Source of the DNA: Zhaonella formicivorans
GTDB lineage: Bacteria; Bacillota; DUOV01; Zhaonellaceae
Reading direction: 5' to 3'
DNA: 64,000 bases
NCBI RefSeq assembly: GCF_004353525.1
Contig: NZ_CP085524.1
Location: forward strand, 1,064,001-1,128,000
Part shown: piece after piece, positions 1 through 64,000 of the stretch
Layout: every line of letters starts with the position of its first letter
How positions within the stretch are numbered: the first letter of the stretch is position 1
The notes under the pieces: model-generated
Seen by the model: the letters and a program-made list of their open reading frames with translations, nothing else
Database searches by the model: none
What the model was told of the DNA's origin: nothing
Program-made: the position numbers and the translations under genes

Positions 1-943
1 TTCCAACATCCGCTTCCCGTGCCTCGCCCGGACCGTTGACAACGCAGCCCATCACTGCAATTTTCAAGGGCTTGTCTATATGAGCGAGTTTTTCTTCCAC
101 TTCATTGGCAATACTTATCAAATCAATTCCACACCTGCCGCAGGTTGGGCAGGAGATCAACTCCACTCCCTTTTTTCTTAACCCCAGCGTTTTTAGGATT
201 TCATAACCAACGGCTACTTCCTCAACCGGGTCCCCTGTCAGTGAAACCCGGATCGTATCTCCAATGCCTTCAGCCAACAAAATTCCGATTCCCACGGCCG
301 ACTTCACAGTGCCGCTCTTTAAAGTGCCTGCTTCCGTAACTCCCAGATGCAAGGGATAAGGAACTTTGTCCGCCAGCAGGCGGTAAGCCTCTACCATCAA
401 CGGGATATCTGAGGCCTTAAGAGAAACCTTGATAGCGTTAAACTGCAGTTCTTCTAAAATAGTGATGTGCTCCAATGCGCTTTCCACCAAAGCCTCCGGA
501 ACCAGCCTGCCATATTTTGCCAACAATCTTTTATCAAGGGAGCCTGCATTTACTCCAATTCTTATTGGCACAGAGCGTTCCTTGGCCAGAGTGGTAATCA
601 ATTTGACCTTTTCTTTGGAACCAATGTTACCTGGGTTAAGTCTAAGGCCATCAACTCCGCTCTCGATAGCCTGCAGGGCCAGGCGGTAGTCGAAATGAAT
701 GTCAGCAATAAGCGGAATATTGATTCTCTCCCTGATTTTTTTGAGAGCAGCAGCCGCTTCGCTGTCCACCACAGCGACTCTCACTATTTCACAGCCGGCT
801 TTTTCTAGCCGGTGGATTTGCTGTACAGTAGCCGCCACATCTCGTGTGTCAGTGTTAGTCATGGATTGTACAGAAATGGGAGCCTTGCCGCCAATTGCTA
901 CTTTTCCTACGTGAATTGTATTACTTATTCTGCGTTTGATCAA
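1..943 (-). CDS. ispG: 4-hydroxy-3-methylbut-2-enyl diphosphate synthase, C-terminus cut by window edge
   Basis: IspG (GcpE) is an iron-sulfur enzyme that reductively opens the cyclic diphosphate MEcPP to HMBPP, the penultimate step of the MEP isoprenoid pathway. I translated it from the minus strand: it opens at a TTG (941-943) directly preceded by an in-frame TAA, giving [20 protein letters not shown]. Further on it has the family signatures [22 protein letters not shown] and RLNPGNIG. Near the cut end it has [11 protein letters not shown] and [12 protein letters not shown], which contain the cysteines expected to ligate the [4Fe-4S] cluster. About 314 residues are present of a usual 350. 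It lies 25 bases downstream of rseP and is probably the last visible member of the dxr-rseP-ispG run; dxr in the same cluster acts earlier in the same pathway. Confidence 0.95.
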
Positions 944-967
944 TTAGACAGCACCATCCAATTTAAT

Positions 968-1981
968 TCATTTTAGTATCAAGCGTACAATATCCTGATA
1001 AGTTATGAGCAGCATCAAGGCTATTAGGAGAAAAAAGCCAACAAAATGAATAAAGTTTTCCTTGTCCGGCTGCAGGGGTTGACCCCGTAGCTTTTCTAAC
1101 CCCAAAAAGATTAAGCGGCTGCCATCCAAGGCAGGGATAGGGAATAAATTGATTAAGCCTAAATTAAGACTGAGAATGGCAGCAAAATTAAGCACGCTTG
1201 CTAACCCAAATTCCACTGCTTGCCCCACTAATTGCACCATCCCTACTGGCCCTGCCACATCCGCGGGAATTTTACCTATAATCATTTGCACCAGGCTTGT
1301 TACCAACAAAATGCTTACACCAACAGCCTGTTTTACACCTAACATAATTGAATTCAAAAAGCCTTGCTTTTCCCAAGCTCTCTCAATACCAATCAGTCCA
1401 ACCTTGTGTTTAGGGTCCAGTCTGGGTGTTACAGCAAACGCCATTTTCTTATTTTCGCGCAGTACAGTGATTTCAATCTTTCTTTCCGGATTTTTATGGA
1501 TGATGGCAGTAAGTTCATCCCAGGAAGCTGTCTTTTCACCGTTAATAGCAATTATCCGGTCACCGGCCTGCAGCCCTGCCAGTTCAGCCGCCCCGCCGGG
1601 GACAACCCTGCCAACGACGTTTTGGTTTGAAGGTATGCCAATTCCCATGAAAACTATTATAAACAGCGTTAATGCCAGGATGAAGTTCATTAAACTACCA
1701 GCAGCTATGACCAGGCTGCGTTGCCCTACACTTTTTGTATTAAAGCCTCGGACATCATCTTCATCCCCCGGCTCCATTCCGGCCATACGGTTAAAGCCCC
1801 CGATAGGAAAGGCCCTAAGAGAGTACAATGTTTCTTTAGCTTGATAACCGATTATTTTAGGCCCCATGCCGATGGCAAACTCGTGTACCTTTATGCCCAC
1901 AGCTTTTGCAGCCAAGAGGTGACCAAGCTCGTGTGCTATAATTAAAACTCCCAAAATCAAAATGGTAATTAAAACTGACAA
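968..1981 (-). CDS. rseP: RIP site-2 metalloprotease RseP/RasP
   Basis: A membrane-embedded zinc protease that cleaves transmembrane substrates such as anti-sigma factors and leftover signal peptides. The 337-residue product has the HELGH zinc motif at residues 17-21 inside the first membrane segment. A PDZ-like domain follows at about 125-200 (VVPGGAAELAGLQAGDRI). The second active-site motif is in NLFPIPALDG near residue 285, and a last membrane segment is at the C-terminus. The TTG start follows a GAGGGTG ribosome site. The gene sits between dxr and ispG, the usual Bacillus/Clostridia order (yluC position). The family is clear; the actual substrate cannot be read from the sequence. Confidence 0.95.
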   Translation of the reverse strand: MSVLITILILGVLIIAHELGHLLAAKAVGIKVHEFAIGMGPKIIGYQAKETLYSLRAFPIGGFNRMAGMEPGDEDDVRGFNTKSVGQRSLVIAAGSLMNFILALTLFIIVFMGIGIPSNQNVVGRVVPGGAAELAGLQAGDRIIAINGEKTASWDELTAIIHKNPERKIEITVLRENKKMAFAVTPRLDPKHKVGLIGIERAWEKQGFLNSIMLGVKQAVGVSILLVTSLVQMIIGKIPADVAGPVGMVQLVGQAVEFGLASVLNFAAILSLNLGLINLFPIPALDGSRLIFLGLEKLRGQPLQPDKENFIHFVGFFLLIALMLLITYQDIVRLILK

Positions 1982-2004
1982 AACTTCACCCTCTTCCCTA
2001 AAAT

Positions 2005-3159
2005 TTAAAGCACTTCAGCCCTACGCTCAACTATTTCCCTAACTTTTAAATCAGTGGTAAGTATTTCCTCAAGCTCAGGATTGCTGCTATGTTCTATTGT
2101 ATCTAAGCTGTACTCAATCAGTTCACTTATCTGGGTAAAACCGATTCTCCCTGCCAGGAAAAGCTGAACTGCTTTCTCATTAGCGGCATTATAGATACAA
2201 GGAGCCGTTCCCCCTGCAAGTCCCGCCTGATATGCCAGTTTCAGGCCGGGGAAATTATCGTAATCAGGTTTTTCGAATGTAAGTTGTCCCACCATAGTCA
2301 GATCGAGCCTTTGCCATTTGTTCTCCCATCTGGCTGGCCAGGTCAAAGCATACTGAATTGGCAACCGCATATCCGGTAAACCAAGTTGAGCAAGCATCGA
2401 TCCATCCCGGAACCTTACTAAGGAGTGAATAATGCTCTGGGGGTGTACCAGGACTTCTATTTTACTTAAAGGCATGGCAAAAAGCCAATGGGCTTCAATT
2501 ACCTCCAACCCCTTGTTGACTAGGGTTGCTGAATCAACGGTTATCTTTGAACCCATAATCCAGTTTGGATGGCGAAGAGCCATTTGAGGTGTAACTTTAG
2601 ATAATTCTTCTTTTTGCCAGCCGCGAAAAGGGCCGCCCGATGCCGTTAAAATAATGCTTTCAGCAAATTCAGCCTGGTTTTGCAGGCATTGAAAAATCGC
2701 GCTGTGTTCGCTGTCCACAGGCAAAATTGCAACCCCATTTTTACGAGCTTCTTCCATTACCAATTGGCCTGCAGCCACCAGGGTTTCTTTATTAGCAAGA
2801 GCTATGTTTTTGCCCAACCTGATTGCTTCTAAAGTAGGCCTTAATCCACAAACACCGCTAACGGCAGTAATTACAATATCAACCTCGGGTAAAGCCACAG
2901 CTTCCCTAATCCCTTCTTCTCCTGCCAGTATTTTCGTTTTGACGTTACCCAGCTTTTGTTGCAACGCCGGCAAGAGATGACGGTCTGCTATAACAGCAAC
3001 CTGCGGTTTGTAGAATAGTATTTGCCGGCTTAACAGTTCAATATTGCTTCCTGCAACCAGTGCATGTATCTTCAATTGTTCCGGGAAAGCATCTACCACC
3101 TCTAAAGTCTGTCGTCCAATGGATCCGGTAGAACCTAGCAAAGCTATGCCTTTATTCAT
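2005..3159 (-). CDS. dxr: 1-deoxy-D-xylulose 5-phosphate reductoisomerase
   Basis: Converts DXP to MEP with NADPH, the first committed step of the non-mevalonate isoprenoid pathway. The 384-residue protein opens with the nucleotide-binding loop GSTGSIG (residues 9-15). It has the metal/substrate motif DSEHSAIFQ near residue 150 and the flexible-loop region RHPNWIMGSKITVDSATLVNKGLE near residue 200. I place the start at the ATG at 3159, eight bases after a GGAG site; a TTG one codon upstream is less likely. It is 13 bases downstream of the permease gene and 23 bases upstream of rseP. Length and order match Firmicute homologues. Confidence 0.97.
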   Translation of the reverse strand: MNKGIALLGSTGSIGRQTLEVVDAFPEQLKIHALVAGSNIELLSRQILFYKPQVAVIADRHLLPALQQKLGNVKTKILAGEEGIREAVALPEVDIVITAVSGVCGLRPTLEAIRLGKNIALANKETLVAAGQLVMEEARKNGVAILPVDSEHSAIFQCLQNQAEFAESIILTASGGPFRGWQKEELSKVTPQMALRHPNWIMGSKITVDSATLVNKGLEVIEAHWLFAMPLSKIEVLVHPQSIIHSLVRFRDGSMLAQLGLPDMRLPIQYALTWPARWENKWQRLDLTMVGQLTFEKPDYDNFPGLKLAYQAGLAGGTAPCIYNAANEKAVQLFLAGRIGFTQISELIEYSLDTIEHSSNPELEEILTTDLKVREIVERRAEVL

Positions 3160-3175
3160 CAAATTTCTCCTTACT

Positions 3176-4267
3176 TCATTTTTGCCAGGCGCGCCATCCA
3201 GCCTTGATTACAATTAATAAAATAGGGCCAATTATGACTCCCAGCACCCCAAAAATTTTCAAGCCGCCATAAATGGCAATCAGCGCCTCCAAAGGATGCA
3301 TTCCTACACTGTCGCCCACAATTTTCGGCTGCAAAAGTTGCCTGACAATAGTAACGAAAGCATATAAAACTAAAAGGGCCAAGGCCAAACGAACTTGGCC
3401 GTTAATAAATTCCCAAATCATCCATGGAATAAATACCGCACCCGGCCCCAATACAGGCAGTGCATCTACCAATCCCACAAAAATTGCGATTAATAAGGAA
3501 TAGTCAACGCCCAGCAAGTACAAGCCAGCTAAAGTCTGCACAAAGGTAATTAACATCAGCACCACTTGTGCCCTGATAAATCCTACCATGGCGGTACCAA
3601 CTTCTTGTCCAACAGAGTCAATTAATTTAGCTGTTCGCTCGGGCAAAAACCTGTAAATGCTGTTTCTGATTTTCTCTTTATCCCTACTAAAAAAGAAAGT
3701 AGCCATTAAAGTAAAGATTATGACTAACAGGCCGCTGGGAATCGAGGAAAAAAAAGCGATTGTGCCGGTTAAAAAGTCACCGGTTAATTCAGTCAAACGA
3801 TTAGCCAATTTTTCAATATTCGTCGTGGCATTTTGGATTAACTGTTCCGGTATATCCAGGGAAAAATAAAAAGCAGTAGTTTTGTGGATAAGGTCCAAAA
3901 CCAATTGAGTAAGTTCTCCCGATAATTCCGGCAGCATCCTGGAAAGCCTTATTAGTTCCGAAATCAAGCGGGCGATTAGCCATACTATGCCGGCGAGCAA
4001 GCCGCCAATAAGGCAAGTCAAAGTAATGAAAACGCTGGTAGTTCGGCCTATCTTCAGACGAAATTCTAAATAATCAACAACAGGATCAATCAACGCTGCC
4101 AGCGCCAGAGCCAATACAAAGGGCAGAACGATTGGAAGAAGGTAAATAATAAATCCCTTTAAAGCAGGAATAATATAGTAATACGCAAGAAACAAGATAA
4201 TAAGAACACTAAGAGTTGTAACAGACTTTATGGCAAACTTTAATAACCTGGGTGAAATTTCCTTCAT
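3176..4267 (-). CDS. AI-2E family permease, YtvI-like sporulation membrane protein
   Basis: A hydrophobic protein of about 363 residues with some eight predicted membrane segments: a pair at about 15-60, further ones at about 80-105 and 180-200, and a C-terminal bundle from about 225. The architecture is that of the PerM/AI-2E exporter superfamily. The conserved stretch GLVDALPVLGPGAVFIPW lies near residue 270, and VVGD-like QPKIVGDSVGMHPL near residue 315. It resembles the YtvI branch required in sporulation, but AI-2E family transporters of unknown substrate look similar. Start chosen at the ATG at 4267, which follows GAGGTG; a TTG start four codons upstream would lie inside that ribosome site. 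It sits unusually between cdsA and dxr. Confidence 0.8.
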   Translation of the reverse strand: MKEISPRLLKFAIKSVTTLSVLIILFLAYYYIIPALKGFIIYLLPIVLPFVLALALAALIDPVVDYLEFRLKIGRTTSVFITLTCLIGGLLAGIVWLIARLISELIRLSRMLPELSGELTQLVLDLIHKTTAFYFSLDIPEQLIQNATTNIEKLANRLTELTGDFLTGTIAFFSSIPSGLLVIIFTLMATFFFSRDKEKIRNSIYRFLPERTAKLIDSVGQEVGTAMVGFIRAQVVLMLITFVQTLAGLYLLGVDYSLLIAIFVGLVDALPVLGPGAVFIPWMIWEFINGQVRLALALLVLYAFVTIVRQLLQPKIVGDSVGMHPLEALIAIYGGLKIFGVLGVIIGPILLIVIKAGWRAWQK

Positions 4268-4275
4268 AGTGCACC

Positions 4276-5070
4276 TCAATCTATTATAAACCCTTGCAAA
4301 TAATAGTATACTACCGGTATTGCAAAGAGTAAGCTGTCAAACCTATCAAGAATGCCGCCATGGCCAGGCAACAAAATTCCGGAATCCTTTATTCCCGCTT
4401 CCCGCTTTAAGGCAGACTCCCAAAGGTCCCCCACGATGCCTGTTATTGCTACCAGCACAGAAAGTATAATTCCATGTAATGCAGGCAGCAGCTGCCAAAA
4501 ATAGTTTAGGAGCATTGCCGTCAAAGCAGTTGCTACTATACCACCTACCGCTCCTTCAACTGTTTTCTTAGGGCTCACCAAGTGGTGCAGTTTCCGTTTG
4601 CCGAATTTTTTTCCTACAAAATAAGCCCCGCTGTCGTTAACCCAGATCAAAATTAAAATCATTACCACCCATTGGAAGCCATCAGAAAATTGAAACCTGA
4701 CTTGCAAGAGATAGCTGAAGAAACCGGCCACGTAAAAGACTCCCAAAAAAGTTAAGGCAAAATCCTTTACATTTCTTTTGCCAAAATTGCTAAGCAAAGA
4801 TATGGCACCAAACAAAAAAAATGGCAATAGCAACTCAAGCCTGGTGTAAGGGGTTCCCAGATAAGTTGCCCCAAGTATTATCAAGGCGGCAAAATACCCT
4901 AAAAGACAAAAAGGTTTTGCGCCTAACCTGTAAACCATGCCGAAGTATTCCTTCAATCCTAATAAGCTTAAAATAGTAATGGTTAAGAAGAATGGCAGCT
5001 TGCCCCAATATACGACCAACAAAGCAAAGGGAATACCTAAAAGCGCCGTTAAAAACCTCTGCCACAACAT
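4276..5070 (-). CDS. cdsA: Phosphatidate cytidylyltransferase
   Basis: Makes CDP-diacylglycerol from phosphatidic acid and CTP, the branch point for all phospholipids. The 264-residue polytopic protein ends with the CdsA signature: GDLWESALKREAGIKDSGILLPGHGGILDRFDS, residues about 210-245, which holds the conserved acidic and lysine residues of the active site. KKFGKRKLHHLVSPKKTVEGAVGG near residue 160 is the second conserved block. The ATG follows GGAG by seven bases. It is immediately downstream of uppS, the standard uppS-cdsA pair, linking this cluster to the PlsX-led phospholipid pathway further along the window. Confidence 0.96.
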   Translation of the reverse strand: MLWQRFLTALLGIPFALLVVYWGKLPFFLTITILSLLGLKEYFGMVYRLGAKPFCLLGYFAALIILGATYLGTPYTRLELLLPFFLFGAISLLSNFGKRNVKDFALTFLGVFYVAGFFSYLLQVRFQFSDGFQWVVMILILIWVNDSGAYFVGKKFGKRKLHHLVSPKKTVEGAVGGIVATALTAMLLNYFWQLLPALHGIILSVLVAITGIVGDLWESALKREAGIKDSGILLPGHGGILDRFDSLLFAIPVVYYYLQGFIID

Positions 5071-5082
5071 ATGCTCACTCCG

Positions 5083-5865
5083 TTATTTTTTAATGCCACC
5101 GAATCTGCGTTCCCTGCATATATAATCCTGTAAAGCTTGGTAAAGGTGCTCCCGCTTAAATTCGGGCCAAAAAACGTCTGTAAACCAAAACTCAGTATAA
5201 GCAGATTGCCAAAGTAAATAATTGCTGATTCTAAATTCACCCGACGGGCGGATGAGCAAATCAGGGTCCGGTAACGAACCGGTGTATAAATTGGCGGCAA
5301 TGACTTCCTCGGTTATTTCTTGGGGGCTAATCTCGCCGGAAATGACTTTCTGCGCGATTGCCCGGGTTGCATCTACCAGTTCGGCCCTTCCCCCATAATT
5401 CAAGGCAATATTCAAAATCAGTCCTTTATTATCCTTTGTTAAATTTACTGCTCTAGCCAGTTCATGGCGTGCTGTCTCCGGTAAACTGGCGATTCTGCCG
5501 ATAGGATTAATTCTAACATTTTTACGGTGCAATTCTGTAGATTCTTTCTGCAGGTATTCTGTCAGCAGGTTCATTAAAACATCAACTTCTTCTTGGGGAC
5601 GTTTCCAATTTTCCGTAGAAAAAGCGTAAACGGTCAAAACTGCTATCCCCAGCTCAGCACAGGCCTCCACAATTTCCCGCAGAGATTCAACTCCGGCCCT
5701 ATGCCCTGCAGCCCGCGGTAAACCCCTTTTTTGGGCCCAGCGCCCGTTTCCGTCCATAATTATGGCAATGTGCCGGGGCAGTTTGTTTGACTCTAACGTT
5801 AAAAAATTTTCTTTTTTCTTCCTGGTGATAAAGTTTGTTACCGTAGGCCACCTAAAGGGACCCAT
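5083..5865 (-). CDS. uppS: Undecaprenyl diphosphate synthase (isoprenyl transferase)
   Basis: Condenses eight IPP units onto FPP to form the C55 lipid carrier for cell-wall synthesis. The catalytic motif [21 protein letters not shown] starts near residue 36 with the essential Asp at residue 38. [11 protein letters not shown] and the C-terminal [23 protein letters not shown] block bind substrates. The 260-residue protein has an N-terminal extension of about 28 residues relative to many homologues, but the ATG follows AAGGAGATG at good spacing, so I keep it. A strong terminator and a ferredoxin gene lie just upstream, so uppS may have its own promoter or rely on read-through. Confidence 0.96.
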
Positions 5866-5893
5866 AAATTTGCATCTCCTTTATTTTATTAAC

Positions 5894-5917
5894 AAACCCC
5901 CTCGGCAGAGGGGGTTT
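5894..5917 (-). terminator. Intrinsic terminator after the ferredoxin gene
   Basis: A perfect 10-bp stem (AAACCCCCTC with GAGGGGGTTT) and a four-base loop. On minus it follows the ferredoxin stop codon at once and is followed by an AT-rich tract. It probably separates the pyrH-frr-ferredoxin transcript from uppS-cdsA. Confidence 0.8.
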
Positions 5918-5922
5918 ATTAA

Positions 5923-6090
5923 TTATTCCTCGACAATCGCTTCGTTTGGGCAAACGCTTGCACAGCTACCACATTCGGTGCAAGTTTCAGGATCAATTAC
6001 GAAATGATCAGCGCCCTCGGAAATAGACCCTGTTGGGCATTCATCCATGCAAATTCCGCATGATAAGCATGCATCAGTAATTTTATACAC
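5923..6090 (-). CDS. Small 2[4Fe-4S] ferredoxin
   Basis: A 55-residue bacterial ferredoxin translated directly from the minus strand. It begins MYKITDACLSCGICMDECP and continues to TCTECGSCASVCPNEAI. Both halves have the C-x2-C-x2-C-x3-CP pattern, so two low-potential [4Fe-4S] clusters are expected. The GTG start (6088-6090) lies immediately after the TAA of the upstream PASTA-like gene, and its ribosome site GGAGGTG is inside that gene, so the two are probably translationally coupled. A candidate electron donor for low-potential enzymes, for example the IspG reaction or the NuoEFG-less complex I in this window, but that partner choice is inference. Confidence 0.93.
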   Translation of the reverse strand: MYKITDACLSCGICMDECPTGSISEGADHFVIDPETCTECGSCASVCPNEAIVEE

Positions 6091-6333
6091 TTATTCCACC
6101 TCCTTTCGAAGGATCTTTTCATCCACGGGGGAATAAGCCACTACCAGATTAACTTTGCTCTCATCCGAAAAAGTTTGCCTTACCACCCTGCATATTTTCC
6201 CCGCTTGTTCTTGGGGTGCTTGTGTAACTGTGATAGTTTCAATCTCAAAGCCATGTTCTTCCAATATTTTTTGAGCCATCGCAACCTGATACGCCAACAA
6301 CCCCGGGAATTCAACTTGGTTCTTAGATTTCAA
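6091..6333 (-). CDS. Small PASTA-domain-like protein
   Basis: An 80-residue protein with no membrane segment or signal peptide. Its core reads like one PASTA repeat: FPGL, then a helix [12 protein letters not shown], the strand EIETITVT, then GKICRVVRQ and a final strand [16 protein letters not shown] domains usually occur outside the cell on penicillin-binding proteins and Ser/Thr kinases; here one stands alone and appears cytoplasmic. The start overlaps the end of frr by 11 bases and its stop abuts the ferredoxin GTG, so the three genes look co-translated. Family assignment is from pattern only; no function is claimed. Confidence 0.65.
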
Positions 6334-6879
6334 GAATTTCAGCCTCTTTATTAGCTAAAATCTTATCAATTTGCTCTATATACTTGTCTGTAAGCTTCTG
6401 TACTTGTTCCTGGCCTTTCTTGCACTCGTCCTCAGTAATGGATCCTTCTTTTTCCAGCTTCTTAATACTGTCGTTGGCATCCCTGCGGAAATTCCTAACC
6501 TCAACCCTGTACTCTTCTGCTTTTTTCTTAACCACTTTTACCAGCTCGTTCCTGCGTTCTTGAGTCAGCTGAGGTATACTAATCCGGATTACTGTACCAT
6601 CGTTAGAAGGTGTAAGCCCCAGATCCGATTTGAGAATAGCTTTTTCAACAGCAGCAATCACCGTTCTGTCCCAAGGCTGAATAACTAAAAGCCTCGGCTC
6701 TGGAGCTGAGATATTTGCCAATTGGTTAATAGGCGTAGGAGTACCATAGTATTCTACAGTAATCTTTTCCAGCAAAGCCGGATTAGCTCTGCCTGCCCTC
6801 AAAGAGCTATAATCCCGCTTAAGAGCTTCGGTTGCTTTTTTCATGCGCTCTTCAACATCTTTTAGCAACGTATCAAGCA

Positions 6880-6880
<1 letters not shown>
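6323..6880 (-). CDS. frr: Ribosome recycling factor
   Basis: With EF-G, splits the post-termination ribosome. At 185 residues it has the family length. Hallmarks are [20 protein letters not shown] (residues about 27-46), the PINQLANIS segment and the C-terminal helix of the three-helix bundle ([24 protein letters not shown] region). Its ATG overlaps the pyrH stop codon by one base (TAATG), so the pair is translationally coupled. Confidence 0.98.
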
Positions 6881-7680
<800 letters not shown>

Positions 7681-7683
7681 CTA

Positions 7684-7709
7684 AAAAAAGAGAACACATT
7701 CGTGCTCTC
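7684..7709 (-). terminator. Intrinsic terminator after tsf
   Basis: On minus, GAGAGCAC and GTGTTCTC form an 8-bp stem (one G-T pair) with a four-base loop starting right after the tsf stop codon, followed by a run of six T. It closes the highly expressed rpsB-tsf unit. Confidence 0.85.
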
Positions 7710-8363
7710 TTACTTTGTTCCCGACGTCAAGGCTTGAACTTCGGCAGCAAAATCGTTCTGCTTTTTTACCAATCCCTCGCCGAGTTCATAACGTACAAAC
7801 CGACGTACAGAAATATTTTCGCCTATTTTGGCTATTTTTTCAGTTATTAACTGCTGAACAGTTTTATCGGGATCTTTAATGAACGGCTGTTCCAAAAGAC
7901 ATACTTCTTTGAAGAATTTTTCAATTCTTCCTTCCACCATTTTTTCAACAATCTTTTCCGGTTTCCCTTCGTTTAAAGCTTGCGCTCTCAGGATGTTCTT
8001 TTCTTTTTCAATTTCCTCCTGAGGAACTTGCTCCCGGGAAACATATTCCGGCTTGGAAGCTGCAACCTGCATAGCAATATCCTTGGCTAATTCTTTAAAT
8101 TCATCAGTCTTAGCCACAAAATCGGTCTCGCAGTTAAGCTCAAGTAGAACGCCGATACGTCCTCCTCCATGGATGTAAGCCTCAACTAAACCTTCGGTAG
8201 CAATCCGGCCAGCCCGCTTGGCAGCCGCAGCCAGACCTTTTTCACGAAGGTATTCAATGGCTTTCTCCATGTCGCCATTCGTCTCGCTAAGGGCCTTCTT
8301 GCAATCCATCATCCCGGCCCCGGTACGTTCCCTTAATTCTTTAACCTGATTAGCACTTATCAT
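7710..8363 (-). CDS. tsf: Translation elongation factor Ts, short form
   Basis: Nucleotide exchange factor for EF-Tu. The 217-residue protein has the N-terminal UBA-like region ([25 protein letters not shown]) and the conserved [15 protein letters not shown] segment near residue 77. Proteobacterial EF-Ts is about 280 residues; this shorter form is found in many Clostridia and Thermus. It follows rpsB by 42 bases and ends in its own terminator. Confidence 0.98.
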
Positions 8364-8405
8364 CTTACCTATCCCCTTATTACAAGACTACGCTATCGGG
8401 GTTCA

Positions 8406-9113
8406 TTACGCTTCTTCCACTTCTTCAGGTTGACCCTGGGTACCCTCGATGACTGCGTCTGCTATCTTGCTGGTTAAAAGTTTCACCGCCCGAATAGCGT
8501 CGTCATTTCCTGGAATTACATAATCAACTTCGTCCGGATCGCAGTTAGTGTCTACTATAGCTACGATAGGGATTCCTAGCCGACGAGCTTCTGCAACTGC
8601 TATTCTTTCTTTACGAGGGTCAATAATAAATAAGACACCGGGAAGCTCGTTCATATTCTTGATGCCGCCTAAAAATCTTTGCAGTTTTTCTCTTTCCGCC
8701 AGAAGCTGAGTAACTTCTTTTTTGGGCAGAACTGCAAAAACGCCTTCTTCTTCCATGCGCTCAAGCTCATGCAAGCGGTTGATTCTCTGGCGAATAGTTT
8801 GAAAATTGGTCAGCATTCCGCCCAGCCATCTCTGGTTCACATAAAACATTCCGCATCTTTCTGCTTCTTCTTTTACAGAATCTTGGGCTTGTTTTTTTGT
8901 TCCAACAAATAGCACTGTTTTTCCTTCGCTGACCATATCACGAACAAAATTATAAGCTTCTTCGACTTTACGCACAGTTTTCTGCAAGTCGATTATGTAA
9001 ATGCCGTTTCGTTCGGTAAAGATGTACGGCGCCATTTTGGGGTTCCAACGGCGGGTCTGATGACCGAAATGTACCCCAGCTTCCAGTAACTGCTTCATGG
9101 AAATCACAGCCAT
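8406..9113 (-). CDS. rpsB: 30S ribosomal protein S2
   Basis: The 235-residue S2 protein starts [27 protein letters not shown] and contains [15 protein letters not shown] and [23 protein letters not shown], all S2 signatures. I chose the ATG at 9113 because the GGAGGTG ribosome site lies seven bases upstream; an upstream ATG at 9131 would itself overlap that site. It heads the rpsB-tsf unit and is preceded by a promoter and a long structured leader. Confidence 0.98.
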
Positions 9114-9163
9114 ACTTACACCTCCTCCCATTGGTTTTTACCTCCGCCTGCCTTCATCCGCCA

Positions 9164-9206
9164 CAGAGACTACCTGACGATAGCACCTCTCTGTTGACTC
9201 TGGTAG
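9164..9206 (-). promoter_or_regulatory. Candidate structured leader of rpsB
   Basis: The rpsB 5' leader is about 110 bases. Two complementary pairs cross each other: bases 9164-9169 pair with 9188-9193 (six bp), and 9170-9174 pair with 9202-9206 (five bp). The second strand of the inner helix lies outside the first hairpin, so an H-type pseudoknot is possible. Ribosomal-protein leaders are often autoregulatory; that role here is inference from position and pairing only. Confidence 0.4.
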
Positions 9207-9230
9207 ACGTGTGTATTTACACCAAAAAAC

Positions 9231-9259
9231 AGTATAGCATAGGCCGACTGGCAAGGCAA
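9231..9259 (-). promoter_or_regulatory. Sigma-A type promoter of rpsB-tsf
   Basis: On minus: -35 TTGCCT (9254-9259), a 17-base spacer and -10 TATACT (9231-9236), preceded by TGC as in an extended -10. Transcription would start near 9224, giving a leader of about 110 bases. Confidence 0.75.
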
Positions 9260-9327
9260 GTTTTTATTTTGAAATCAGTCTTTAATTTGCCCTCTAAGCC
9301 CTAATTTATATGCAATGAAGTCAAAAC

Positions 9328-9348
9328 AACGTTATGATAACGTTATGA
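9328..9348. repeat. Short tandem direct repeat
   Basis: AACGTTATGA occurs at 9328-9337 and again at 9339-9348, one base apart, beside the left hairpin of the mobile element. The stretch 9241-9356 otherwise holds no gene that I can see. Confidence 0.5.
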
Positions 9349-9372
9349 AAAGAAAAAGACCGCAGCCGGTCT
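9346..9372 (-). terminator. Terminator hairpin on the left flank of the mobile element
   Basis: AGACC and GGTCT (9357-9361 and 9368-9372) form a short stem; on minus it is followed by TTTTTCTTTTC. It is probably the original codY transcription terminator. A near copy of the same hairpin lies at 9780-9796 on the other side of the inserted element. Confidence 0.7.
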
Positions 9373-9779
9373 CAGCTTGAAGACAAAGCGCGCATGTATT
9401 ACTTCGCTCTGGACAAGCTCCTACGCCTTTGACCTTTGGCAGAGCCGCCAGCCTTGAGGAAACCAGTCCCGCTCCATAATACATGCGGGCTAATAATAGT
9501 TTGTCGACAGACACCCATGCTGCTGTGCAGCACCATCAGAAGAATGAAAAATTGTAACCCATTGTGTGTAGCTGCGACATATGACAAGCCATAGAGCGCT
9601 CTGTGAAGAGTTTGACTGTAAGCGGCCGAGCAGCATGGACGCTGCGAGAGCGCTGGAGTGGCATGGACGCCGCGTCAGCGCGTGCCGCTGGAAGTCAAAC
9701 GATGAGCAGAAGCAGCGCTCTTGGCGAAGTCATCCCGGAGCAGCAGATACAAGGGTTAACATTTTGAGGGTAGTCTGAA
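9373..9779 (+). mobile_element. MITE-like hairpin element, copy 1 (composite)
   Basis: A non-coding segment of about 407 bases. Its body (9547-9766) is related to the reverse complement of 43774-43992, including a 37-base identical block at 9567-9603. The body has inexact terminal inverted repeats (AAAATTGTAACCC at left, a two-mismatch counterpart at right). Inner arms pair as well, so the whole body can fold into one long imperfect hairpin. The outer ends are CAGCTTGAAGA and GGTAGTCTGA. Relative to copy 2 there is an extra segment (9391-9546) holding another inverted repeat (GCATGTATTA near 9392 with its complement near 9477) and a 20-base block, 9489-9508, that in copy 2 lies at the opposite end. 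No protein is encoded; short ORFs inside have no coding character. Confidence 0.7.
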
Positions 9780-9800
9780 AGACCTTCAACCGGTCTTTTT
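9780..9800 (+). terminator. Terminator hairpin on the right flank of the mobile element
   Basis: AGACC and GGTCT (9780-9784, 9792-9796) with a seven-base loop, followed on plus by TTTTTCTT. It matches the left-flank hairpin at about 14 of 17 positions with one gap. Read together, the two look like a diverged duplication of one bidirectional terminator. Confidence 0.65.
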
Positions 9801-9833
9801 CTTAAGCCATACAGCATGTAGTAATTACCTTCT

Positions 9834-10616
9834 CTACCTTTTTAGGCGCTGCAGTTCTTCTAAAAGATTATCGTTTAACACTCTGATGTAAGTGCCTTTC
9901 ATCCCCAACGATTTCGATTCTATGACACCAGCGCTTTCAAACTTGCGCAGAGCGTTAACAATTACTGAACGGGTAATGCCGGCCCTATCTGCGATCTTAC
10001 TGGCTACCAGCACTCCTTCATCCCCCTCCAGTTCTCCGAAAATATGTTCTACAGCTTCTAATTCGGAATAAGAAAGAGTGCCAAGGGCAATATGCACAGC
10101 AGCCCGTTTACGAGCCTCCTCTTCAATTTTTTCCGCTTTGGAACGCAAAATTTCCATACCTACCACTGTTGCGCCGTATTCGGCCAAAACTAAATCCTCG
10201 TCAGTAAATTCTACATTAAATCTTGATAAGAGCAAAGTGCCCAAACGCTGTCCACCGCCAATTACAGGCACAATAGTAGTCAACTTATTGCTGAAAATAC
10301 ATTTGTCTTCTTCGCTGAAAATGCAGCAGTTGGCTACTTGGGCAAAATTAGCTTTCGTTTCATTAACCCGCATTAATTCTTCATTGTAGTCATCGGGAAA
10401 ACGCTCGGTTTCATAAACAATATTATCCATAATCTCGCAGGTAAAACCTTCAATAAAAGCGTATCCGAGGATTTTGCCGTATTTACCAACAATGTAACAA
10501 TTTGCGTTAATTTGGTCCCTTAAGACTTGGGCCATCTCATCGAAGTCCACTGGGTTGCCGGCAGATTTTTGTAACAGTTTGTTGATATTTCTTGTTTTTT
10601 CTAATAGTGTCTTCAT
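9834..10616 (-). CDS. codY: GTP- and branched-chain amino acid-sensing global repressor CodY
   Basis: CodY represses stationary-phase and nitrogen-starvation genes when GTP and Ile/Leu/Val are high. The 260-residue protein has an N-terminal GAF-like effector domain (about 1-155) and a C-terminal winged helix. [20 protein letters not shown] at about 205-224 is the recognition helix region, almost invariant in the family, followed by [13 protein letters not shown]. It is 46 bases downstream of hslU, as in the Bacillus codV-clpQ-clpY-codY cluster. The ATG follows AAGGAGAAGAGC. Confidence 0.98.
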
Positions 10617-10662
10617 TGCTCTTCTCCTTTACCATCTATTTGCTGGTTTAAATTGTATATTT

Positions 10663-12069
10663 TTAAAGAATATAACGGCTTAAATCTTGATCTTTGACAA
10701 TATCTTGCAGTGTATTTCTAACATACTCTGCGTCGATCACAATTTTTTGTGCGCCCATCTCCGGTGCTTCGTAAAACAATTCCTGCAAAAGCCTCTCCAG
10801 AATAGTATGCAGCCGTCTGGCGCCTATGTTTTCAGTTTGCGCATTAACGGTGTAAGCTATTTCCGCAATTTCCGAAATAGCATCTTTGCTAAATTGCACT
10901 TCCACACCTTCGGTAGCTAAAAGGGCAGTATATTGCTTAATTAAAGAATTCTTAGGTTCAGTTAAAATCTGTTCGAAATTTTCTTTACTTAGGCTGTCCA
11001 ACTCAACCCTAATGGGGAAACGACCCTGAAGCTCCGGAATTAAATCAGAAGGTTTGGTAATATGAAAAGCCCCGGCAGCAATAAACAGAATATGGTCAGT
11101 TTTAACCGGACCATATTTGGTAACCACTGTTGAGCCCTCAACTATGGGCAGAATATCCCTTTGTACTCCCCCTCTGGATACATCGGGGCCGTGTCCGCCT
11201 TCTTTGCCTGCAATTTTATCAATTTCATCCAGGAAAATAATCCCATCCTGTTCCGCCCGGTAAATGGCTTGCGCCACAACCTCATCCATATCTATGAGCT
11301 TTTCTGCTTCTTCTTGCGTCAAAATTTTTCTAGCCTCAGCAACTGTCACTTTTCTTTTCTTTTTCTTTTTGGGGAACATGCCGCCTAACATATCCTGCAA
11401 ATTTATCCCCATTTCCTCTATCCCAGAACCTGTAAACACTTCCAGCATCGGAGGTTTTTGATCCTCTATTTCAATTTCAATAAGCTCGTTTTCCAATTCT
11501 TGCCTGCGGAGTTTTTCTTTTAATATTGCCCTTTTTTCATCAATCTTTAACATTCTTTGCTGGTATGATTCTTCTTCTTGCGGCGATATATCGGCGGGAC
11601 TTCTGCCCCCAAAAAGCAATTCAAAAGGATTTTTGGGAGATTTCTCCTGCTGGGGATAAGGGCAAAGTAAATCTAAAATTCTAGCTTCGGCTAAAGCTTC
11701 TGCTTTTTCTTTTACAACCGATGTCTTTTCCTGCCGAACCATTCTAATTGACGTCTCCACTAAATCCCTTACTATGGATTCTACGTCCCGCCCGACATAG
11801 CCAACTTCAGTAAATTTTGTAGCCTCCACTTTAATAAAAGGGGCCTTGACCAGCTTGGCGAGTCGCCTGGCAATTTCAGTCTTGCCTACGCCCGTTGGCC
11901 CAATCATAATTATATTTTTCGGCATGATCTCATCTTGCATTTCTGGGCTTAGCTTTTTACGACGGTATCTATTGCGGAGGGCTATAGCAACACTTTTTTT
12001 AGCTGCTGACTGACCTACTATATATCTATCCAACTCCTGCACAATTTGCTTGGGAGTCAAATTTTCCAT
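10663..12069 (-). CDS. hslU: ATP-dependent protease ATPase subunit HslU (ClpY)
   Basis: AAA+ unfoldase that feeds substrates to the HslV peptidase. The protein is 468 residues. The Walker A loop GPTGVGKTE is near residue 60, and the Walker [13 protein letters not shown] near residue 285. Between them is the HslU-specific intermediate domain, which includes a lysine run [10 protein letters not shown]. The C-terminus ends LSRYIL, the tail that docks into HslV. I place the start at the ATG at 12069, eight bases after GGAGG, rather than at an upstream in-frame codon. It is 13 bases downstream of hslV. Confidence 0.97.
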
Positions 12070-12082
12070 TTCATCCACCTCC

Positions 12083-12613
12083 TCACATCTCTTCAACAGT
12101 TATATTGTCATTGGTATACACGCATATTGAAGAGGCTATTTGCAAAGCTTCTCGAGCAACTTCACCGGCGGCGAGCTGGGTATGTTTCATTAAGGCCCTT
12201 GCTGCAGCTAAAGCATACGCCCCGCCGGAACCTATAGCCGCCACATTATCATCCGGCTCAATTATCTCGCCATTACCGGATATAATCAATAAGGTTTGTT
12301 CATTTGCCACGATGAGCAACGCTTCCAGTTTGCGCAAGATTCGGTCCATTCGCCACTCTTTGGCCAATTCTACTGCCGCCCGTTGCAAATTACCCCTATA
12401 CTCTTCCAGCTTTCCTTCGAATTTTTCAAAAAGAGTAAAAGCATCAGCCACAGAACCGGCAAAGCCGGCCACTACTTTACCACCATATAACCTGCGAACT
12501 TTTTTTGCCTGGTGCTTCATTATCGTGGCATTGCCAAAAGTGACTTGTCCGTCTCCGGCAACAGCAACCTTTCCGTCTTTTTTAACAGCTACTATTGTAG
12601 TAGCGTGAAACAT
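12083..12613 (-). CDS. hslV: ATP-dependent protease peptidase subunit HslV (ClpQ)
   Basis: Proteasome-like N-terminal-nucleophile peptidase forming two stacked hexamers. The 176-residue protein reads [27 protein letters not shown]. The likely catalytic Thr is residue 5, so a four-residue pro-sequence (MFHA) must be removed, unlike the simple Met removal in E. coli. [17 protein letters not shown] and [14 protein letters not shown] are typical. Paired with hslU. Confidence 0.97.
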
Positions 12614-12628
12614 CCTATTACCTCCCTG

Positions 12629-13543
12629 CTAAGCCCGAGGGTGGGTTTTATCATAAACTTCTTTCATCTTTGAGGTTGTAACGTGAGTATAAACCTGGGT
12701 TGTAGCCATGCTTACATGACCTAAAAGTTCCTGCACCACTCTTAAATCAGCACCTCTCTCCATTAAATGGGTGGCAAAGGTGTGGCGCAGAGAGTGAGGC
12801 GAAATTTTTAGGCTGTCAGCTAATCTTCTCACATATTTTTCTACAGTCAAACGTACACCTCTTACACTAATCCTAACTCCCTTGTAGTTTAAAAACAGAG
12901 CATCATTATTTTGGGTTGCCAGTAACACCGGCCTTCCCCTCCGAAGATAATTTTGCAGAGCTTCGATGGCAAAGCTGCCCAAAGGCACAACCCTTTCCTT
13001 GGCGCCTTTTCCATAGACCACCATATAGCCTAAATCAAGATTAATCTGAGGTAAATCAAGGCCTACCAGCTCACTCACCCGGATCCCGGAAGCATAAAAG
13101 GTTTCCAGCATGGCACGGTCCCGTAATCCTAACGGAGTTGAGCAGTCGGGTAAAGCAAGCAACTGTTCAATTTGCTTTTCTTCCAGATACCGAGGCAGTT
13201 TTTTATCCTTTTTCGGGCTGTTAATAAAGAACAGCGGGTTATTAGCAATCAATTTTTCCTTGTTTAAAAAGCGGTAAAACTTCCTCAGGGCTGCTAATTT
13301 TCTTGCCACCGAAGATTTGTTATAACCTGCCCGGTGTAAATAGGCTAAAAAAGAACGTATATCGTAGTGACTCAGCACTTCCAATTCTATTCCGTCGGCT
13401 TTTTTTCTATAGTGCTCCTGAAGAAAAATAAAAAACTGATTTAAATCATTTGCATAGGCGCTCACAGTGTTTTGGGAAGCATTCTTTTCAGCCCTTAAAG
13501 ATTTTAAAAAAAGATCAACCAAACTATCATAGCTGCTGTTCAT
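12629..13543 (-). CDS. xerC: Tyrosine recombinase XerC (CodV)
   Basis: Resolves chromosome dimers at dif with its partner XerD. The 304-residue protein has an N-terminal SAM-like core-binding domain (about 1-95) and a catalytic domain with Arg in SGIRVSELVG, Lys in GKGAKERVVPLG, the HSLRHTFATHL box, and GHVSMATTQVYTHV carrying the nucleophilic Tyr. Its place before hslV and after trmFO is that of codV in Bacillus, which favours a housekeeping recombinase over a phage integrase. Confidence 0.96.
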   Translation of the reverse strand: MNSSYDSLVDLFLKSLRAEKNASQNTVSAYANDLNQFFIFLQEHYRKKADGIELEVLSHYDIRSFLAYLHRAGYNKSSVARKLAALRKFYRFLNKEKLIANNPLFFINSPKKDKKLPRYLEEKQIEQLLALPDCSTPLGLRDRAMLETFYASGIRVSELVGLDLPQINLDLGYMVVYGKGAKERVVPLGSFAIEALQNYLRRGRPVLLATQNNDALFLNYKGVRISVRGVRLTVEKYVRRLADSLKISPHSLRHTFATHLMERGADLRVVQELLGHVSMATTQVYTHVTTSKMKEVYDKTHPRA

Positions 13544-13642
13544 TATATCACCGCATTAGCAACTCGCCCTTATGTTAACATATTCACAAAGAGCTGACAA
13601 GTTAAATTTTAATAATATTTTAGCAATTCAAGGAATTGCCGC

Positions 13643-14959
13643 TTAGCTGAGCTTATTGTTTTCCATAAAATTCCACAACACCGTCAAGGCTCGTTCTGCC
13701 AAGGCACGGTTTTTTAATTTTTTATCCCTTTGTTTATGCTCCAAAGGTGGAATTAATCCAAAATTGATATTCATCGGTTGAAAGTTTTTTGTTTCGGCAG
13801 TAGTAATATAATGGCATAATGCCCCATGGGCTGTTTCCGGCGGAAAGACCAGAGGTTGCTGCCCGTTAATTATGCGGGCGGCATTAATCCCTGCAACCAG
13901 ACCGTTGGCAGCACTTTCTACATATCCCTCCACTCCAGTGATTTGCCCGGCGAACAAAATTTCGGGTCGCTTTTTAAACTGCATTGTAGGGAGCAGCAAG
14001 TCGGGACTGGAGATATAGGTATTTTTATGCATTACGCCGTAACGTACTATTTCCGCCTTTTCTAATCCTGGGATCAGTTTTAATAGTTTTTGTTGTTCTC
14101 CCCATTTTAAACCAGTCTGAAAACCAACCAAGTTAAAAAGGGAACCCTCCTGGTTGTCTTTGCGCAATTGAACCACAGCATAGGGCATTTTCCCAGTACG
14201 CGGATCTACTAGGCCAACCGGCTTCATTGGACCAAACAGGAGAGTTTGCTTGCCTCCTTTAGCCAAAGCTTCAATAGGCATACATCCTTCAAAATGGATT
14301 TCTTTTTCAAATTCTTTCGGTTCATGTCTCTCGGCAGAAACTAAGAAGGAGTAAAAAGCATCATATTCCTCTTCGGTCATGGGACAATTCAAATAATCAT
14401 CGCTGCCTTTTCCATACCTTGATGCCCAAAATGCCACACTGCAATCAATGCTTTCTTTAGTTACTATAGGTGCGGCAGCATCATAGAAATAAAAATAATC
14501 AGCGCTAGTCATTTCCTGTATTTGAGCTGCAAGAGCGGGGCTGGTTAACGGCCCGGAAGCAATGATAGTGATCTGACCGTTCGGTATGTCAGTAATCTCC
14601 TCCCGGATAATTTGCACATTGGGATGTTTTTCCAGGATTTCAGTCACTTCCGAACTGAAACCGTTACGGTCAACTGCCAGCGCTCCACCTGCAGGTACCG
14701 CGTGTTTATCAGCGCAGTGCATGATCAATGAATTTAAATTCCGCATTTCTTCCTTCAATAAACCAACAGCGTTTTCAATAGCGTTTGCCCTAAGGGAGTT
14801 GCTGCAAACAAGCTCCGCCAGGTATGAACTGTGGTGAGCAGGCGTCATTTGGTAGGGGCGCATTTCGTATAATTTTACTTTGACGCCCCGCTGGGCAGCT
14901 TGCCAAGCTGCTTCAGCACCTGCCAGACCACCTCCTATAATGACCAGTTCAGTACACAA
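13643..14959 (-). CDS. trmFO: Methylenetetrahydrofolate-tRNA-(uracil-5-)-methyltransferase
   Basis: Folate- and FAD-dependent enzyme that makes m5U54 in the tRNA T-loop. The product, about 438 residues, opens with the FAD-binding motif [17 protein letters not shown]. It contains [23 protein letters not shown] and [25 protein letters not shown], both diagnostic. A TTG at 14959 gives good spacing to GAGGGG; a GTG three codons upstream would overlap that site. The gene lies between topA and xerC as in Bacillus (gid). Confidence 0.95.
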
Positions 14960-15014
14960 GGTTGCCACCCCTCATAACATGCTTCGATACTTGCTATAAT
15001 CCCACCGCTTGCTT

Positions 15015-17099
15015 CTATTGCTTTACTTCTTTTTCAAAGTGACATCCTTCTTTGGGACAAACTAACCGGCTGCCTTTTTTAATATTTTTAAGCACCAGTG
15101 TACTATGACATTCCGGGCAAAGTTCCGTAGTAGGTTTATCCCAGGACACATAGTCACATTCCGGGTAATTGCTGCAACCGAAAAATTTCCTGCCCTTTTT
15201 TGTTCTGCGCAATACTATTTTACCTTCGCACTTGGGGCAAGGTACTCCTATTTCTTCCAACAAAGGTTTGGTATTACGACATTCGGGAAAACCCGGACAA
15301 GCCAGGAATTTTCCATAGCGCCCCATTTTAATTACCATGTTTCTGCCGCAGCTTTCGCAGATTTCCTCGGAAACTTGATCAGCTATTTCAATAGAACCTA
15401 TTTCTTTTTCAGCTTGCTCCAATTCTTTGGCAAATGGCCGGTAAAAAGTGTCCACCACCACCTGCCAGTCCATGGCGCCTTCTTCCACTTCATCCAGATT
15501 GCTTTCCATATTGGCAGTAAACTCAACATCGATAATATCAGGAAAATACTCCTTCAATAGTTCCACTACAACCATGCCCAATTCTGTGGGAGCAAATTGT
15601 TTTTGTTCACGTACAACGTACCCCCGCTGCAATATTGTTTCAATAGTGGGAGCATAAGTGCTAGGCCTACCTATTCCCAACTCTTCCAAGGTTTTTACCA
15701 GCGTAGCCTCAGAATAGCGGGGAGGTGGCTGGGTAAAATGCTGTTTTGGTTCAAGCTTTTGCAAAATGAGTATTGTCCCCTCTTGCAAATCAGGTAGGAT
15801 ACCCGCATCCTCTTCCGAATCACCTTCCCTGCTTTCCGTATAAACCTGCATAAACCCTGGGAATTTAATTATAGCGCCATTGGCGCGAAACAAATAGTCT
15901 GCTGCAGCAATATCTACAGTGGTAGTGTCTAAAATTGCGGAACTCATCTGGCTAGCCACAAATCTTTCCCAGATCAGTTTATAAAGTTTATACTGATCTT
16001 TGCTCAACACATCGGATAATGACTCCGGGGTTCTTAAAGTAGAAGTAGGCCTTATTGCTTCGTGGGCGTTCTGAGCCTGTTTTTTGCTGGTATATTCCCT
16101 AGGTATGGAAGGAACATATTCCTTACCGAACTTATCCAGAATGTAGCTCCTTGCCTCTTCTTGGGCAACCGCAGCAATTCTTGTAGAATCAGTCCTAAGA
16201 TAAGTTATTAAACCCACTGTACCTTCCTTTTTGCCCAAGTCTATTCCTTCATATAGCTGCTGAGCAATCATCATTGTTTTGCGCGCGGTAAAATTCAGCT
16301 TACGATAAGCCTCTTGCTGCAGGCTACTGGTGGTAAATGGCGCAGCCGGATTACGCTTCTTTTCTTTCTTTTTAATCTCAACTACCCTATACTCCTGACC
16401 TTGTATTTCAGACAGTACCTGGTCCATTTCCGCCTGAGAAGAAATTTTAATTGGTTCGTTTGCTTTTTTTATTAACTTGGCTTCTATTTTTCCTGCCGGT
16501 TTGCTTTTTAACAGTGCGGTAAGACTCCAGTATTCCTCAGGAATAAATTGGTTTATTTCTTTTTCCCTGTCACAAATCAACCTGACCGCAACTGATTGAA
16601 CCCTACCTGCGCTAAGCCCCTTCCGAACTTTTTTCCACAGCAGCGGGCTGAGCCCGTACCCAACTAAACGGTCTAAAATTCTCCTGGCTTGCTGAGCGTT
16701 AACACGATCAAAGTCAATGGTTCTCGGGTTTTGTACTGCTTGTTGGATAGCATTTTTGGTAATCTCGTTAAATTCTATCCTGCACTTTTCCAGTTGTTCT
16801 ATACCCAAAACCTGTTGTAGGTGCCAAGCAATTGCTTCACCTTCCCGGTCGGGGTCAGTAGCGAGCAACACCATACTGCTTCTCTTGGCAGCAGCCTTCA
16901 ATTCTTTGAGCAGTTCCCCCTTACCCCTGATGGTTATATATCTAGGCAGAAATCCCTCTTCAATATCTACGCCAAGTTGGCTTTTAGGTAAATCCCTGAC
17001 ATGACCCATAGAGTACTTCACTGTATATTTTTTGCCCAAAAAACGTCCTATTGTTTTTGCTTTCGCAGGCGATTCCACAATCACTAATATCTCAGACAC
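15015..17099 (-). CDS. topA: DNA topoisomerase I
   Basis: Type IA topoisomerase relaxing negative supercoils. At about 694 residues it has the Toprim start [19 protein letters not shown], the acidic triad in [17 protein letters not shown] near residue 105, and the active tyrosine in [11 protein letters not shown] near residue 300. Three C-terminal zinc fingers follow, each C-x2-C with a second Cys pair: CESCGR, CPKCEG and CPECHS. I prefer the GTG at 17099, which is eight bases after GGAG, over an ATG six codons upstream. It sits between dprA and trmFO. Confidence 0.97.
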
Positions 17100-17150
17100 T
17101 ATTCTCACTCCAACCATTACCTACAAAATGTTTACAATTGCAACTGCTCG

Positions 17151-18227
17151 CTAGGCGATAATATATCTTTGTCCTGGCAGTTGTTTAATTATGCCCCTGA
17201 TTTCCAGAACAGTGAGAGTGCTCAGCAAATTCTCCGGTGGGACAAGCAGTTTTGCCATTATTTCTTCAAAGCTAACCGGTTCCCAAGATAATAGTTCCAC
17301 TATTTTAGCTTCCACAGCTGACAACTCTTGCCGGGTAGTTTTTCTTTCCGGAACGGGAGCATAACCATACTCCTCCAGGATATCATTTACATCCTCTACC
17401 AATTTAGCTCCCTGCTTAATAAGGTAATTGGTCCCTTTGCTAAAACGGCTGAAGACAGGACCTGGAACGGCAAAAACGTCCCGCCCCTGCTCCAAAGCGT
17501 AATCGGCGGTAATCAGCGAACCGCTTTTTTCTGCAGCTTCCACCACAACTACACCTAAAGTTAAACCGCTGATTAACCGGTTTCGTCTGGGGAAATTTTG
17601 CGCCTCAGGTTTTGTTCCCAAGGGAAATTCTGAAATTACCGCTCCGTGAGCAATTATTTCCTCCATCAGCCTTTTATTCTCCGGGGGATAGACTATATCC
17701 AAACCATTCCCTAAAACCGCTATCGTGCTACCAGCAGCACGGAGTACCCCCCAGTGGGCAAAACTATCAATTCCTCTGGCCATGCCACTTACTACACAAA
17801 AGCCTTGTTTTCCCAGATCATAGGCAATTTTTTCAGCCATTTTTTGTCCATAAGCAGTTGCTTTCCTCGATCCCACAATAGCTATGGCATTTTGAATAGC
17901 ATTTTCCAAACTTCCTTTATAATACAATACTTGAGGCGCCCCGTAAATATAACGCAAATTTACGGGGTAAATTTTATCATTGAATGTGACGATCTTGATA
18001 TCCTTTTTTAAAATTTTTTCCCATTCTGCTTCCACATTAAACTTGGCACGAAAAGATAAAAAGTTTTCGAACACATTCCTGCGAGACCCTAGTACTGATT
18101 CTAGCAAACTTGGCTCAGCATGCCAAACATTTTCCGGGTTTCCGAAAAACTCAATAAGCTTTTGAATAGTTTGCGGCCCGATTCCCGGTACAGAATTCAG
18201 AGCATTCCAATAAGCATTTTTTTGCAT
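17151..18227 (-). CDS. dprA: DNA-processing protein DprA
   Basis: Loads RecA onto incoming single-stranded DNA during natural transformation. The protein of about 358 residues has an N-terminal helix-hairpin-helix-like region (NSVPGIGPQTIQKLIEFFG). A Rossmann-type DprA core follows, with AIVGSRKATAYGQKMA and VVSGMARGIDSFAHWGVL, and then a C-terminal winged helix (about 290-358). The ATG at 18227 is chosen; an in-frame GTG at 18254 lacks a visible ribosome site. With yifB/comM upstream it makes a small competence-associated group. Confidence 0.95.
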   Translation of the reverse strand: MQKNAYWNALNSVPGIGPQTIQKLIEFFGNPENVWHAEPSLLESVLGSRRNVFENFLSFRAKFNVEAEWEKILKKDIKIVTFNDKIYPVNLRYIYGAPQVLYYKGSLENAIQNAIAIVGSRKATAYGQKMAEKIAYDLGKQGFCVVSGMARGIDSFAHWGVLRAAGSTIAVLGNGLDIVYPPENKRLMEEIIAHGAVISEFPLGTKPEAQNFPRRNRLISGLTLGVVVVEAAEKSGSLITADYALEQGRDVFAVPGPVFSRFSKGTNYLIKQGAKLVEDVNDILEEYGYAPVPERKTTRQELSAVEAKIVELLSWEPVSFEEIMAKLLVPPENLLSTLTVLEIRGIIKQLPGQRYIIA

Positions 18228-18352
18228 AGCCCATCCCCATTTTTGTTTTCTCACTCATTCGCGAAAGATAACATCTTTTCCTGCTACAGGGAAATACTTT
18301 TACCTTGCTTCTATTGGATATGGGATTGCATGAAAAGTTTTATTCTTGGCAA

Positions 18353-18373
18353 AGATACTTTTTTAAAGTATCT
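18353..18373. repeat. Inverted repeat upstream of dprA
   Basis: AGATACTTT (18353-18361) and AAAGTATCT (18365-18373) are perfect inverted repeats around a three-base centre, about 125 bases upstream of the dprA start. It could be an operator or a small hairpin next to the preceding terminator. Function unknown. Confidence 0.4.
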
Positions 18374-18377
18374 CACG

Positions 18378-18400
18378 AAAAAAGGGCGGATAAACCACCC
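18378..18400 (-). terminator. Terminator after the spore-protein pseudogene
   Basis: On minus, GGGTGG and CCGCCC (one T-G pair) form a six-bp stem followed by TTTTTT. Its position directly after the decayed spore-protein gene suggests the gene was once a separate expressed unit. Confidence 0.7.
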
Positions 18401-18411
18401 TCGCATGCTGG

Positions 18412-18575
18412 CTATTGATTTACACTACTCACCAGTTGCTTTTCAGCCATGGTGATTAGCCTTTTTACCATAGTCCCTCCTACTCTTCCGCAGTTTTTTG
18501 CAGATATTTCGCCCTAGTAGTCTTCGCTGTCCTGATAAACAGGCAGGCCCAATTCCGTGCATTTTCGTATTTCAT
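18412..18575 (-). pseudogene. Decayed alpha/beta-type small acid-soluble spore protein gene
   Basis: Alpha/beta SASPs coat and protect spore DNA. Starting at the ATG at 18575 the minus strand reads MKYENAR. After one missing base (near 18554/18555) it continues as ELGLPVYQDSEDY, then an in-frame TAG (18514-18516) where a Trp codon is plausible (TGG to TAG). It then reads GEISAKNCGRVGG and TMVKRLITMAEKQLV, the canonical C-terminal SASP block, to a TAG at 18412-18414. Both lesions together argue for loss of function. A second in-frame ATG at 18618 overlaps the yifB stop, but that reading also meets the TAG. The surrounding gap 18228-18617 holds only this gene, a terminator and an inverted repeat. 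Confidence 0.8.
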
Positions 18576-18617
18576 ATTGTTCGGAGCTTGATGTGCAGCT
18601 ATTTAAAACAAAAACCA

Positions 18618-20153
18618 TTAATTCACTTGTCGGTCTAAAATTCTATACTGGATTGCTTCGGCTATATGGCTCTTGTTTATGATAGCTTCTCCACTTAAAT
18701 CAGCAATAGTGCGGGCTATCTTTAAAAGCCTGTCATAGGCGCGCATACTCAAGCCGAGCTGTTGAAACGCTAAGCGTAAAAGGGACCGGGCCTCCTCTGA
18801 CATCACACAAAATTGCTTAAGCAGTTTTGGTGTCATCTGCGCATTGCAATTTATGCCAAATTTTGCTAAGCGCTCTCTTTGGATTTGTCGTGCTTGTTCT
18901 ACCCTGGATTTGATCCGTACAGAACTATCCCCTGTTTTGCCATTCTCTAAATCCTTGTATTTCAATCTAGGGACTTCTACTTGAATATCAATCCGGTCTA
19001 AAAGAGGCCCCGAAATTTTTCCTCTGTAACGCTGGATTTGGTATGGAGTGCATATACACTCTTTTTCGGAATCTCCATAATAGCCGCACGGACAAGGATT
19101 CATGGCCGCTACCAGCATAAAACTGGCAGGGTAAGTGATAGCTGCAGCAACCCGGGAAACGGTAACAACCCTGTCTTCCAGTGGTTGGCGTAGGGCTTCC
19201 AAAACATCACGGCGATATTCAGGCAATTCATCTAAAAAAAGAATACCTCCGCTGGCCAGGCTTACCTCTCCAGGCCGTGGAATTTTGCCTCCGCCAATCA
19301 GGCTGGCGGAAGAAGCGGTATGGTGGGGGGCACGAAAGGGCCTTTCGGTAATCAACGGTTTTGTTGGGTTTAACAGCCCGCTGCTGCTGTAAATCTTGCT
19401 AATTTCTAAAGCCTCTTCCAAAGTAAGTTTGGGCAAAATTGAGGTCAATCTCCTAGCCAACATCGTTTTGCCAGAACCCGGGGATCCCATAAGCAAAATA
19501 TTATGTCCTCCGGCTGCGGCAACTTCCAGCGCTCTTTTAACGCCATCCTGTCCCTTTACTTCAGCAAAATCCGGTCCTTCGCTTGCCTTTTCAGCAAAAA
19601 ATCGGTCAAGCTCTACTTCCACCGGCGCAAGAGCAATATTTCCCAGAAGCATTTCTACAAGTTGGCGTAAATTTTGGACCGCTAAAATCTTTGCTTTTCC
19701 TGCCAAAGCGGCTTCAAACCCGTTTTCCTCCGGTACCACCAAAAAGCTAGTTTCCCCTGCTGCACCGGAAAGTGCACAAGCCATCGGCAGAACGCCCGGG
19801 ATGCGCCGCACCGTGCCTTCCAAAGACAGTTCACCTACAAAAAAATAAGGCTCTACTTTTTCGGGGTCCAGTTGACCTGTAGCAGTTAAAATTCCGACAG
19901 CTATTGGTAAATCAAAACCTGGCCCTTCTTTTTTTAAATCGGCCGGAGCTAAATTGACAGTAACTCTTTTAACGGGAAATTCAAAGCCGGAATTCTTGAT
20001 GGCAGTCCTGACCCTTTCCCTTGCTTCCCGTACTGAGGCATCAGGCAATCCTACTATATCAAAACTCGGAAGCCCGGCAGAAACATCTACCTCCACTTGG
20101 ATTAAACTGGCATCAAGACCGATTACAGCCAAAGATTTGATAATAGCTAGCAT
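18618..20153 (-). CDS. comM: YifB/ComM family Mg-chelatase-like AAA+ ATPase
   Basis: In transformable bacteria ComM is a hexameric helicase that promotes branch migration of incoming DNA. The 511-residue protein has an N-terminal Lon-protease-like fold (GLPSFDIVGLPDASVREARERVR), Walker A MGSPGSGKTMLARRL near residue 220, Walker B ILFLDELPEY near residue 305, a cysteine block NPCPCGYYGDSEKECIC, and the C-terminal Mg-chelatase domain (MRAYDRLLKIARTIADLSG). ATG 20153 follows GAGGAGG. Its neighbour dprA supports a role in DNA uptake, though both genes are also common in non-competent species. Confidence 0.93.
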   Translation of the reverse strand: MLAIIKSLAVIGLDASLIQVEVDVSAGLPSFDIVGLPDASVREARERVRTAIKNSGFEFPVKRVTVNLAPADLKKEGPGFDLPIAVGILTATGQLDPEKVEPYFFVGELSLEGTVRRIPGVLPMACALSGAAGETSFLVVPEENGFEAALAGKAKILAVQNLRQLVEMLLGNIALAPVEVELDRFFAEKASEGPDFAEVKGQDGVKRALEVAAAGGHNILLMGSPGSGKTMLARRLTSILPKLTLEEALEISKIYSSSGLLNPTKPLITERPFRAPHHTASSASLIGGGKIPRPGEVSLASGGILFLDELPEYRRDVLEALRQPLEDRVVTVSRVAAAITYPASFMLVAAMNPCPCGYYGDSEKECICTPYQIQRYRGKISGPLLDRIDIQVEVPRLKYKDLENGKTGDSSVRIKSRVEQARQIQRERLAKFGINCNAQMTPKLLKQFCVMSEEARSLLRLAFQQLGLSMRAYDRLLKIARTIADLSGEAIINKSHIAEAIQYRILDRQVN

Positions 20154-20360
20154 TGAATGTCCTCCTCTTGCTACTCTAATTCGGCAGAATTTTGCAGTTT
20201 TCCTGCCATTTTCTTCTCTACCCTTTATCTTTTGGTCAAATTTACCAAGCCAACTCAGAAATGTTTGTACTTTTGTCTTCTGCTAGGAAAGCAGGAATTT
20301 GCATAATTAGTTAAAATATATTAATTCAATTGTAACAATATTGTCAGGAGGGCTATCTGC

Positions 20361-21992
20361 ATGCCATCTTTAGCAGAACAGCGGCTACTTAAGAGCAAAT
20401 TAGCTAAAAACTTGCTAAAAAAAACGAAAATTTTAGCTGGGAAATGTGAAAAAATAATTGCAGAAAGCAACAGCATCGAAGCAGCCAGGGATAAATTGCG
20501 CGATTTGTTTAACTCCAATTTAGACCGTGGCGAGTCGTTAGTAATTGTCAATTATGACGGACTTGCCCTGGTGCACGTCAACAAATTAAGGGAAGGAATG
20601 CTATTAAACGATCCGGCGGGATTAAAGGCAGCCCAGTGTAAGAGTGAACTTTTGCAGATTTTAGAACAGAACACAGGTCAGCTTATGCTCGATGCTGCTG
20701 TTCCAATAAATGTGAATGGCAAAAGAACCGCCACTTTAAGAATCGGCAAAGAAATTACATCGGGGAAAATTCTTTACCACCTGCTTTTTGCAACCCTGCT
20801 GCCCATTTTAGTGTATATCTTGCTTGATTTATGCTTCAAAGATGACATAACCTCCTTATTCTTAGGTATTGTTCCCCTTTTTATTGCCGCTTTAAGTTCA
20901 ATTTTCCTCTACCGCATGTTCCAAACTGTCGTACAAGATGTTAAAATCGCTTCTAAAACTATTGCCACAGGTGATTTAACTAGCGTAATAAAACCAAAAA
21001 TCCACAATGAATTGGGTAATATGATCTGTGAAATGAATAAAGTCAGCTTAGGTTTGAAAACAATTTTGCAGGAATTGGAGCAAGTTGTTGCTGCAATTGG
21101 CAGCATCGGGCGAGACCAGATTTTAGCAACACAAGAGATGAGTAAAGCGATCAATGAAGTGTCCTCCTCGATAGAAAACATTGCCGGCGGTTCCGCTAAC
21201 CAAGCTGCAGATATTGAACAAATTAAACAATTCGCGTCCATACTTACAAGTTCATTAAACAAGATGGCAAAAACCAGCAGTGAATCGGTTCAACTAGCTT
21301 TAACTGTAGAAAAGACAGCCCAGGAAAATACCTGGATTGTAGAAGAAACCATAAGACAAATGCAAGCAATCTACAATTCAGTAGTTTCCTCCTCACGGGC
21401 TTTAGGCGCTTTAGAAAGCAGTTCACAAGAAATTGGTGCAATTGTAAATACCATAACAGCTATTGCGGAACAAACTAATCTTCTGGCATTAAATGCTGCC
21501 ATAGAGGCAGCACGGGCTGGCGAGCAGGGCCGGGGATTTGCCGTGGTAGCGGAGGAGGTTAGAAAACTGGCAGTACAATCTAACATAGCAGCAAAAAATA
21601 TCATGTCCATCATTTCTAAAACACAAGCGACCAGCAGTGAAGCGGCAAATGCTATGCGCAGGGCCTCAGAGCAAGTCGAATCCGGCATGCAAGTTATCGA
21701 GACTCTTAACAGCTCCAATTTGAAAACCATGGATACTATCAAAGGGATTACTCTGGCCATTGAGTCTAACAACAGTCTAGCTGAACAAATTAAAAATAAT
21801 TCATTGCATCTGGAAAAAGATATTAATAATATTGCTCTCATTGCCAGTGAAGCTGCACAAACCTCCCAATCGGTAGTAGCCATCGTCCAAGAACAAAATG
21901 CTATGAGCCAGGAAATAGCAGCCGGTGCAGAACATATCGGGAAAGAAATTGAAAAATTACTCGCAATTATCTCCCGTTTTAAATTAAAATAG
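20361..21992 (+). CDS. Methyl-accepting chemotaxis protein with N-terminal non-secreted sensor
   Basis: A 543-residue receptor and the only complete large gene on plus. Residues 1-135 form a sensor-like region ([20 protein letters not shown], then [10 protein letters not shown]) with no membrane segment before it. Two membrane helices follow at about 137-159 and 165-187, then a HAMP-like linker and the signalling domain. The signalling hairpin tip is [37 protein letters not shown] (residues about 366-402). Because the sensor precedes both helices, it is predicted to be cytoplasmic, so it would sense an internal signal. No other chemotaxis genes are nearby. The ATG follows CAGGAGGG. Confidence 0.92.
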
Positions 21993-22064
21993 TTATTCTT
22001 AACCGGAGTAACTAATGAAAATAGGTAACCGTTTAATAATATATAGAGTATTTTAACAGTAAGC

Positions 22065-22095
22065 AAAAAGCCCTGGCGCCATGACCAGGGTTTTT
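22065..22095. terminator. Bidirectional terminator between the chemoreceptor gene and yraN
   Basis: CCCTGG (22071-22076) and CCAGGG (22085-22090), with an A run before and a T run after, so it can stop transcription of the plus-strand receptor gene and of yraN from the other side. Confidence 0.85.
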
Positions 22096-22109
22096 GTCTG
22101 TTTAAAGCT

Positions 22110-22472
22110 TTAGAAAGCATTTTTAATTATTTCTATACTTGCTACCTGTTCTGGCTCTTTGGAAAACGTTACAGCTACTACATCAAAACGGCACCTGCTA
22201 TCCGTACATCCGTTTTTCTGTATAAAGTATGCTGCCACCTGACGCAACTTTAACTGCTTCTTTTGATGCACACTCTCCTGCGGCAAGCCGTAACTGTAGT
22301 TGCTTCTGGACTTAACCTCTACAAAGACCAGGTCCTTTCCTTCCCGGGCAATCAAATCAATTTCCCCTAGCTTACATCGAAAATTCTTGCACAGAATCTT
22401 ATAACCCTGCTTTTGTAAATAATCAGCAACCAGCTGTTCGCCAAGCCGACCGATAAAACGCGTATTGATCAT
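22110..22472 (-). CDS. yraN: UPF0102 family endonuclease-like protein YraN
   Basis: A 120-residue member of a widespread family with a restriction-endonuclease-like fold. The key block is GEIDLIAREGKDLVFVEVKSR, with the Asp and the E-x-K residues of a PD-(D/E)xK site. The start is the ATG at 22472, nine bases after AAGGGAG; a GTG nine codons upstream is less likely. In many Firmicutes it sits between rnhB and yifB-dprA; here rnhB is 14 kb away and a chemoreceptor gene intervenes. The cellular role is not established. Confidence 0.9.
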   Translation of the reverse strand: MINTRFIGRLGEQLVADYLQKQGYKILCKNFRCKLGEIDLIAREGKDLVFVEVKSRSNYSYGLPQESVHQKKQLKLRQVAAYFIQKNGCTDSRCRFDVVAVTFSKEPEQVASIEIIKNAF

Positions 22473-22593
22473 CAGTATTAGCTCCCTTACCGGATCCACA
22501 ACCAGATTTACCTGACCAAAATTTAGATTATAAGCTTCCTGCTAAGACGTTAAATTTACAGTACGTACAACTGCAGGCATTCCGAGCAAAAGT

Positions 22594-22625
22594 TTTAAAA
22601 AGGAAACAACCGGGAGGTTGTTTCC
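22594..22625 (-). terminator. Terminator of the nuo operon
   Basis: A perfect 10-bp stem (GGAAACAACC with GGTTGTTTCC) with a four-base loop, eight bases after the nuoN stop on minus, followed by TTTTT. Confidence 0.9.
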
Positions 22626-22633
22626 TTGCCAAA

Positions 22634-24070
22634 TTAAAAAGGTAAGAACGCTTTGGCAACTGCCAAGGCCACATTGGTCAACGGCGTAGGATAGATACCG
22701 AAAAATATGGTAACCAACATGGTAATCACCAGCGCAACTTGAGTTCCTCCTGATATTTTAATTGGTTCTGCTTCAACAGGAGGCTGGCCTAAATACATTG
22801 CTTTAGCCACAATCAGATAGTAGTATACAGAAACCATGCTCATGCCGATGCCGATAAAAGCCAGCCATACCATGCCTTTGTCAATAATCGCGGTAAAGAG
22901 GTAAAATTTGCCGACAAAACCGGCCAGAGGCGGAATGCCCGCCAACGAAAGCAGGCAAATTAACATTACTGCTGCCAAGAGCGGCGAACGCTGGGCCAAA
23001 CCGCTGTAATCCCTGATCTCATCACTGCCCGTTGCTCTGGAAAAAGCGCCGGCAACGGCAAAAGCCCCAACATTGGCAAACACATACAAAATAGAGTGGA
23101 ACAATATGGCTGCTATTCCTAAACTGGAAAAGGCAATTACCCCTAACAGCAGGTAACCTGCCTGAGCTATGCTGGAGTAAGCCAGCATTCTTTTGATATT
23201 AGTCTGAGGAATGGCAACTAGATTGCCGAGGACCATGGTCAGGATCGCTAAGACAACGGCTATAATGATCCAATAAGATTCTAGGCTTGGCAAAGCAACC
23301 ATGAATACCCTCAAGAAAGCAGCCAAACCTGCTGCCTTGGAAGCCACCGCCAAAAACGCAGTTACAGGGGTCGGCGAGCCTTCGTAAATGTCGGGAGACC
23401 ACATGTGGAACGGTACAGCAGAAATTTTGAAAGCAAATCCGGCCAGCAAGAAGATCATCCCTAAAATGAGCACGGGTGAAATCTGACCTGAAGTTAAGCT
23501 TTCGGCAATACCTGCTATTGCAGTAGTTCCGGTAATCCCGTAAACCAGACTCAAGCCGTAAAGCAACACACCGGATGACATGGCACCAAGGATAATATAC
23601 TTTATACCTGCTTCCGCTGACTTAGCATCACCTTTCTTGTAACAGGCAAGAATGCAAAAGGTAATAGTCATCAGCTCCAAACCAATGTAGAGCGTAATTA
23701 GCTCTCCTGCTGACGCCATGATCATCATCCCGAGCAATGCGGCTACCAGTAAAGCGTAGAATTCGCCATGATTATAGCTAATTTGCTGCAAAAAATCTCT
23801 GGAAATCAAACCGGTCAAAATCGCAGCAATTAAAAACAGTTGTTTAAAAAAGGTGGCAAAGGGATCAACAATGTAAGTGCCGCCAAAAACTGTTTGGCTG
23901 CTGCCGGTGTTAAACAAAGTAAGCCCCAAAATTCCCAAGAGCGTTACCAGAGTGAAGTTGCCAATTCCCTTTTTCTGGTCTGGAGGAAGCAGTAAGCCAA
24001 TCACCAACAGTGTTAAACACAGGGCGGCTGTAACCAGTTCCACCTTTAGGTAAGACAGTTCGGATAACAT
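22634..24070 (-). CDS. nuoN: NADH-quinone oxidoreductase subunit N
   Basis: One of three antiporter-like proton-pumping subunits of complex I. The 478-residue protein has about 14 membrane helices. The conserved Mrp-type signatures include a lysine in [30 protein letters not shown] (residues about 210-240) and [18 protein letters not shown] near residue 295. ATG 24070 directly abuts the nuoM stop codon. Last gene of the operon, followed by a terminator. Confidence 0.97.
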
Positions 24071-25597
24071 CTAGAAAATCCCCCCAATCTCTGCTGCAGC
24101 AGAAATCTTGTCAACTAAGGGTGTAACTCCAAGGTCGATTAAATCGACTAAAGGCGAGGGGAATAAACCAAAGAGAATCAATACCCCACATAAAACCACA
24201 ATCGGTACCATTTCCACACCACGGGCGTCGGTTAAATGATTCCATTCCTCTTTGCGTGGCCCAAAAAACGTAAATTGCACCACTCTTAAAACGTAAACTG
24301 CAGTAATTACCACGCCTAAAATCGCCAGAATGGAAAGTACACGAAAATGCAGACCGCCAAACAGTACTGCTTCTTTGGTAAAGGAACCGACAAAAATCAA
24401 AAACTCAGCCACAAAATTATTTAACCCCGGTAACCCCAGCGATGCCAGACCACCAATCATAAAGCCGGCTGCAACGCGAGGCATTTGGTGCGCCAGGCCT
24501 CCGAATTTGGCAATTTCCCTGGTATGAGCCTTATGATAAATATTGCCTACCAAAGCAAAGAATAAAGCTGTCATAATACCGTGGGCAAACATCTGCGCCA
24601 CTGCACCGTCAATACCCGCGGCATTCAAAGAGGCAATACCTAAAAGCACATAGCCCATGTGGCTAACACTGGAATAACCGATTACAAATTTCAAATCCTT
24701 CTGCACCATGGCAACCATAGCGCCGTATACCACGTTGACTATACAGAGCAAAGCAATTAATGGAGCCCAGTATTTTGCTCCTTCCGGGAACAAAAATACT
24801 CCTGCCCTAATTAAACCGTAGCCACCTAATTTCATTAAAACGCCCGCGTGGAGCATACTGACCGCAGTGGGAGCTGCCACGTGACCATCGGGAGACCAGG
24901 TGTGCAGCGGCCACATGGGGACAAGAAAACCGAAGCCGATCATCATCAGAAAGAAAGCAAACTTCTGGAATCCCCGATCGTAAGTAATAGTACCTAAAGT
25001 TTGAATATCAAAAGTATTGAACCCGAGCTGCCCGGCAGCATATAAGTACAGTGCGATTATGCCGATTAAGGCAAAAGCGCTTCCGACCAGGAGGTAAAGG
25101 GTAAGCTTCATGGCAGCATACTCTTTGCGAGTACTACCCCAAACGCCGATCAGGACATACATAGGGATAACAGCCACCTCAAAAAAGAGGTAGAAAAAGA
25201 ACAGGTCCCGGGAGATAAATACCCCAAAAACTCCGGCCACCAAGAGCAAAAGGAAAATAAAAAATTCCTTAACCCTGGTATGCATGTCCCAGGAAGCAAA
25301 AACTCCCGTAAAGATGACAATGGCTGTTAAGAGCACCAACGGAAGGCTCATGCCATCAACGCCTACTGAGTAGTTTATGCCAAAACTGGGGACCCAGCTG
25401 TAATCCTCTAAAAACTGCAGCCCCGCAACCCCGCGGTCATAGGTCAGAAAAGCTATAACAGAAAGGACCAAGGCAATAAATGTGGCGATGGCAGCAGTAA
25501 TTTTTATTAATCGTTCTTCATCCTGAGGAATAAAAAGGATAACCAGCACACCGAGCACAGGGGCCAACAAAATCGAAGTCAAGATCGGAAAAGCCAT
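24071..25597 (-). CDS. nuoM: NADH-quinone oxidoreductase subunit M
   Basis: Antiporter-like membrane subunit of 508 residues. It has the conserved Glu region FFYLFFEVAVIPMYVLIGVWG, the lysine in FAFFLMMIGFGFLVPMWPLHTWSPDGHVAAPTAVSMLHAGVLMKLGGYG, and LKFVIGYSSVSHMGYVLLG. Its ATG abuts the nuoL stop (TAAATG), and the ribosome site lies inside nuoL, so translation is coupled. Confidence 0.97.
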   Translation of the reverse strand: MAFPILTSILLAPVLGVLVILFIPQDEERLIKITAAIATFIALVLSVIAFLTYDRGVAGLQFLEDYSWVPSFGINYSVGVDGMSLPLVLLTAIVIFTGVFASWDMHTRVKEFFIFLLLLVAGVFGVFISRDLFFFYLFFEVAVIPMYVLIGVWGSTRKEYAAMKLTLYLLVGSAFALIGIIALYLYAAGQLGFNTFDIQTLGTITYDRGFQKFAFFLMMIGFGFLVPMWPLHTWSPDGHVAAPTAVSMLHAGVLMKLGGYGLIRAGVFLFPEGAKYWAPLIALLCIVNVVYGAMVAMVQKDLKFVIGYSSVSHMGYVLLGIASLNAAGIDGAVAQMFAHGIMTALFFALVGNIYHKAHTREIAKFGGLAHQMPRVAAGFMIGGLASLGLPGLNNFVAEFLIFVGSFTKEAVLFGGLHFRVLSILAILGVVITAVYVLRVVQFTFFGPRKEEWNHLTDARGVEMVPIVVLCGVLILFGLFPSPLVDLIDLGVTPLVDKISAAAEIGGIF

Positions 25598-27466
25598 TTA
25601 TATCCCTCCTAACACCGGCATAGCCATCCAGAGCACAATCAGAACCACTGCCATAAAAATCACCAGCGCATAATTCTGTAAGCTTCCGGTATGGATAAAC
25701 CGCAGCCTTGCTCCAGCCATTCTGACCAGGTAGGCAAACCCATCGGCAATGCCGTCCACAACTTTGCGGTCATGCCAGTTAAAGGCTCTGGATATACTTA
25801 ATACAACTTTGTCAAAGAACAGCTGGTACAATTCATCGATATAGTATTTGTTGTACAGCAGAGTATGGATAGGCTTAAATTGCGTCGCCAATTTTTCCGC
25901 GGATATGGCTTTTTTGCCATAGATGAGCCATCCCAGGAAAATTCCCGTCGTAGCCAATAATGTCGATACAACCATAATCATAACATTGGGTTCGGCATGA
26001 TGGGGCTCATGGAAATAAATATTTTCAGCGAAAACCTTAGCCATGAAGCCACTGAAAATAGCAAATACTGCCAGGATAACTAAGGGTAAAGTCATGGTCC
26101 AGGGGGACTCATGGGCATGATGGCTGTGGCCGTGCTCGCTCTCTTGGCCAAAAAAGGCGGTAAATACCAAACGGGACATATAGAAAGCAGTCATAAATGC
26201 CACCGCCAAACCCAAGATAAACAAGAACGTGTATCCATTATCATAAGCAGCCAAGAGAATCTCGTCCTTACTGAAGAATCCGGCGAGAGGCGGTATGCCT
26301 GCCAAGGCTAAAGAGCCAATGATGAAAGTCCAGGTAGTGATTTTCATCTTTTTGTATAAACCGCCCATTTCAAAAATGTCCTGCGTATGAACAGCATGAA
26401 TAACACTGCCTGCTCCCAAGAACAAGAGGGCTTTAAAAAAAGCATGGGTGGTCAGGTGGAACATTCCGGCTGTTAGACTGCCCACGCCCATAGCCATCAC
26501 CATGTAACCCAATTGACTCATGGTGGAAAAAGCCAAAATTCGTTTAATATCTCGCTGCACGATGCCCATTGTAGCCGCAATAAGGGCAGTAAAGCCACCA
26601 ATATAAGCAATTGTCAGAATAGCACCTGGTGAGGATGCAAATAAAATGTATCCACGGGCTAAAAGGTAAACACCCGCAGCAACCATGGTGGCCGCGTGGA
26701 TTAGGGCGCTAACCGGAGTAGGGCCTTCCATGGCATCAGGCAGCCAAACATGCAGCGGAAACTGAGCGGATTTTGCTACAGGACCGGTGAATACCAAAAG
26801 GGCTGCCACAGTTAAGAGAGGAATGTTTTCGTAACCATGAATAGCCTCTGCCAATTCACCGAAATTAAAGGTCCCAAAAACCAGAAACAAGAAAAAGATA
26901 CCCAACATGAAACCAAAGTCACCAACCCTGTTGGTAACGAATGCCTTCTTGTTGGCGTCAGCCGCAGAGTTTTTGTAAAAATAAAACCCGATCAGGAGGT
27001 AAGAACATAGGCCAACCAGTTCCCAGAAGAAAAACATTTGGAAATAGTTGTTGGCAATGACCAATCCCAGCATTGAGCTTCCGAACAACGATAAATAGGA
27101 AAAGAACCTGGAAAATCCGGGATCACCGTGCATATAGCCAATCGAATAAATTTCAACCAACAGCGCTACAAAGGTCACAACAAACAGCATCACTGCCGTC
27201 AATGGGTCAATCAGCACACCGGCCTCGATGTGTACTGGTACCGACAGCCAATCAACAGCATATTCCACAGGTGCTTCCATAGTGATTTTATTGGCCAAAA
27301 CTTCCCAGAGAATGCCTACGGAGATCCCGAAGGAAACAAGCATAGCCGCTATAGCTACCAAGGCGCTGACTATTTTTAAACGTTTGGTAACGAACACAAT
27401 CAGCGTGAAAGCCACTGCAGGCAATACAGGAATTAACCAAGCCAAGTCAATATACTGGTACTGCAT
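25598..27466 (-). CDS. nuoL: NADH-quinone oxidoreductase subunit L
   Basis: The distal antiporter-like subunit, 622 residues. Core signatures are FFFWELVGLCSYLLIGFYF, AQFPLHVWLPDAMEGPTPVSALIHAATMVAAG and IKRILAFSTMSQLGYMVMAMG. The C-terminal part holds the long lateral helix expected of NuoL. A histidine-rich cytoplasmic loop, HGHSHHAHESP, near residue 450 is unusual but occurs in some homologues. Confidence 0.97.
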   Translation of the reverse strand: MQYQYIDLAWLIPVLPAVAFTLIVFVTKRLKIVSALVAIAAMLVSFGISVGILWEVLANKITMEAPVEYAVDWLSVPVHIEAGVLIDPLTAVMLFVVTFVALLVEIYSIGYMHGDPGFSRFFSYLSLFGSSMLGLVIANNYFQMFFFWELVGLCSYLLIGFYFYKNSAADANKKAFVTNRVGDFGFMLGIFFLFLVFGTFNFGELAEAIHGYENIPLLTVAALLVFTGPVAKSAQFPLHVWLPDAMEGPTPVSALIHAATMVAAGVYLLARGYILFASSPGAILTIAYIGGFTALIAATMGIVQRDIKRILAFSTMSQLGYMVMAMGVGSLTAGMFHLTTHAFFKALLFLGAGSVIHAVHTQDIFEMGGLYKKMKITTWTFIIGSLALAGIPPLAGFFSKDEILLAAYDNGYTFLFILGLAVAFMTAFYMSRLVFTAFFGQESEHGHSHHAHESPWTMTLPLVILAVFAIFSGFMAKVFAENIYFHEPHHAEPNVMIMVVSTLLATTGIFLGWLIYGKKAISAEKLATQFKPIHTLLYNKYYIDELYQLFFDKVVLSISRAFNWHDRKVVDGIADGFAYLVRMAGARLRFIHTGSLQNYALVIFMAVVLIVLWMAMPVLGGI

Positions 27467-27494
27467 TATACCTTCACCTACCTTTTTGCTCCTA

Positions 27495-27803
27495 TTACCA
27501 CTTCAAGATATCAAAATCGTCGACGCTGGTAGAAAGACGTTCACGGTAAATATTCAACACCAATGCCAACCCTACCGCAACTTCTGCGGCAGCTACGACG
27601 ATTACAAAGATGGCAAAAACGTGACCCGTTACATTCTGCGGAGCCAGAAATTTATTAAATGCCACCAGATTGATATTTACTGCATTAAGCATTAGTTCAA
27701 CGCCCATTAAAACAGCGACAGCATTTTTCTTAGCCAATGCGCCGTAGAGGCCAATGGAAAATAAGCAAGCTGCCAAGATCAGGTAATGCTCTAAAGAAAC
27801 CAT
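27495..27803 (-). CDS. nuoK: NADH-quinone oxidoreductase subunit K
   Basis: Three-helix subunit of 102 residues, with the conserved glutamates in the membrane (MGVELMLNAVNINLVAF, and a second in VVAAAEVAVGLALVL). The ATG overlaps the nuoJ stop by one base (TAATG). Confidence 0.97.
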   Translation of the reverse strand: MVSLEHYLILAACLFSIGLYGALAKKNAVAVLMGVELMLNAVNINLVAFNKFLAPQNVTGHVFAIFVIVVAAAEVAVGLALVLNIYRERLSTSVDDFDILKW

Positions 27804-28297
27804 TAATGCCCTTTCACTCCTTTCGCCAGGATTATGGCTCCAACCATAGCCACTAACAAGAGGATGGCTGCGATTTCAAAAGGAATCACAAACTGGCCAA
27901 GCATGGCTTCTGCAATGGGGCCAACAGTATTTTGCGGGCCGGTAGTGTTTACCACAAAATCACTGGCCAAAATCAAGCGTTCGATCAGTAAAAACAGTCC
28001 CAAACAAAGCAAAGCACCAGCCCATTTGTAATTGTTAAAAAGGTTGCTTTGTTTCATGTCTCCTTTGCGGGTTAACATCACCGCAAAAACAAGCAGAATT
28101 GAAACAGCCCCGGCATAAACCAGAATTTGTACCAGAGCAAGAAAATCCGCTTCCAGGAACAAAAATACTATGGCAATACCCACAAAAGTTAAAATCAAAT
28201 ACAGCGCGCTGTGCACTATATTTTTTAAGGTTACCACCGCTAAGGCACAAGCCAGCACAGCTGCTGCCAAGAGCCAAAAAAGCGCAGGCGAAACCAT
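27803..28297 (-). CDS. nuoJ: NADH-quinone oxidoreductase subunit J
   Basis: A 164-residue membrane subunit with five helices and the conserved LVQILVYAGAVSILLVFAVML segment that contains the pi-bulge helix. ATG 28297 is chosen because GGGGGAGGATAAA lies just before it; an in-frame TTG eight codons upstream is poorer. Confidence 0.95.
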   Translation of the reverse strand: MVSPALFWLLAAAVLACALAVVTLKNIVHSALYLILTFVGIAIVFLFLEADFLALVQILVYAGAVSILLVFAVMLTRKGDMKQSNLFNNYKWAGALLCLGLFLLIERLILASDFVVNTTGPQNTVGPIAEAMLGQFVIPFEIAAILLLVAMVGAIILAKGVKGH

Positions 28298-28326
28298 TTT
28301 ATCCTCCCCCCAACTCTTCAAGGTGC

Positions 28327-28734
28327 TTATTCGCTTTTTTTCTCCTCCACTGCCGGAGGGTTGTTAGCGAGCGTTAAAACCATTCCATCCCTGCTGTAGC
28401 AGCTTAGTTCAAAATCATCGGTAAACTTTAAGGCACTGCTCGGGCAGCTTTCCACACACAAACCGCAAAAGAGGCAATACATCAACTCCATCCGGAATCC
28501 TGATAAATGGCGTTTCTTATTTTCATCCCGGAAAGATTCCACGGAAATGACGTTGTTGGGACAGCTGAGGGCGCATGTACCGCAGGCACTGCATTTTTCT
28601 GTGTTTAATTTAAAAGAACCGTGAGATCTAGGAGGTAACTTGGGACGTCGCTCGGGATATTGTTCTGTAATCGCTTTACCAAAAAAATGCCTAAAAGTAA
28701 CCCGCAAACCTTTCAACAAACCTTCTCCGTACAT
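28327..28734 (-). CDS. nuoI: NADH-quinone oxidoreductase subunit I
   Basis: Peripheral subunit of 135 residues carrying two [4Fe-4S] clusters (N6a and N6b). Both motifs are visible: CSACGTCALSCPNNVI and CLFCGLCVESCPSSAL. It passes electrons towards NuoB. With no NuoEFG in the operon, it may be the entry point for an external donor such as ferredoxin, as proposed for other 11-subunit complexes. Confidence 0.97.
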   Translation of the reverse strand: MYGEGLLKGLRVTFRHFFGKAITEQYPERRPKLPPRSHGSFKLNTEKCSACGTCALSCPNNVISVESFRDENKKRHLSGFRMELMYCLFCGLCVESCPSSALKFTDDFELSCYSRDGMVLTLANNPPAVEEKKSE

Positions 28735-28748
28735 TTATTTTCACCCCC

Positions 28749-29780
28749 CTAAAACAATTCAAAAATTTTAATGCCAACACCTGTTACCAAAATGTTTAAG
28801 AGGGAAACAGGCAGCAGGAATTTCCAATTGAAGGCCATCATGTGATCGAGCCTTACCCGCGGAAAAGTCCAGCGCACCCACATATATAACAAAATCATGA
28901 TATAGACCTTAATCACAAACCATAACCAGGAAGGCAGCCATGGTCCGCTGGCGCCGCCCAGGAACAAGGTAGCCGCCAGGGCGGAAACAGCAATCATATT
29001 GGCGTATTCAGCCAGGAAAAACAAGGCATACCGCATACCACTGTATTCCGTATAAGGGCCTGCAATAATCTCTTGCTCCCCTTCCGGCAAATCAAAAGGA
29101 GCCCGGTTTAATTCCGCTGTGGAAGCAATAAAATAGACTAGAAAAGCTACAGGCTGCAAAACTATGAACCAGACATCTTTCTGAGCAGCCATAATGTCCG
29201 ACATTTTTAATGAACCGGTCAGCATCACTACCCCTAGCAAAGAAAAAACCATTGGGATTTCATAGCTTACCATTTGCGCCACAACACGCATGCCGCCTAA
29301 TAAAGAATACTTGTTGTTAGAACCCCAGCCAGCCATTAAAAAAGCAAGGGTTGAAGTTGAAGCAATGGCAATAAAATAGAACACTCCCAGGTTTAAGTCA
29401 GCGGCAATCATGTTCTTGCCAAAAGGAATAACGGCATAAATCATCAAGGCAGGTACCATTACCACCAAAGAAGCAATCTTAAATACCCATTTGTCGGCCG
29501 CTAACGGGATAATATCTTCCTTCCCCAAAAGTTTAACCACGTCTGCTGTGGTTTGCAGAAGTCCCCGCGGGCCAAGCCGGTTTGGTCCCAAACGCTGCTG
29601 GACATAGCCGGAAAATTTTCGTTCAAGGTATACTAAATACAACACATTGAGCAAAACAAAGAGAACCACACCTACGAAATAAATCAAGCTCATGGCTAGA
29701 TCGACTACAAAAGCCGGTATACCCAAAGAACTAATCCAGGCCTGGAGTCCCGCAGATATATTTATAAAAAATTTCTCCAT
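28749..29780 (-). CDS. nuoH: NADH-quinone oxidoreductase subunit H
   Basis: Membrane subunit of 343 residues that forms the quinone chamber entry with NuoB and NuoD. It has [39 protein letters not shown] near residue 50 and [41 protein letters not shown] near residue 225, both with family-specific charged residues. Confidence 0.97.
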
Positions 29781-29806
29781 ATTTCTCTCCCCTAGACCTA
29801 AAGTTT

Positions 29807-30922
29807 TTACCTGTCAACTTCTCCCAACACTGGATCAAGAGAAGCTAAAATAGCTACTGCATCCTGCATGGTGCCTCCCCGTGCCATTTCAGGATAAGCA
29901 CCGATGTTTACAAAAGAAGGGCCGTGAATATGCAGCCTATACGGCTTGTTGGAGCCATCGCTTACTAGGTAATAACCAAGAATCCCTTTGGAACCTTCAA
30001 TTTGGTGGTAGATTTCACCAACAGGCGGACGCAGTACCTTAGGTACTTTAGCCATAACTGGACCATCCGGCAAATCGCGGGCAGCCTGCGCAATAATTTT
30101 TAAGCTTTCCTCAACTTCACCAATACGCATCATCCAGCGCTCAAAGCAGTCACCTTTAGTGCCAACCACCACTTTAAAATCAAAACGGTCATAGATACCA
30201 TAGGGAGCATCTCGGCGCAAATCAAAATCAATGCCTGAAGCCCTTAAGTTAGGGCCTGTCAAACCATAAGCGAGAGCCCTTTCGCCGCTAATGATGCCCA
30301 CATCTTTCGTTCTCGCCTGAAATATTTCATTGCCCGTCACTATTTGGTCATATTCCTCCATACTTCTAGGCATATCGGCTAAAAACTGCTGCAACTGAGG
30401 CAAAAATTCCTCCGGTATATCCTCGCTTACACCTCCAACCCGCATATAACTGGTTGTTAGCCTTGAACCACAAGTCATTTCAAATAAATCCAGGATCTTT
30501 TCCCGATCACGGAAAAAATACATCCATGGAGTGAAGCCGTTTAAATCAAGCGCCATGCTGCCCAAATATACCATGTGACTGGCTATGCGCTGCAGCTCTG
30601 CCATAATAATCCGTAAATACTCGGCTCTTTCCGGCACCTCAACACCCATCAGTGTTTCCACTGCCTGGACATAACCTAACTCATTCAGCATGCCTGACAT
30701 ATAGTCCATCCGGTCGGTATACGGGATAAACTGAGTGTAGGTACGGGACTCAGCGATTTTCTCCATGCCACGGTGTAAGTAGCCGATTACATTTTCGACG
30801 TTCACTACATGTTCGCCATCCAATGTTAAAACAGCCCTGTAAACTCCGTGAGTACTGGGATGCTGTGGTCCCATGTTAATGGTCAATTCTTCCGTATGCA
30901 AATTCTTTTCCTGTAAAGACAC
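29807..30922 (-). CDS. nuoD: NADH-quinone oxidoreductase subunit D
   Basis: Quinone-binding subunit of about 371 residues, related to the NiFe-hydrogenase large subunit but lacking the metal cysteines. [24 protein letters not shown] near the N-terminus carries the His that contacts quinone. [12 protein letters not shown] and the C-terminal DPVLGEVDR are standard. The start is taken as the GTG at 30922, nine bases after GAGGGG; a GTG at 30931 is an alternative. Confidence 0.95.
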
Positions 30923-30947
30923 TAAATGCACCCCCTCTTGCCGGAAT

Positions 30948-31403
30948 CTATTTGCGTCTTGTTTCCAGTTTAAAATCTTTGCGCAACGGATGTCCTTCGA
31001 ACTCATCAGGACATAAAATGCGCTGCAAATTGGGGTGTCCTACAAATTTAACCCCCATTAAATCATACGCTTCCCTTTCCTGCACATTGGCCGCCGGCCA
31101 AAGATCAACCAGGGACGGAATTTCAGGATTTAGTTTGTCTAATTCAACTTTAATCCGTAGCAGGCCGAAATGCTCCAAAGACATCAAGTGGTAAACAACG
31201 CAGATGGAATCTTGCTCTTCGACTGCAGTCAGATCGGCTAAATAAGCAAATCCGCTTTCTTTCAACATATTGATAATCGCAAGAAAATCTTTTACTTTGA
31301 CTTTTATCGCCGGTTGGGACCCTTCTAAAACTTCAACCGAGTCCGGATATGCAAATTGCAGCGCGGCAACCGCTTCTTGGATATCTTCAAACCTTTTAGC
31401 CAT
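30948..31403 (-). CDS. nuoC: NADH-quinone oxidoreductase subunit C
   Basis: A 151-residue peripheral subunit with no cofactors, needed for assembly of the NuoCD arm. [40 protein letters not shown] is the conserved 30-kDa signature. It is separate from nuoD, not fused as in E. coli. The start overlaps nuoB by eight bases. Confidence 0.96.
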
Positions 31404-31911
31404 GGATTTTCACCACTTTCGGGTTGATAACCTTTTTCTTTAAGGTCAATAAACCATGCAGCAACGCCTCGGGACGGGGCGGACAGCCTGGAACATAGAC
31501 ATCAACCGGCAAAAAGGCATCTGCTCCCGGGACAACATTGTATGAATCGACAAAAGGTCCCCCGCTTATAGCGCAACTACCCATAGCAATCACCCATTTA
31601 GGCTCCGCCATTTGATCGTAGATTCTTTTTACCAAGGGAGCCATTTTATCAGTAATTGTGCCAGCAACGATCATTAAATCGGCCTGGCGGGGCGAGGGCC
31701 GAAAAACCTCATAGCCAAAACGGGAGATATCATACCGCGCCCCTCCGGCTGCCATCATCTCAATCGCACAACAAGCCAAACCGAAAGTGACCGGCCAAAA
31801 AGAATGGGCTCTACAATAATCAAGCAGTTGATCCAACTTGGCTAAGATGATATTTTTTTCTACAAGGGCCTCTAATGCCTTATCTTCAGATTTTGCCTTA
31901 TTTACTTCCAC
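31396..31911 (-). CDS. nuoB: NADH-quinone oxidoreductase subunit B
   Basis: Holds the terminal cluster N2. The 171-residue protein has the paired cysteines in [10 protein letters not shown] and further ligands in [10 protein letters not shown] and [12 protein letters not shown] at 31911 follows GGAGGGA by eight bases; it overlaps the nuoA stop by 10 bases. An upstream in-frame start would bury half of nuoA and is rejected. Confidence 0.95.
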
Positions 31912-32258
31912 TCTAAGGCTCCCTCCTTCCATGCATACCATAAACCAATAACCAGGATCCCAATGAAAATAATCATTTCTACAAAGGCAAACCATTCTAA
32001 CACCCGGAACTTAACTGCCCATGGATACAAAAACACGGTTTCCACATCAAACACCAGGAATACCAAAGCATACATGAAATAACTGATTTTAAATCTGATC
32101 CAGGTCGGCCCGCTGGTTTCCAGGCCGCACTCATAAGTGGCCAGCTTTTCAGGACTTGGGCGCTTTGGCCTTACAATCCAGGCGGTAGCTAAGACTATTA
32201 TTCCGAATAGGAAGGCAACGATCATAAAAACACCTACTGTAGAAAACTCCTTGAGCAT
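31902..32258 (-). CDS. nuoA: NADH-quinone oxidoreductase subunit A
   Basis: First gene of the operon: a three-helix 118-residue subunit with [39 protein letters not shown], the signature with the conserved acidic residues. ATG 32258 follows AAGGGGGTG. About 240 bases lie before the upstream terminator; I see no convincing promoter there, only a 14-base inverted repeat at 32380-32393. Confidence 0.95.
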
Positions 32259-32495
32259 TCTCACACCCCCTTTAGTTAGTGAAATAACATGCAAGCCAAT
32301 GACTTGCACCCGCTTAAATTAAGTTAACCAGTTATTCTATTCGCCATAATATCGAAATCACCTGCAAAAATAACAAGAATTGGAATTTTCCAAATTTAAT
32401 AAACTTATAATCCCTATTAATTTTATCAATACTCTTTTTTTGTCGACAAGAGTAATCGTTTAAGATGACTTAACAAACAATTCAAACTTAAAAGC

Positions 32496-32522
32496 AAAAA
32501 GCCGCCCCTTGCTAGGGCAGCT
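32496..32522 (-). terminator. Terminator between the activase gene and nuoA
   Basis: On minus, AGCTGCCC pairs with GGGCGGCT (one T-G pair), followed by TTTTTG. It ends transcription from the large activase gene before the nuo operon begins. Confidence 0.8.
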
Positions 32523-32571
32523 TCTGTTCGTAAACTTCATTGCAGCAAATCCGGGGGCTTGAATGGTCATC

Positions 32572-35500
32572 TTAACTTCTAAGTTGTGCTGTCAACCTCT
32601 TCACCTGCAGGCAAAATGCTTCCAATTTGGCAAGAGCAAGCTGTGTAAATTGGTTGCCGTCGCTCTCCAGCGCCAAAAAAGGTAGAGAGGTCATTTGTTC
32701 CATGCGCTCTCCCACTGCGCCTCTATTGGTAATAATTTCCTTTTTCAGCCTGGTCAACCCTTTATTTAAAATTGCTTCCGCTATTCTGTTGGGCATACAC
32801 CCAAAAGGACCTATTGCGATTACCCCTTCCACTTCATCCAGTAGTTCCGTTACCGCTCCACCCACTGTTAAAATTGCTTCCCCTGTCAGGGTCGGTGCAA
32901 TAGCTCCTTGAACATTAGCAATGCTCTTTTCCACATTTACAGGATGAGGAGAGCAGAGCCCGCTTCTGGCCAGGATATTTTTGATTCTTTTTTCTTCATA
33001 CCGCTGGATCTGGTTTTTGCAGTTAATTTTAGCCTTAGTTACCCAATCGGTCCGTTGTGTCAAGCCCTTTTTCAACAGGTAATCACAGTAATACAACCAT
33101 TCGCTGATCGGAGCGATTCTCAAAATAATGTCTTTTTCCGCCAGCTTATGTTCCAAATACTGTCGTGAAAAAGCATCTTTGCGCACATAGATCTCGCCTA
33201 CCAGCAAGACCTGGCTTGTTTGTTCCAGCTTGCCCCGTAGAGGCAGCATTGCCAAAACCGTGGCAGCTCTTTCCAGCACCTTAATAACTTGATGCCAGGG
33301 CTCCCTTTCCAGGCTGTTTAAAATCATCTCCTTTACCTGCCGAAAACATTCCAGAGCTTCGCTGCGGTTAAGCGCTAATACTAAAAGGGAGTTACGAATC
33401 TCATCCAGCACATCACCAATGACCGCCGCCCGCCATGCCCTTAAAACAAAACTGGTGGGCAAACCGGCGTAGCCGTTGGCCGAGGATAAAGAGATAAGGG
33501 CTACATTCTCAATCCCTACTTTAACCAACAGTTTTTCGATGGCAACGTTGTATTGCCCGAAACGGCAAGGCCCGGAAGTTGTCGGCATAAAAAAAGCTGT
33601 TATTTCCTGCTTGTCTTTTTTTGCAGCCAAATACCTTTTTAAACTTCCCAACGTGAGTAATAAAGGCAGGCATTCCTTACAAGAAGTATATTTTTTCCCC
33701 TCTTTCAAGTCAGCTTCCCCCGGGGGAGCCAAACTTAAGGCCTGAATGCCGAAGCAGCGAAATGTGGCGGCTAAAGCTTCCGAGCTATATTCACCCATAG
33801 AGGGGATTACAACCTTCACCCTGGGATCGCGCAAGCTAAAAATTTGCCCGTGAGATGCCTGAATGCTAAATTTACCATCGTGCAAGCAGCTTTTTGCGAG
33901 TATAGCTGCCGGTGACGTTCCTTTTTGCTCCGCTGGTCGCTTGGAACTTTCCCTGTAACTCCGGATCACATCTAAAAAGGCCTCTATTCTGGTATCAATA
34001 CCTGCATCAGCCGTATGATTATCCAGTTCCAAGGTTAAGGAAGGTTTCTTGCCAAAAATCTCTCGGACGTAACCTGTTAAAAAAGAATCTGGACCGCAGC
34101 TGAAGTTGGTAATATACGCAGCAAATAGTTGAGGGTGTTTGTCCACCAGCCGGGCACTTTTTAACAGCATCTGCCCAACAGACCAGTACATCCGCTCTTC
34201 CACCGGCTCCCTTTCCCAGGGCAGAAAATCATAAGGTATCACCTTGTAACCCCGGGAAGCAAATTTAGCCGGAATACCCAAGTTAGCGGTTTGGGTAAAA
34301 GCGTTGTAAGGCCGTCCGAAAATGACAATGGCAATCTGGTCGGGATCCCGTTCCAATTCCTGCATAAAACGGGAACCTATACTTTTTATTTCGGCAAAAA
34401 AGGCCTGCTGGGCTTCCCACGCCCGTTGAAAAGCTTCCAAACTCTTCTGTTTGTTAAATCCCAGATTTTTTCCCACCTTGACAAATTCATGGCTGACAGC
34501 CTGCATCCCTCTGCTGAAATCTAAAACCGGACTGATCATGTTTCCCGCAATTTCCGGAAAAGTGGTTTTTAAGTAATAAGGTTCCCCTTGCGCAAAAGGA
34601 CAGGTAACGCTGTCAGCAGCCCCATTTTCCACAGCCAGCCCTTTGACCTGAGGAAAAAAATAATAGTCCACGCCAGCATCAATTAAGCTTTTACAAAACC
34701 CATGGGCTAATTCTGCAGGGTAACAAAAAGCTGCCCCTTTCTGTTCCTGCCCCTCTGGGGAACAAAATTGGGCCAAAACAGGGCTGCATCCTAGGTTTTT
34801 AAAAAAATGATAATACAATGGGTAATAAGTATGGCTGAAAAATGATTTACTGATGCCAATTCTAATACCTTTTAATTTAGGAACATCAATTTCTGACTGC
34901 TGTTCGAAGACAAGCTTTTCCCTTCTGGCCACCAGATTTAATTCTTTAATATTATAAGAAATGTTCCTCTGTAGATTATTGTACTTGTTGCAAGCTCCGC
35001 CGAAGGGATATTTTCTGCCTGCAATCTCAATCAGGTTGATGCTGCATTTGCGGTCGCAGCTTTCCTTTTGGCCCCGGCAAATAAAAGGTTGATGGTAAAT
35101 TACATCCCTGGATGCCAGCTCCAGCAGGTTAAAAATCTTTTCTTTTATAATACCTGATTCCAGCCTGCTTTTAACTTCCAGCGCCACCCCGAAAGCACCC
35201 ATCAGCCCTGGCTCAGGGGGCACAATAATTTCTTTGTCTAGCAGCGCTGCCATAGCCAAGGGCACAGCTTTGTTATAACATACACCGCCTTGCATAAAAA
35301 TTTTTTTGCCCGTTAACCTGGTACCTTTTACCCTGTTAATGTAGTTTTGACAAATGGAATAAACCAGGCCGGCAGCAATGTCATTGCCGGAAATCCCTTC
35401 ATGAATGGCATTTTTAATGTCACTGGAAATAAAAGCTGCACATTGGTCACTGAAATTAGGGGGGGTGGCAGCTTGTAATGCCGCATCCGCTATTTCCGCT

Positions 35501-36822
35501 GTTTCAATTTGCAGAGATTCTTTGGCAGCTTCTTCCAAAAAAGAACCTGTTCCTGCGGAACAAGCTTCATTCATCGCATAATCACATGGCACTTGGTTCT
35601 CCAGATAAGTATATTTGGCATCTTGTCCGCCGATTTCTAAAATTGTGTCGACATTTGGATCGAAATAAACTGCAGCCCTGGCATGGGCAATGATCTCATT
35701 AATAACGCAGTCGGTTAAAGCGTGCAACCCAGCAATCTGCCTTCCTGAACCGGTTACCCCTAATCCGATTATTTTGATATCTTCAGGCACCTGTTCCGAC
35801 AAAGCGGCATAACACTTTTTGGAAGCGCCCACTGGATCTCCGTTGGTCCTCAAATATACTTTGGCTGCAATTAACCCATCGGATTCTCTGAGCAAAACAG
35901 CTTTAGTAGTTGTAGAACCCACATCCAAGCCTAACAGGCAGCGCTCGCCTCTCTTAAGAGTCACCTCCGCCATCTGCTTAAAGGAGACCATATTGCTAAA
36001 ACTTGACAAGGGAGGGAGGAAAGCAAAGGAATGCCGTTCCATTTTGAATAGCTGGCGCTTACTTAAAGGCAGTGTAGGATGGTCCCGGGCGTAGAGAGCA
36101 GCGCCTAACGCTTCAAAACAAGTGGCTTCAGTGGGAATATAGACCTCATCCAGCTCCTGCCTCAGGAATTGGACCATGGCGCTATTTTGCGCACAGCCCC
36201 CAACCAAAACAATCCGGCGTGCTTTTGCCAGATTAGCCAGTTCAGTGATTTTGGCGCTCATCATTTTGCACAGCCCGGCCACAACTTTCTCTTTTGCTTC
36301 CCCTTTATTTAAGGCATGGGTGCAATCACTTTTGCAAAATACCGAGCAGCGGCCTGCTACTTTATAGGGCTCTGCTCCATGAGCCAGTTTAATTGCCTCT
36401 TCCAGCCCCATGCCCATTCTTTTGACCTGTTGAATAAAAAATTCTCCCGTACCGGAAGCACATTTATTTCCGCTCAAAACATTGTTTATCACGCCATTTT
36501 GGAGCTGATAAATCAGAAATGTTTCACCACCCGCACTGACAATAGCATCATAATCGCCAGAAAGATTTAAGTACGAATAAGCAAGTTCTGTAGCTTCCGG
36601 CTCAGAAATTGTGCTTAAATTTAAATAATCCTTAAATCTCCTTCCAGTTACGGCAATCCCCTGCATTTCCTCAGGACAGTGCTCCAGCACCGCTTCTACT
36701 GTTTTACGCGGGTTTCCTTCATGAGGTCGGATTATGACCTTCCTAATTTTACATTCAGGCTCATGCTCCGCTAAGACAAAGCTTACATTAGAAGCTCCAA
36801 TACATAAACCGACTGTAAGCAT
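32572..36822 (-). CDS. Giant 2-hydroxyacyl-CoA dehydratase activase / BadF-type ATPase fusion
   Basis: A 1416-residue fusion. Residues 1-250 are a first BadF/HgdC-type ASKHA ATPase domain (GLCIGASNVS; CASGTGEFF; a cysteine block CSVFCKSDCTH). Residues about 298-560 are a second, more canonical one (GLDVGSTTTKAVLL, EIGGQDAKY, NEACSAGTGSFLEEA). A DUF2229-like region follows at about 650-960 (IGISKSFFSHTYYPLYYHFF). The C-terminal part is HgdB-like with CKECLPLLL and TSGPCRFGQYN, cysteines that could hold an Fe-S cluster. Such proteins use ATP to inject low-potential electrons into difficult reductions. No dehydratase genes are adjacent, so the substrate is unknown. It has its own promoter and terminator. 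Confidence 0.88.
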   Translation of the reverse strand: MLTVGLCIGASNVSFVLAEHEPECKIRKVIIRPHEGNPRKTVEAVLEHCPEEMQGIAVTGRRFKDYLNLSTISEPEATELAYSYLNLSGDYDAIVSAGGETFLIYQLQNGVINNVLSGNKCASGTGEFFIQQVKRMGMGLEEAIKLAHGAEPYKVAGRCSVFCKSDCTHALNKGEAKEKVVAGLCKMMSAKITELANLAKARRIVLVGGCAQNSAMVQFLRQELDEVYIPTEATCFEALGAALYARDHPTLPLSKRQLFKMERHSFAFLPPLSSFSNMVSFKQMAEVTLKRGERCLLGLDVGSTTTKAVLLRESDGLIAAKVYLRTNGDPVGASKKCYAALSEQVPEDIKIIGLGVTGSGRQIAGLHALTDCVINEIIAHARAAVYFDPNVDTILEIGGQDAKYTYLENQVPCDYAMNEACSAGTGSFLEEAAKESLQIETAEIADAALQAATPPNFSDQCAAFISSDIKNAIHEGISGNDIAAGLVYSICQNYINRVKGTRLTGKKIFMQGGVCYNKAVPLAMAALLDKEIIVPPEPGLMGAFGVALEVKSRLESGIIKEKIFNLLELASRDVIYHQPFICRGQKESCDRKCSINLIEIAGRKYPFGGACNKYNNLQRNISYNIKELNLVARREKLVFEQQSEIDVPKLKGIRIGISKSFFSHTYYPLYYHFFKNLGCSPVLAQFCSPEGQEQKGAAFCYPAELAHGFCKSLIDAGVDYYFFPQVKGLAVENGAADSVTCPFAQGEPYYLKTTFPEIAGNMISPVLDFSRGMQAVSHEFVKVGKNLGFNKQKSLEAFQRAWEAQQAFFAEIKSIGSRFMQELERDPDQIAIVIFGRPYNAFTQTANLGIPAKFASRGYKVIPYDFLPWEREPVEERMYWSVGQMLLKSARLVDKHPQLFAAYITNFSCGPDSFLTGYVREIFGKKPSLTLELDNHTADAGIDTRIEAFLDVIRSYRESSKRPAEQKGTSPAAILAKSCLHDGKFSIQASHGQIFSLRDPRVKVVIPSMGEYSSEALAATFRCFGIQALSLAPPGEADLKEGKKYTSCKECLPLLLTLGSLKRYLAAKKDKQEITAFFMPTTSGPCRFGQYNVAIEKLLVKVGIENVALISLSSANGYAGLPTSFVLRAWRAAVIGDVLDEIRNSLLVLALNRSEALECFRQVKEMILNSLEREPWHQVIKVLERAATVLAMLPLRGKLEQTSQVLLVGEIYVRKDAFSRQYLEHKLAEKDIILRIAPISEWLYYCDYLLKKGLTQRTDWVTKAKINCKNQIQRYEEKRIKNILARSGLCSPHPVNVEKSIANVQGAIAPTLTGEAILTVGGAVTELLDEVEGVIAIGPFGCMPNRIAEAILNKGLTRLKKEIITNRGAVGERMEQMTSLPFLALESDGNQFTQLALAKLEAFCLQVKRLTAQLRS

Positions 36823-36852
36823 CCTTCTCTTCTCCTTTTCTGCCCTGCAAAT

Positions 36853-36881
36853 ATTTTATTGACCTCTTATGTCCTGGACAA
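36853..36881 (-). promoter_or_regulatory. Sigma-A type promoter of the activase gene
   Basis: On minus: -35 TTGTCC (36876-36881), a 17-base spacer and -10 TAAAAT (36853-36858), about 31 bases before the ATG. Confidence 0.6.
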
Positions 36882-36928
36882 ATGCTAATGCCAAAGCTCA
36901 TAAAAGTTGTTCCATACTCTCTTCCAAG

Positions 36929-36960
36929 TAGAAAAGGCTTCATTTTGAGAAGCCTTTCTA
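36929..36960 (-). terminator. Hairpin terminator overlapping the rnhB stop codon
   Basis: TAGAAAGGCTTC pairs with GAAGCCTTTTCTA (one bulged base). The stem begins with the rnhB TAG itself. The downstream tract is only moderately T-rich, so termination may be partial. Confidence 0.65.
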
Positions 36961-37722
36961 CAATGCATTTGTTAAGAAGGCCGTGCGATGCAGCGGACAC
37001 GGGCCAAATTCCCGTAAGGCTTGGTAGTGTTCTTTTGTGCCATAGCCTTTGTTGTGATCAAACCCATAAAAAGGATAGGTTTTGCTGACACTTTGCATCA
37101 CTTTATCCCTTTCGACCTTGGCTAAAATCGAAGCAGCAGCAATGCAAGCACACTTTGCATCTCCCCCTACAACCGTAGTCACCTGGAATTTACTTTCTGG
37201 AAAGCTTGTCCCATCAACAAGAACGTGGTCGGGTCTGACCGGCAAGTTTTGTAATGCCCTCAACATCGCCAAATGAGAGGCCCTTAGAATATTCAAATTA
37301 TTGATTTCCTCAACGGAAGCAGAAGCAACACACCAAGCAATCGCCTTCTGCCTAATCTCCGCAGCCAGTTCTCCCCTGACACCAGGTGACAGCTTTTTGG
37401 AATCATTTAATCCCTTTAAATATAATCTGAAAGGCAAAATTACCGCAGCCGCATATACTGGGCCTGCTAAGGGGCCACGCCCTACTTCATCTACCCCCGC
37501 GACCAACTTTTGCTCAAAATCAGGACTTGTTTCCAATGCATATAACTCTTGAACCCTGAGTCGCTCTTTATTTTCTTTTTCCCTCTTCTGTAAATACCTG
37601 CGGTAAAGATTTTGCACGCTAGCGCGGGAGTCTTCAGCCAACTGTCGGAGAAATTCTGCAGAGATTTCCTGTTCACATTTTAACAGTCTCTCAATTTCGG
37701 TAACATTAAGCTTGCTATACAA
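36958..37722 (-). CDS. rnhB: Ribonuclease HII
   Basis: Removes RNA from RNA-DNA hybrids and misincorporated ribonucleotides. The 254-residue protein has an N-terminal extension of about 75 residues typical of Firmicute RNase HII. The core then starts with VAGVDEVGRGPLAGPVYAAAVIL (catalytic Asp-Glu) and continues through LNDSKKLSP and ASILAKVERDKVM. A TTG at 37722 after TAGGTG gives the usual length; the open frame continues further upstream without a good start. Confidence 0.94.
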   Translation of the reverse strand: MYSKLNVTEIERLLKCEQEISAEFLRQLAEDSRASVQNLYRRYLQKREKENKERLRVQELYALETSPDFEQKLVAGVDEVGRGPLAGPVYAAAVILPFRLYLKGLNDSKKLSPGVRGELAAEIRQKAIAWCVASASVEEINNLNILRASHLAMLRALQNLPVRPDHVLVDGTSFPESKFQVTTVVGGDAKCACIAAASILAKVERDKVMQSVSKTYPFYGFDHNKGYGTKEHYQALREFGPCPLHRTAFLTNAL

Positions 37723-37765
37723 AATCGAACACCTACTAACTAGAGAATTTGCCAGCTTATGAAAA

Positions 37766-37794
37766 ATTATACGGCAGTTTGCAAGAATTGTAAA
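37766..37794 (-). promoter_or_regulatory. Sigma-A type promoter of rnhB
   Basis: On minus: -35 TTTACA (37789-37794), a 17-base spacer and consensus -10 TATAAT (37766-37771), about 44 bases upstream of the TTG start. Confidence 0.7.
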
Positions 37795-37828
37795 TTTACT
37801 CAAATGCACCTGTCTCCCTGGAAAATAT

Positions 37829-37960
37829 ATGTTGCATAAAGAAAATATTAACTATAATGTAAAATCTGCCTGCGTAAATCTACACAACGTGGCCCTCTTT
37901 AAAACCAACTTTGCGGAAGTTAAAAAAGCTTTAGCTGCTGCTAAAGAAGCTCTAAAATAA
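37829..37960 (+). CDS. Doubtful small ORF, 43 residues
   Basis: Plus-strand ORF starting MLHKENINYNVKSACVNLHN and ending in an amphipathic-looking lysine/alanine helix (FAEVKKALAAAKEALK). It lies in a gap between rnhB and rbgA and is followed by a strong terminator. The ribosome site is weak. The C-terminal helix looks more protein-like than random sequence, but I recognise no family; it could be a gene remnant. Confidence 0.25.
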   Translation: MLHKENINYNVKSACVNLHNVALFKTNFAEVKKALAAAKEALK

Positions 37961-37967
37961 ACACCTA

Positions 37968-38005
37968 AAGAATTGAGGTCAGGAATAATCCTGACCTCAA
38001 TTCTT
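37968..38005. terminator. Very strong bidirectional terminator after rbgA
   Basis: A perfect 17-bp stem (arms 37968-37984 and 37989-38005) with a four-base loop ATAA. The rbgA stop codon lies inside the arm on minus. It would also end the small plus-strand ORF. Confidence 0.85.
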
Positions 38006-38863
38006 GCCTTCACTAACTTTTTCTAAAGTAATTCGTCCTAGCTTCCCCTGACGAAAATCCTGAAGCAACATCAACGCAGTCTTCTCAACTTCCACGATCC
38101 CTCCTGGCCCTAAAAGGCCGCGCCTTACTCCCAGTTCTTCCAGCAGCTTATGATTATCCTCCTTCAGCTCAGTTAGCTTATATCTATCTATTAGAGCGGC
38201 TGCATATTCCCTTTTCAACACCGCCAGCAATTTCACTGCAGCCTCAACTAAATCATAAACCTGATCGCTGATAGCACCAGTTATGGCCAGGTGGAAACCT
38301 ACCTCCGGCTCCTCGAATTTTGGCCAAAGCAATCCGGGAGTGTCCAGCAACTCCAAGTTGGTCAAAACGCGGATCCATTGCTTGCCTTTAGTAATACCTG
38401 GCTTATCCCCGGTCCTGGCACTGCTTTTTTTTACTAAGCCATTGATCAAGGAAGATTTTCCCACGTTGGGAATACCAACCACGATTGCTCTCACTGGTCT
38501 CTTTAGCAGATATTTCCTTCTGCCCTGCATGAGTTTATCTTCTGCTAAAAGCTCGGCAGCTTTAACCACGTCTGCCATACCTTCTCTGCGGTTGGAATTA
38601 ACAGCAAGGGCTTTAATCCCCAGGTTTGCAAAATAGGAAATCCATTCTCTGCTGGCCTTAGGATCAGCCAGATCCGCCTTATTTAGCACTGACAGGCGCG
38701 GTTTGGCCCCGATTAAATTATTTAGATCAGGATTGGCTGAACTCCTTGGAATGCGGGCATCCAGCACTTCAATCACAAGATCGATCAGCTTTAATTGTTC
38801 TGCGAGCATCCGTTTTGCCTTGGCCATATGGCCAGGATACCACTGCACCTGCACTTGCTTCAC
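37997..38863 (-). CDS. rbgA: Ribosome biogenesis GTPase RbgA (YlqF)
   Basis: Circularly permuted GTPase for late 50S assembly. The 288-residue protein shows the permuted motif order: G4 LNKADLADP near residue 60, then G1 VGIPNVGKSSLING near residue 128, then G3 LLDTPGLLWP. A C-terminal helical RNA-binding domain follows. It lies in the usual rplS-lepB-rbgA-rnhB order, three bases after lepB. Confidence 0.96.
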   Translation of the reverse strand: MKQVQVQWYPGHMAKAKRMLAEQLKLIDLVIEVLDARIPRSSANPDLNNLIGAKPRLSVLNKADLADPKASREWISYFANLGIKALAVNSNRREGMADVVKAAELLAEDKLMQGRRKYLLKRPVRAIVVGIPNVGKSSLINGLVKKSSARTGDKPGITKGKQWIRVLTNLELLDTPGLLWPKFEEPEVGFHLAITGAISDQVYDLVEAAVKLLAVLKREYAAALIDRYKLTELKEDNHKLLEELGVRRGLLGPGGIVEVEKTALMLLQDFRQGKLGRITLEKVSEGKN

Positions 38864-38866
38864 CTG

Positions 38867-39394
38867 CTACTTTATTGTCCCAAAACGGTTCAAGGGCCAG
38901 AAGATCAAAACAGCCTTGCCAATTATATAGTCACGCTGCAAAGTTCCCCAAAAGCGCGAGTCCTGGCTGTTGCTTCTATTATCCCCCATCATAAAATACG
39001 CATTCTTGGGGATTGTAATCGGCCCGTAGTCGGCAAGCGGTACATTAGGGGGCAAATACTCTTCCGGCGTAGGCCTGTCGTTGATATAAAGGGTACCATC
39101 CTTTATTTCCAAAGTCTCTCCGGGAAGACCAACAACCCTCTTAATATAATCCCGTTTTGGCTCCAAAGGGTATTTGAAAACAATAACATCACCGCGCTTA
39201 GGTTCGGAAAAACGGTAAGTTATTTTATTTACGATAATGCGATCGCCAATCATCAAAGTCGGTTCCATTGAACCTGATGGAATATAAAAAGGCTGAAAAA
39301 GAAAAATTCTAATTACAAAAGCTAAAATGACTGCAATCGCTATTGATTCTAACAATTCCGCAAATGTTGAACCCCTGTTTTTTCCCTCAAACAT
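38867..39394 (-). CDS. lepB: Signal peptidase I
   Basis: Cleaves signal peptides from exported proteins at the outer face of the membrane. The 175-residue protein has one N-terminal membrane anchor (ESIAIAVILAFVIRIFLF). The catalytic Ser is in IPSGSMEPTL near residue 40 and the catalytic Lys in RDYIKRVVGLPGE near residue 85; the C-terminal box is GDNRSNSQDSRFWG. ATG follows GGAGG. Confidence 0.97.
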   Translation of the reverse strand: MFEGKNRGSTFAELLESIAIAVILAFVIRIFLFQPFYIPSGSMEPTLMIGDRIIVNKITYRFSEPKRGDVIVFKYPLEPKRDYIKRVVGLPGETLEIKDGTLYINDRPTPEEYLPPNVPLADYGPITIPKNAYFMMGDNRSNSQDSRFWGTLQRDYIIGKAVLIFWPLNRFGTIK

Positions 39395-39464
39395 CTTTCG
39401 CCTCCGGCAACAATAGAGATTAAAAAAATAAGTTAAAAGCTTAACACTACTATATAAGCCAACA

Positions 39465-39487
39465 AAGGACTAGCATAGCCAGTCCTT
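39465..39487 (-). terminator. Probable terminator after rplS
   Basis: On minus, AAGGACTGGC pairs with GCTAGTCCTT (one G-T pair) around a three-base loop 14 bases after the rplS stop. The T run is short (TTTGTT), so some read-through into lepB is likely. Confidence 0.5.
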
Positions 39488-39500
39488 CAACAACAATAAA

Positions 39501-39842
39501 CTACATTCTGTCTTTAATTCTTGCAGCTTTACCGGTTCTTTCTCTTAGGTAATAAAGTTTTGCTCTTCTAACCTTACCTCTACGCAATACCTCAATTTTA
39601 TCGATCCGTGGTGAATGCAGTGGAAAGGTTCTTTCCACTCCAACTCCATAGGATACCCTGCGTACAGTAAAGTTTTCCGTTAAGCCCCCGCCTTTTTTAG
39701 CAATAACTATTCCCTCAAAAGCCTGGATTCTTTCCTTATCACCTTCTACCACTTTAACATGTACACGGACAGTATCGCCCGGCTGGAAATCGGGAATATC
39801 GCTTTTTAACTGTTCCCGTTCAATGGCTTTGATTATTTCCAT
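39501..39842 (-). CDS. rplS: 50S ribosomal protein L19
   Basis: The 113-residue L19 contains [35 protein letters not shown] and [37 protein letters not shown], essentially the family consensus. A promoter lies about 60 bases upstream. Confidence 0.98.
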
Positions 39843-39908
39843 ATCAGGTATTCCTCCTTCCGCTTATAATCTATGTAATTGCACACTCTTCCAAAAACAC
39901 TAACACTG

Positions 39909-39937
39909 ATTATAGCATACCAGACTTTTAAAAACAA
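39909..39937 (-). promoter_or_regulatory. Sigma-A type promoter of rplS
   Basis: On minus: -35 TTGTTT (39932-39937), a 17-base spacer and consensus -10 TATAAT (39909-39914) preceded by TGC. It sits between trmD and rplS, allowing separate expression of L19. Confidence 0.75.
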
Positions 39938-39982
39938 GTTTTGGCAAGAAAAATCAATTGTAGCATTAACTGCCGTAGAATG

Positions 39983-40711
39983 TTATTCTGTTTTGTTGAG
40001 CAGTTCAAGGTCTTCAGCGCTTAATTGGGCTGACTTGAGCAAATCGGGCCTTCTTTTTTTAGTCCGCAGCAAAGACTGCTGCCTACGCCAAATCGAAATT
40101 TGACGATGATTTCCGGAGAGCAGTACCTCCGGCACTTGCCAACCGCGAAATTCCCTTGGCCTGGTATACTGGGGATATTCCAGGAGTCCATCTGAAAAAG
40201 AATCCTGTTCAGCTGAAGAATAGGTTCCCAACACTCCCGGCAAAAGCCTTGCCACAGCATCAATGACTACCATTGCAGGCAATTCTCCGCCGGTCAGTAT
40301 ATAGTCTCCAATGGAAAGCTCTTCATCCACCAGATGGTCCCGTACCCTTTCATCAACCCCCTCATAATGTCCGCAGATTAAAATCAAATGATCTAGCTCT
40401 GCCAGTTCTTCGGCTTTACGTTGGCTGAAAACCTCCCCCTGGGGGCAGAGCAAAATTGTTCTGGTTTTAGCTGACGGCACGCTCCCATGAACAGCTTCCC
40501 AGGCAGCAAAAATTGGCTCCGGTTTCATCACCATTCCCACACCGCCTCCGAAAGGATAATCATCGACTCTTTTATGTTTATCCTCGGAAAAAGAGCGGAT
40601 GTCAACCGTATTAACAGTGATAATTCCTTTTTCCTGAGCTTTTTTTAAGATGCTTTCCTGCAGCGGTCCCTGAAACATGTTAGGGAAAATGGTCAGTACA
40701 TCAATGCGCAT
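39983..40711 (-). CDS. trmD: tRNA (guanine-N1-)-methyltransferase
   Basis: Makes m1G37 next to the anticodon and prevents frameshifting. The 242-residue SPOUT-fold protein has [34 protein letters not shown] and the knot segment [21 protein letters not shown] 40711 follows AGGAG by seven bases. Confidence 0.97.
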
Positions 40712-40721
40712 ACCGCTTCTC

Positions 40722-41237
40722 CTAATCATTTAGCCCGGGTGGAATTTCTACAATTATTCTGCCTTCCTCCAGGTTGATTTCTTTCACAAATTGTTTTAGG
40801 GCAGGTATAAGTGTTTCCTGACCATTTTCAGGGTGCCGCACATAGTAAACATCGTTGCTTCCTGTTGGTTTGATATCCTGAACGACTCCCAAAAACTCGT
40901 TGTCTACTGTTAACACGGTGAGGCCCAGCAATTGAAAAATGTAATAATGTCCTTCCGGCAAAGGCATCAGGTCCTGGGCTTTAATTTGCAACAACCCGCC
41001 TTTTAGCCGCTCGGCCTGGTTCATATTGGCAATTTCCTTAAAGCGCAAGATAATGAATTCTTTGTGGTAACGAACGTTTTCAATTGTTAGCCAGTAAAAC
41101 TCATCATTCACTTGGCAGCCGACTGTCTCCAGCCGTTCAAAACGTTCAGGAAAATCTGTCAAAGGGTAGACCCTTACCTCTCCCAAATGGCCTTGAGTTG
41201 TAGTTATTTTACCAACAGTAATGAGTTGTTCAGCCAA
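40722..41237 (-). CDS. rimM: 16S rRNA processing protein RimM
   Basis: Assists maturation of the 30S head. The 171-residue protein has an N-terminal RimM domain ([26 protein letters not shown]) and a C-terminal PRC barrel ([38 protein letters not shown]). TTG start nine bases after GGAGG. Eleven bases upstream of trmD. Confidence 0.96.
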
Positions 41238-41295
41238 GATTTAAAACCTCCACCACGAGGAGTTGGGTCAATCAATAAGGGGCTAGGATAGCCCC

Positions 41296-41526
41296 TTACT
41301 GGATAATTTCCACTGAAACGCGTTTACCTTCTTTAATAGCTGCTGCTTTAACAACAGCACGGATAGCGCGGGCAATACGACCTTGTTTACCAATTACCTT
41401 ACCCATATCTTCGGGAGCAACTTTTAATTCCAGTACAGCGGATTTTTCCCCCTCAACAAGCTTAACTTCCACTTGGTCAGGATTATCCACCAGAGCCCTG
41501 GCAATAGTTTCTACCAGTTCCCTCAT
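41296..41526 (-). CDS. khpA: KH domain RNA-binding protein KhpA (YlqC)
   Basis: A 76-residue single-KH protein with the GxxG loop in [23 protein letters not shown]. KhpA pairs with KhpB/Jag and influences cell elongation and RNA metabolism in Firmicutes. Position between rpsP and rimM is conserved. Confidence 0.95.
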
Positions 41527-41556
41527 GCTAAAACCCCCTCTAAGGCTTAAGAACTT

Positions 41557-41829
41557 TTACTTGACGTTCTTGTTTTCAGCAAACTTTTGCCATACGCCAG
41601 CTTTCTTCAGTAAAGCCTTTACTGTATCAGAAGGCTGTGCACCGCTCCCTAACCATTTTATGGCTTTTTCTTCATTAATCTCAATAACTTCTGGCTCCTG
41701 AACAGGGTTGTAGTATCCAATTTCTTCAATAAAACGACCATCCCGAGGTGAACGGGAATCCGCCACAACCAGTCTATAAAAAGGAGCTTTTTTGGCACCC
41801 ATTCTGCGTAATCTGATTTTAGTAGCCAT
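41557..41829 (-). CDS. rpsP: 30S ribosomal protein S16
   Basis: A 90-residue S16 with [39 protein letters not shown] at the N-terminus, the family signature. ATG follows AAGGAGGTG. Confidence 0.98.
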
Positions 41830-41879
41830 TTACTTCACCTCCTTAAATTAATTGCCAACAATATGCATATTTATTCCCC

Positions 41880-43247
41880 TTATTTGAAAAAGGGAAAATT
41901 AAATCCACCTTTTTTGCTCTTTTTCTTTTGCTTTTTGACTTGGCTAGCCATGCCGCCAAACTGCCGCATTAATTTTTGGGCCTCGCTGAATTGTTTTAAA
42001 AGCCTGTTGACGCTTTGGACGCTTGTACCGCTTCCCGCGGCAATCCGGCGCTTTCTGCTGCCGTTTATTATATCGGGTTTGCGCCTTTCTTCCGGAGTCA
42101 TAGATTTAATTATAGCTTCGGTATGAACTAGCTCTTTTTCATCTACCTGCAAATTCTTGAGCTGTTTGGCGCTTCCCAACCCCGGGAGCATGCTTAACAA
42201 ATCTTCCAATGGCCCCATGGATTTCATTTGTTGTAATTGTTCCAGGAAATCTTCCAGGGTAAATTGCTGCTGCAGCAGCTTTTTTTCCATCTCCCGGGCC
42301 TTTTCTGCATCGAAACTTGCTTGCGCCTTTTCAATTAAAGTCAGGACATCACCCATGCCTAAAATTCTTGAAGCCATACGCTCCGGGTGAAATGGTTCCA
42401 GAGCATCCATTTTTTCTCCCATACCGGCAAACTTAATGGGGCATCCTGTCACCGCTTTAACAGAAAGCGCGGCTCCACCCCGGGTATCGCCGTCAAGCTT
42501 AGTCAGGATGACTCCGTCCAAACCTAACTGCACATTGAATGTTTCAGCTACATTTACTGCGTCTTGTCCTGTCATGGCATCAACTACCAGCAGGATTTCG
42601 TGGGGATGTACTTCTGACTTAATTGCTTGCAACTCAGCCATAAGCTCTTCGTTGATATGCAGCCGTCCGGCAGTATCTATAATTACTGTGTCGTTGCCGT
42701 AGCTTTTAGCATGTTCGACTGCGGCTTTTGCAATATCAACAGGGCTTTGCTTATCCCCCATGGTAAATACAGGTATGTTTAATTGCTGACCAAGTACCTG
42801 TAATTGTTTGATAGCCGCAGGACGGTAAATGTCTCCTGCAACCAGCAGCGGTCTTTTGCCCTGCTTGCGCAGCAAATTAGCCAACTTACCGCAGGTGGTA
42901 GTTTTCCCGGCACCTTGCAAGCCAACAAGCATGATGACGGTAGGAGGCCTGCCGGCAACAGTCAGCCTGCTTTGAGTTCCTCCCATTAACTGCGTTAGCT
43001 CATCATTGACAATTTTGATCACTTGCTGCGCCGGCGTTAAACTTTGCAGCACCTCTTGGCCCACAGCCCTTTCTTTAACTCGGGCTATGAAATCCTTGAC
43101 CACCTTAAAATTAACATCAGCCTCCAAAAGAGCTAATCGTACTTCACGCATTGCCTCGTTGACGTCATTTTCGGAAAGTTTTCCTTTACCTTTTAGTTTT
43201 TTAAAAGTATCCTGGAGTTTTTCCGCTAAGCTGGAAAAGGCGGACAT
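41880..43247 (-). CDS. ffh: Signal recognition particle protein Ffh
   Basis: GTPase that binds signal peptides and SRP RNA. The 455-residue protein has an N domain (1-90), a G domain with [15 protein letters not shown] near residue 105, [13 protein letters not shown] and [14 protein letters not shown], and a methionine-rich M domain with the SRP-RNA motif [18 protein letters not shown]. It ends in a lysine-rich tail. Together with ylxM, ftsY and lepB it makes up the secretion set of this window. Confidence 0.98.
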
Positions 43248-43265
43248 TCTAACCCTCCTAGTTTG

Positions 43266-43613
43266 TTACTCCTCAGCAAATGATAAGAGCTGTTGCATTA
43301 GTTCTTTTGCTTCTGTAATTTTACATGGATCTTTTCCGGCTGCTTCCAAAAGCACTATTGCCTTTTGAATAATTTCTTTTTCCTGTAGGTGCTTTTTTAA
43401 AATCCCCAACCTCTGTTCATATTCCTCGAGGGTGGTTTCTGCCCGCCGGATAATATCATGTACAGCCTGCCTGCTTATGCCGTACTCTTCTGCTATTTCC
43501 CCCAGGGATAAATCCTGATTGTAATATAATTCAATTATTTTTTGCTGCTTGGGAGTTAAGAGTTTACCGTAAAAATCATACAACCATGCCACACGGGCAA
43601 TCTTTGGCAGCAT
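43266..43613 (-). CDS. ylxM: SRP-associated helix-turn-helix protein YlxM
   Basis: A 115-residue protein with a sigma-70 region-4-like helix-turn-helix: LTPKQQKIIELYYNQDLSLGEIAEEYGISRQAVHDIIRRAE. YlxM binds SRP in Streptococcus and modulates its GTPase. First gene of the ylxM-ffh-rpsP run, with a near-consensus promoter upstream. Confidence 0.93.
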   Translation of the reverse strand: MLPKIARVAWLYDFYGKLLTPKQQKIIELYYNQDLSLGEIAEEYGISRQAVHDIIRRAETTLEEYEQRLGILKKHLQEKEIIQKAIVLLEAAGKDPCKITEAKELMQQLLSFAEE

Positions 43614-43625
43614 AAATTTCTGCTC

Positions 43626-43651
43626 CTTGTAAAGTAATTTTCCTTTACAAG
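43626..43651 (-). promoter_or_regulatory. Hairpin beside the ylxM ribosome-binding site
   Basis: Perfect nine-bp inverted repeat CTTGTAAAG / CTTTACAAG with an eight-base loop in the ylxM leader. The downstream arm runs into the AAGGAG ribosome site, so folding could limit initiation. Confidence 0.5.
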
Positions 43652-43656
43652 ATTAA

Positions 43657-43685
43657 ATATTACCTTATAAGGTATCCCGTGTCAA
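43657..43685 (-). promoter_or_regulatory. Promoter of ylxM-ffh with embedded palindrome
   Basis: On minus: -35 TTGACA (43680-43685), a 17-base spacer and -10 TAATAT (43657-43662). A perfect 14-base palindrome, TACCTTATAAGGTA, fills the spacer and touches the -10, a typical place for a repressor. Confidence 0.8.
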
Positions 43686-43717
43686 GAACGCATTGCTGCA
43701 GTTATAGTTATTCTCAG

Positions 43718-43741
43718 AAAAAAAAACAGCCTTCCGGCTGT
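43718..43741 (-). terminator. Terminator hairpin on the left flank of element copy 2
   Basis: ACAGCC and GGCTGT (43726-43731 and 43736-43741) form a six-bp stem; on minus it is followed by nine T. It is probably the original mtaD terminator. A near copy of the hairpin stands at 44012-44026 on the other side of the inserted element. Confidence 0.8.
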
Positions 43742-44011
43742 CCAGACCGTCGACAAACTATTATTAGCACTCTAAAAATTGTAACCCTCTTGTACCGCTG
43801 CTCCGGGCTGACTTTGCCAAGAGCGCTGCCCTGCTCAGAGTTTAACTTCCAGCGGCACGCGGTGACGCGACGTACTATAGCTTCACCGCTCTCGCGGCGT
43901 CCGTGCCGCTCGTCCGCTTCCAGTCAAACTCTCCGCAGAGCGCTCTATGGCTTGTCATATGTCGCAGCTACAGACAAAGAGTTACAATTTTTGCATTTTT
44001 CTACAAGCTGA
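43742..44011 (-). mobile_element. MITE-like hairpin element, copy 2
   Basis: A 270-base non-coding element in opposite orientation to copy 1. The body (43774-43992) has terminal inverted repeats AAAAATTGTAAC (43774-43785) and GTTACAATTTTT (43981-43992). Inner arms also pair, for example GCCAAGAGCGCT near 43816 with AGCGCTCTATGGC near 43939 (one bulged base), giving one long imperfect hairpin. It shares a 37-base identical block with copy 1 (43936-43972) and a 20-base block (43749-43768). The ends on minus read TTCAGCTTG and GGTCTGGA. Together with its flanks it occupies the whole gap between ylxM and mtaD apart from the ylxM promoter. No ORF of credible coding character. Confidence 0.75.
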
Positions 44012-44026
44012 ACAGCCTATCGGCTG
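44012..44026. repeat. Right-flank hairpin of element copy 2
   Basis: CAGCC and GGCTG around TATC; over the 14-base hairpin it matches the left-flank hairpin at 12 positions. Interpreted as the other half of a target duplication. It is five bases past the mtaD stop codon on minus. Confidence 0.65.
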
Positions 44027-44031
44027 CCGTC

Positions 44032-45345
44032 TTACGCTCCGCTGATTCTCTCTGCCCGCTCTTGTACTTGTTTGCAGATTTCCCTTACATCAAATCCTAC
44101 CGGCTTACCGGAACGCACCAAAATATTGCCATCAACTATCACCGTATCTATGTCGGAGGACTGGGCCGAATATACTAGATGTGCTAATACATCATGCCGC
44201 GGGTAGAGATGAGGTTTGTCGAAATTGAATAAAATCACATCTGCCAGCATCCCCGGTTTTAGCATTCCTACTTTATCCTGCATGCCTAGAGCAGCAGCGC
44301 CGTTCTTTGTTGCCATTTCCAATGCTTGGTAGGAAGTAACCGTCGTGGGATCCATGGTATGGACTTTATGGAGCAGAGCAGCCGCACGCATTTCTTCCAG
44401 CATATCCAGGTTATTATTGCTCGAGGCACCATCGGTTCCCAGGGCTACCGGTATACCCGCGCAAAGCATGGCAGGCACGGGAGCTATGCCGCTGGCAAGT
44501 TTCATATTGCTTTCGGGGTTGTGGGCAACGCCCACACCTTTGTTTTTAAGAATTGCAATGTCACCCTCTGTGACATGAACACAATGAGCAGCCAAAGTGG
44601 GAAAACCGAAAATCCCCACCTCATCCAAGAGCTGCACAGGACTCTTACCGTATTGTTTATTAATCTGGGCAACTTCTACCGCTGTTTCTGCCACGTGAAT
44701 ATGAATTCCCACATCGTATTTTTCCGCCAGAGCCATAACCTTTTCCAAATAAGTCGGAGGACAAGTGTAGGGCGCATGAGGTCCTAACATCGTAGTAATC
44801 CTTCCGTTGGCTCTGTCTTGCCAGCTTTCCACAAATCTCTGGCTTTCTTCCAGAGCAAGTTCCGCATTTTCACCTATGCCGATCATTCCCCGGGATAAAC
44901 AGGCACGGATACCGCTTTCCTCCACCGCTTTGGCCACATCATCCATAAAAAAATACATATCAGCAAAAGTTGTAGTCCCGGATAAAAGCATTTCCAAGAT
45001 GCAGAGTTTGCTGCCCCAGTATACGTCTTCGCCTGTTAGTTTGGCTTCCAGCGGCCAAATTTTATCCTGGAGCCACTGCATAAGTGGCAAATCGTCAGCA
45101 AAGCTTCTGAGCAACGTCATGGCAGCATGGGTGTGGGCATTGATAAACCCCGGCAGAGCAACCATATTGCTGCCATCGATAATTACCTCAGCCGGCCAGT
45201 TTGGGTCGACACTGCCAACAGGCCCCACCGTTTTCAATAGATTACCTTCAATGGCAATTTCCCCTGTATAGTACAAATCACCGGGTTCATCCAAGCTTTT
45301 CACCATTGGTACTAGTGTGCAATTTTTAATCAGGATCCTGCTCAT
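44032..45345 (-). CDS. mtaD: 5-methylthioadenosine/S-adenosylhomocysteine deaminase
   Basis: Amidohydrolase that deaminates SAH, MTA or related adenosyl compounds, part of SAM by-product recycling. The 437-residue protein has the metal pair HTH in GFINAHTHAAMTLLRS (residues about 66-68), then HIHVAET, AAHCVHVTEGD and the catalytic Asp in LGTDGASSNNNLDM. Lies alone between ftsY and the ylxM operon, its usual location being variable. Exact substrate preference cannot be read from the sequence. Confidence 0.93.
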   Translation of the reverse strand: MSRILIKNCTLVPMVKSLDEPGDLYYTGEIAIEGNLLKTVGPVGSVDPNWPAEVIIDGSNMVALPGFINAHTHAAMTLLRSFADDLPLMQWLQDKIWPLEAKLTGEDVYWGSKLCILEMLLSGTTTFADMYFFMDDVAKAVEESGIRACLSRGMIGIGENAELALEESQRFVESWQDRANGRITTMLGPHAPYTCPPTYLEKVMALAEKYDVGIHIHVAETAVEVAQINKQYGKSPVQLLDEVGIFGFPTLAAHCVHVTEGDIAILKNKGVGVAHNPESNMKLASGIAPVPAMLCAGIPVALGTDGASSNNNLDMLEEMRAAALLHKVHTMDPTTVTSYQALEMATKNGAAALGMQDKVGMLKPGMLADVILFNFDKPHLYPRHDVLAHLVYSAQSSDIDTVIVDGNILVRSGKPVGFDVREICKQVQERAERISGA

Positions 45346-45437
45346 TTTTCTTCCCCCTGTTCAAAATTTTAAATATGCTTGTTAGCTCCGCTCCAGTTTT
45401 TCTGCCGGTCTCCTATCCTTCGCTTGCTCAGTACTTT

Positions 45438-46349
45438 TCACGCGAAAAGCGCTTCCACAAACTCGTGGGAATTGAAATCTTTTAAGTCATCAATTTTCTC
45501 ACCTATGCCCACTAATTTTACCGGGATATCCAACTGCGAGGAAACCGCAATAATGACGCCACCCTTAGCCGTACCGTCAAGTTTTGTTAAAGCGATAGCT
45601 GTAACCCCTGTGGCTTCTCCAAATAATTTTGCCTGGGCTACAGCATTTTGACCAGTGGTTGCATCCAGTACCAACAGAACTTCGTGAGGCGCTCCAGGTA
45701 ATTCCCTTTCTATAACTCTTCGAACCTTGCGAACTTCTTCCATTAAGTTCACTTTGTTATGCAGCCTGCCGGCCGTATCAATTAATACCACATCCACCTG
45801 TCGTGATTTGGCAGCTTGTATTCCATCAAAAGCCACAGCTGCTGGATCCGCCCCTTCTTGATGTTTAATCAACTCCGCGCCGACGCGGTTAGCCCATATT
45901 TCCAGCTGATCAATGGCTGCAGCTCGGAAAGTGTCACCCGCTACCAGCAGTACCTTTTTACCTTCCTGCTTCAGTTTATACGCTAATTTTCCAATAGTAG
46001 TTGTTTTGCCAACCCCATTTACCCCAACTACCATAATGACTGCCGGGCCTGGAGCGGGTAAGTTTAATGGCTCGCTATTCGAACCAAGCATGGCAGCAAT
46101 TTCTTCTTTTAAAATCGCCTTCACTGCATCGGGAGTTTCAGCCTTATGTATTCTAGCTTTTTCCCGCAAATTATCCACTAATTTTATGGCTCCTTGGACG
46201 CCTACATCAGCTTGGATCAGCAGGGCTTCAAGCTCTTCATAAAAATCCTCATCCAACTTTTTATAGCCTGTTACCAGTTCGGTAACTTTATCAACAAGCC
46301 CTTGCCTGGTTTTAGCCAGTCCTTCTTTCAAACGGTCAATAAGTCCCAT
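45438..46349 (-). CDS. ftsY: Signal recognition particle receptor FtsY
   Basis: Docks ribosome-SRP complexes at the membrane. The 303-residue protein lacks the long acidic domain of E. coli FtsY, as in other Firmicutes. It shows GVNGVGKTTTIGKLAYKL near residue 105, DTAGRLHNKVNLMEEL-type G3 and TKLDGTAKGGVII. ATG 46349 follows GGGAGGT by seven bases. Confidence 0.97.
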   Translation of the reverse strand: MGLIDRLKEGLAKTRQGLVDKVTELVTGYKKLDEDFYEELEALLIQADVGVQGAIKLVDNLREKARIHKAETPDAVKAILKEEIAAMLGSNSEPLNLPAPGPAVIMVVGVNGVGKTTTIGKLAYKLKQEGKKVLLVAGDTFRAAAIDQLEIWANRVGAELIKHQEGADPAAVAFDGIQAAKSRQVDVVLIDTAGRLHNKVNLMEEVRKVRRVIERELPGAPHEVLLVLDATTGQNAVAQAKLFGEATGVTAIALTKLDGTAKGGVIIAVSSQLDIPVKLVGIGEKIDDLKDFNSHEFVEALFA

Positions 46350-46376
46350 TAAACATACCTCCCATACAACAGCAAA

Positions 46377-46398
46377 GGTTAAGGATAGAACCTTAACC
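46377..46398 (-). terminator. Inverted repeat between the JAMM-like gene and ftsY
   Basis: GGTTAAGG / CCTTAACC, eight perfect base pairs, loop of six, 24 bases after the JAMM-like stop on minus. It has only a short T tract (TTTGC), so it is a weak terminator or an RNA processing site. Confidence 0.45.
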
Positions 46399-46422
46399 CC
46401 ATGCAATATTTTACCACAGCTG

Positions 46423-47559
46423 TTATCTTATCTCAATTGTTTTGCATAAACCTGTATAATCCTGAGCAATACCAAATTTTCTATTGCGGATCTGCGCCTC
46501 TTCTTCAGGGGTCTTGGCAGTAAAAAACTGGAGATTCAAAATTTCGTCCTCGTCTGCCAGTTCAAAAAGTTGATCAGTAACTTCTATTACGGTGGCTCCC
46601 TGGATAGAGCCATCCTTATCATGCCCGATAGCAATGATTGGCCTGCCCCATGTGCCGGGACCGGCATGGGCATCCCCAATGTGCATCACACCGGTGCCAC
46701 CCGGGTGAGTGTGAACTATCACTGCATTCTCCGGGACAAACTCGCTATAAATAGTTTTTAATGATTTCCCACTGATGTCTACACCGCTTGAGGCCAGCAA
46801 TCTTGCAGGAACATAGCCAATGCCCCCATGAACTATTTTCCCATGAGGCAAAACTGTGCCATCCTCGGTGAGCAGCCCCAGCATTGCCACTTCCCTACCT
46901 TGACCGATTTCCATCGATTCAGCCACCAATGCATCAGCCAATTCTTTGCTGAGGGATTGAACTTTTAAGCGAGGCAAAGTCCAATCTTTTTTTGCCAAAT
47001 TGCCGTTCACCGGAGGAGCCTCCGGTAAATCAACCACCTCCAGCGAGCGCCCCACTTCCAGGTAGCGCAACCCCAGCTCATTATTCTGGCGCAGGATTTC
47101 TTTTTCCTCTTCCATGGTTCTGGTCGTAAGGGTAGCTAAATTTAATTCTTCCGCATGGGTAGCTAAATTAAAATACCCTGCTTCCGGAAAGATAATGCCT
47201 ACTCCCGCCAGGCCTTGGTTTTTGACCCCAATATTGACAATAGGCATGTTAAAAAAGTCTACCCCGGACACCTCGGTAATTAATCCGGTTTTTCCTGGTC
47301 GTGTACTTATAAACACAGTGTTTGCCGGAAGCTGCTCCAGGCATTCCAGCAAGGAATTGTGTTTAATATCCACCAGTTTGGAGAGTAAAATCCTTAACGG
47401 AATACCGCTTAAGCCGCCGTCAACCATTTCAGAGCAAGCGGAAATATATCCCTGTTCATCGACAAAGCCAAAGCAGCCTACATTTCGCCCTTGGCTGAGC
47501 TCGCTTGTCCGTTTTACCATGGAGTCTACAATATACCTGGCTATACCCTTAATCCGCAT
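46423..47559 (-). CDS. Two-domain JAMM-like metallopeptidase-related protein
   Basis: A 378-residue protein with two homologous halves (about 8-125 and 205-330). The C-terminal half has the residues of a JAMM/MPN+ metal site: Glu223 in GREVAMLGLLTEDG, then VIVHTHPGGTGVMHIGD with His283, His285 and Asp296. In the N-terminal half the equivalents are Asn26 (GRNVGCFGF) and STRPGKTG at residues 85-92, so the metal ligands are lost. No signal peptide or membrane segment is seen. I do not recognise a named family. The assignment rests on motif spacing and the internal repeat. It sits between smc and ftsY, 52 bases after the smc stop. A peptidase or deubiquitinase-like activity is only a possibility. 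Confidence 0.6.
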   Translation of the reverse strand: MRIKGIARYIVDSMVKRTSELSQGRNVGCFGFVDEQGYISACSEMVDGGLSGIPLRILLSKLVDIKHNSLLECLEQLPANTVFISTRPGKTGLITEVSGVDFFNMPIVNIGVKNQGLAGVGIIFPEAGYFNLATHAEELNLATLTTRTMEEEKEILRQNNELGLRYLEVGRSLEVVDLPEAPPVNGNLAKKDWTLPRLKVQSLSKELADALVAESMEIGQGREVAMLGLLTEDGTVLPHGKIVHGGIGYVPARLLASSGVDISGKSLKTIYSEFVPENAVIVHTHPGGTGVMHIGDAHAGPGTWGRPIIAIGHDKDGSIQGATVIEVTDQLFELADEDEILNLQFFTAKTPEEEAQIRNRKFGIAQDYTGLCKTIEIR

Positions 47560-47611
47560 CTTTTCTCCTCCTGCAACACGTTTAACATATTTTGCCCTGG
47601 TACTGTGCTAC

Positions 47612-50600
47612 CTATGCGCTTTGCGCCTGCTTTGGTGGGCTTTCCGTCAAACGAACGGAAAGCAATTTGGATACGCCCGATTCTTCCATGGTAACTCCGT
47701 ATAATGCATCGGCCGCTTCTATAGTACCCTGTCTGTGGGAAATTACGATAAATTGGGTTTTTTGACTAAAAACCTTGAGAAATTCTGCAAACCTGTCTAC
47801 GTTTGCCTCGTCCAAAGAGGCTTCAATTTCATCCAGAACACAGAAGGGGCTTGGTTTTACCCTTAAAATAGCAAACAATAATGCTATAGCCGTTAAAGCT
47901 CTTTCTCCTCCCGAAAGCAACGTCAAGTTTTGCAGTTTTTTCCCAGGCGGTTGGGCAATGATTTCTATACCTGTTTCCAGCAAGTTCTCGGGCTCGGTTA
48001 GCTCCAACTTAGCGTTACCGCCCCCAAACAACTCCCTGAATACCTGGCTAAAAGCTTGCCCCAGCTTCTGGTAAGTATCCGCAAACCTTTTTACCATAAT
48101 TGCATCAATTTCTTCAATAACCTTATCCAGAGCTATTTTAGCCTCCTTTAGATCTTGCTCTTGCTTGCACAAAAAATCGTGTCGTTCCCTTAAGCGCTGA
48201 TACTCTTCCATAGCTGAGAGATTAACGCTGCCCAGGCTGTTTAAATCACGGCGCAATTTACGTACCCTGTTATTAATTTCTGCTAAATCATCAATATCGG
48301 TTTTTCGGGCCAAAGCTTGCTCATAAGTAAGCTGAAATCTTTCTTCAATCCGTTTTAGGCCATTATTTTTTTCGCTCTCCAGCCTGGCATGATCGAGCTC
48401 CAACTCATGCAATTCTTCTTTAGCCATGCCTAGTTCTTTAAACTTTGCTTTGGCCTGTTGCTCCAGTTCATTTAATGTGCATTTTAATTCTTCCCGGGCA
48501 CGAGTTTTCATTTGCATCAGTTCATTAAGGCGACTTTTTTCCTGCAATACTTGGACAATTAGTTTTTTCTTGCCCGCAATCAGTCGTTCCAACTCATTCT
48601 TTTTGACCTCGAGCTCAGCTATTTCTTTCTTTCTTGCTGCTATCAAATTCTGCAGCTCTTGACCCATTGTATAAAAATCAGCCAATTCGGTTTGATAACT
48701 TTTTTCCTTTTGCAGCAACGCCGCCAATTCCACTTTGCGTAACGTTAATTCCTCAAGCTGTACTCTATTTTTCTCTTTCTTATCTTGTAAAAGCTGACGC
48801 TTGGAGTCGGCTGAAGCTGTACGGGAAGCATTCTCCGCCTCAAGCACCTCAATTCGCATTTGCAAACTCAGTTGTTCCTTTTTGTTCCTTTCCAGCTCTT
48901 TTTCCAGTTCTTTGTTTTCCAACTGCAAAAATTCCAGTTCTTTTTGTAATTTTAGACTCTCCTCTTCTAAATTCTGAAGTTCCTGTTTTTTACCCAAAAT
49001 ATGTAAGTTTAATCCTTGAGTTTCTTGTTCTATATCATTGAGTTCATGCACTAACGCTTCTACTCTTTCTGCCAGCTCTTTGATTTGCCTTGAGACAGCT
49101 TCCGCTTGCTGGCGCTTAGCAGTAATAGCGTGTTCCAACTCCCTAATTTCCCTGGGTCTAGTAAGTAAACCCGTACTCTTTTTTCCTGCACTTCCCCCTG
49201 TTATGGAACCTCCAGGGCTAATAATGTCCCCTTCCAGAGTAACAATCTTCACATTATAGCTGCTCTGTTTTGCCAAAGTGACAGCACAGTTCAAATCCTT
49301 AACTACTAAAATATTACCAAGTAAATGGTGTACTACTTTTTGGTAAGCAGGAGCTATTTCAACCAGTTGCGCAGCAATGCCGATAACCCCTGCAGCAGAA
49401 AGCAACTTTTTCCCCTCTTCATTTAATTCCCTGATTTTAATTGCATTTAAAGGCAGAAAAGTGGCCCTTCCCCCATGATTAGCTTTTAAGTAAGCAATTG
49501 CAGTTTCTGCATCCCGGGTAGTCTCAGCCACCAGGTTTTGCAAACTGCCACCCAGCGCCACCTCGATGGCTTTTTCGTACTCAGGACGCACAATTATGAG
49601 TTCACCCACAACGCCACAAATTCCTTGGCAATTCTTATTACCCTGAGCCTTAGCCTGCAAAACCGACTTGACCCCCTGAAAATACCCCTCGTGCTCTTTT
49701 TCCATGTCTTTAAGCACTTGCTGGCGGGAAAGCAAACCGCTTAAGCTTTGCTGCAGCTTCCCTAACTGCTGTTGATACTCCTGGATTTTTAGTTCCGCCT
49801 CTTTTTTCCTGGCCTGTATTGCTGCTTTGGCTTGCAGTTGTTCGTGCAGTTTCTTTTCAGCAAGAGCTAAACCGGAACTTAACCCTTCCTTTTCGCATGT
49901 CAGCCGTCCCGTCTTAGCTAAAATCTCTTGCAGCCGGGCTTGATTTTTGCCAAACCTTTGTTCCGCATGGGCATGCTCAAAAGTGAGCTGATTATAACTG
50001 TTCTTAGTATTGGCAATTTCCTGCAAGCAGTTGATGATCTCGTTTTTAATGCCTTCCAGCATTTTTTCTACTTCCAGACATTCCTGATTGGCACTGGCTA
50101 GTTGTTTCTCCTCATACCTGATTTCTTGTTCTTTTAGCATTAAATCCTGTTTTAGCTTCTGGTGTTCCTCGGCTTGTACCTTGAATCTGTTTTGCAGTTG
50201 CGCTTCTTTGGTGCAATATTCCTCTAAATCCTTTTGGGCCCTTTCCATTTGCTGTATAATTGCTTTTAAACGTTCTTCCGAAACCCCCACCAAATTCTCT
50301 GTTTGGCTTAATTTGTTGGTCATTTGACCCAGATCGTTTCGGATTTGGGATAATTCTTCATCCAGGCGGCTCAACTCCAGCTTTTCCCGCTCCAGCTGTG
50401 AATCCAACGATTGATATCCTGCTTCCAGCTGATAAATCAACAAGCGTTTCTCATCCAAATCCCTTGTAATTTTCTCCAGCTGCGTGAAGACCTTTTCCAA
50501 ATCTGCTACAGCTAAGTTTAATTCCAAAGTATCCAACTCGTTTTTAATTTCCTGATATTGTTCTGCTTTCTCGGCTTCCGCCTTAAGCGGTTCTAGGTTG

Positions 50601-51199
50601 ACGCCTAATTCTGCTATAATGTCTAAAATCCGGGCTAAGCTTTGTTCGGTTTCCTCCAGTTTTTTTAAGGCTTCCCGCTTACGGTTGCGATACTTGATTA
50701 TCCCAGCAGCTTCCTCCACAAGTGCACGCCGGTCCTCCGCCCTGGAGTTGAGAACTTCCTCTACCCGGCCTTGCCCAATGATGGCAAAAGATTCCCTGCC
50801 CAGGCCGGTATCGTTGAACAAATCATGCACATCTTTTAAACGGCAAGGGCTTTTATTGATCAAATATTCTCCTTCCCCTGAACGGAAAACTCTCCTGGTC
50901 ACTGTTACTTCGGCGTATGGTAATGGCAAAAGACCGGTACTGTTATCCAGTGTTAAGGACACTTCGGCCATACCAACGGCACGTCGCTCTGCACTCCCGG
51001 CAAAAATTACGTCCTCCATTTTTGCCCCTCTTAAAGTCCTGGCGCTTTGCTCCCCCAGCACCCAGCGTATTCCATCACTGATATTGCTTTTTCCGCTGCC
51101 GTTTGGACCTATAACTGCGGTTATTCCGGGTTGAAACTCCAGTTTAACTTTATCTGCGAAAGATTTGAATCCTTGCATTTCAAGGCTTTTTAAATACAA
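47612..51199 (-). CDS. smc: Chromosome segregation ATPase SMC
   Basis: Forms ring-shaped dimers that organise and segregate the chromosome with ScpA and ScpB. It is 1195 residues long. The Walker A loop is GPNGSGKSNISDGIRWVLG near residue 32. Two long coiled coils flank the hinge (about 515-640, GVVGELIIVRPEYEKAIEVALGG). The signature LLSGGERALTAIALLFAIL and Walker B FCVLDEIEASLDEANVDRF lie near the C-terminus. A TTG start follows AGGAGG by eight bases. The order rnc-smc-ftsY is conserved, although spoVS and the JAMM-like gene are inserted here. Confidence 0.97.
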   Translation of the reverse strand: MYLKSLEMQGFKSFADKVKLEFQPGITAVIGPNGSGKSNISDGIRWVLGEQSARTLRGAKMEDVIFAGSAERRAVGMAEVSLTLDNSTGLLPLPYAEVTVTRRVFRSGEGEYLINKSPCRLKDVHDLFNDTGLGRESFAIIGQGRVEEVLNSRAEDRRALVEEAAGIIKYRNRKREALKKLEETEQSLARILDIIAELGVNLEPLKAEAEKAEQYQEIKNELDTLELNLAVADLEKVFTQLEKITRDLDEKRLLIYQLEAGYQSLDSQLEREKLELSRLDEELSQIRNDLGQMTNKLSQTENLVGVSEERLKAIIQQMERAQKDLEEYCTKEAQLQNRFKVQAEEHQKLKQDLMLKEQEIRYEEKQLASANQECLEVEKMLEGIKNEIINCLQEIANTKNSYNQLTFEHAHAEQRFGKNQARLQEILAKTGRLTCEKEGLSSGLALAEKKLHEQLQAKAAIQARKKEAELKIQEYQQQLGKLQQSLSGLLSRQQVLKDMEKEHEGYFQGVKSVLQAKAQGNKNCQGICGVVGELIIVRPEYEKAIEVALGGSLQNLVAETTRDAETAIAYLKANHGGRATFLPLNAIKIRELNEEGKKLLSAAGVIGIAAQLVEIAPAYQKVVHHLLGNILVVKDLNCAVTLAKQSSYNVKIVTLEGDIISPGGSITGGSAGKKSTGLLTRPREIRELEHAITAKRQQAEAVSRQIKELAERVEALVHELNDIEQETQGLNLHILGKKQELQNLEEESLKLQKELEFLQLENKELEKELERNKKEQLSLQMRIEVLEAENASRTASADSKRQLLQDKKEKNRVQLEELTLRKVELAALLQKEKSYQTELADFYTMGQELQNLIAARKKEIAELEVKKNELERLIAGKKKLIVQVLQEKSRLNELMQMKTRAREELKCTLNELEQQAKAKFKELGMAKEELHELELDHARLESEKNNGLKRIEERFQLTYEQALARKTDIDDLAEINNRVRKLRRDLNSLGSVNLSAMEEYQRLRERHDFLCKQEQDLKEAKIALDKVIEEIDAIMVKRFADTYQKLGQAFSQVFRELFGGGNAKLELTEPENLLETGIEIIAQPPGKKLQNLTLLSGGERALTAIALLFAILRVKPSPFCVLDEIEASLDEANVDRFAEFLKVFSQKTQFIVISHRQGTIEAADALYGVTMEESGVSKLLSVRLTESPPKQAQSA

Positions 51200-51263
51200 G
51201 TCAGTTTCCTCCTGTACTGGGAGTAGGTGGACAGCCCTATTAATTTTACCATAAAAAAGCAGT

Positions 51264-51290
51264 AAAAAAACCCGGTTATATTGCCGGGCT
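51264..51290 (-). terminator. Terminator after spoVS
   Basis: CCCGG / CCGGG stem (extended by one pair) followed on minus by TTTTTTT. It isolates spoVS from smc. Confidence 0.85.
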
Positions 51291-51341
51291 AATAAAATTA
51301 CCTAAAATAGATAATGACATGGTACCGCTTCCTAATACAAG

Positions 51342-51605
51342 CTATGATCTACTTTCCACGATAAATTTAATAGCTGTTCTGCTTGCTCCGTCAATCTCTA
51401 TTTCCGCAAAAGCAGGGATCATCACCAGATCTATACCATTAGGCGCGATAAAACCCCTGGCAATGGCAATAGCTTTGACTGCCTGATTGACAGCACCTGC
51501 ACCTATAGCCTGAATTTCCGCTCGACCCGATTGCCTGATTACTGCTGCCAGCGCACCAGCTATTGCTTTTGGATTAGTCTGTGCAGAAACTTTTAGTACC
51601 TCCAA
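51342..51605 (-). CDS. spoVS: Stage V sporulation protein S
   Basis: A small Alba-fold protein that affects septation and spore formation. At 87 residues it matches the family (LKVSAQTNPKAIAGALAAVIRQSGRAEIQAIGAGAVNQAVKAIAIARGFIAPNG). A TTG start follows GGGAGGGAG. It has its own promoter-like element and terminator, so it forms a single-gene unit between rnc and smc. Confidence 0.97.
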   Translation of the reverse strand: MEVLKVSAQTNPKAIAGALAAVIRQSGRAEIQAIGAGAVNQAVKAIAIARGFIAPNGIDLVMIPAFAEIEIDGASRTAIKFIVESRS

Positions 51606-51659
51606 GGTTCTCCCTCCCCATCAATCTTTTATTCTGCTACTCATAGCTTGAGTATTATC

Positions 51660-51689
51660 ATATTCAACGGGGCGGAAATTAGAACCTGC
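51660..51689 (-). promoter_or_regulatory. Candidate sigma-H promoter of spoVS
   Basis: On minus: GCAGGTTCT (51681-51689), 12 bases, then GTTGAATAT (51660-51668). This fits the sigma-H pattern RnAGGAwWW-N11/12-RnnGAATww with two mismatches in the -35 part. spoVS is sigma-H dependent in Bacillus, which supports the reading. Confidence 0.5.
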
Positions 51690-51706
51690 CAGTCGGAGAA
51701 AAACTT

Positions 51707-52408
51707 TCAACTGCCGAAAATCTCTATGGCAGCTTTAGCTGCTTTCTGCTCTGCTTCTTTTTTGCTTCTGCCTGTACCTTTTGCTACCACCTGACCTTGC
51801 CAAATAACGCCTGCCACAAACCTCTTGTCATGGTCAGGACCGGTTTCCTGTAAAATAGCATAGCTTACGTTCTCTTCGTGATTTTTTTGAACGACTTCCT
51901 GTAACATGGTTTTATAATCCCTGTATGCGCCCTTTGCCACTTCTGCAATTTTTGTCTCTAACTGACGGATTACAAAGTCCCGGACTTGACCAAGCCCCGC
52001 TTCCAAATAAACTGCGCCAAGAATAGCCTCAAAAGCATCGGCCAAAATAGAACTGCGTTCCCTTCCTCCCGTAATTTCCTCGCCTCGCCCCAGTAAAAGA
52101 TTTTGCCCAATTCCCAGTTGAGCTGCAACCTGGGCTAAAGTTGTTTCGCACACTACGGCCGCCCGCATCTTGGTCAATTCACCTTCCGGCTTTTCGGGAT
52201 AATTGAGGTAAAGATATTCACCTACCACCAGCCCAAGAATGGCATCTCCCAAAAATTCCAAACGCTGGTTATGCTCATGGTTTAAGCCTTTGTTTTCAAA
52301 AACATAGGTTGGGTGGGTCAAGGCAATATTCAGGGCGTCCAATTTGCTCAATTGAAAACCGCACCGGTCGGCAAGCTTGCGCAGTTCAGCAGCTCTTTTA
52401 GCATCCAT
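51707..52408 (-). CDS. rnc: Ribonuclease III
   Basis: Cleaves double-stranded RNA in rRNA and small cytoplasmic RNA maturation. The 233-residue protein has the catalytic signature HNQRLEFLGDAILGLVVGEYLY, a second acidic site in LADAFEAILGAVYLEAG, and a C-terminal dsRNA-binding domain ending KKEAEQKAAKAAIEIFG. ATG 52408 is preferred over a TTG three codons upstream, which overlaps the ribosome site. Confidence 0.97.
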   Translation of the reverse strand: MDAKRAAELRKLADRCGFQLSKLDALNIALTHPTYVFENKGLNHEHNQRLEFLGDAILGLVVGEYLYLNYPEKPEGELTKMRAAVVCETTLAQVAAQLGIGQNLLLGRGEEITGGRERSSILADAFEAILGAVYLEAGLGQVRDFVIRQLETKIAEVAKGAYRDYKTMLQEVVQKNHEENVSYAILQETGPDHDKRFVAGVIWQGQVVAKGTGRSKKEAEQKAAKAAIEIFGS

Positions 52409-52427
52409 GTTAACCAACCTTTTATCC

Positions 52428-53675
52428 TTAATCCGAAAATTGTTTTAAAATAATTGTGGCGTTATGTCCTCCAAAACCAAAGGAATTGGATAAAGCAGCT
52501 TCTACTTTCATTTTCCTTGCCTGATTCGGGACATAATCCAAATCACATTCCGGATCGGGATTTTCGTAATTTATCGTTGGCGGTACGACACTATGCACAA
52601 TAGCTAAAGCGGAAGCTATTGCTTCGATGGCTCCGGCTGCTCCCAAGAGATGACCTGTCATGGATTTGGTGGAACTTATAGCAATCTTGCCGGTGTAAGA
52701 GCCAAATACCTCTTTGATAGCAGCAGTTTCATATTTATCGTTTAAGTCTGTTGACGTCCCATGGGCATTAATATACGAGATATCCTGGGGTTGTAAATTG
52801 GCATCTTTTAGCGCTAACCGCATGGCTTTGGCAGCCCCGGATCCTCCCGGGGCAGGAGCGGTAATATGGTGAGCATCATCGGTGCAGCCATACCCCACTA
52901 TCTCCGCATAAATCGTTGCCCCCCGCTTTCGGGCATGTTCCAAATCTTCCAAAACAAGCACCCCTGCCCCTTCTCCCAGGACAAAACCATCCCGCTGGCT
53001 GTCGAAAGGACGGCATGCTTTTGTAGGTTCATCATTGCGGGTAGACATGGCTTTCATGGCGCAAAAACCAGCCACGGACATCGGGGTAACTGAAGCTTCA
53101 GCTCCCCCGGTCAAAACCAAATCGGCGTCTCCCCGCTGGATTAATTTAAATGCCTCACCAATGGAGTTGGTGGAAGACGCACAGGCATTGACTATCGTAT
53201 AGTTGGGGCCTCTTAGGCCCAGATTAATGGAAATTTGGCCTGCAGCCATGTTGCCGATCATCATCGGAACGAAAAAAGGGCTGACTCGTCCAGGACCTTT
53301 TTCTATTAGAACCGCATGCTGCTCTTCAAAGGTCTGCGTTCCACCAATTCCTGTGCCAAATACCACACCGCACCTATCTAAATCAACTTCTTGCAGGCTT
53401 AGCGCAGCATCTTCAACGGCCATCCTGGCTGCACTTACAGCGAACTGCGTAAACCTGTCCATTCTTTTGGCCTCTTTACGGTCCAAAAAATCGGCGGGCT
53501 CAAAGCCTTTAACCTCCCCCGCAATCCTGGTTGCGTAGTCTGTAGCATCAAACCTGGTAATGGGTCCAATCCCCGATTCCCCATTAATTAAAGCCTTCCA
53601 AAAGCTGTCCTTACCTATTCCGACCGGGGAAATAACTCCCATTCCTGTAATCACAACTCTTTTTGCCAACTTCAT
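52428..53675 (-). CDS. fabF: 3-oxoacyl-ACP synthase II
   Basis: Elongating condensing enzyme of fatty-acid synthesis. The 415-residue protein has the catalytic Cys in [18 protein letters not shown] near residue 165 and the two His residues in [13 protein letters not shown] and [19 protein letters not shown] 53675 follows GGGAGGTTAT; an ATG upstream would overlap the ribosome site. Confidence 0.97.
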
Positions 53676-53685
53676 ATAACCTCCC

Positions 53686-54636
53686 TTAAACTGACAAGGA
53701 ATCAATCTCGGCGAGGAGATTTTTAAAAATGGTTCTTACAGGTAAAATTTCTTTAATCCTGGAAACACACTGTCCGGCAAAAACCAGCCCCTCCTGCAGC
53801 ATACCTTTTTGCGCTTTATTTAGCGCTGCTAGAATACAGAACTTCTTGGTGCATTTTTTTAAACACGAGACGCAAGTCTGCGGCGCACAGTCATCATTAT
53901 TCATAAGTTTTTCAACAAATAGGTTACGAATAGCTCTCCCCGGCAATCCAACAGGACTATTGATCAACGTAACGTCATTTTCGTTTGCAGCAACATAAAG
54001 GGCTTTGAATTCCGGGGAAGCGTTGGATTCTTCAGAAGCAGCAAAGCGGGTACCCATCTGCACGCCATTTGCCCCCAGGGCAAGCACCTGGGCAATATCT
54101 TTTCCGTCTACAATCCCGCCGGCGCCAATAACCGGCAGATCTACCGCTTCTCTAACTTCTGGCAAAATCTCTTTCATTGGCTGCAGAGTGCCCAAATGGC
54201 CACCTGCTTCTCCTCCCTCTACGATTACGGCAGCAGCTCCCAATTTTTCGGCCAACCTGGCCAGCTTAGCCGAAGATACTATTGGTACTACCGGAATATT
54301 GAAAGATTTGCCCCAGCTAAACATATCCCGGGAAAAACCTGCCCCGGAAACCACCAGGTCAATCCGCTCTTCCATAGCTGTTTTCACTAATTTTGCAAAT
54401 TCGCTAACTGCAAATAACACATTAACTCCAATAATGCCGCCAGAGAGTTTACGTGCTTTCTTGATTTCCCCGCGCAACTCCTCTACATTCATCCCAGTGG
54501 CTGCTATTAACCCCACTCCACCCTGGTTAGCTACAGCAGCTGCCAGGGGAGCTGTAGAAATCCTAACGGCCATACCACCTTGAATAATAGGTACTTTGGC
54601 AACCAGGTTACCGATTTTTAATTCTGGAAGCTGCAA
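53686..54636 (-). CDS. FabK-like flavoenzyme (nitronate monooxygenase family) with cysteine cluster
   Basis: A 316-residue FMN-binding TIM-barrel protein related to FabK and nitronate monooxygenases. [30 protein letters not shown] opens the barrel; [15 protein letters not shown] and [30 protein letters not shown] bind the flavin phosphate. Unlike its paralogue at 56684 it carries a cysteine run: Cys250, 255, 258, 262 and 267 ([18 protein letters not shown]). The spacing could hold an Fe-S cluster. TTG start after GGGGG. It may act on a fatty-acid intermediate or oxidised acyl species; its position between acpP and fabF argues for lipid metabolism. Confidence 0.8.
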
Positions 54637-54667
54637 CTTAATTCCCCCAAATTCTTGCGTATTTTAA

Positions 54668-54694
54668 GAAAATCCCGTAGTTGAAGCTACGGGA
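54668..54694 (-). terminator. Internal terminator-like hairpin after acpP
   Basis: Perfect eight-bp stem TCCCGTAG / CTACGGGA followed on minus by TTTTCTT, 12 bases after the acpP stop and inside the fab operon. It probably stops some transcripts, giving more acpP mRNA than fabF mRNA, or stabilises the acpP 3' end. Confidence 0.75.
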
Positions 54695-54705
54695 CCTCCT
54701 AACTG

Positions 54706-54939
54706 CTACTTATTTAACTTATCCTTTACATAGTTTACTGCTGCTCCTACAGTAGTCAGCTTTTCAGCATCTTCATCAGGGATTTCCAACCCAAATTCTT
54801 CTTCTAACGCCATAATCAGCTCTACTACGTCCAAAGAATCAGCATTTAAATCTTCAAAAGAAGTATCCATACTTACTTCATCTTCCTCAACGCCAAGTTG
54901 ATCTACAACAATACCTTTAATCTTCTCAAAAATATCCAC
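54706..54939 (-). CDS. acpP: Acyl carrier protein
   Basis: A 77-residue acidic four-helix protein with the phosphopantetheine Ser in [18 protein letters not shown]. Carries growing acyl chains between Fab enzymes and PlsX. A terminator-like hairpin follows it. Confidence 0.98.
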
Positions 54940-54977
54940 CCAATGTCACCTCCTCTCCAAACAGTACCATAAACAAT

Positions 54978-55730
54978 TTACTGTATAACCATGCCCCCGT
55001 CAACTATTATCGTTTGACCGGTTATGAAACTGGCCGCAGGCGAAGCTAAAAAAACTACAACCTGGGCAATATCTTCAGGGTGCCCAAACCGGCCTAAAGG
55101 TATTTTCTGCAGCATTTCCGTTTTAAGGGCGTCTGGCAAATCTTCCGTCATATCGGTAACAATAAAGCCAGGGGCAATTGCATTTACCAGAATCTGTCGC
55201 TGTCCAACTTCTTTGGCTACTGACTTAGTAAATCCCAAAATAGCCGCTTTTGCGGCTGCGTAGTTGGCCTGCCCCGCATTGCCCGTCAACCCGATAATTG
55301 AGGCAATATTTATAATCCGCCCCGAACGCTGCTTCATCATTGGCTTTAAAGCGGCCTTTGTACAATGGAACATGCCCTTTAAATTAACATCAAAAACTGC
55401 ATCCCAATCCTCTTCCTTCATCCGCACTAGTAGGTTATCCCGGGTAATACCGGCATTATTCACCAGAATATCTAACCTGCCAAAATGTTCAAGGGCTGCC
55501 TTAACAAGCCTTTCGGCAGTTTCCGGCTTTGCTACGTTTCCCTGAACACTAAGCGCAGCACCGCCAAACCCGGCAATGGATTTCATCACTTCTTCGGCGG
55601 CCCGGCTGCTGCCGTTATAATTTAACACCACTTTGACCCCCGCTTGGGCTAATGCCAGGCAAATAGCTTTACCTATTCCTCTTGATCCCCCTGTAACAAT
55701 TGCCACTTGATCCTGTAGAGGTTTTTGCAC
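54978..55730 (-). CDS. fabG: 3-oxoacyl-ACP reductase
   Basis: NADPH-dependent SDR enzyme of 250 residues: cofactor loop TGGSRGIGKAI, NNAGITRDNLLVRM, and the catalytic Ser with YAAAKAAILGFTKS. GTG at 55730 overlaps the fabD stop by one base (TAGTG), with the ribosome site inside fabD, so the two are coupled. Confidence 0.97.
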   Translation of the reverse strand: MQKPLQDQVAIVTGGSRGIGKAICLALAQAGVKVVLNYNGSSRAAEEVMKSIAGFGGAALSVQGNVAKPETAERLVKAALEHFGRLDILVNNAGITRDNLLVRMKEEDWDAVFDVNLKGMFHCTKAALKPMMKQRSGRIINIASIIGLTGNAGQANYAAAKAAILGFTKSVAKEVGQRQILVNAIAPGFIVTDMTEDLPDALKTEMLQKIPLGRFGHPEDIAQVVVFLASPAASFITGQTIIVDGGMVIQ

Positions 55731-56674
55731 TAGCAATTACCTCCTTTCAACGCCGTCAATGTTTTCTGCAGACTCTCCCGGTCCTGCACATTGGCAATAA
55801 GCACATCTTTTACAATTTTCTTCACTAAGCCGCTAAGTACTTTTTCAGGGCCAACTTCAACAAAAATACGGACTCCCAGATCATAAAGTTTCTGAACTGT
55901 TTCCTCCCAACGCACCGGGTTGGAAAGCTGTTTCACCAGAGAGTTCCGAACTTCCTGTCCTGTTCTGAGGGGTTCAGCATTGACGTTGGCTATAACCGGC
56001 AAAAAGGGGTCCCGCACCTCAATCTCGCTTAAAATAGCGGCCAGCTTATCTCCCGCTTTTTCCATCAATTTCGAATGGAAGGGCCCGCTGACAGCTAATT
56101 CTACAACTCTTTTAGCGCCGGCTTCTTTAGCCAAAATAACTGCTTGCTTGAGGGCAGCATTTTCTCCGGCAATCACAACCTGGCCGGGACAATTGTAATT
56201 AGCCGGTTGTACCAGACCGTAAGAAGTGGCGGCTTTACATACCTTTTCCACCTGAAGTGCCGATAAGCCTAGAACAGCAGCCATTCCACCCTGTCCCGAA
56301 GGGTAAGCCTCCTCCATTAGCTGACCCCGTTTTTGAACTAAAGAGACGGCATCAGGAAATGAAATGCTACCTGCTGCCACCAAAGCAGAATACTCGCCTA
56401 GACTATGCCCGGCCAAATAATCCGGTTGAATGCCCTCGCCTTTTAAAACCTCATAACAGGCGATACTGGTGGTCAAAAGGGCAGGCTGGGTATTGGAAGT
56501 TTGCTTTAAAACATCTTCGGGCCCCTCGAAACAAAGCTTCGCTAGACTAAACCCCAGCTGCTGTTCCGCCTGGGCAAAAACGGCGGCAGCCGCCGGGTGA
56601 TGCTCTGCAAAGTCCTTGCCCATGCCAACATATTGTGATCCTTGCCCCGGAAAGATAAAAGCTATTTTAGGCAT
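55730..56674 (-). CDS. fabD: Malonyl-CoA:ACP transacylase
   Basis: Charges ACP with malonyl units. The 314-residue protein has FPGQGSQYVGMGKDF near the N-terminus, the nucleophile Ser in GHSLGEYSALVAAG and the partner His in VSGPFHSKLM. Confidence 0.98.
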   Translation of the reverse strand: MPKIAFIFPGQGSQYVGMGKDFAEHHPAAAAVFAQAEQQLGFSLAKLCFEGPEDVLKQTSNTQPALLTTSIACYEVLKGEGIQPDYLAGHSLGEYSALVAAGSISFPDAVSLVQKRGQLMEEAYPSGQGGMAAVLGLSALQVEKVCKAATSYGLVQPANYNCPGQVVIAGENAALKQAVILAKEAGAKRVVELAVSGPFHSKLMEKAGDKLAAILSEIEVRDPFLPVIANVNAEPLRTGQEVRNSLVKQLSNPVRWEETVQKLYDLGVRIFVEVGPEKVLSGLVKKIVKDVLIANVQDRESLQKTLTALKGGNC

Positions 56675-56683
56675 ATTTACCTC

Positions 56684-57622
56684 CTAATAAAGTGCTCCTA
56701 ACCTTTTTAATACTTCATCGGCTTCAGTCATAATCTCCAAAATTATCTCCGCCGCCGGCTGTACCTTGCTAACCATTGCAGCCACTTGCCCGGCCATGAC
56801 CGAACCGTTTTCTACGTCTCCTTCCACAGCAGCCAACCTTAACTTGCCGGCTCCCAAAGCTTCAAACTCCTCCGGACTTGCACCGGTTTGCGCCAATTCC
56901 AAAAATTTGCGGGTTAATTTATTTTTGAGAACCCTTACTTCATGCCCCTGTATACCGGTTAAAATAGTATCCCTGTCTTTGGCCTGTAGAACTGCCTGCT
57001 TATAGTTGGGATGGACGGTGCACTCCTCTGCGCAGATAAATCGGGTCCCAATTTGCACCCCACAAGCTCCCAAAGCCAAGGCTGCAACCAGCCCCCTCCC
57101 GTCAGCGATTCCACCAGCGGCAATTACCGGAAGGTCAGTGGCATCCACGATTTGAGGTACCAAGGCCATGGTGGTCAAATCCCCAACGTGGCCGCCACAT
57201 TCCATGCCCTCAGCAATAAAAGCATCTACTCCAAGTCTGGCCAACCGTTTTGCTAAAGCTACGGAAGATATCACCGGCAATACTTTAGTTCCGATTTCCT
57301 TAAAGCGCGCTATATGTTTTCCCGGGTTACCCGCTCCTGTAGTCACAACAGGAACTTGCAGTTCAATTACCAAATCTACCAGTTCTTCAATAAAAGGTGA
57401 CATATAATAGATATTGACTCCAAAAGGCTTATCTGTGATAGCCCTGACTTTGGCAATCTCATTTCTGACCACTTCTGGGGGAGCGTTGCCCGCACCAATA
57501 ATTCCCAATCCCCCGGCAGCAGAAACTGCGGCCGCTAATTCTCCGGTTGCTACCCAAGCCATTCCCCCTTGAATAATTGGATACTGGATTTGCAGTAATT
57601 CACAAAGTCTTGTTTTAAACAC
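56684..57622 (-). CDS. fabK: Enoyl-ACP reductase II
   Basis: FMN-dependent enoyl-ACP reductase of 312 residues. It follows the streptococcal FabK pattern closely: [74 protein letters not shown] and the C-terminal NGSVMAGQVAAMVSK. No fabI is in the window, so this is the probable main enoyl reductase. GTG start. Confidence 0.95.
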   Translation of the reverse strand: MFKTRLCELLQIQYPIIQGGMAWVATGELAAAVSAAGGLGIIGAGNAPPEVVRNEIAKVRAITDKPFGVNIYYMSPFIEELVDLVIELQVPVVTTGAGNPGKHIARFKEIGTKVLPVISSVALAKRLARLGVDAFIAEGMECGGHVGDLTTMALVPQIVDATDLPVIAAGGIADGRGLVAALALGACGVQIGTRFICAEECTVHPNYKQAVLQAKDRDTILTGIQGHEVRVLKNKLTRKFLELAQTGASPEEFEALGAGKLRLAAVEGDVENGSVMAGQVAAMVSKVQPAAEIILEIMTEADEVLKRLGALY

Positions 57623-57677
57623 TGTACCAACCCCCAGGCAATAGTTTTGCTAAAAAGCTTCCAAGCGCATTATCCCT

Positions 57678-58676
57678 CTAGCCTTTGCTCCACTCGATCA
57701 CACTGGCCCCCCAGGTTAAACCTGCGCCAAAGGCCACCAGGAGTACAACATCGCCCTTTTTCACCTTGCCGGCTTTGACGGCTTCATCCAGGGCTACTGG
57801 CACGGAAGCAGCCGAGGTATTGCCGTAACGGTCCAAATTAATATAGACCTTGTCCGGAGATAAGTTTAGCCTTTTAACAGCTGCCTCAATGATGCGGATG
57901 TTTGCCTGGTGAGGAATCAAGAAGTCTATATCTTCCTTTGTTTTATTACACTTTTCCAGAGCCTTCAGGGAGGCTTCCCCCATGACTTTAACGGCAAATT
58001 TAAAAACTTCATTCCCGCTCATGTGGATGTAATGCTCCCGCTTTGCAACTGTTTCAGCCGTTGTAGGCCTCCTTGAACCTCCTGCAGGCAGTGTTAAAAG
58101 ATCACCACCGGAGCCCGCCGCACCTAAATGCACAGATAATACACCTGCGCCAGCAGGTGCGCTTTGCAACACCACTGCGCCGGCGCCATCGCCAAATAAC
58201 ACACAGGTACTGCGATCTTCCCAGTCCGTAATTTTGCTTAAAGTTTCGGCACCTATAACCAACACTTTTTCATATAATCCAGCTGCTATAAACTGACTGC
58301 CGGTCGCCAATCCGTATAGGAAACCGCTGCAACCCGCTGAAAGATCAAAAGCACCGGCCTTGGTTGCACCAATCCGGTCTTGAACCAGGCAAGCTGTTGC
58401 CGGAAACATCATATCCGGTGTAACAGTGGCAACAATAATCAGGTCCAATTCCCCAGGACTAATCCCCGCATCGGCTATAGCCCGCTTTGCAGCCAACACA
58501 CAGAGATCAGAGGTGGCGGTATTTGCATCAGCAATCCTGCGCTCGCAAATACCGGTTCTGGTACGGATCCATTCATCATTAGTATCTACCATCTTAGCCA
58601 GATCATCATTAGTTAAAACCCTTTCGGGCACAGCTGAGCCAGTTCCAACAATCGCTACTCCCCGTACACTACTCAT
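57678..58676 (-). CDS. fabH: 3-oxoacyl-ACP synthase III
   Basis: Initiates fatty-acid synthesis from acyl-CoA and malonyl-ACP. The 332-residue protein has the catalytic Cys in FDLSAGCSGFLYGLATG near residue 115, His in FLIPHQANIRIIEA and Asn in RYGNTSAASVPVAL. The start overlaps plsX by eight bases. Confidence 0.97.
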   Translation of the reverse strand: MSSVRGVAIVGTGSAVPERVLTNDDLAKMVDTNDEWIRTRTGICERRIADANTATSDLCVLAAKRAIADAGISPGELDLIIVATVTPDMMFPATACLVQDRIGATKAGAFDLSAGCSGFLYGLATGSQFIAAGLYEKVLVIGAETLSKITDWEDRSTCVLFGDGAGAVVLQSAPAGAGVLSVHLGAAGSGGDLLTLPAGGSRRPTTAETVAKREHYIHMSGNEVFKFAVKVMGEASLKALEKCNKTKEDIDFLIPHQANIRIIEAAVKRLNLSPDKVYINLDRYGNTSAASVPVALDEAVKAGKVKKGDVVLLVAFGAGLTWGASVIEWSKG

Positions 58677-59679
58677 CGGTTTCTTCCTTTCCTGTCTTAA
58701 AGGCTATAGCCTCGCGTAATTTACTGACAAATTGATTTTCTATACATTTTTGGGCAACATGAATAGCATTTTTAATGGCACGGGCCTTTGAACTGCCATG
58801 GCAAATTATACTTACACCCTCAATTCCCAAAAGCGGAGCGCCTCCGTATTCCGCATAATCCATGGTTTTCTTAATGTCCTTAAAAGCCGACCGGACAAGC
58901 ATACCTCCGATTTTGCGGACAAAATCCTTCTCTACCTCCTGCTTGATTAAAGTAAAAAGTGCCCCAGCCAAGCCTTCGGCAAGTTTTAGGATGGTATTGC
59001 CCACAAAGCCGTCACAGACAACAACGTCTGCCTCCCCATAAGGAATATACCGCGCTTCAATATTCCCAATAAAATTCAAATCTTCCCCGGTAAGCAGCCG
59101 GAAAGTTTCCTGAGCCAGTTCGTTGCCTTTGGTTTCTTCCGACCCTATATTTAATAACCCAACTTTAGGCCTTTGTATACCCATTACTTTTTCCGCGTAA
59201 ATAGCGCCCATCCTGGCAAACTGTACTAAATTTGCCGGTTTACAATCAGCGTTGGCGCCAACATCAAGTATCAACTTGCCCCCTTGGAGGGTTGGAAAAA
59301 CGGTAGCAATCGCAGGACGTAAAATTCCTTTAATTCTACCCAGACCTAAGAGAGAACTTGCCATTTGCGCCCCTGTGCTGCCCGCGGAAACTACAGCATC
59401 AGCGTAACCGTCCTTGACCAGCTTTGTTGCGACTACAATGGATGCATCCTTTTTTTTTCGCAACGCTAACGCAGGCTCCTCATCCATGGCAATAACTTCA
59501 CTGGCATGATAAACCGAAATATTTGCGCAAGAAGGATATTTTTTCAGCTCCCGGGATATAACTTGTTCTTCTCCTACTAAGACTATCTCCAGCCTACTTT
59601 CCTTGGCAGCCTGAATGGCCCCGGCCACTATTTCCTGTGGAGCATAGTCTCCTCCCATGGCGTCAAGGGCAATACGCAT
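58669..59679 (-). CDS. plsX: Phosphate acyltransferase PlsX
   Basis: Converts acyl-ACP to acyl-phosphate for PlsY. The 336-residue protein has MRIALDAMGGDYAPQEIVAGA, VSAGSTGAQMASSLLGLGRIKGI and VCDGFVGNTILKLAEGLAGAL. ATG 59679 overlaps the fapR stop by one base (TGATG). Confidence 0.97.
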   Translation of the reverse strand: MRIALDAMGGDYAPQEIVAGAIQAAKESRLEIVLVGEEQVISRELKKYPSCANISVYHASEVIAMDEEPALALRKKKDASIVVATKLVKDGYADAVVSAGSTGAQMASSLLGLGRIKGILRPAIATVFPTLQGGKLILDVGANADCKPANLVQFARMGAIYAEKVMGIQRPKVGLLNIGSEETKGNELAQETFRLLTGEDLNFIGNIEARYIPYGEADVVVCDGFVGNTILKLAEGLAGALFTLIKQEVEKDFVRKIGGMLVRSAFKDIKKTMDYAEYGGAPLLGIEGVSIICHGSSKARAIKNAIHVAQKCIENQFVSKLREAIAFKTGKEETDE

Positions 59680-60257
59680 CAACTTCCGGCCTCCTTTTTT
59701 GGGGTTAAAGCTGTAACAATGAACTGTCCCTTAAAAACCACCTCGTCTTCGACGGTGGATACTACAGATACCAAAAATTTATTGGAACGCTTTACCTGAA
59801 CGGTGGCTTTAGCCACCACTCTTTCTCCAAAAAAGACGGGTCTTTTGTACCGTACCCTGGCGCTGCCCGTCAGCACCACATCCGCATCAATCACGGCCAC
59901 AGCCAACGTATTGGCTTGAGCAAACAAATAATGACCCCTGGCAATTTGTACATGTTCTAAAACCATGGCATCAGTTATATCAAGGATGGAAATGCCGCTT
60001 TCCCCAAGCCGTACGTCAATCAAATCTCCCACCAGCTCAGTCTGTGTAAGGGACCGTAAAGGATTATAAGCTTCTTGCGCCACGGTTTTAACTCTCTCCC
60101 GTACTTGGGGAATACCTAAAGCTAACCGATCAAGCCTTATTGTTTGGACACTTACCTGAAAACGTTCTGCCAACTCTTCATCGGTAGCAAAAGGTTTGGT
60201 TTTCAGGTAATCTGCCAAGCGTTGTTGCCTTTCCTTTTTACCGTTTGAAGGCCGCAT
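59679..60257 (-). CDS. fapR: Fatty-acid biosynthesis repressor FapR
   Basis: Malonyl-CoA-released repressor of membrane lipid synthesis. The 192-residue protein has an N-terminal DeoR-like helix-turn-helix (FATDEELAERFQVSVQTIRLDRLALGIPQVRERV, about 18-50). A hot-dog effector domain follows (TDAMVLEHVQIARGHYLFAQANTLAVAVIDADVVLTGSARVRYKRPVF). It heads the operon fapR-plsX-fabH-fabK-fabD-fabG-acpP-fabK-like-fabF-rnc and has a promoter and candidate operator just upstream, consistent with autoregulation. Confidence 0.95.
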   Translation of the reverse strand: MRPSNGKKERQQRLADYLKTKPFATDEELAERFQVSVQTIRLDRLALGIPQVRERVKTVAQEAYNPLRSLTQTELVGDLIDVRLGESGISILDITDAMVLEHVQIARGHYLFAQANTLAVAVIDADVVLTGSARVRYKRPVFFGERVVAKATVQVKRSNKFLVSVVSTVEDEVVFKGQFIVTALTPKKEAGS

Positions 60258-60278
60258 TTTGTTTCCCTTTCCTTAGTA

Positions 60279-60300
60279 GTAAGTATTAGTACCTGCTTAC
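60279..60300 (-). promoter_or_regulatory. Candidate FapR operator
   Basis: The plus strand reads GTAAG at 60279-60283, a core TTAGTACCTG at 60286-60295 and CTTAC at 60296-60300. The TTAGTACC half matches the known FapR half-site, and the site lies just downstream of the -10, where FapR blocks transcription in Bacillus. The second half-site is weak. Confidence 0.55.
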
Positions 60301-60307
60301 AAATGAT

Positions 60308-60336
60308 AGTATACGCTAGGTGCCAATTTTATGCAA
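60308..60336 (-). promoter_or_regulatory. Sigma-A type promoter of the fapR operon
   Basis: On minus: -35 TTGCAT (60331-60336), a 17-base spacer and -10 TATACT (60308-60313), with the start point inside the candidate operator. Confidence 0.75.
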
Positions 60337-60361
60337 GAACCTGTTAATGAACCAACTTCTG

Positions 60362-60400
60362 AAAAAAAAAAATAAGTTAAGGATAACCTTAACTTATTTT
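60362..60400 (-). terminator. Terminator after rpmF
   Basis: Perfect 14-bp A/T-rich stem, loop of four, followed on minus by at least seven T; seven bases after the rpmF stop. It separates yceD-rpmF from the fapR operon. Confidence 0.9.
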
Positions 60401-60406
60401 ATAAAC

Positions 60407-60592
60407 TTATTCGGCAGCTGCCTTAACAACTACTCTGTTTTTGTAATACCCACATGAAGGGCAAACCCTGTGGGGTTGTTTTAATTCATGGCATTGCGGG
60501 CATTCAATTAAGCCCGGAGCTTCCATTTGTCTCCAGATGGAACGTCGCATATTCTTCCTTGATTTGGATTGTTTTCTTTTCGGTACACCCAT
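60407..60592 (-). CDS. rpmF: 50S ribosomal protein L32
   Basis: A 61-residue L32 beginning GVPKRKQSKSRKNMRRS, with a zinc ribbon of four cysteines (CPQCHELKQPHRVCPSCGYY). Zinc-binding form. Paired with yceD, as in most bacteria. Confidence 0.97.
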   Translation of the reverse strand: MGVPKRKQSKSRKNMRRSIWRQMEAPGLIECPQCHELKQPHRVCPSCGYYKNRVVVKAAAE

Positions 60593-60596
60593 CGTC

Positions 60597-61127
60597 TTAA
60601 ACCTCCTTTCCAGAGCTTTGCTGCAGCATTTTTTGTAGAACTGCCAAGCGCGGATCTATTTCCTCAGTTAGGCAGACGCATTGTTGCTCGTTCAAATTTA
60701 CTCCACACTTGGGGCATAACCCGCGGCAGCTTTCGCTACAGACCGCTTTCATTGGGATTTCTAAAAAAATGCCTTCCAGAATCACATCTTTCAAATCAAT
60801 AGTGTCGCCCAAGTAATAACGCACAGTATCTTCCTTTGATGACGGAACAGCATTTTTGATTTGAGGAAAAAATTCCTCTTGAAATTCAATCTCAGTTTTA
60901 TAGCTAACCGGCTGCAAACAACGTCCGCACCTGAGAGAAATATCGGTATTTGCCTTTCCCCTTACCAGGATGGATTTACCTGTGTTAGTGGCAATTGCTT
61001 CTACTTTTACAGGACTAGAAAAACTAAGCAGCTCCCCGGCCCATGGTATTGATTCCCATGTTTCTACAAGCTTGTATTCCTTGCTTGTTCCAGGCTGCAT
61101 GCGCAGCTTTGCTACATCAATTAACAT
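60597..61127 (-). CDS. yceD: YceD family (DUF177) protein
   Basis: A 176-residue protein co-transcribed with rpmF, implicated in 23S rRNA synthesis or large-subunit biogenesis in other organisms. CGRCLQPVSYK is the family signature; a C-terminal CSESCRGLCPKCGVNLNEQQC adds a zinc-finger-like cluster. Its start follows AGGTG and a consensus promoter. Confidence 0.92.
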   Translation of the reverse strand: MLIDVAKLRMQPGTSKEYKLVETWESIPWAGELLSFSSPVKVEAIATNTGKSILVRGKANTDISLRCGRCLQPVSYKTEIEFQEEFFPQIKNAVPSSKEDTVRYYLGDTIDLKDVILEGIFLEIPMKAVCSESCRGLCPKCGVNLNEQQCVCLTEEIDPRLAVLQKMLQQSSGKEV

Positions 61128-61171
61128 TATTTTTCACCTGCACTGTCTTAACCGGTGAAGATCTATTGGAT

Positions 61172-61201
61172 ATTATACCGAAAGTTTGAGTTTCCTGTCA
61201 A
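61172..61201 (-). promoter_or_regulatory. Consensus sigma-A promoter of yceD-rpmF
   Basis: On minus: perfect -35 TTGACA (61196-61201), an 18-base spacer and perfect -10 TATAAT (61172-61177). Confidence 0.85.
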
Positions 61202-61212
61202 GGCACTTCCCT

Positions 61213-62409
61213 TTACTGCTCCACTATTTGTTTAGTATCCCGGGCAATTACCAGCTCTTCGTTGGTCGGAATAACCATTATGCGCACCTTTGAATCGTCG
61301 GCAGACACATCTGCTTCCTGCCCGCGAATTTTATTTTTTGTGCCATCCAGTTTTATGCCAAAAAATTCCATATCCTTGCATATTTTTTCCCGCATTTCCG
61401 GCGAATTCTCACCTAATCCCGCAGTAAACACAATAACATCCAGACCGTTTAAAGCTGCCGCATAAGCTCCAATATATTTTTTAACATCATGGGCAAAAAC
61501 ATCCAAAGCCAGTTGAGCCCGTTTATTGCCCTGTGCCGCTGCTTCTTCAATATCGCGGAAATCGCTGGAAACACCGGAAATACCCAAGACACCGCTTTTC
61601 TTATTCAGCAGGTTGTTTACTTCGCTGCAAGAAAGGCCTTCTTGTTCCTCCAGGAATGTTACAATGGCCGGATCCAGGTCGCCGCATCTGGTTCCCATGG
61701 TTAGTCCTTCCAGAGGGGTGAAACCCATACTGGTATCAATGGATTTGCCGCCATCAATAGCAGTGATGCTGGCACCGTTACCTAAATGGCAGGTAATGAT
61801 TTTTAGTTCCTCGATGGGTCGATTTAAAAGCGCAGCGGCCCTATATGCCACATATTTATGAGATGTTCCATGAAAACCATATTTTCTCAGCCCATATTTT
61901 TCGTATAATTCGTATGGCAAGCTGTACATATAAGCTGCAGGCGGCATTGTTTGATGGAATGAAGTATCAAACACGGCCACCATCGGTACTCCTGGCAATG
62001 CTTTTTCAACAGCCTCAATTCCCAAATAAGCCGGGGGATTATGTAGCGGCGCGATGTTAAAAAGTGATTTGATGCTTTCTTTGGCTTGAGCATCAATTAA
62101 AGCAGATTTTGGAAAAATACTTCCCCCATGGGCAACCCTGTGTCCAACTGCATCGATTTCCTCCATCTTAGTAAGCACACCGTGTTCCGGATGGACCATG
62201 GCCTCCAAAACCATCTTGATCCCTACACTGTGGTCTGGAATATCGGCTGCGATCACTTTCTTTTCCTTTCCGCTGGGCCTATGTGTCAGCACCGCTCCCT
62301 GCAGTCCAATTCTCTCCACCAAACCTTTGGCAAGTACACTTTCATCTTCCATGTTAAAAAGTTGATACTTGATTGATGAACTGCCGCAATTAAGTACTAA
62401 TACTTTCAC
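61213..62409 (-). CDS. ackA: Acetate kinase
   Basis: Interconverts acetyl-phosphate and acetate with ATP, giving substrate-level ATP in fermenters. The 398-residue protein has [16 protein letters not shown] at the start, [10 protein letters not shown] near residue 180, [42 protein letters not shown], and [14 protein letters not shown] at the C-terminus. GTG start nine bases after GGAGG. No pta gene is visible next to it. Confidence 0.98.
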
Positions 62410-62437
62410 CTGGAAATACCTCCTAAATTATTTGGAA

Positions 62438-63268
62438 TTATTTTTTGGGAAAAGCACCTTCATACAAGTTACAAGCCGGTGCCGAGTGTAATGACAGCAG
62501 TTCCCTTATTTTGGGCAGAGCTGCTTCCGCTTCCATTTCTCCTAAAGCAATACATTCTTCAGCCCTATGAAAATCTGCATGGCCAATATGGGCTACTTTC
62601 GGCTCAAGCAAAATATCTGCCTGCTGCTTGTAATCTTGCCTGTTTGAGTTTTCCAGCAACTCTATTGAAGTGAAAATCACATCAAATATGTTTTTAACCG
62701 GTTTACTTTTTCCTGTTTCCCCCCCGAATTTTAAATCAACGGCAACTACTACCTGGGCGCCTTTTTGCCGGGCTAAATTCACCGGAACCCGATTTAAAAC
62801 AGCACCATCCACCAGCAACTTTCCTTCCAAACATTTGGGTTGAAAAATTCCAGGAATTGAAATACTGGCTCTGACTGCCTCGGCTACTGATCCCCTTTCC
62901 AAGATTACTTCTTCGCGGCGCTCTATGTCAACCGCAACTACGTAAAGAGGGACCTTTAATTGTTCAAAATTTAAATTTTTGGTTAGCACTTTCAATAGGG
63001 CTTCAATGCGTTCCCCTTTAATTAAGCCTAGTCGGGGTACAACCAGATCGATTAATTGTTTTTGTTGTAAAGTGCAGCAGATCTTCTCCAAGATTTGTAA
63101 ATCAGCCCCCGAGGCATAAAGAGCTCCCATTACACTGCCAATACTGGAACCGGTAATCAAATTGATGGGTATTTTTTCCCGTACCAGGACTTTAAGCACG
63201 CCCAAATGGGCTAAACCTTTTGCCGCCCCTGCTCCTAAAGCTAGACCTATCACTGGAAAGCAACTCAC
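62438..63268 (-). CDS. Patatin-like phospholipase family protein (RssA-like)
   Basis: A 276-residue serine acyl hydrolase. The oxyanion loop is GLALGAGAAKGLAHLG near the N-terminus, the nucleophile Ser is in TGSSIGSVMGAL and the catalytic Asp in LVDGAVLNRVPV. Bacterial RssA-type members lack a known substrate but act on acyl lipids. GTG 63268 is preferred because AGAGGTG lies about six bases before it; an ATG at 63274 abuts that site. Confidence 0.88.
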   Translation of the reverse strand: MSCFPVIGLALGAGAAKGLAHLGVLKVLVREKIPINLITGSSIGSVMGALYASGADLQILEKICCTLQQKQLIDLVVPRLGLIKGERIEALLKVLTKNLNFEQLKVPLYVVAVDIERREEVILERGSVAEAVRASISIPGIFQPKCLEGKLLVDGAVLNRVPVNLARQKGAQVVVAVDLKFGGETGKSKPVKNIFDVIFTSIELLENSNRQDYKQQADILLEPKVAHIGHADFHRAEECIALGEMEAEAALPKIRELLSLHSAPACNLYEGAFPKK

Positions 63269-63411
63269 TGGCATCACCTCTATTTGACTATATGCAACAA
63301 AATCCTTTCTCAGTAAGATTGCTAAAGTTGATGGTCTTAGAATAACTTTTAGGCGATATATTTCTAATAAGCAAATTTTTGCCACTATCTATACGTAGAT
63401 TAGGAGGAATC

Positions 63412-64000
63412 ATGTTGAATATATTCTCTGCAAAATATCGGGATCTTACTTTGGCAATAATTAAAATAGTCGCAGTGCTTTTTTTTGCTTTCTCAATGAT
63501 AACCTTCCCGGAAGTGGTTTTTAAAGCGGCCCTCCGTGGTTTGGAAACATGGTGGAAAATAGTATTTCCAGCCCTCCTGCCTTTTTTCGTTGTATCCGAA
63601 ATATTAATGGGACTGGGAGTTGTACATTTTCTCGGAGTATTGCTAGAACCTGTAATGCGCCCTCTGTTCAACCTTCCCGGCGCTGCTGCTTTCGCAGTAG
63701 CTGTTGGCTACACTTCGGGAGCCCCAATCGGCGCCACCTTAACAGGTCAGCTCCGCAGGCAAAAACTTTGTACCAAAACAGAGGCCGAGCGACTAATCGC
63801 TTTTACTAACAATGCCTCCCCTCTTTTCATGTTTGGCGCTGTTGCTGTAGGTATGTTTAACAATCCCGGAGTAGGAAGCCAAATCGCCGGAGCCCACTAC
63901 CTGGCAAACCTGTGCCTAGGGATAGCTTTTCGCTTTTATGGCTTTCAAAACCGGGACCGCGGGCAGCCTCCTCAATTTCACGGACGTCTCCTGCGCAACG
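63412..64000 (+). CDS. ylbJ: Sporulation integral membrane protein YlbJ, C-terminus cut by window edge
   Basis: About 196 residues visible: MLNIFSAKYRDLTLAIIKIV, then several membrane helices with WWKIVFPALLPFFVVSEILMGLGVVHFLG, GYTSGAPIGATLTGQLRRQKL and AFTNNASPLFMFGAVAVGMF. These are conserved YlbJ and Gate-domain segments. In Bacillus YlbJ is mother-cell expressed and needed for resistant spores. ATG 63412 follows TAGGAGGA. It is divergent from the patatin gene across a gap of about 140 bases holding both promoters. Confidence 0.9.
   Translation, partial: MLNIFSAKYRDLTLAIIKIVAVLFFAFSMITFPEVVFKAALRGLETWWKIVFPALLPFFVVSEILMGLGVVHFLGVLLEPVMRPLFNLPGAAAFAVAVGYTSGAPIGATLTGQLRRQKLCTKTEAERLIAFTNNASPLFMFGAVAVGMFNNPGVGSQIAGAHYLANLCLGIAFRFYGFQNRDRGQPPQFHGRLLRN

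Follow-up and report, generated by a model that had tools for sequence, protein, structure and literature searches.

The repeated elements that interrupt transcription terminators in the 64-kb window (the whole stretch of DNA analysed here, bases 1064001-1128000 of a genome of 3.31 Mb in a single contig) are MITEs of the IS1182 family, and the duplicated hairpins on their two sides are target-site duplications, an identity that was absent from the earlier note on this DNA. With a probability of roughly 0.87, such a MITE would have been inserted by a transposase whose attack is directed at the 5′ feet of a hairpin or cruciform that has been extruded, so that the terminator is kept. Full-length IS1182-family transposons in many other bacteria duplicate hairpins likewise and probably choose their target by DNA shape and not by sequence.

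The clearest locus lies between a mtaD-like amidohydrolase gene (44032..45345, minus strand) and a downstream ylxM-like gene (43266..43613, minus strand), which is followed by an ffh-like gene (41880-43247); these names were assigned by reading the sequence. A MITE of 268 bp (copy 2, ‘B’ type; 43743..44010, minus strand) has entered the terminator of the mtaD-like gene. It is bounded by CAG...CTG, with the left end CAGCTTGTAGAAAAA at 44010 and the right end TTTGTCGACGGTCTG at 43743, in agreement with the ends T|CAG...CTG|A that had been read from the sequence before. The proximal target-site duplication (44011..44028, minus strand; hairpin CAGCC-GATA-GGCTG) lies a few bases past the mtaD stop codon, and the element end now occupies the place of its U-tract. 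The distal duplication (43725..43742, minus strand; terminator hairpin CAGCC-GGAA-GGCTG) is followed by nine T on the minus strand (43718-43726), was matched by a terminator scan on that strand (stem 43743-43724, 8 pairs) and folds with -11.6 kcal/mol. The previously described identity of 12/14 between CAGCC(TTCC)GGCTG at 43727-43740 and CAGCC(TATC)GGCTG at 44013-44026 was reproduced, and extending the comparison out to the element ends gives 15/18 identical positions between AACAGCCTTCCGGCTGTC (43725-43742) and AACAGCCTATCGGCTGCC (44011-44028). Just past the distal terminator copy and directly 5′ of ylxM-ffh, we also observed a promoter-like TTGACA-17-TAATAT sequence (43656-43685, minus strand).

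Two relatives of the same family, G002 and G001, carry mtaD orthologues (76% and 71% identical, respectively); in both, the element is missing and only one terminator hairpin separates the gene from ylxM. The earlier note had proposed looking for single-copy terminators in relatives, and the mtaD hairpin is indeed single in both. The empty site of G001 holds one hairpin, GGCAGCCGTTAGGCTGCC, whose 14-base CAGCC..GGCTG core is one base off the proximal and two bases off the distal hairpin of copy 2, which indicates that one terminator was turned into two around the element.

The other MITE of the window (copy 1; 9373..9777, plus strand, 405 bp) belongs to the ‘A’ type and carries a second, nested repeat near its right end. 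Its target-site duplications, AAAGACCGCAGCCGGTCT (9355..9372) and AAAGACCTTCAACCGGTCT (9778..9796), have the same stem and different loops, and the hairpin at 9355..9372, which lies downstream of a codY-like gene, resembles a terminator on the minus strand. As the earlier note had recognised, this hairpin is unrelated to that of copy 2, each copy being flanked by a hairpin of its own. The view that copy 2 is a second copy of the same element holds for the ends, which are common to both, but not for the interiors: copy 1 is the 144-bp type plus the nested repeat (405 bp) and copy 2 is of 268 bp. The second repeat spans 9510-9773, starts with AGACxCCCATGCTGCTG, ends with TTTTGAGGGTAG and also stands alone elsewhere (loci L012-L017, L019). 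Since its core is common to the interior of copy 2, the B-type MITEs appear to be chimeric, combining A ends with a second-repeat core.

About 50-70 related copies are present in the genome. A search with the core of copy 1 (44 matches) and searches with both ends yielded 52 delimited elements of 139-463 bp, all without a transposase. Their ends are constant, CAGCTTGTAGACAAA on one side and, read inward from the other, CAGACCGTCGACAAA, and form short terminal inverted repeats around unrelated interiors, which identifies the elements as MITEs. The copies thus combine shortness, high copy number, terminal inverted repeats, lack of a transposase and, in 40/52, a target-site duplication. By size, 31 of the 52 are of 139-144 bp (type A; average pairwise identity 83%) and nine of 199-203 bp (A plus an insert), while several are of about 265 bp (type B, as copy 2) and several of about 405 bp. 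The 144-bp type folds strongly (-69.8 kcal/mol, z = -8.3). Five loci (L010, L037, L040, L043, L046) contain a REP-like palindromic insert, GGGGACA...TGTCCCC. In G001, the A-type interior is matched without the ends at 34 places (L103, L106, L109, L112, L114, L117 and others); among 11 of these interior copies, 8/39 pairs have two-sided changes and 96% of cells are paired, and this interior is possibly a separate structured repeat.

Comparison of the flanks across all copies, which the earlier note had proposed as a check, bore out the duplication. Using a gapped score and the 99.9% level of mismatched pairs as threshold, we compared the 52 true left/right pairs with 2652 mismatched pairs; 40/52 true pairs exceeded this level and 39/52 exceeded every one of the controls. 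The median score was 16 for true and 5 for mismatched pairs, which reached a maximum of 10.5, and chance, judged unlikely before from two copies, was thereby excluded. At the junction itself, 40/52 copies on the left and 50/52 on the right adjoin a hairpin of 6 or more pairs, whereas such a hairpin is found at 19% of random positions in the window; in 47/52 the hairpin is followed by a T-run or preceded by an A-run. Almost all copies lie within a rho-independent terminator stem-loop. The proposed terminator-targeting element, with the local terminator duplicated around each copy, is hence upheld by duplicated flanks, junction hairpins and T- or A-runs alike. Each locus has flanking hairpins of its own, which match across the two sides of one copy; varying from locus to locus, they are a property of the target and not of the element. 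In this genome, exact duplications of at least 8 bp are limited to 9/52 copies, and a significant duplication is absent in 12/52, which we read as old, truncated or recombined copies.

A matching transposase was not found when the complete genome was searched with the protein of a full-length element from another genome (L173, see below), so that we infer the mobilising enzyme from the ends. Four PF13751 matches in this genome are distant and have other ends. Likewise, inspection of all unpaired ends and of the PF01609 and PF13751 matches revealed no autonomous copy in this genome; one candidate (L080) turned out to be a truncated copy when read through. An IS1634-family element was rejected as the source, its ends differing from those of the MITE. 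This element (L172, 106-2115) is flanked at one copy by direct repeats longer than 40 bp, a different kind of long duplication. An IS1182/IS5-like element was also rejected: its ends, GAGCTAATTGCG.../...AAAAAGCTC, are not those of the MITE, and about 5 bp of its flanks match. These searches revealed no IS1182 transposase in the genome that could act in trans, as would be required of an active MITE only. Given the lack of a detectable transposase, the 9/52 exact duplications and the A-type identity of 83%, the MITE copies of this genome look like remnants of past activity.

Full-length elements with the same kind of ends were identified in other genomes. When 398 genomes of the phylum were scanned with the end motif, 67 matches were obtained in this genome, 68 in G038, 66 in G252 and 51 in G118, compared with 0-2 for the reversed pattern; within the class (3 species), the exact 15-base right-end pattern matched in this genome only. 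In G234 (locus L173), facing ends 1733 bp apart, with the terminal inverted repeat CAGACTGTAGACAAA, enclose a protein of 498 aa, and the flanks are an identical 22-bp palindrome, AAGCCGTGGATATCCACGGCTT, a perfect duplication. The protein matches the NCBIfam model IS1182 with 453.6 bits (cut-off 270), along with PF13751, PF05598 and PF01609; a sequence search found no solved structure resembling it. G038 holds about 34 full IS copies, mostly of about 1595 bp. The 15 copies fetched are mostly of 1594-1596 bp with ends CAGCTTGTAGACAAA / CAGACTGTCGACAAA, and 14 of them are flanked by perfect whole-hairpin duplications. These ends are the closest to those of the MITE, identical over 15/15 bases in CAGCTTGTAGACAAA and 14/15 at the other end, and the 486-aa ORF of this IS appears by eye close in sequence to the L173 transposase. 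The terminal inverted repeats of the MITE therefore match those of a transposase-encoding IS1182 element. MITE-like copies in G118, G252 and G233 also show hairpin duplications. At L208, L229 and L307, full IS copies have unrelated hairpins on their two sides, traces of recombination between copies and possibly of genome inversions.

We counted the IS1182 loci of named genomes that have both ends recognisable (n=55); loci at contig ends or without recognisable inverted ends (e.g. L194-L198) were left out of the statistics. The duplication is exact in 52/55 and has a single mismatch in one, and in two loci the hairpins on either side differ from each other, as is expected after recombination between copies. 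A non-redundant set of 74 exact duplications, from 27 named organisms, G038 and this genome, consists of palindromic stem-loops without a sequence consensus, 73 of them with a terminator T- or A-run. They are 16-35 bp long (mean 25.0, sd 3.9), and Watson-Crick pairing over the outer 8 positions amounts to 93% at the exact centre versus 21-35% at shifts of 1-6. On average the cut lies 1.9 bases (sd 1.0) outside the first G/C. Pairing goes on outward beyond the cut at 51/74 sites, so that many cuts fall a few pairs short of the outer limit of the longest palindrome that could form. The duplication starts with AAG in 24/74 and AAA in 15/74, and its first position is A in 63/74. In most DDE transposases, the distance between the active sites fixes the length of the target duplication. 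A length of 16-35 bp that follows the hairpin is strong comparative evidence that the target structure sets the cut.

In the mechanism that these patterns suggest, an IS1182 transposase, not found in the genome today, would have bound both MITE ends and recognised its target through a hairpin fold, the simplest candidate being a cruciform formed by extrusion of the terminator palindrome. The DDE transposase would join the 3′ ends of the element to mirror-image positions on the two strands, and gap repair would copy the hairpin, leaving duplicates on both sides. Insertion costs the proximal hairpin its U-tract but spares that of the distal one, so that termination is predicted to be moved downstream and not lost; with the T-tract on the distal copy, the upstream gene should still end in a terminator, 150-400 nt further downstream. 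Terminators that are preserved in this manner would make such sites safe landing places. On balance we lean towards a widespread IS1182 branch that would recognise the four-way junction formed when a terminator extrudes as a cruciform, and would join the element to the 5′ feet of both hairpins, the duplicated segment always being exactly the hairpin. If true, insertion by this shape-choosing branch would keep the terminator working and thus provide a built-in harmless landing, unlike that of the hairpin-deleting IS1272 branch.

The nature of the folded target admits another reading, in which the same IS1182 MITE and the same cleavage at the hairpin feet apply, but the hairpin is single-stranded, in a lagging-strand gap or on the non-template strand of a terminator during transcription, and not a cruciform in supercoiled duplex. 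A hairpin in single-stranded DNA would fit almost as well as a cruciform, and the T- or A-run at 73/74 sites is in line with terminators, where a hairpin coincides with paused or terminating transcription and an exposed single strand. We nevertheless consider it possible and not likely, as duplication of a whole hairpin needs a mirror-image cut on each strand, which a cruciform offers directly and a hairpin on one strand does not. It is improbable that the transposase instead reads a sequence motif in the duplex, such as AAGC...GCTT or a T-tract, and that the symmetry merely reflects terminators being palindromic. The starting bases of the duplications given above, with their preference for A, would suit such a motif, but a duplication length that tracks the hairpin and a centre exact to a single base are unlike a duplex reader with fixed spacing, and the stem sequences have little else in common.

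Very unlikely is the view that insertion is random and that selection spared only the low-harm copies at terminators. Terminators are tolerant sites, and a terminator survives the insertion; yet selection offers no way of centring the duplicated segment on the hairpin to the single base, and such centring is seen in nearly all of the young, exact copies across many species. We regard it as scarcely credible that the flanking hairpins are the element's own terminators or chance matches. A hairpin does stand on both sides of nearly every copy, as that reading would have it, but the hairpins differ between loci while matching within a copy, with 39/52 pairs beating all mismatched ones, and in a relative the mtaD hairpin stands alone, with no element; the differing hairpins and this empty site refute it. 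A cruciform or hairpin cut at its 5′ feet by an IS1182 transposase thus remains our preferred reading.

The large and clean set of natural insertions from many species provides a test bed for shape-directed DNA integration, and suggests how a transposon reaches tens of copies without breaking genes or the control of read-through. For genome annotation, doubled terminators around 140-1750 bp of sequence mark such elements.

Long variable direct repeats are listed for the IS1182 family in ISfinder. Among the closest counterparts of the MITE are the IS1182-family elements of Bacilli and Clostridia with ends like TCAGACTGTAGACAAA (among L193-L272, and in G038), which have the same ends, target and duplication rule; unlike these transposase-encoding IS, the MITE is a transposase-free derivative of 142-463 bp. 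In IS1272 and TnSha1, IS1182-family elements of staphylococci, the target hairpins, some of which are confirmed terminators, are deleted without duplication (PMC5678879, PMC4923244). The likeness extends to an IS1182-family transposase, short inverted repeats and hairpin-forming targets that are unrelated in sequence, several of them terminators. Unlike with IS1272, which removes the hairpin and makes no duplication, the whole hairpin is here retained and duplicated, so that one IS family has two outcomes. Within the portion of Wan et al. 2017 covered here (PMC5678879, Fig 13), three outcomes are drawn, and pathway b, an attack at the 5′ foot, would duplicate the stem-loop; that portion holds no example of such a duplication. 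Some IS1182 members target palindromes according to the review of Siguier et al. 2015, as cited in PMC5678879 and PMC4923244. In the open-access literature, we found only this kind of model for duplication and no paper describing an IS1182 MITE or the duplication of a whole hairpin.

Bacterial MITEs in general, as described in a review (PMC10969869), are likewise short, intergenic, strongly folding and without a transposase, with terminal inverted repeats; the term IS1182 is absent from that review, and the portion covered here describes no hairpin-duplicating MITE. No Rfam match at the gathering threshold was obtained in the 64-kb window, and a group IIC intron or other Rfam RNA was rejected on this basis. 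Group IIC introns are RNA retroelements that home to terminator hairpins and insert adjacent to them without duplication. The MITE resembles them in its homing to terminator hairpins and differs in that its ends are DNA inverted repeats. The PATEs of Haloquadratum (PMC3119063), which derive from IS605-type elements and have neither inverted ends nor a target duplication, are also palindrome-associated, transposase-free mobile repeats. Inverted ends and long duplications contradict the definition of a PATE or IS200-IS605 derivative (PMC3119063), and unlike in PATEs, the palindrome here belongs to the target.

Follow-up and report, generated by a model that had tools for sequence, protein, structure and literature searches.

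Gene order and features of the TJ locus

The gene considered here, for which we use the name TJ (tandem JAMM-like protein), lies at nt 46423–47559 on the minus strand of the window, i.e. the whole 64,000-nucleotide stretch of DNA that was analysed. The ORF starts with ATG, encodes 378 aa, and is preceded by AGGAGG (nt 47572–47567, minus) 7 bases 5' of the start codon. Directly upstream is smc (nt 47612–51199, minus; Pfam SMC_N and SMC_hinge), separated from TJ by 52 bases, and 73 bases downstream begins ftsY (nt 45438–46349, minus; Pfam SRP54 and SRP54_N), which encodes the SRP receptor GTPase. The three genes are co-stranded, and the order along this strand is rnc, spoVS, smc, TJ, ftsY, an amidohydrolase gene, ylxM and ffh. 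As listed, the ftsY ORF has a TTG start and reaches nt 46406 (minus); the ATG at nt 46349 was adopted as the likelier start, since orthologue matches mostly begin at residues 18–21.

TJ is divided into two halves, both with a predicted MPN/JAMM fold. Half 1 (residues 1–178; nt 47026–47559, minus) has lost its metal site and is a pseudo-enzyme, while half 2 (residues 197–378; nt 46426–46971, minus) has kept the metal-site residues. The genome from which the window derives also carries a canonical Prok-JAB gene, separate from TJ (L067 1501–1842; G000:C1:2490804–2491145).

Duplication within the gene

The original prediction held that the two halves are repeats of each other, and set GRNVGCFGF and STRPGKTG of half 1 against GREVAMLGL and HTHPGGTG of half 2. 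These motifs are correct as quoted, as are the residue numbers of Glu223, His283, His285 and Asp296, and the homology of the halves is borne out by hhalign. Comparison of their 17-sequence alignments gave a probability of 99.8 and a score of 188.9 (31% identity, 175 columns), far above the best of 100 column-shuffled controls (21.7). A model of half 2 alone recovered half 1 in 24/24 TJ-bearing genomes (119 searched), with E-values of 1e-19 to 2e-27.

Across 39 genomes, mean identity is 54% within half 1, 65% within half 2 and 29% between the two kinds. The closest pair of unlike halves shares 36%, compared to 39% (half 1) and 50% (half 2) for the most distant like pairs. As unlike halves are never as close to each other as like halves, the duplication predates the spread of the TJ gene. 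Half 2 is the better conserved, with 43 invariant residues relative to 17 in half 1, and a mean majority identity of 0.74 relative to 0.67.

Metal-site residues

Residue conservation was counted in 39 orthologues, representing 39 of the 40 genomes matched by TJ (G381 being without a locus). Glu223, His283, His285 and Asp296 of half 2 are each kept in 39/39, so that a loss of the HxHP...D residues in most homologues, which the original prediction had named as grounds against it, is not seen. T284, P286 and H293 are likewise invariant. Glu223 (nt 46891–46893, minus) is at the position of E22 of AfJAMM and is predicted to be the general acid-base, a role given by analogy to that set out in the available text of PMC300881. 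The segment HTHPGGTGVMHIGD (residues 283–296; nt 46672–46713, minus) contains the predicted zinc ligands H283, H285 and D296, with H293 at the position of the JAMM Ser.

The metal site of half 1 had been described as dead, and in the 39 orthologues the equivalents of both Glu and His are indeed lost. At the Glu position, N is found in 29/39 and E in 1/39; the first His position is occupied by S, T, M, I, V or F and the second by R, N, S, K or I, but never by H. The Asp position is a gap in the window protein. The degenerate equivalent of HTHP, STRP (residues 85–88; nt 47296–47307, minus), varies at its first and third positions but keeps T86 (39/39) and P88 (38/39), and the following G89 is kept in 39/39; in the GGxxGxxPxR stretch of either half, Gly, Pro and Arg hardly vary. 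A single chain of TJ thus has one domain that keeps the metal-site residues and one that lacks them, in agreement with the MPN−/MPN+ pairing that had been proposed. The term 'live', as applied to half 2, denotes conserved metal-site residues, as judged from sequence.

In the sections available of PMC300881, the JAMM motif is given as EXnHS/THX7SXXD. The spacing in TJ (H283-T-H285, seven residues, position 293, two residues, D296) fits HS/THX7SXXD except for a change of Ser to His. Of the features of a canonical MPN+/JAMM protein, the Glu on the first strand region is present, and so are the HS/TH and Asp ligands at their proper spacing, but in place of the Ser three residues before the Asp there is His293, in 39/39 orthologues, a substitution that the original prediction had missed. 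According to the same part of that source (PMC300881), the second Ser of the motif is placed like H231 of thermolysin and has a predicted role in stabilising the tetrahedral intermediate, and the S128A mutation of Csn5 abolished activity. Since it lacks this Ser, TJ was filed as a variant within the fold superfamily and not as a canonical JAMM enzyme.

Predicted fold

The AlphaFold model of the whole of TJ, based on a shallow alignment of 17 sequences, has a pLDDT of 93.1 and a pTM of 0.89, the latter indicating a confidently predicted packing of the halves; half 2 modelled alone gave 89.4 and 0.85. When compared to JAMM folds, each half is predicted to be MPN/JAMM, and an unrelated fold, which would have spoken against the initial assignment, was seen in neither. 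Foldseek searches with the whole model returned three matches at E<=0.001, all of them to JAMM1 of P. furiosus. With half 2 alone there were four at this threshold, namely JAMM1, the Rpn8-Rpn11 pair (twice) and BRISC, and the match to 5lda_A had an E-value of 2.9e-5 and a probability of 1.00.

Structural alignment with VIA-align 2 placed half 1 (model residues 2–176) on P. furiosus JAMM1 (5ld9_B; Z 10.0, 119 residues aligned, 3.5 A). Half 2 within the full model aligned to a Caldiarchaeum Rpn11 homologue (Z 7.6, 124 aligned, 3.2 A), and half 2 alone to JAMM1 (Z 8.2, 117 aligned, 2.9 A). Z values of 8–10 are moderate, and the fold is a prediction, not a solved structure. The matches listed for both models, among them Prp8, eIF3 subunits and 2kks, are MPN/JAMM proteins. 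On the evidence of the models, both halves appear to have the MPN-type alpha/beta fold of the JAMM/MPN superfamily.

Scans of TJ against Pfam and NCBIfam, as well as phmmer and profile searches of the PDB sequences, gave no relevant match. Seventeen TJ members run against Pfam with hmmscan returned stray matches only, the best being CarA_N (E 0.012). The search for a family name, which had been recommended at the outset, therefore shows that none of the Pfam or NCBIfam models covers TJ. Half 2 was also compared to seven Prok-JAB proteins using hhalign; the score of 19.3 is no higher than the best shuffle (19.5), though the registers of HxHP and D agree. Because the Prok-JAB profile score is not significant, in spite of the agreement in motif register, the JAMM homology of TJ rests on structure.

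An N-terminal domain of HflX is related to TJ

The only sequence relative found for TJ is the N-terminal domain of long HflX proteins. It came to light through HflX GTPases of about 600 aa that the half-2 model matched weakly (E 0.008 to 0.6) and whose first ~190 residues carry REIAVYIN and HTHPASSGVLSGVD. Three weak matches of this model (E about 0.3) are in G011 and G092. The domain is present in 22/119 genomes (L117 121–1905, minus, in G025; loci L123–L144), and 20/22 keep HTHPx6SxxD. The two HflX domains without the motif are those of G040 and G116, and both genomes carry TJ. Pfam and NCBIfam leave the HflX N-terminal part uncovered in the example that was scanned, where the HflX models begin at about residue 180–200.

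Aligned by hhalign, the HflX domain scored 49.0 against half 2 (best of 60 shuffles, 20.9) and 36.9 against half 1 (20.0), with the motif columns aligned, so that the profile similarity lies above the shuffled controls for both halves. While the motif was counted in all 22 loci, the alignment was built from 13: L142 is identical to L141 in the stretch compared, for L129, L135, L139 and L140 the ORF picked was truncated or was a neighbouring one, L132 and L133 were missed by the P-loop pattern, and L143 and L144 have lost the motif. The tie between TJ and the HflX domain is thus one of sequence, and that between TJ and JAMM proteins one of structure.

Among the 119 genomes, 13 have both TJ and the HflX domain, 11 only TJ, 9 only the HflX domain and 86 neither (p 6e-6, with kinship ignored). 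Counted by family, TJ occurs in 13, the HflX domain in 15 and both in 7. The available text of a review on HflX (PMC12493154) notes N-terminal extensions in several Clostridium species too; the word 'metal' does not appear there, nor is a metal or protease domain mentioned. A literature search that took in few subscription journals found no published description of TJ or of a JAMM domain on HflX.

Comparison with known systems

The HflX N-terminal extension is homologous to both halves of TJ and has the REvA and HTHP stretches in common with them, but it is present in single copy, is fused to HflX, and retains the canonical Ser. The archaeal MPN+ proteins, JAMM1 of P. furiosus and AfJAMM, share with TJ the fold and the equally spaced E, HxHP and D (motif of AfJAMM as given in the accessible part of PMC300881), yet are single-domain proteins with the canonical Ser and only about 10% identity in structural alignments. 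Prok-JAB proteins (PF14464) have HxHP...D in the same register, but their profile score lies inside the shuffled range and there is no Pfam match to TJ.

The closest parallels in architecture are BRCC36-KIAA0157, Rpn11-Rpn8 and Csn5-Csn6, where a metal-bearing MPN is paired with a metal-less MPN, a likeness that in TJ is one of residues. Those pairs are eukaryotic, are formed by two chains and act on ubiquitin or Nedd8 substrates, whereas TJ is one chain with the MPN− domain first. In the portions available of PMC4579573, contacts from KIAA0157 are described as buttressing the E-loop and catalytic glutamate of BRCC36, the pseudo-MPN thereby activating its partner. Both the fold and the type of chemistry are already known, and what is new is the single-chain bacterial MPN−/MPN+ tandem with a Ser to His change, together with its relative on HflX.

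Distribution, gene neighbourhood and descent

TJ was found in 40/398 genomes of the phylum to which the window belongs, in each case as a single copy without internal stops. A single-sequence scan of the genome contigs, which is of low sensitivity, found only 5 loci, all in genomes already among the 40. That TJ lies between smc and ftsY is confirmed, and this placement is conserved, as examined in 25 loci from 23 genomes (L016/L056 and L018/L055 being on the same contigs). The emphasis originally placed on smc needs adjusting, however: smc does precede TJ in 22/23 genomes, but the better conserved flank is ftsY, which follows TJ on the same strand in 23/23. The exception is G052, where an unrelated ORF is upstream of TJ and TJ-ftsY is kept; its sister G006 has the same arrangement as far as its shorter locus extends. 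The genus of G006 and G052 has lost the smc side and retained TJ-ftsY.

Eighteen loci from genomes lacking TJ were available among 30 ftsY loci inspected (out of 55 ftsY matches). In 15/18 of these, smc lies upstream of ftsY at a distance of no more than 1.5 kb. TJ has thus been placed in an otherwise old neighbourhood; its operon is an old housekeeping operon. A diverged TJ was sought upstream of ftsY in five loci of TJ-lacking genomes and none was seen. Two such genomes have a long smc-ftsY gap, one with an unrelated ORF and the other without a convincing gene. In G047, the spot usually taken by TJ between smc and ftsY is occupied by an unrelated ORF (L161 633–1433, plus), presumably related to the undecaprenyl-diphosphatase UppP. 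Distances between TJ proteins correlate with those between FtsY proteins (Mantel r 0.77, 23 genomes; 0/999 permutations as high). This fits vertical descent, and the neighbourhood alone is accordingly weak evidence of function.

Proposed function and alternatives

The tandem live/dead JAMM-fold architecture of TJ is very probable. That TJ is a single-chain pseudo-enzyme/enzyme variant of the JAMM-like metallopeptidases is our preferred reading, to which we give a probability of about 0.6, and catalysis by TJ, as suggested by its residues, its models and analogy to known enzymes, is favoured somewhat over its absence. TJ would be a soluble single chain of two JAMM/MPN-fold domains born of duplication within one gene. 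Half 2 would bind zinc via H283, H285 and D296, and E223 would activate a water molecule for attack on an amide bond, either peptide or isopeptide. H293, standing at the place of the JAMM Ser, itself positioned like H231 of thermolysin, may stabilise the oxyanion in the thermolysin manner. Half 1 could be an MPN-minus partner built into the chain, giving the active site its shape or holding the substrate, much as KIAA0157 does for BRCC36. Against this reading, the JAMM Ser, which is required in Csn5, is absent, profiles reach no named JAMM family, and the VIA-align Z values are moderate.

The absence of the catalytic Ser would suit a protein whose two halves serve for binding, with a metal of structural role in the intact site, so that TJ acts in assembly or as an adaptor. 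MPN domains of Prp8 and eIF3 are assembly/adaptor modules, and many such non-enzymatic MPN proteins (Prp8 and eIF3) are among the structural matches. The near-invariant Gly, Pro and Arg of GGxxGxxPxR in both halves indicate that a non-catalytic surface is conserved too. On the other hand, a pure scaffold need not retain an acid-base Glu, yet E223, H283, H285 and D296 are invariant in 39/39, and half 2 is more conserved than half 1. We regard a scaffold as the most serious competitor, but unlikely.

Less probable still is that TJ, like other bacterial JAMMs, serves in ubiquitin-like (Ubl) deconjugation or sulfur-carrier processing by cutting a ThiS/MoaD-like protein off its partner. No Ubl or E1 gene is found among the TJ neighbours, from rnc to ffh, and the genome already has its separate canonical Prok-JAB gene (G000:C1:2490804), even though the top structural match, P. 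furiosus JAMM1, has also been solved with the ubiquitin-like SAMP2, and prokaryotic JAB domains are often beside E1 and Ubl genes (available text of PMC1779556).

That TJ is a partner of SMC on the chromosome or in DNA repair, in the way of RadC (a JAMM-like family), is very improbable, for although smc is immediately upstream of TJ in 22/23 genomes, one genus has TJ-ftsY without an adjoining smc, and HflX, to which the detected relative is fused, is a GTPase associated with the ribosome.

For the tandem metallopeptidase, the fixed ftsY neighbour and the relation to HflX hint at translation or protein targeting, and a protein located at the ribosome or at the SRP receptor might be its substrate; a role at either site is doubtful at present. 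It is with similar caution that we suggest a wider scheme, in which the JAMM metallopeptidases include an undescribed bacterial branch, made up of TJ and the HflX N-terminal domain and tied to the translation and targeting GTPases HflX and FtsY. In this scheme TJ would have re-created the eukaryotic MPN−/MPN+ pair in one chain, with a thermolysin-like His for Ser, and would act at the ribosome or SRP receptor to trim or release proteins. If so, a single-chain pseudo-enzyme/enzyme JAMM evolved in bacteria separately from the eukaryotic pairs, by duplication inside the gene, and HflX, a ribosome-splitting factor, carries a JAMM-like domain that has gone unrecognised. One could then test directly for hydrolysis at the ribosome or SRP receptor of bacteria, and TJ, having His instead of Ser at the oxyanion position, would put the likeness to thermolysin proposed for JAMM chemistry to a natural test. 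The relation of TJ to the front domain of the ribosome-rescue factor HflX is itself a testable lead on function.

A role for TJ in sporulation was considered and rejected. SpoIVA is present in 24/24 TJ-bearing genomes and in 79/95 of the others (119 in total; Fisher p 0.04), an association that is too weak and is confounded by descent. Two of the SpoIVA matches lie in open frames that, at about 1000 aa, are double the normal size (G010:C1:1342002, 1001 aa; G094:C2:147559, 999 aa).
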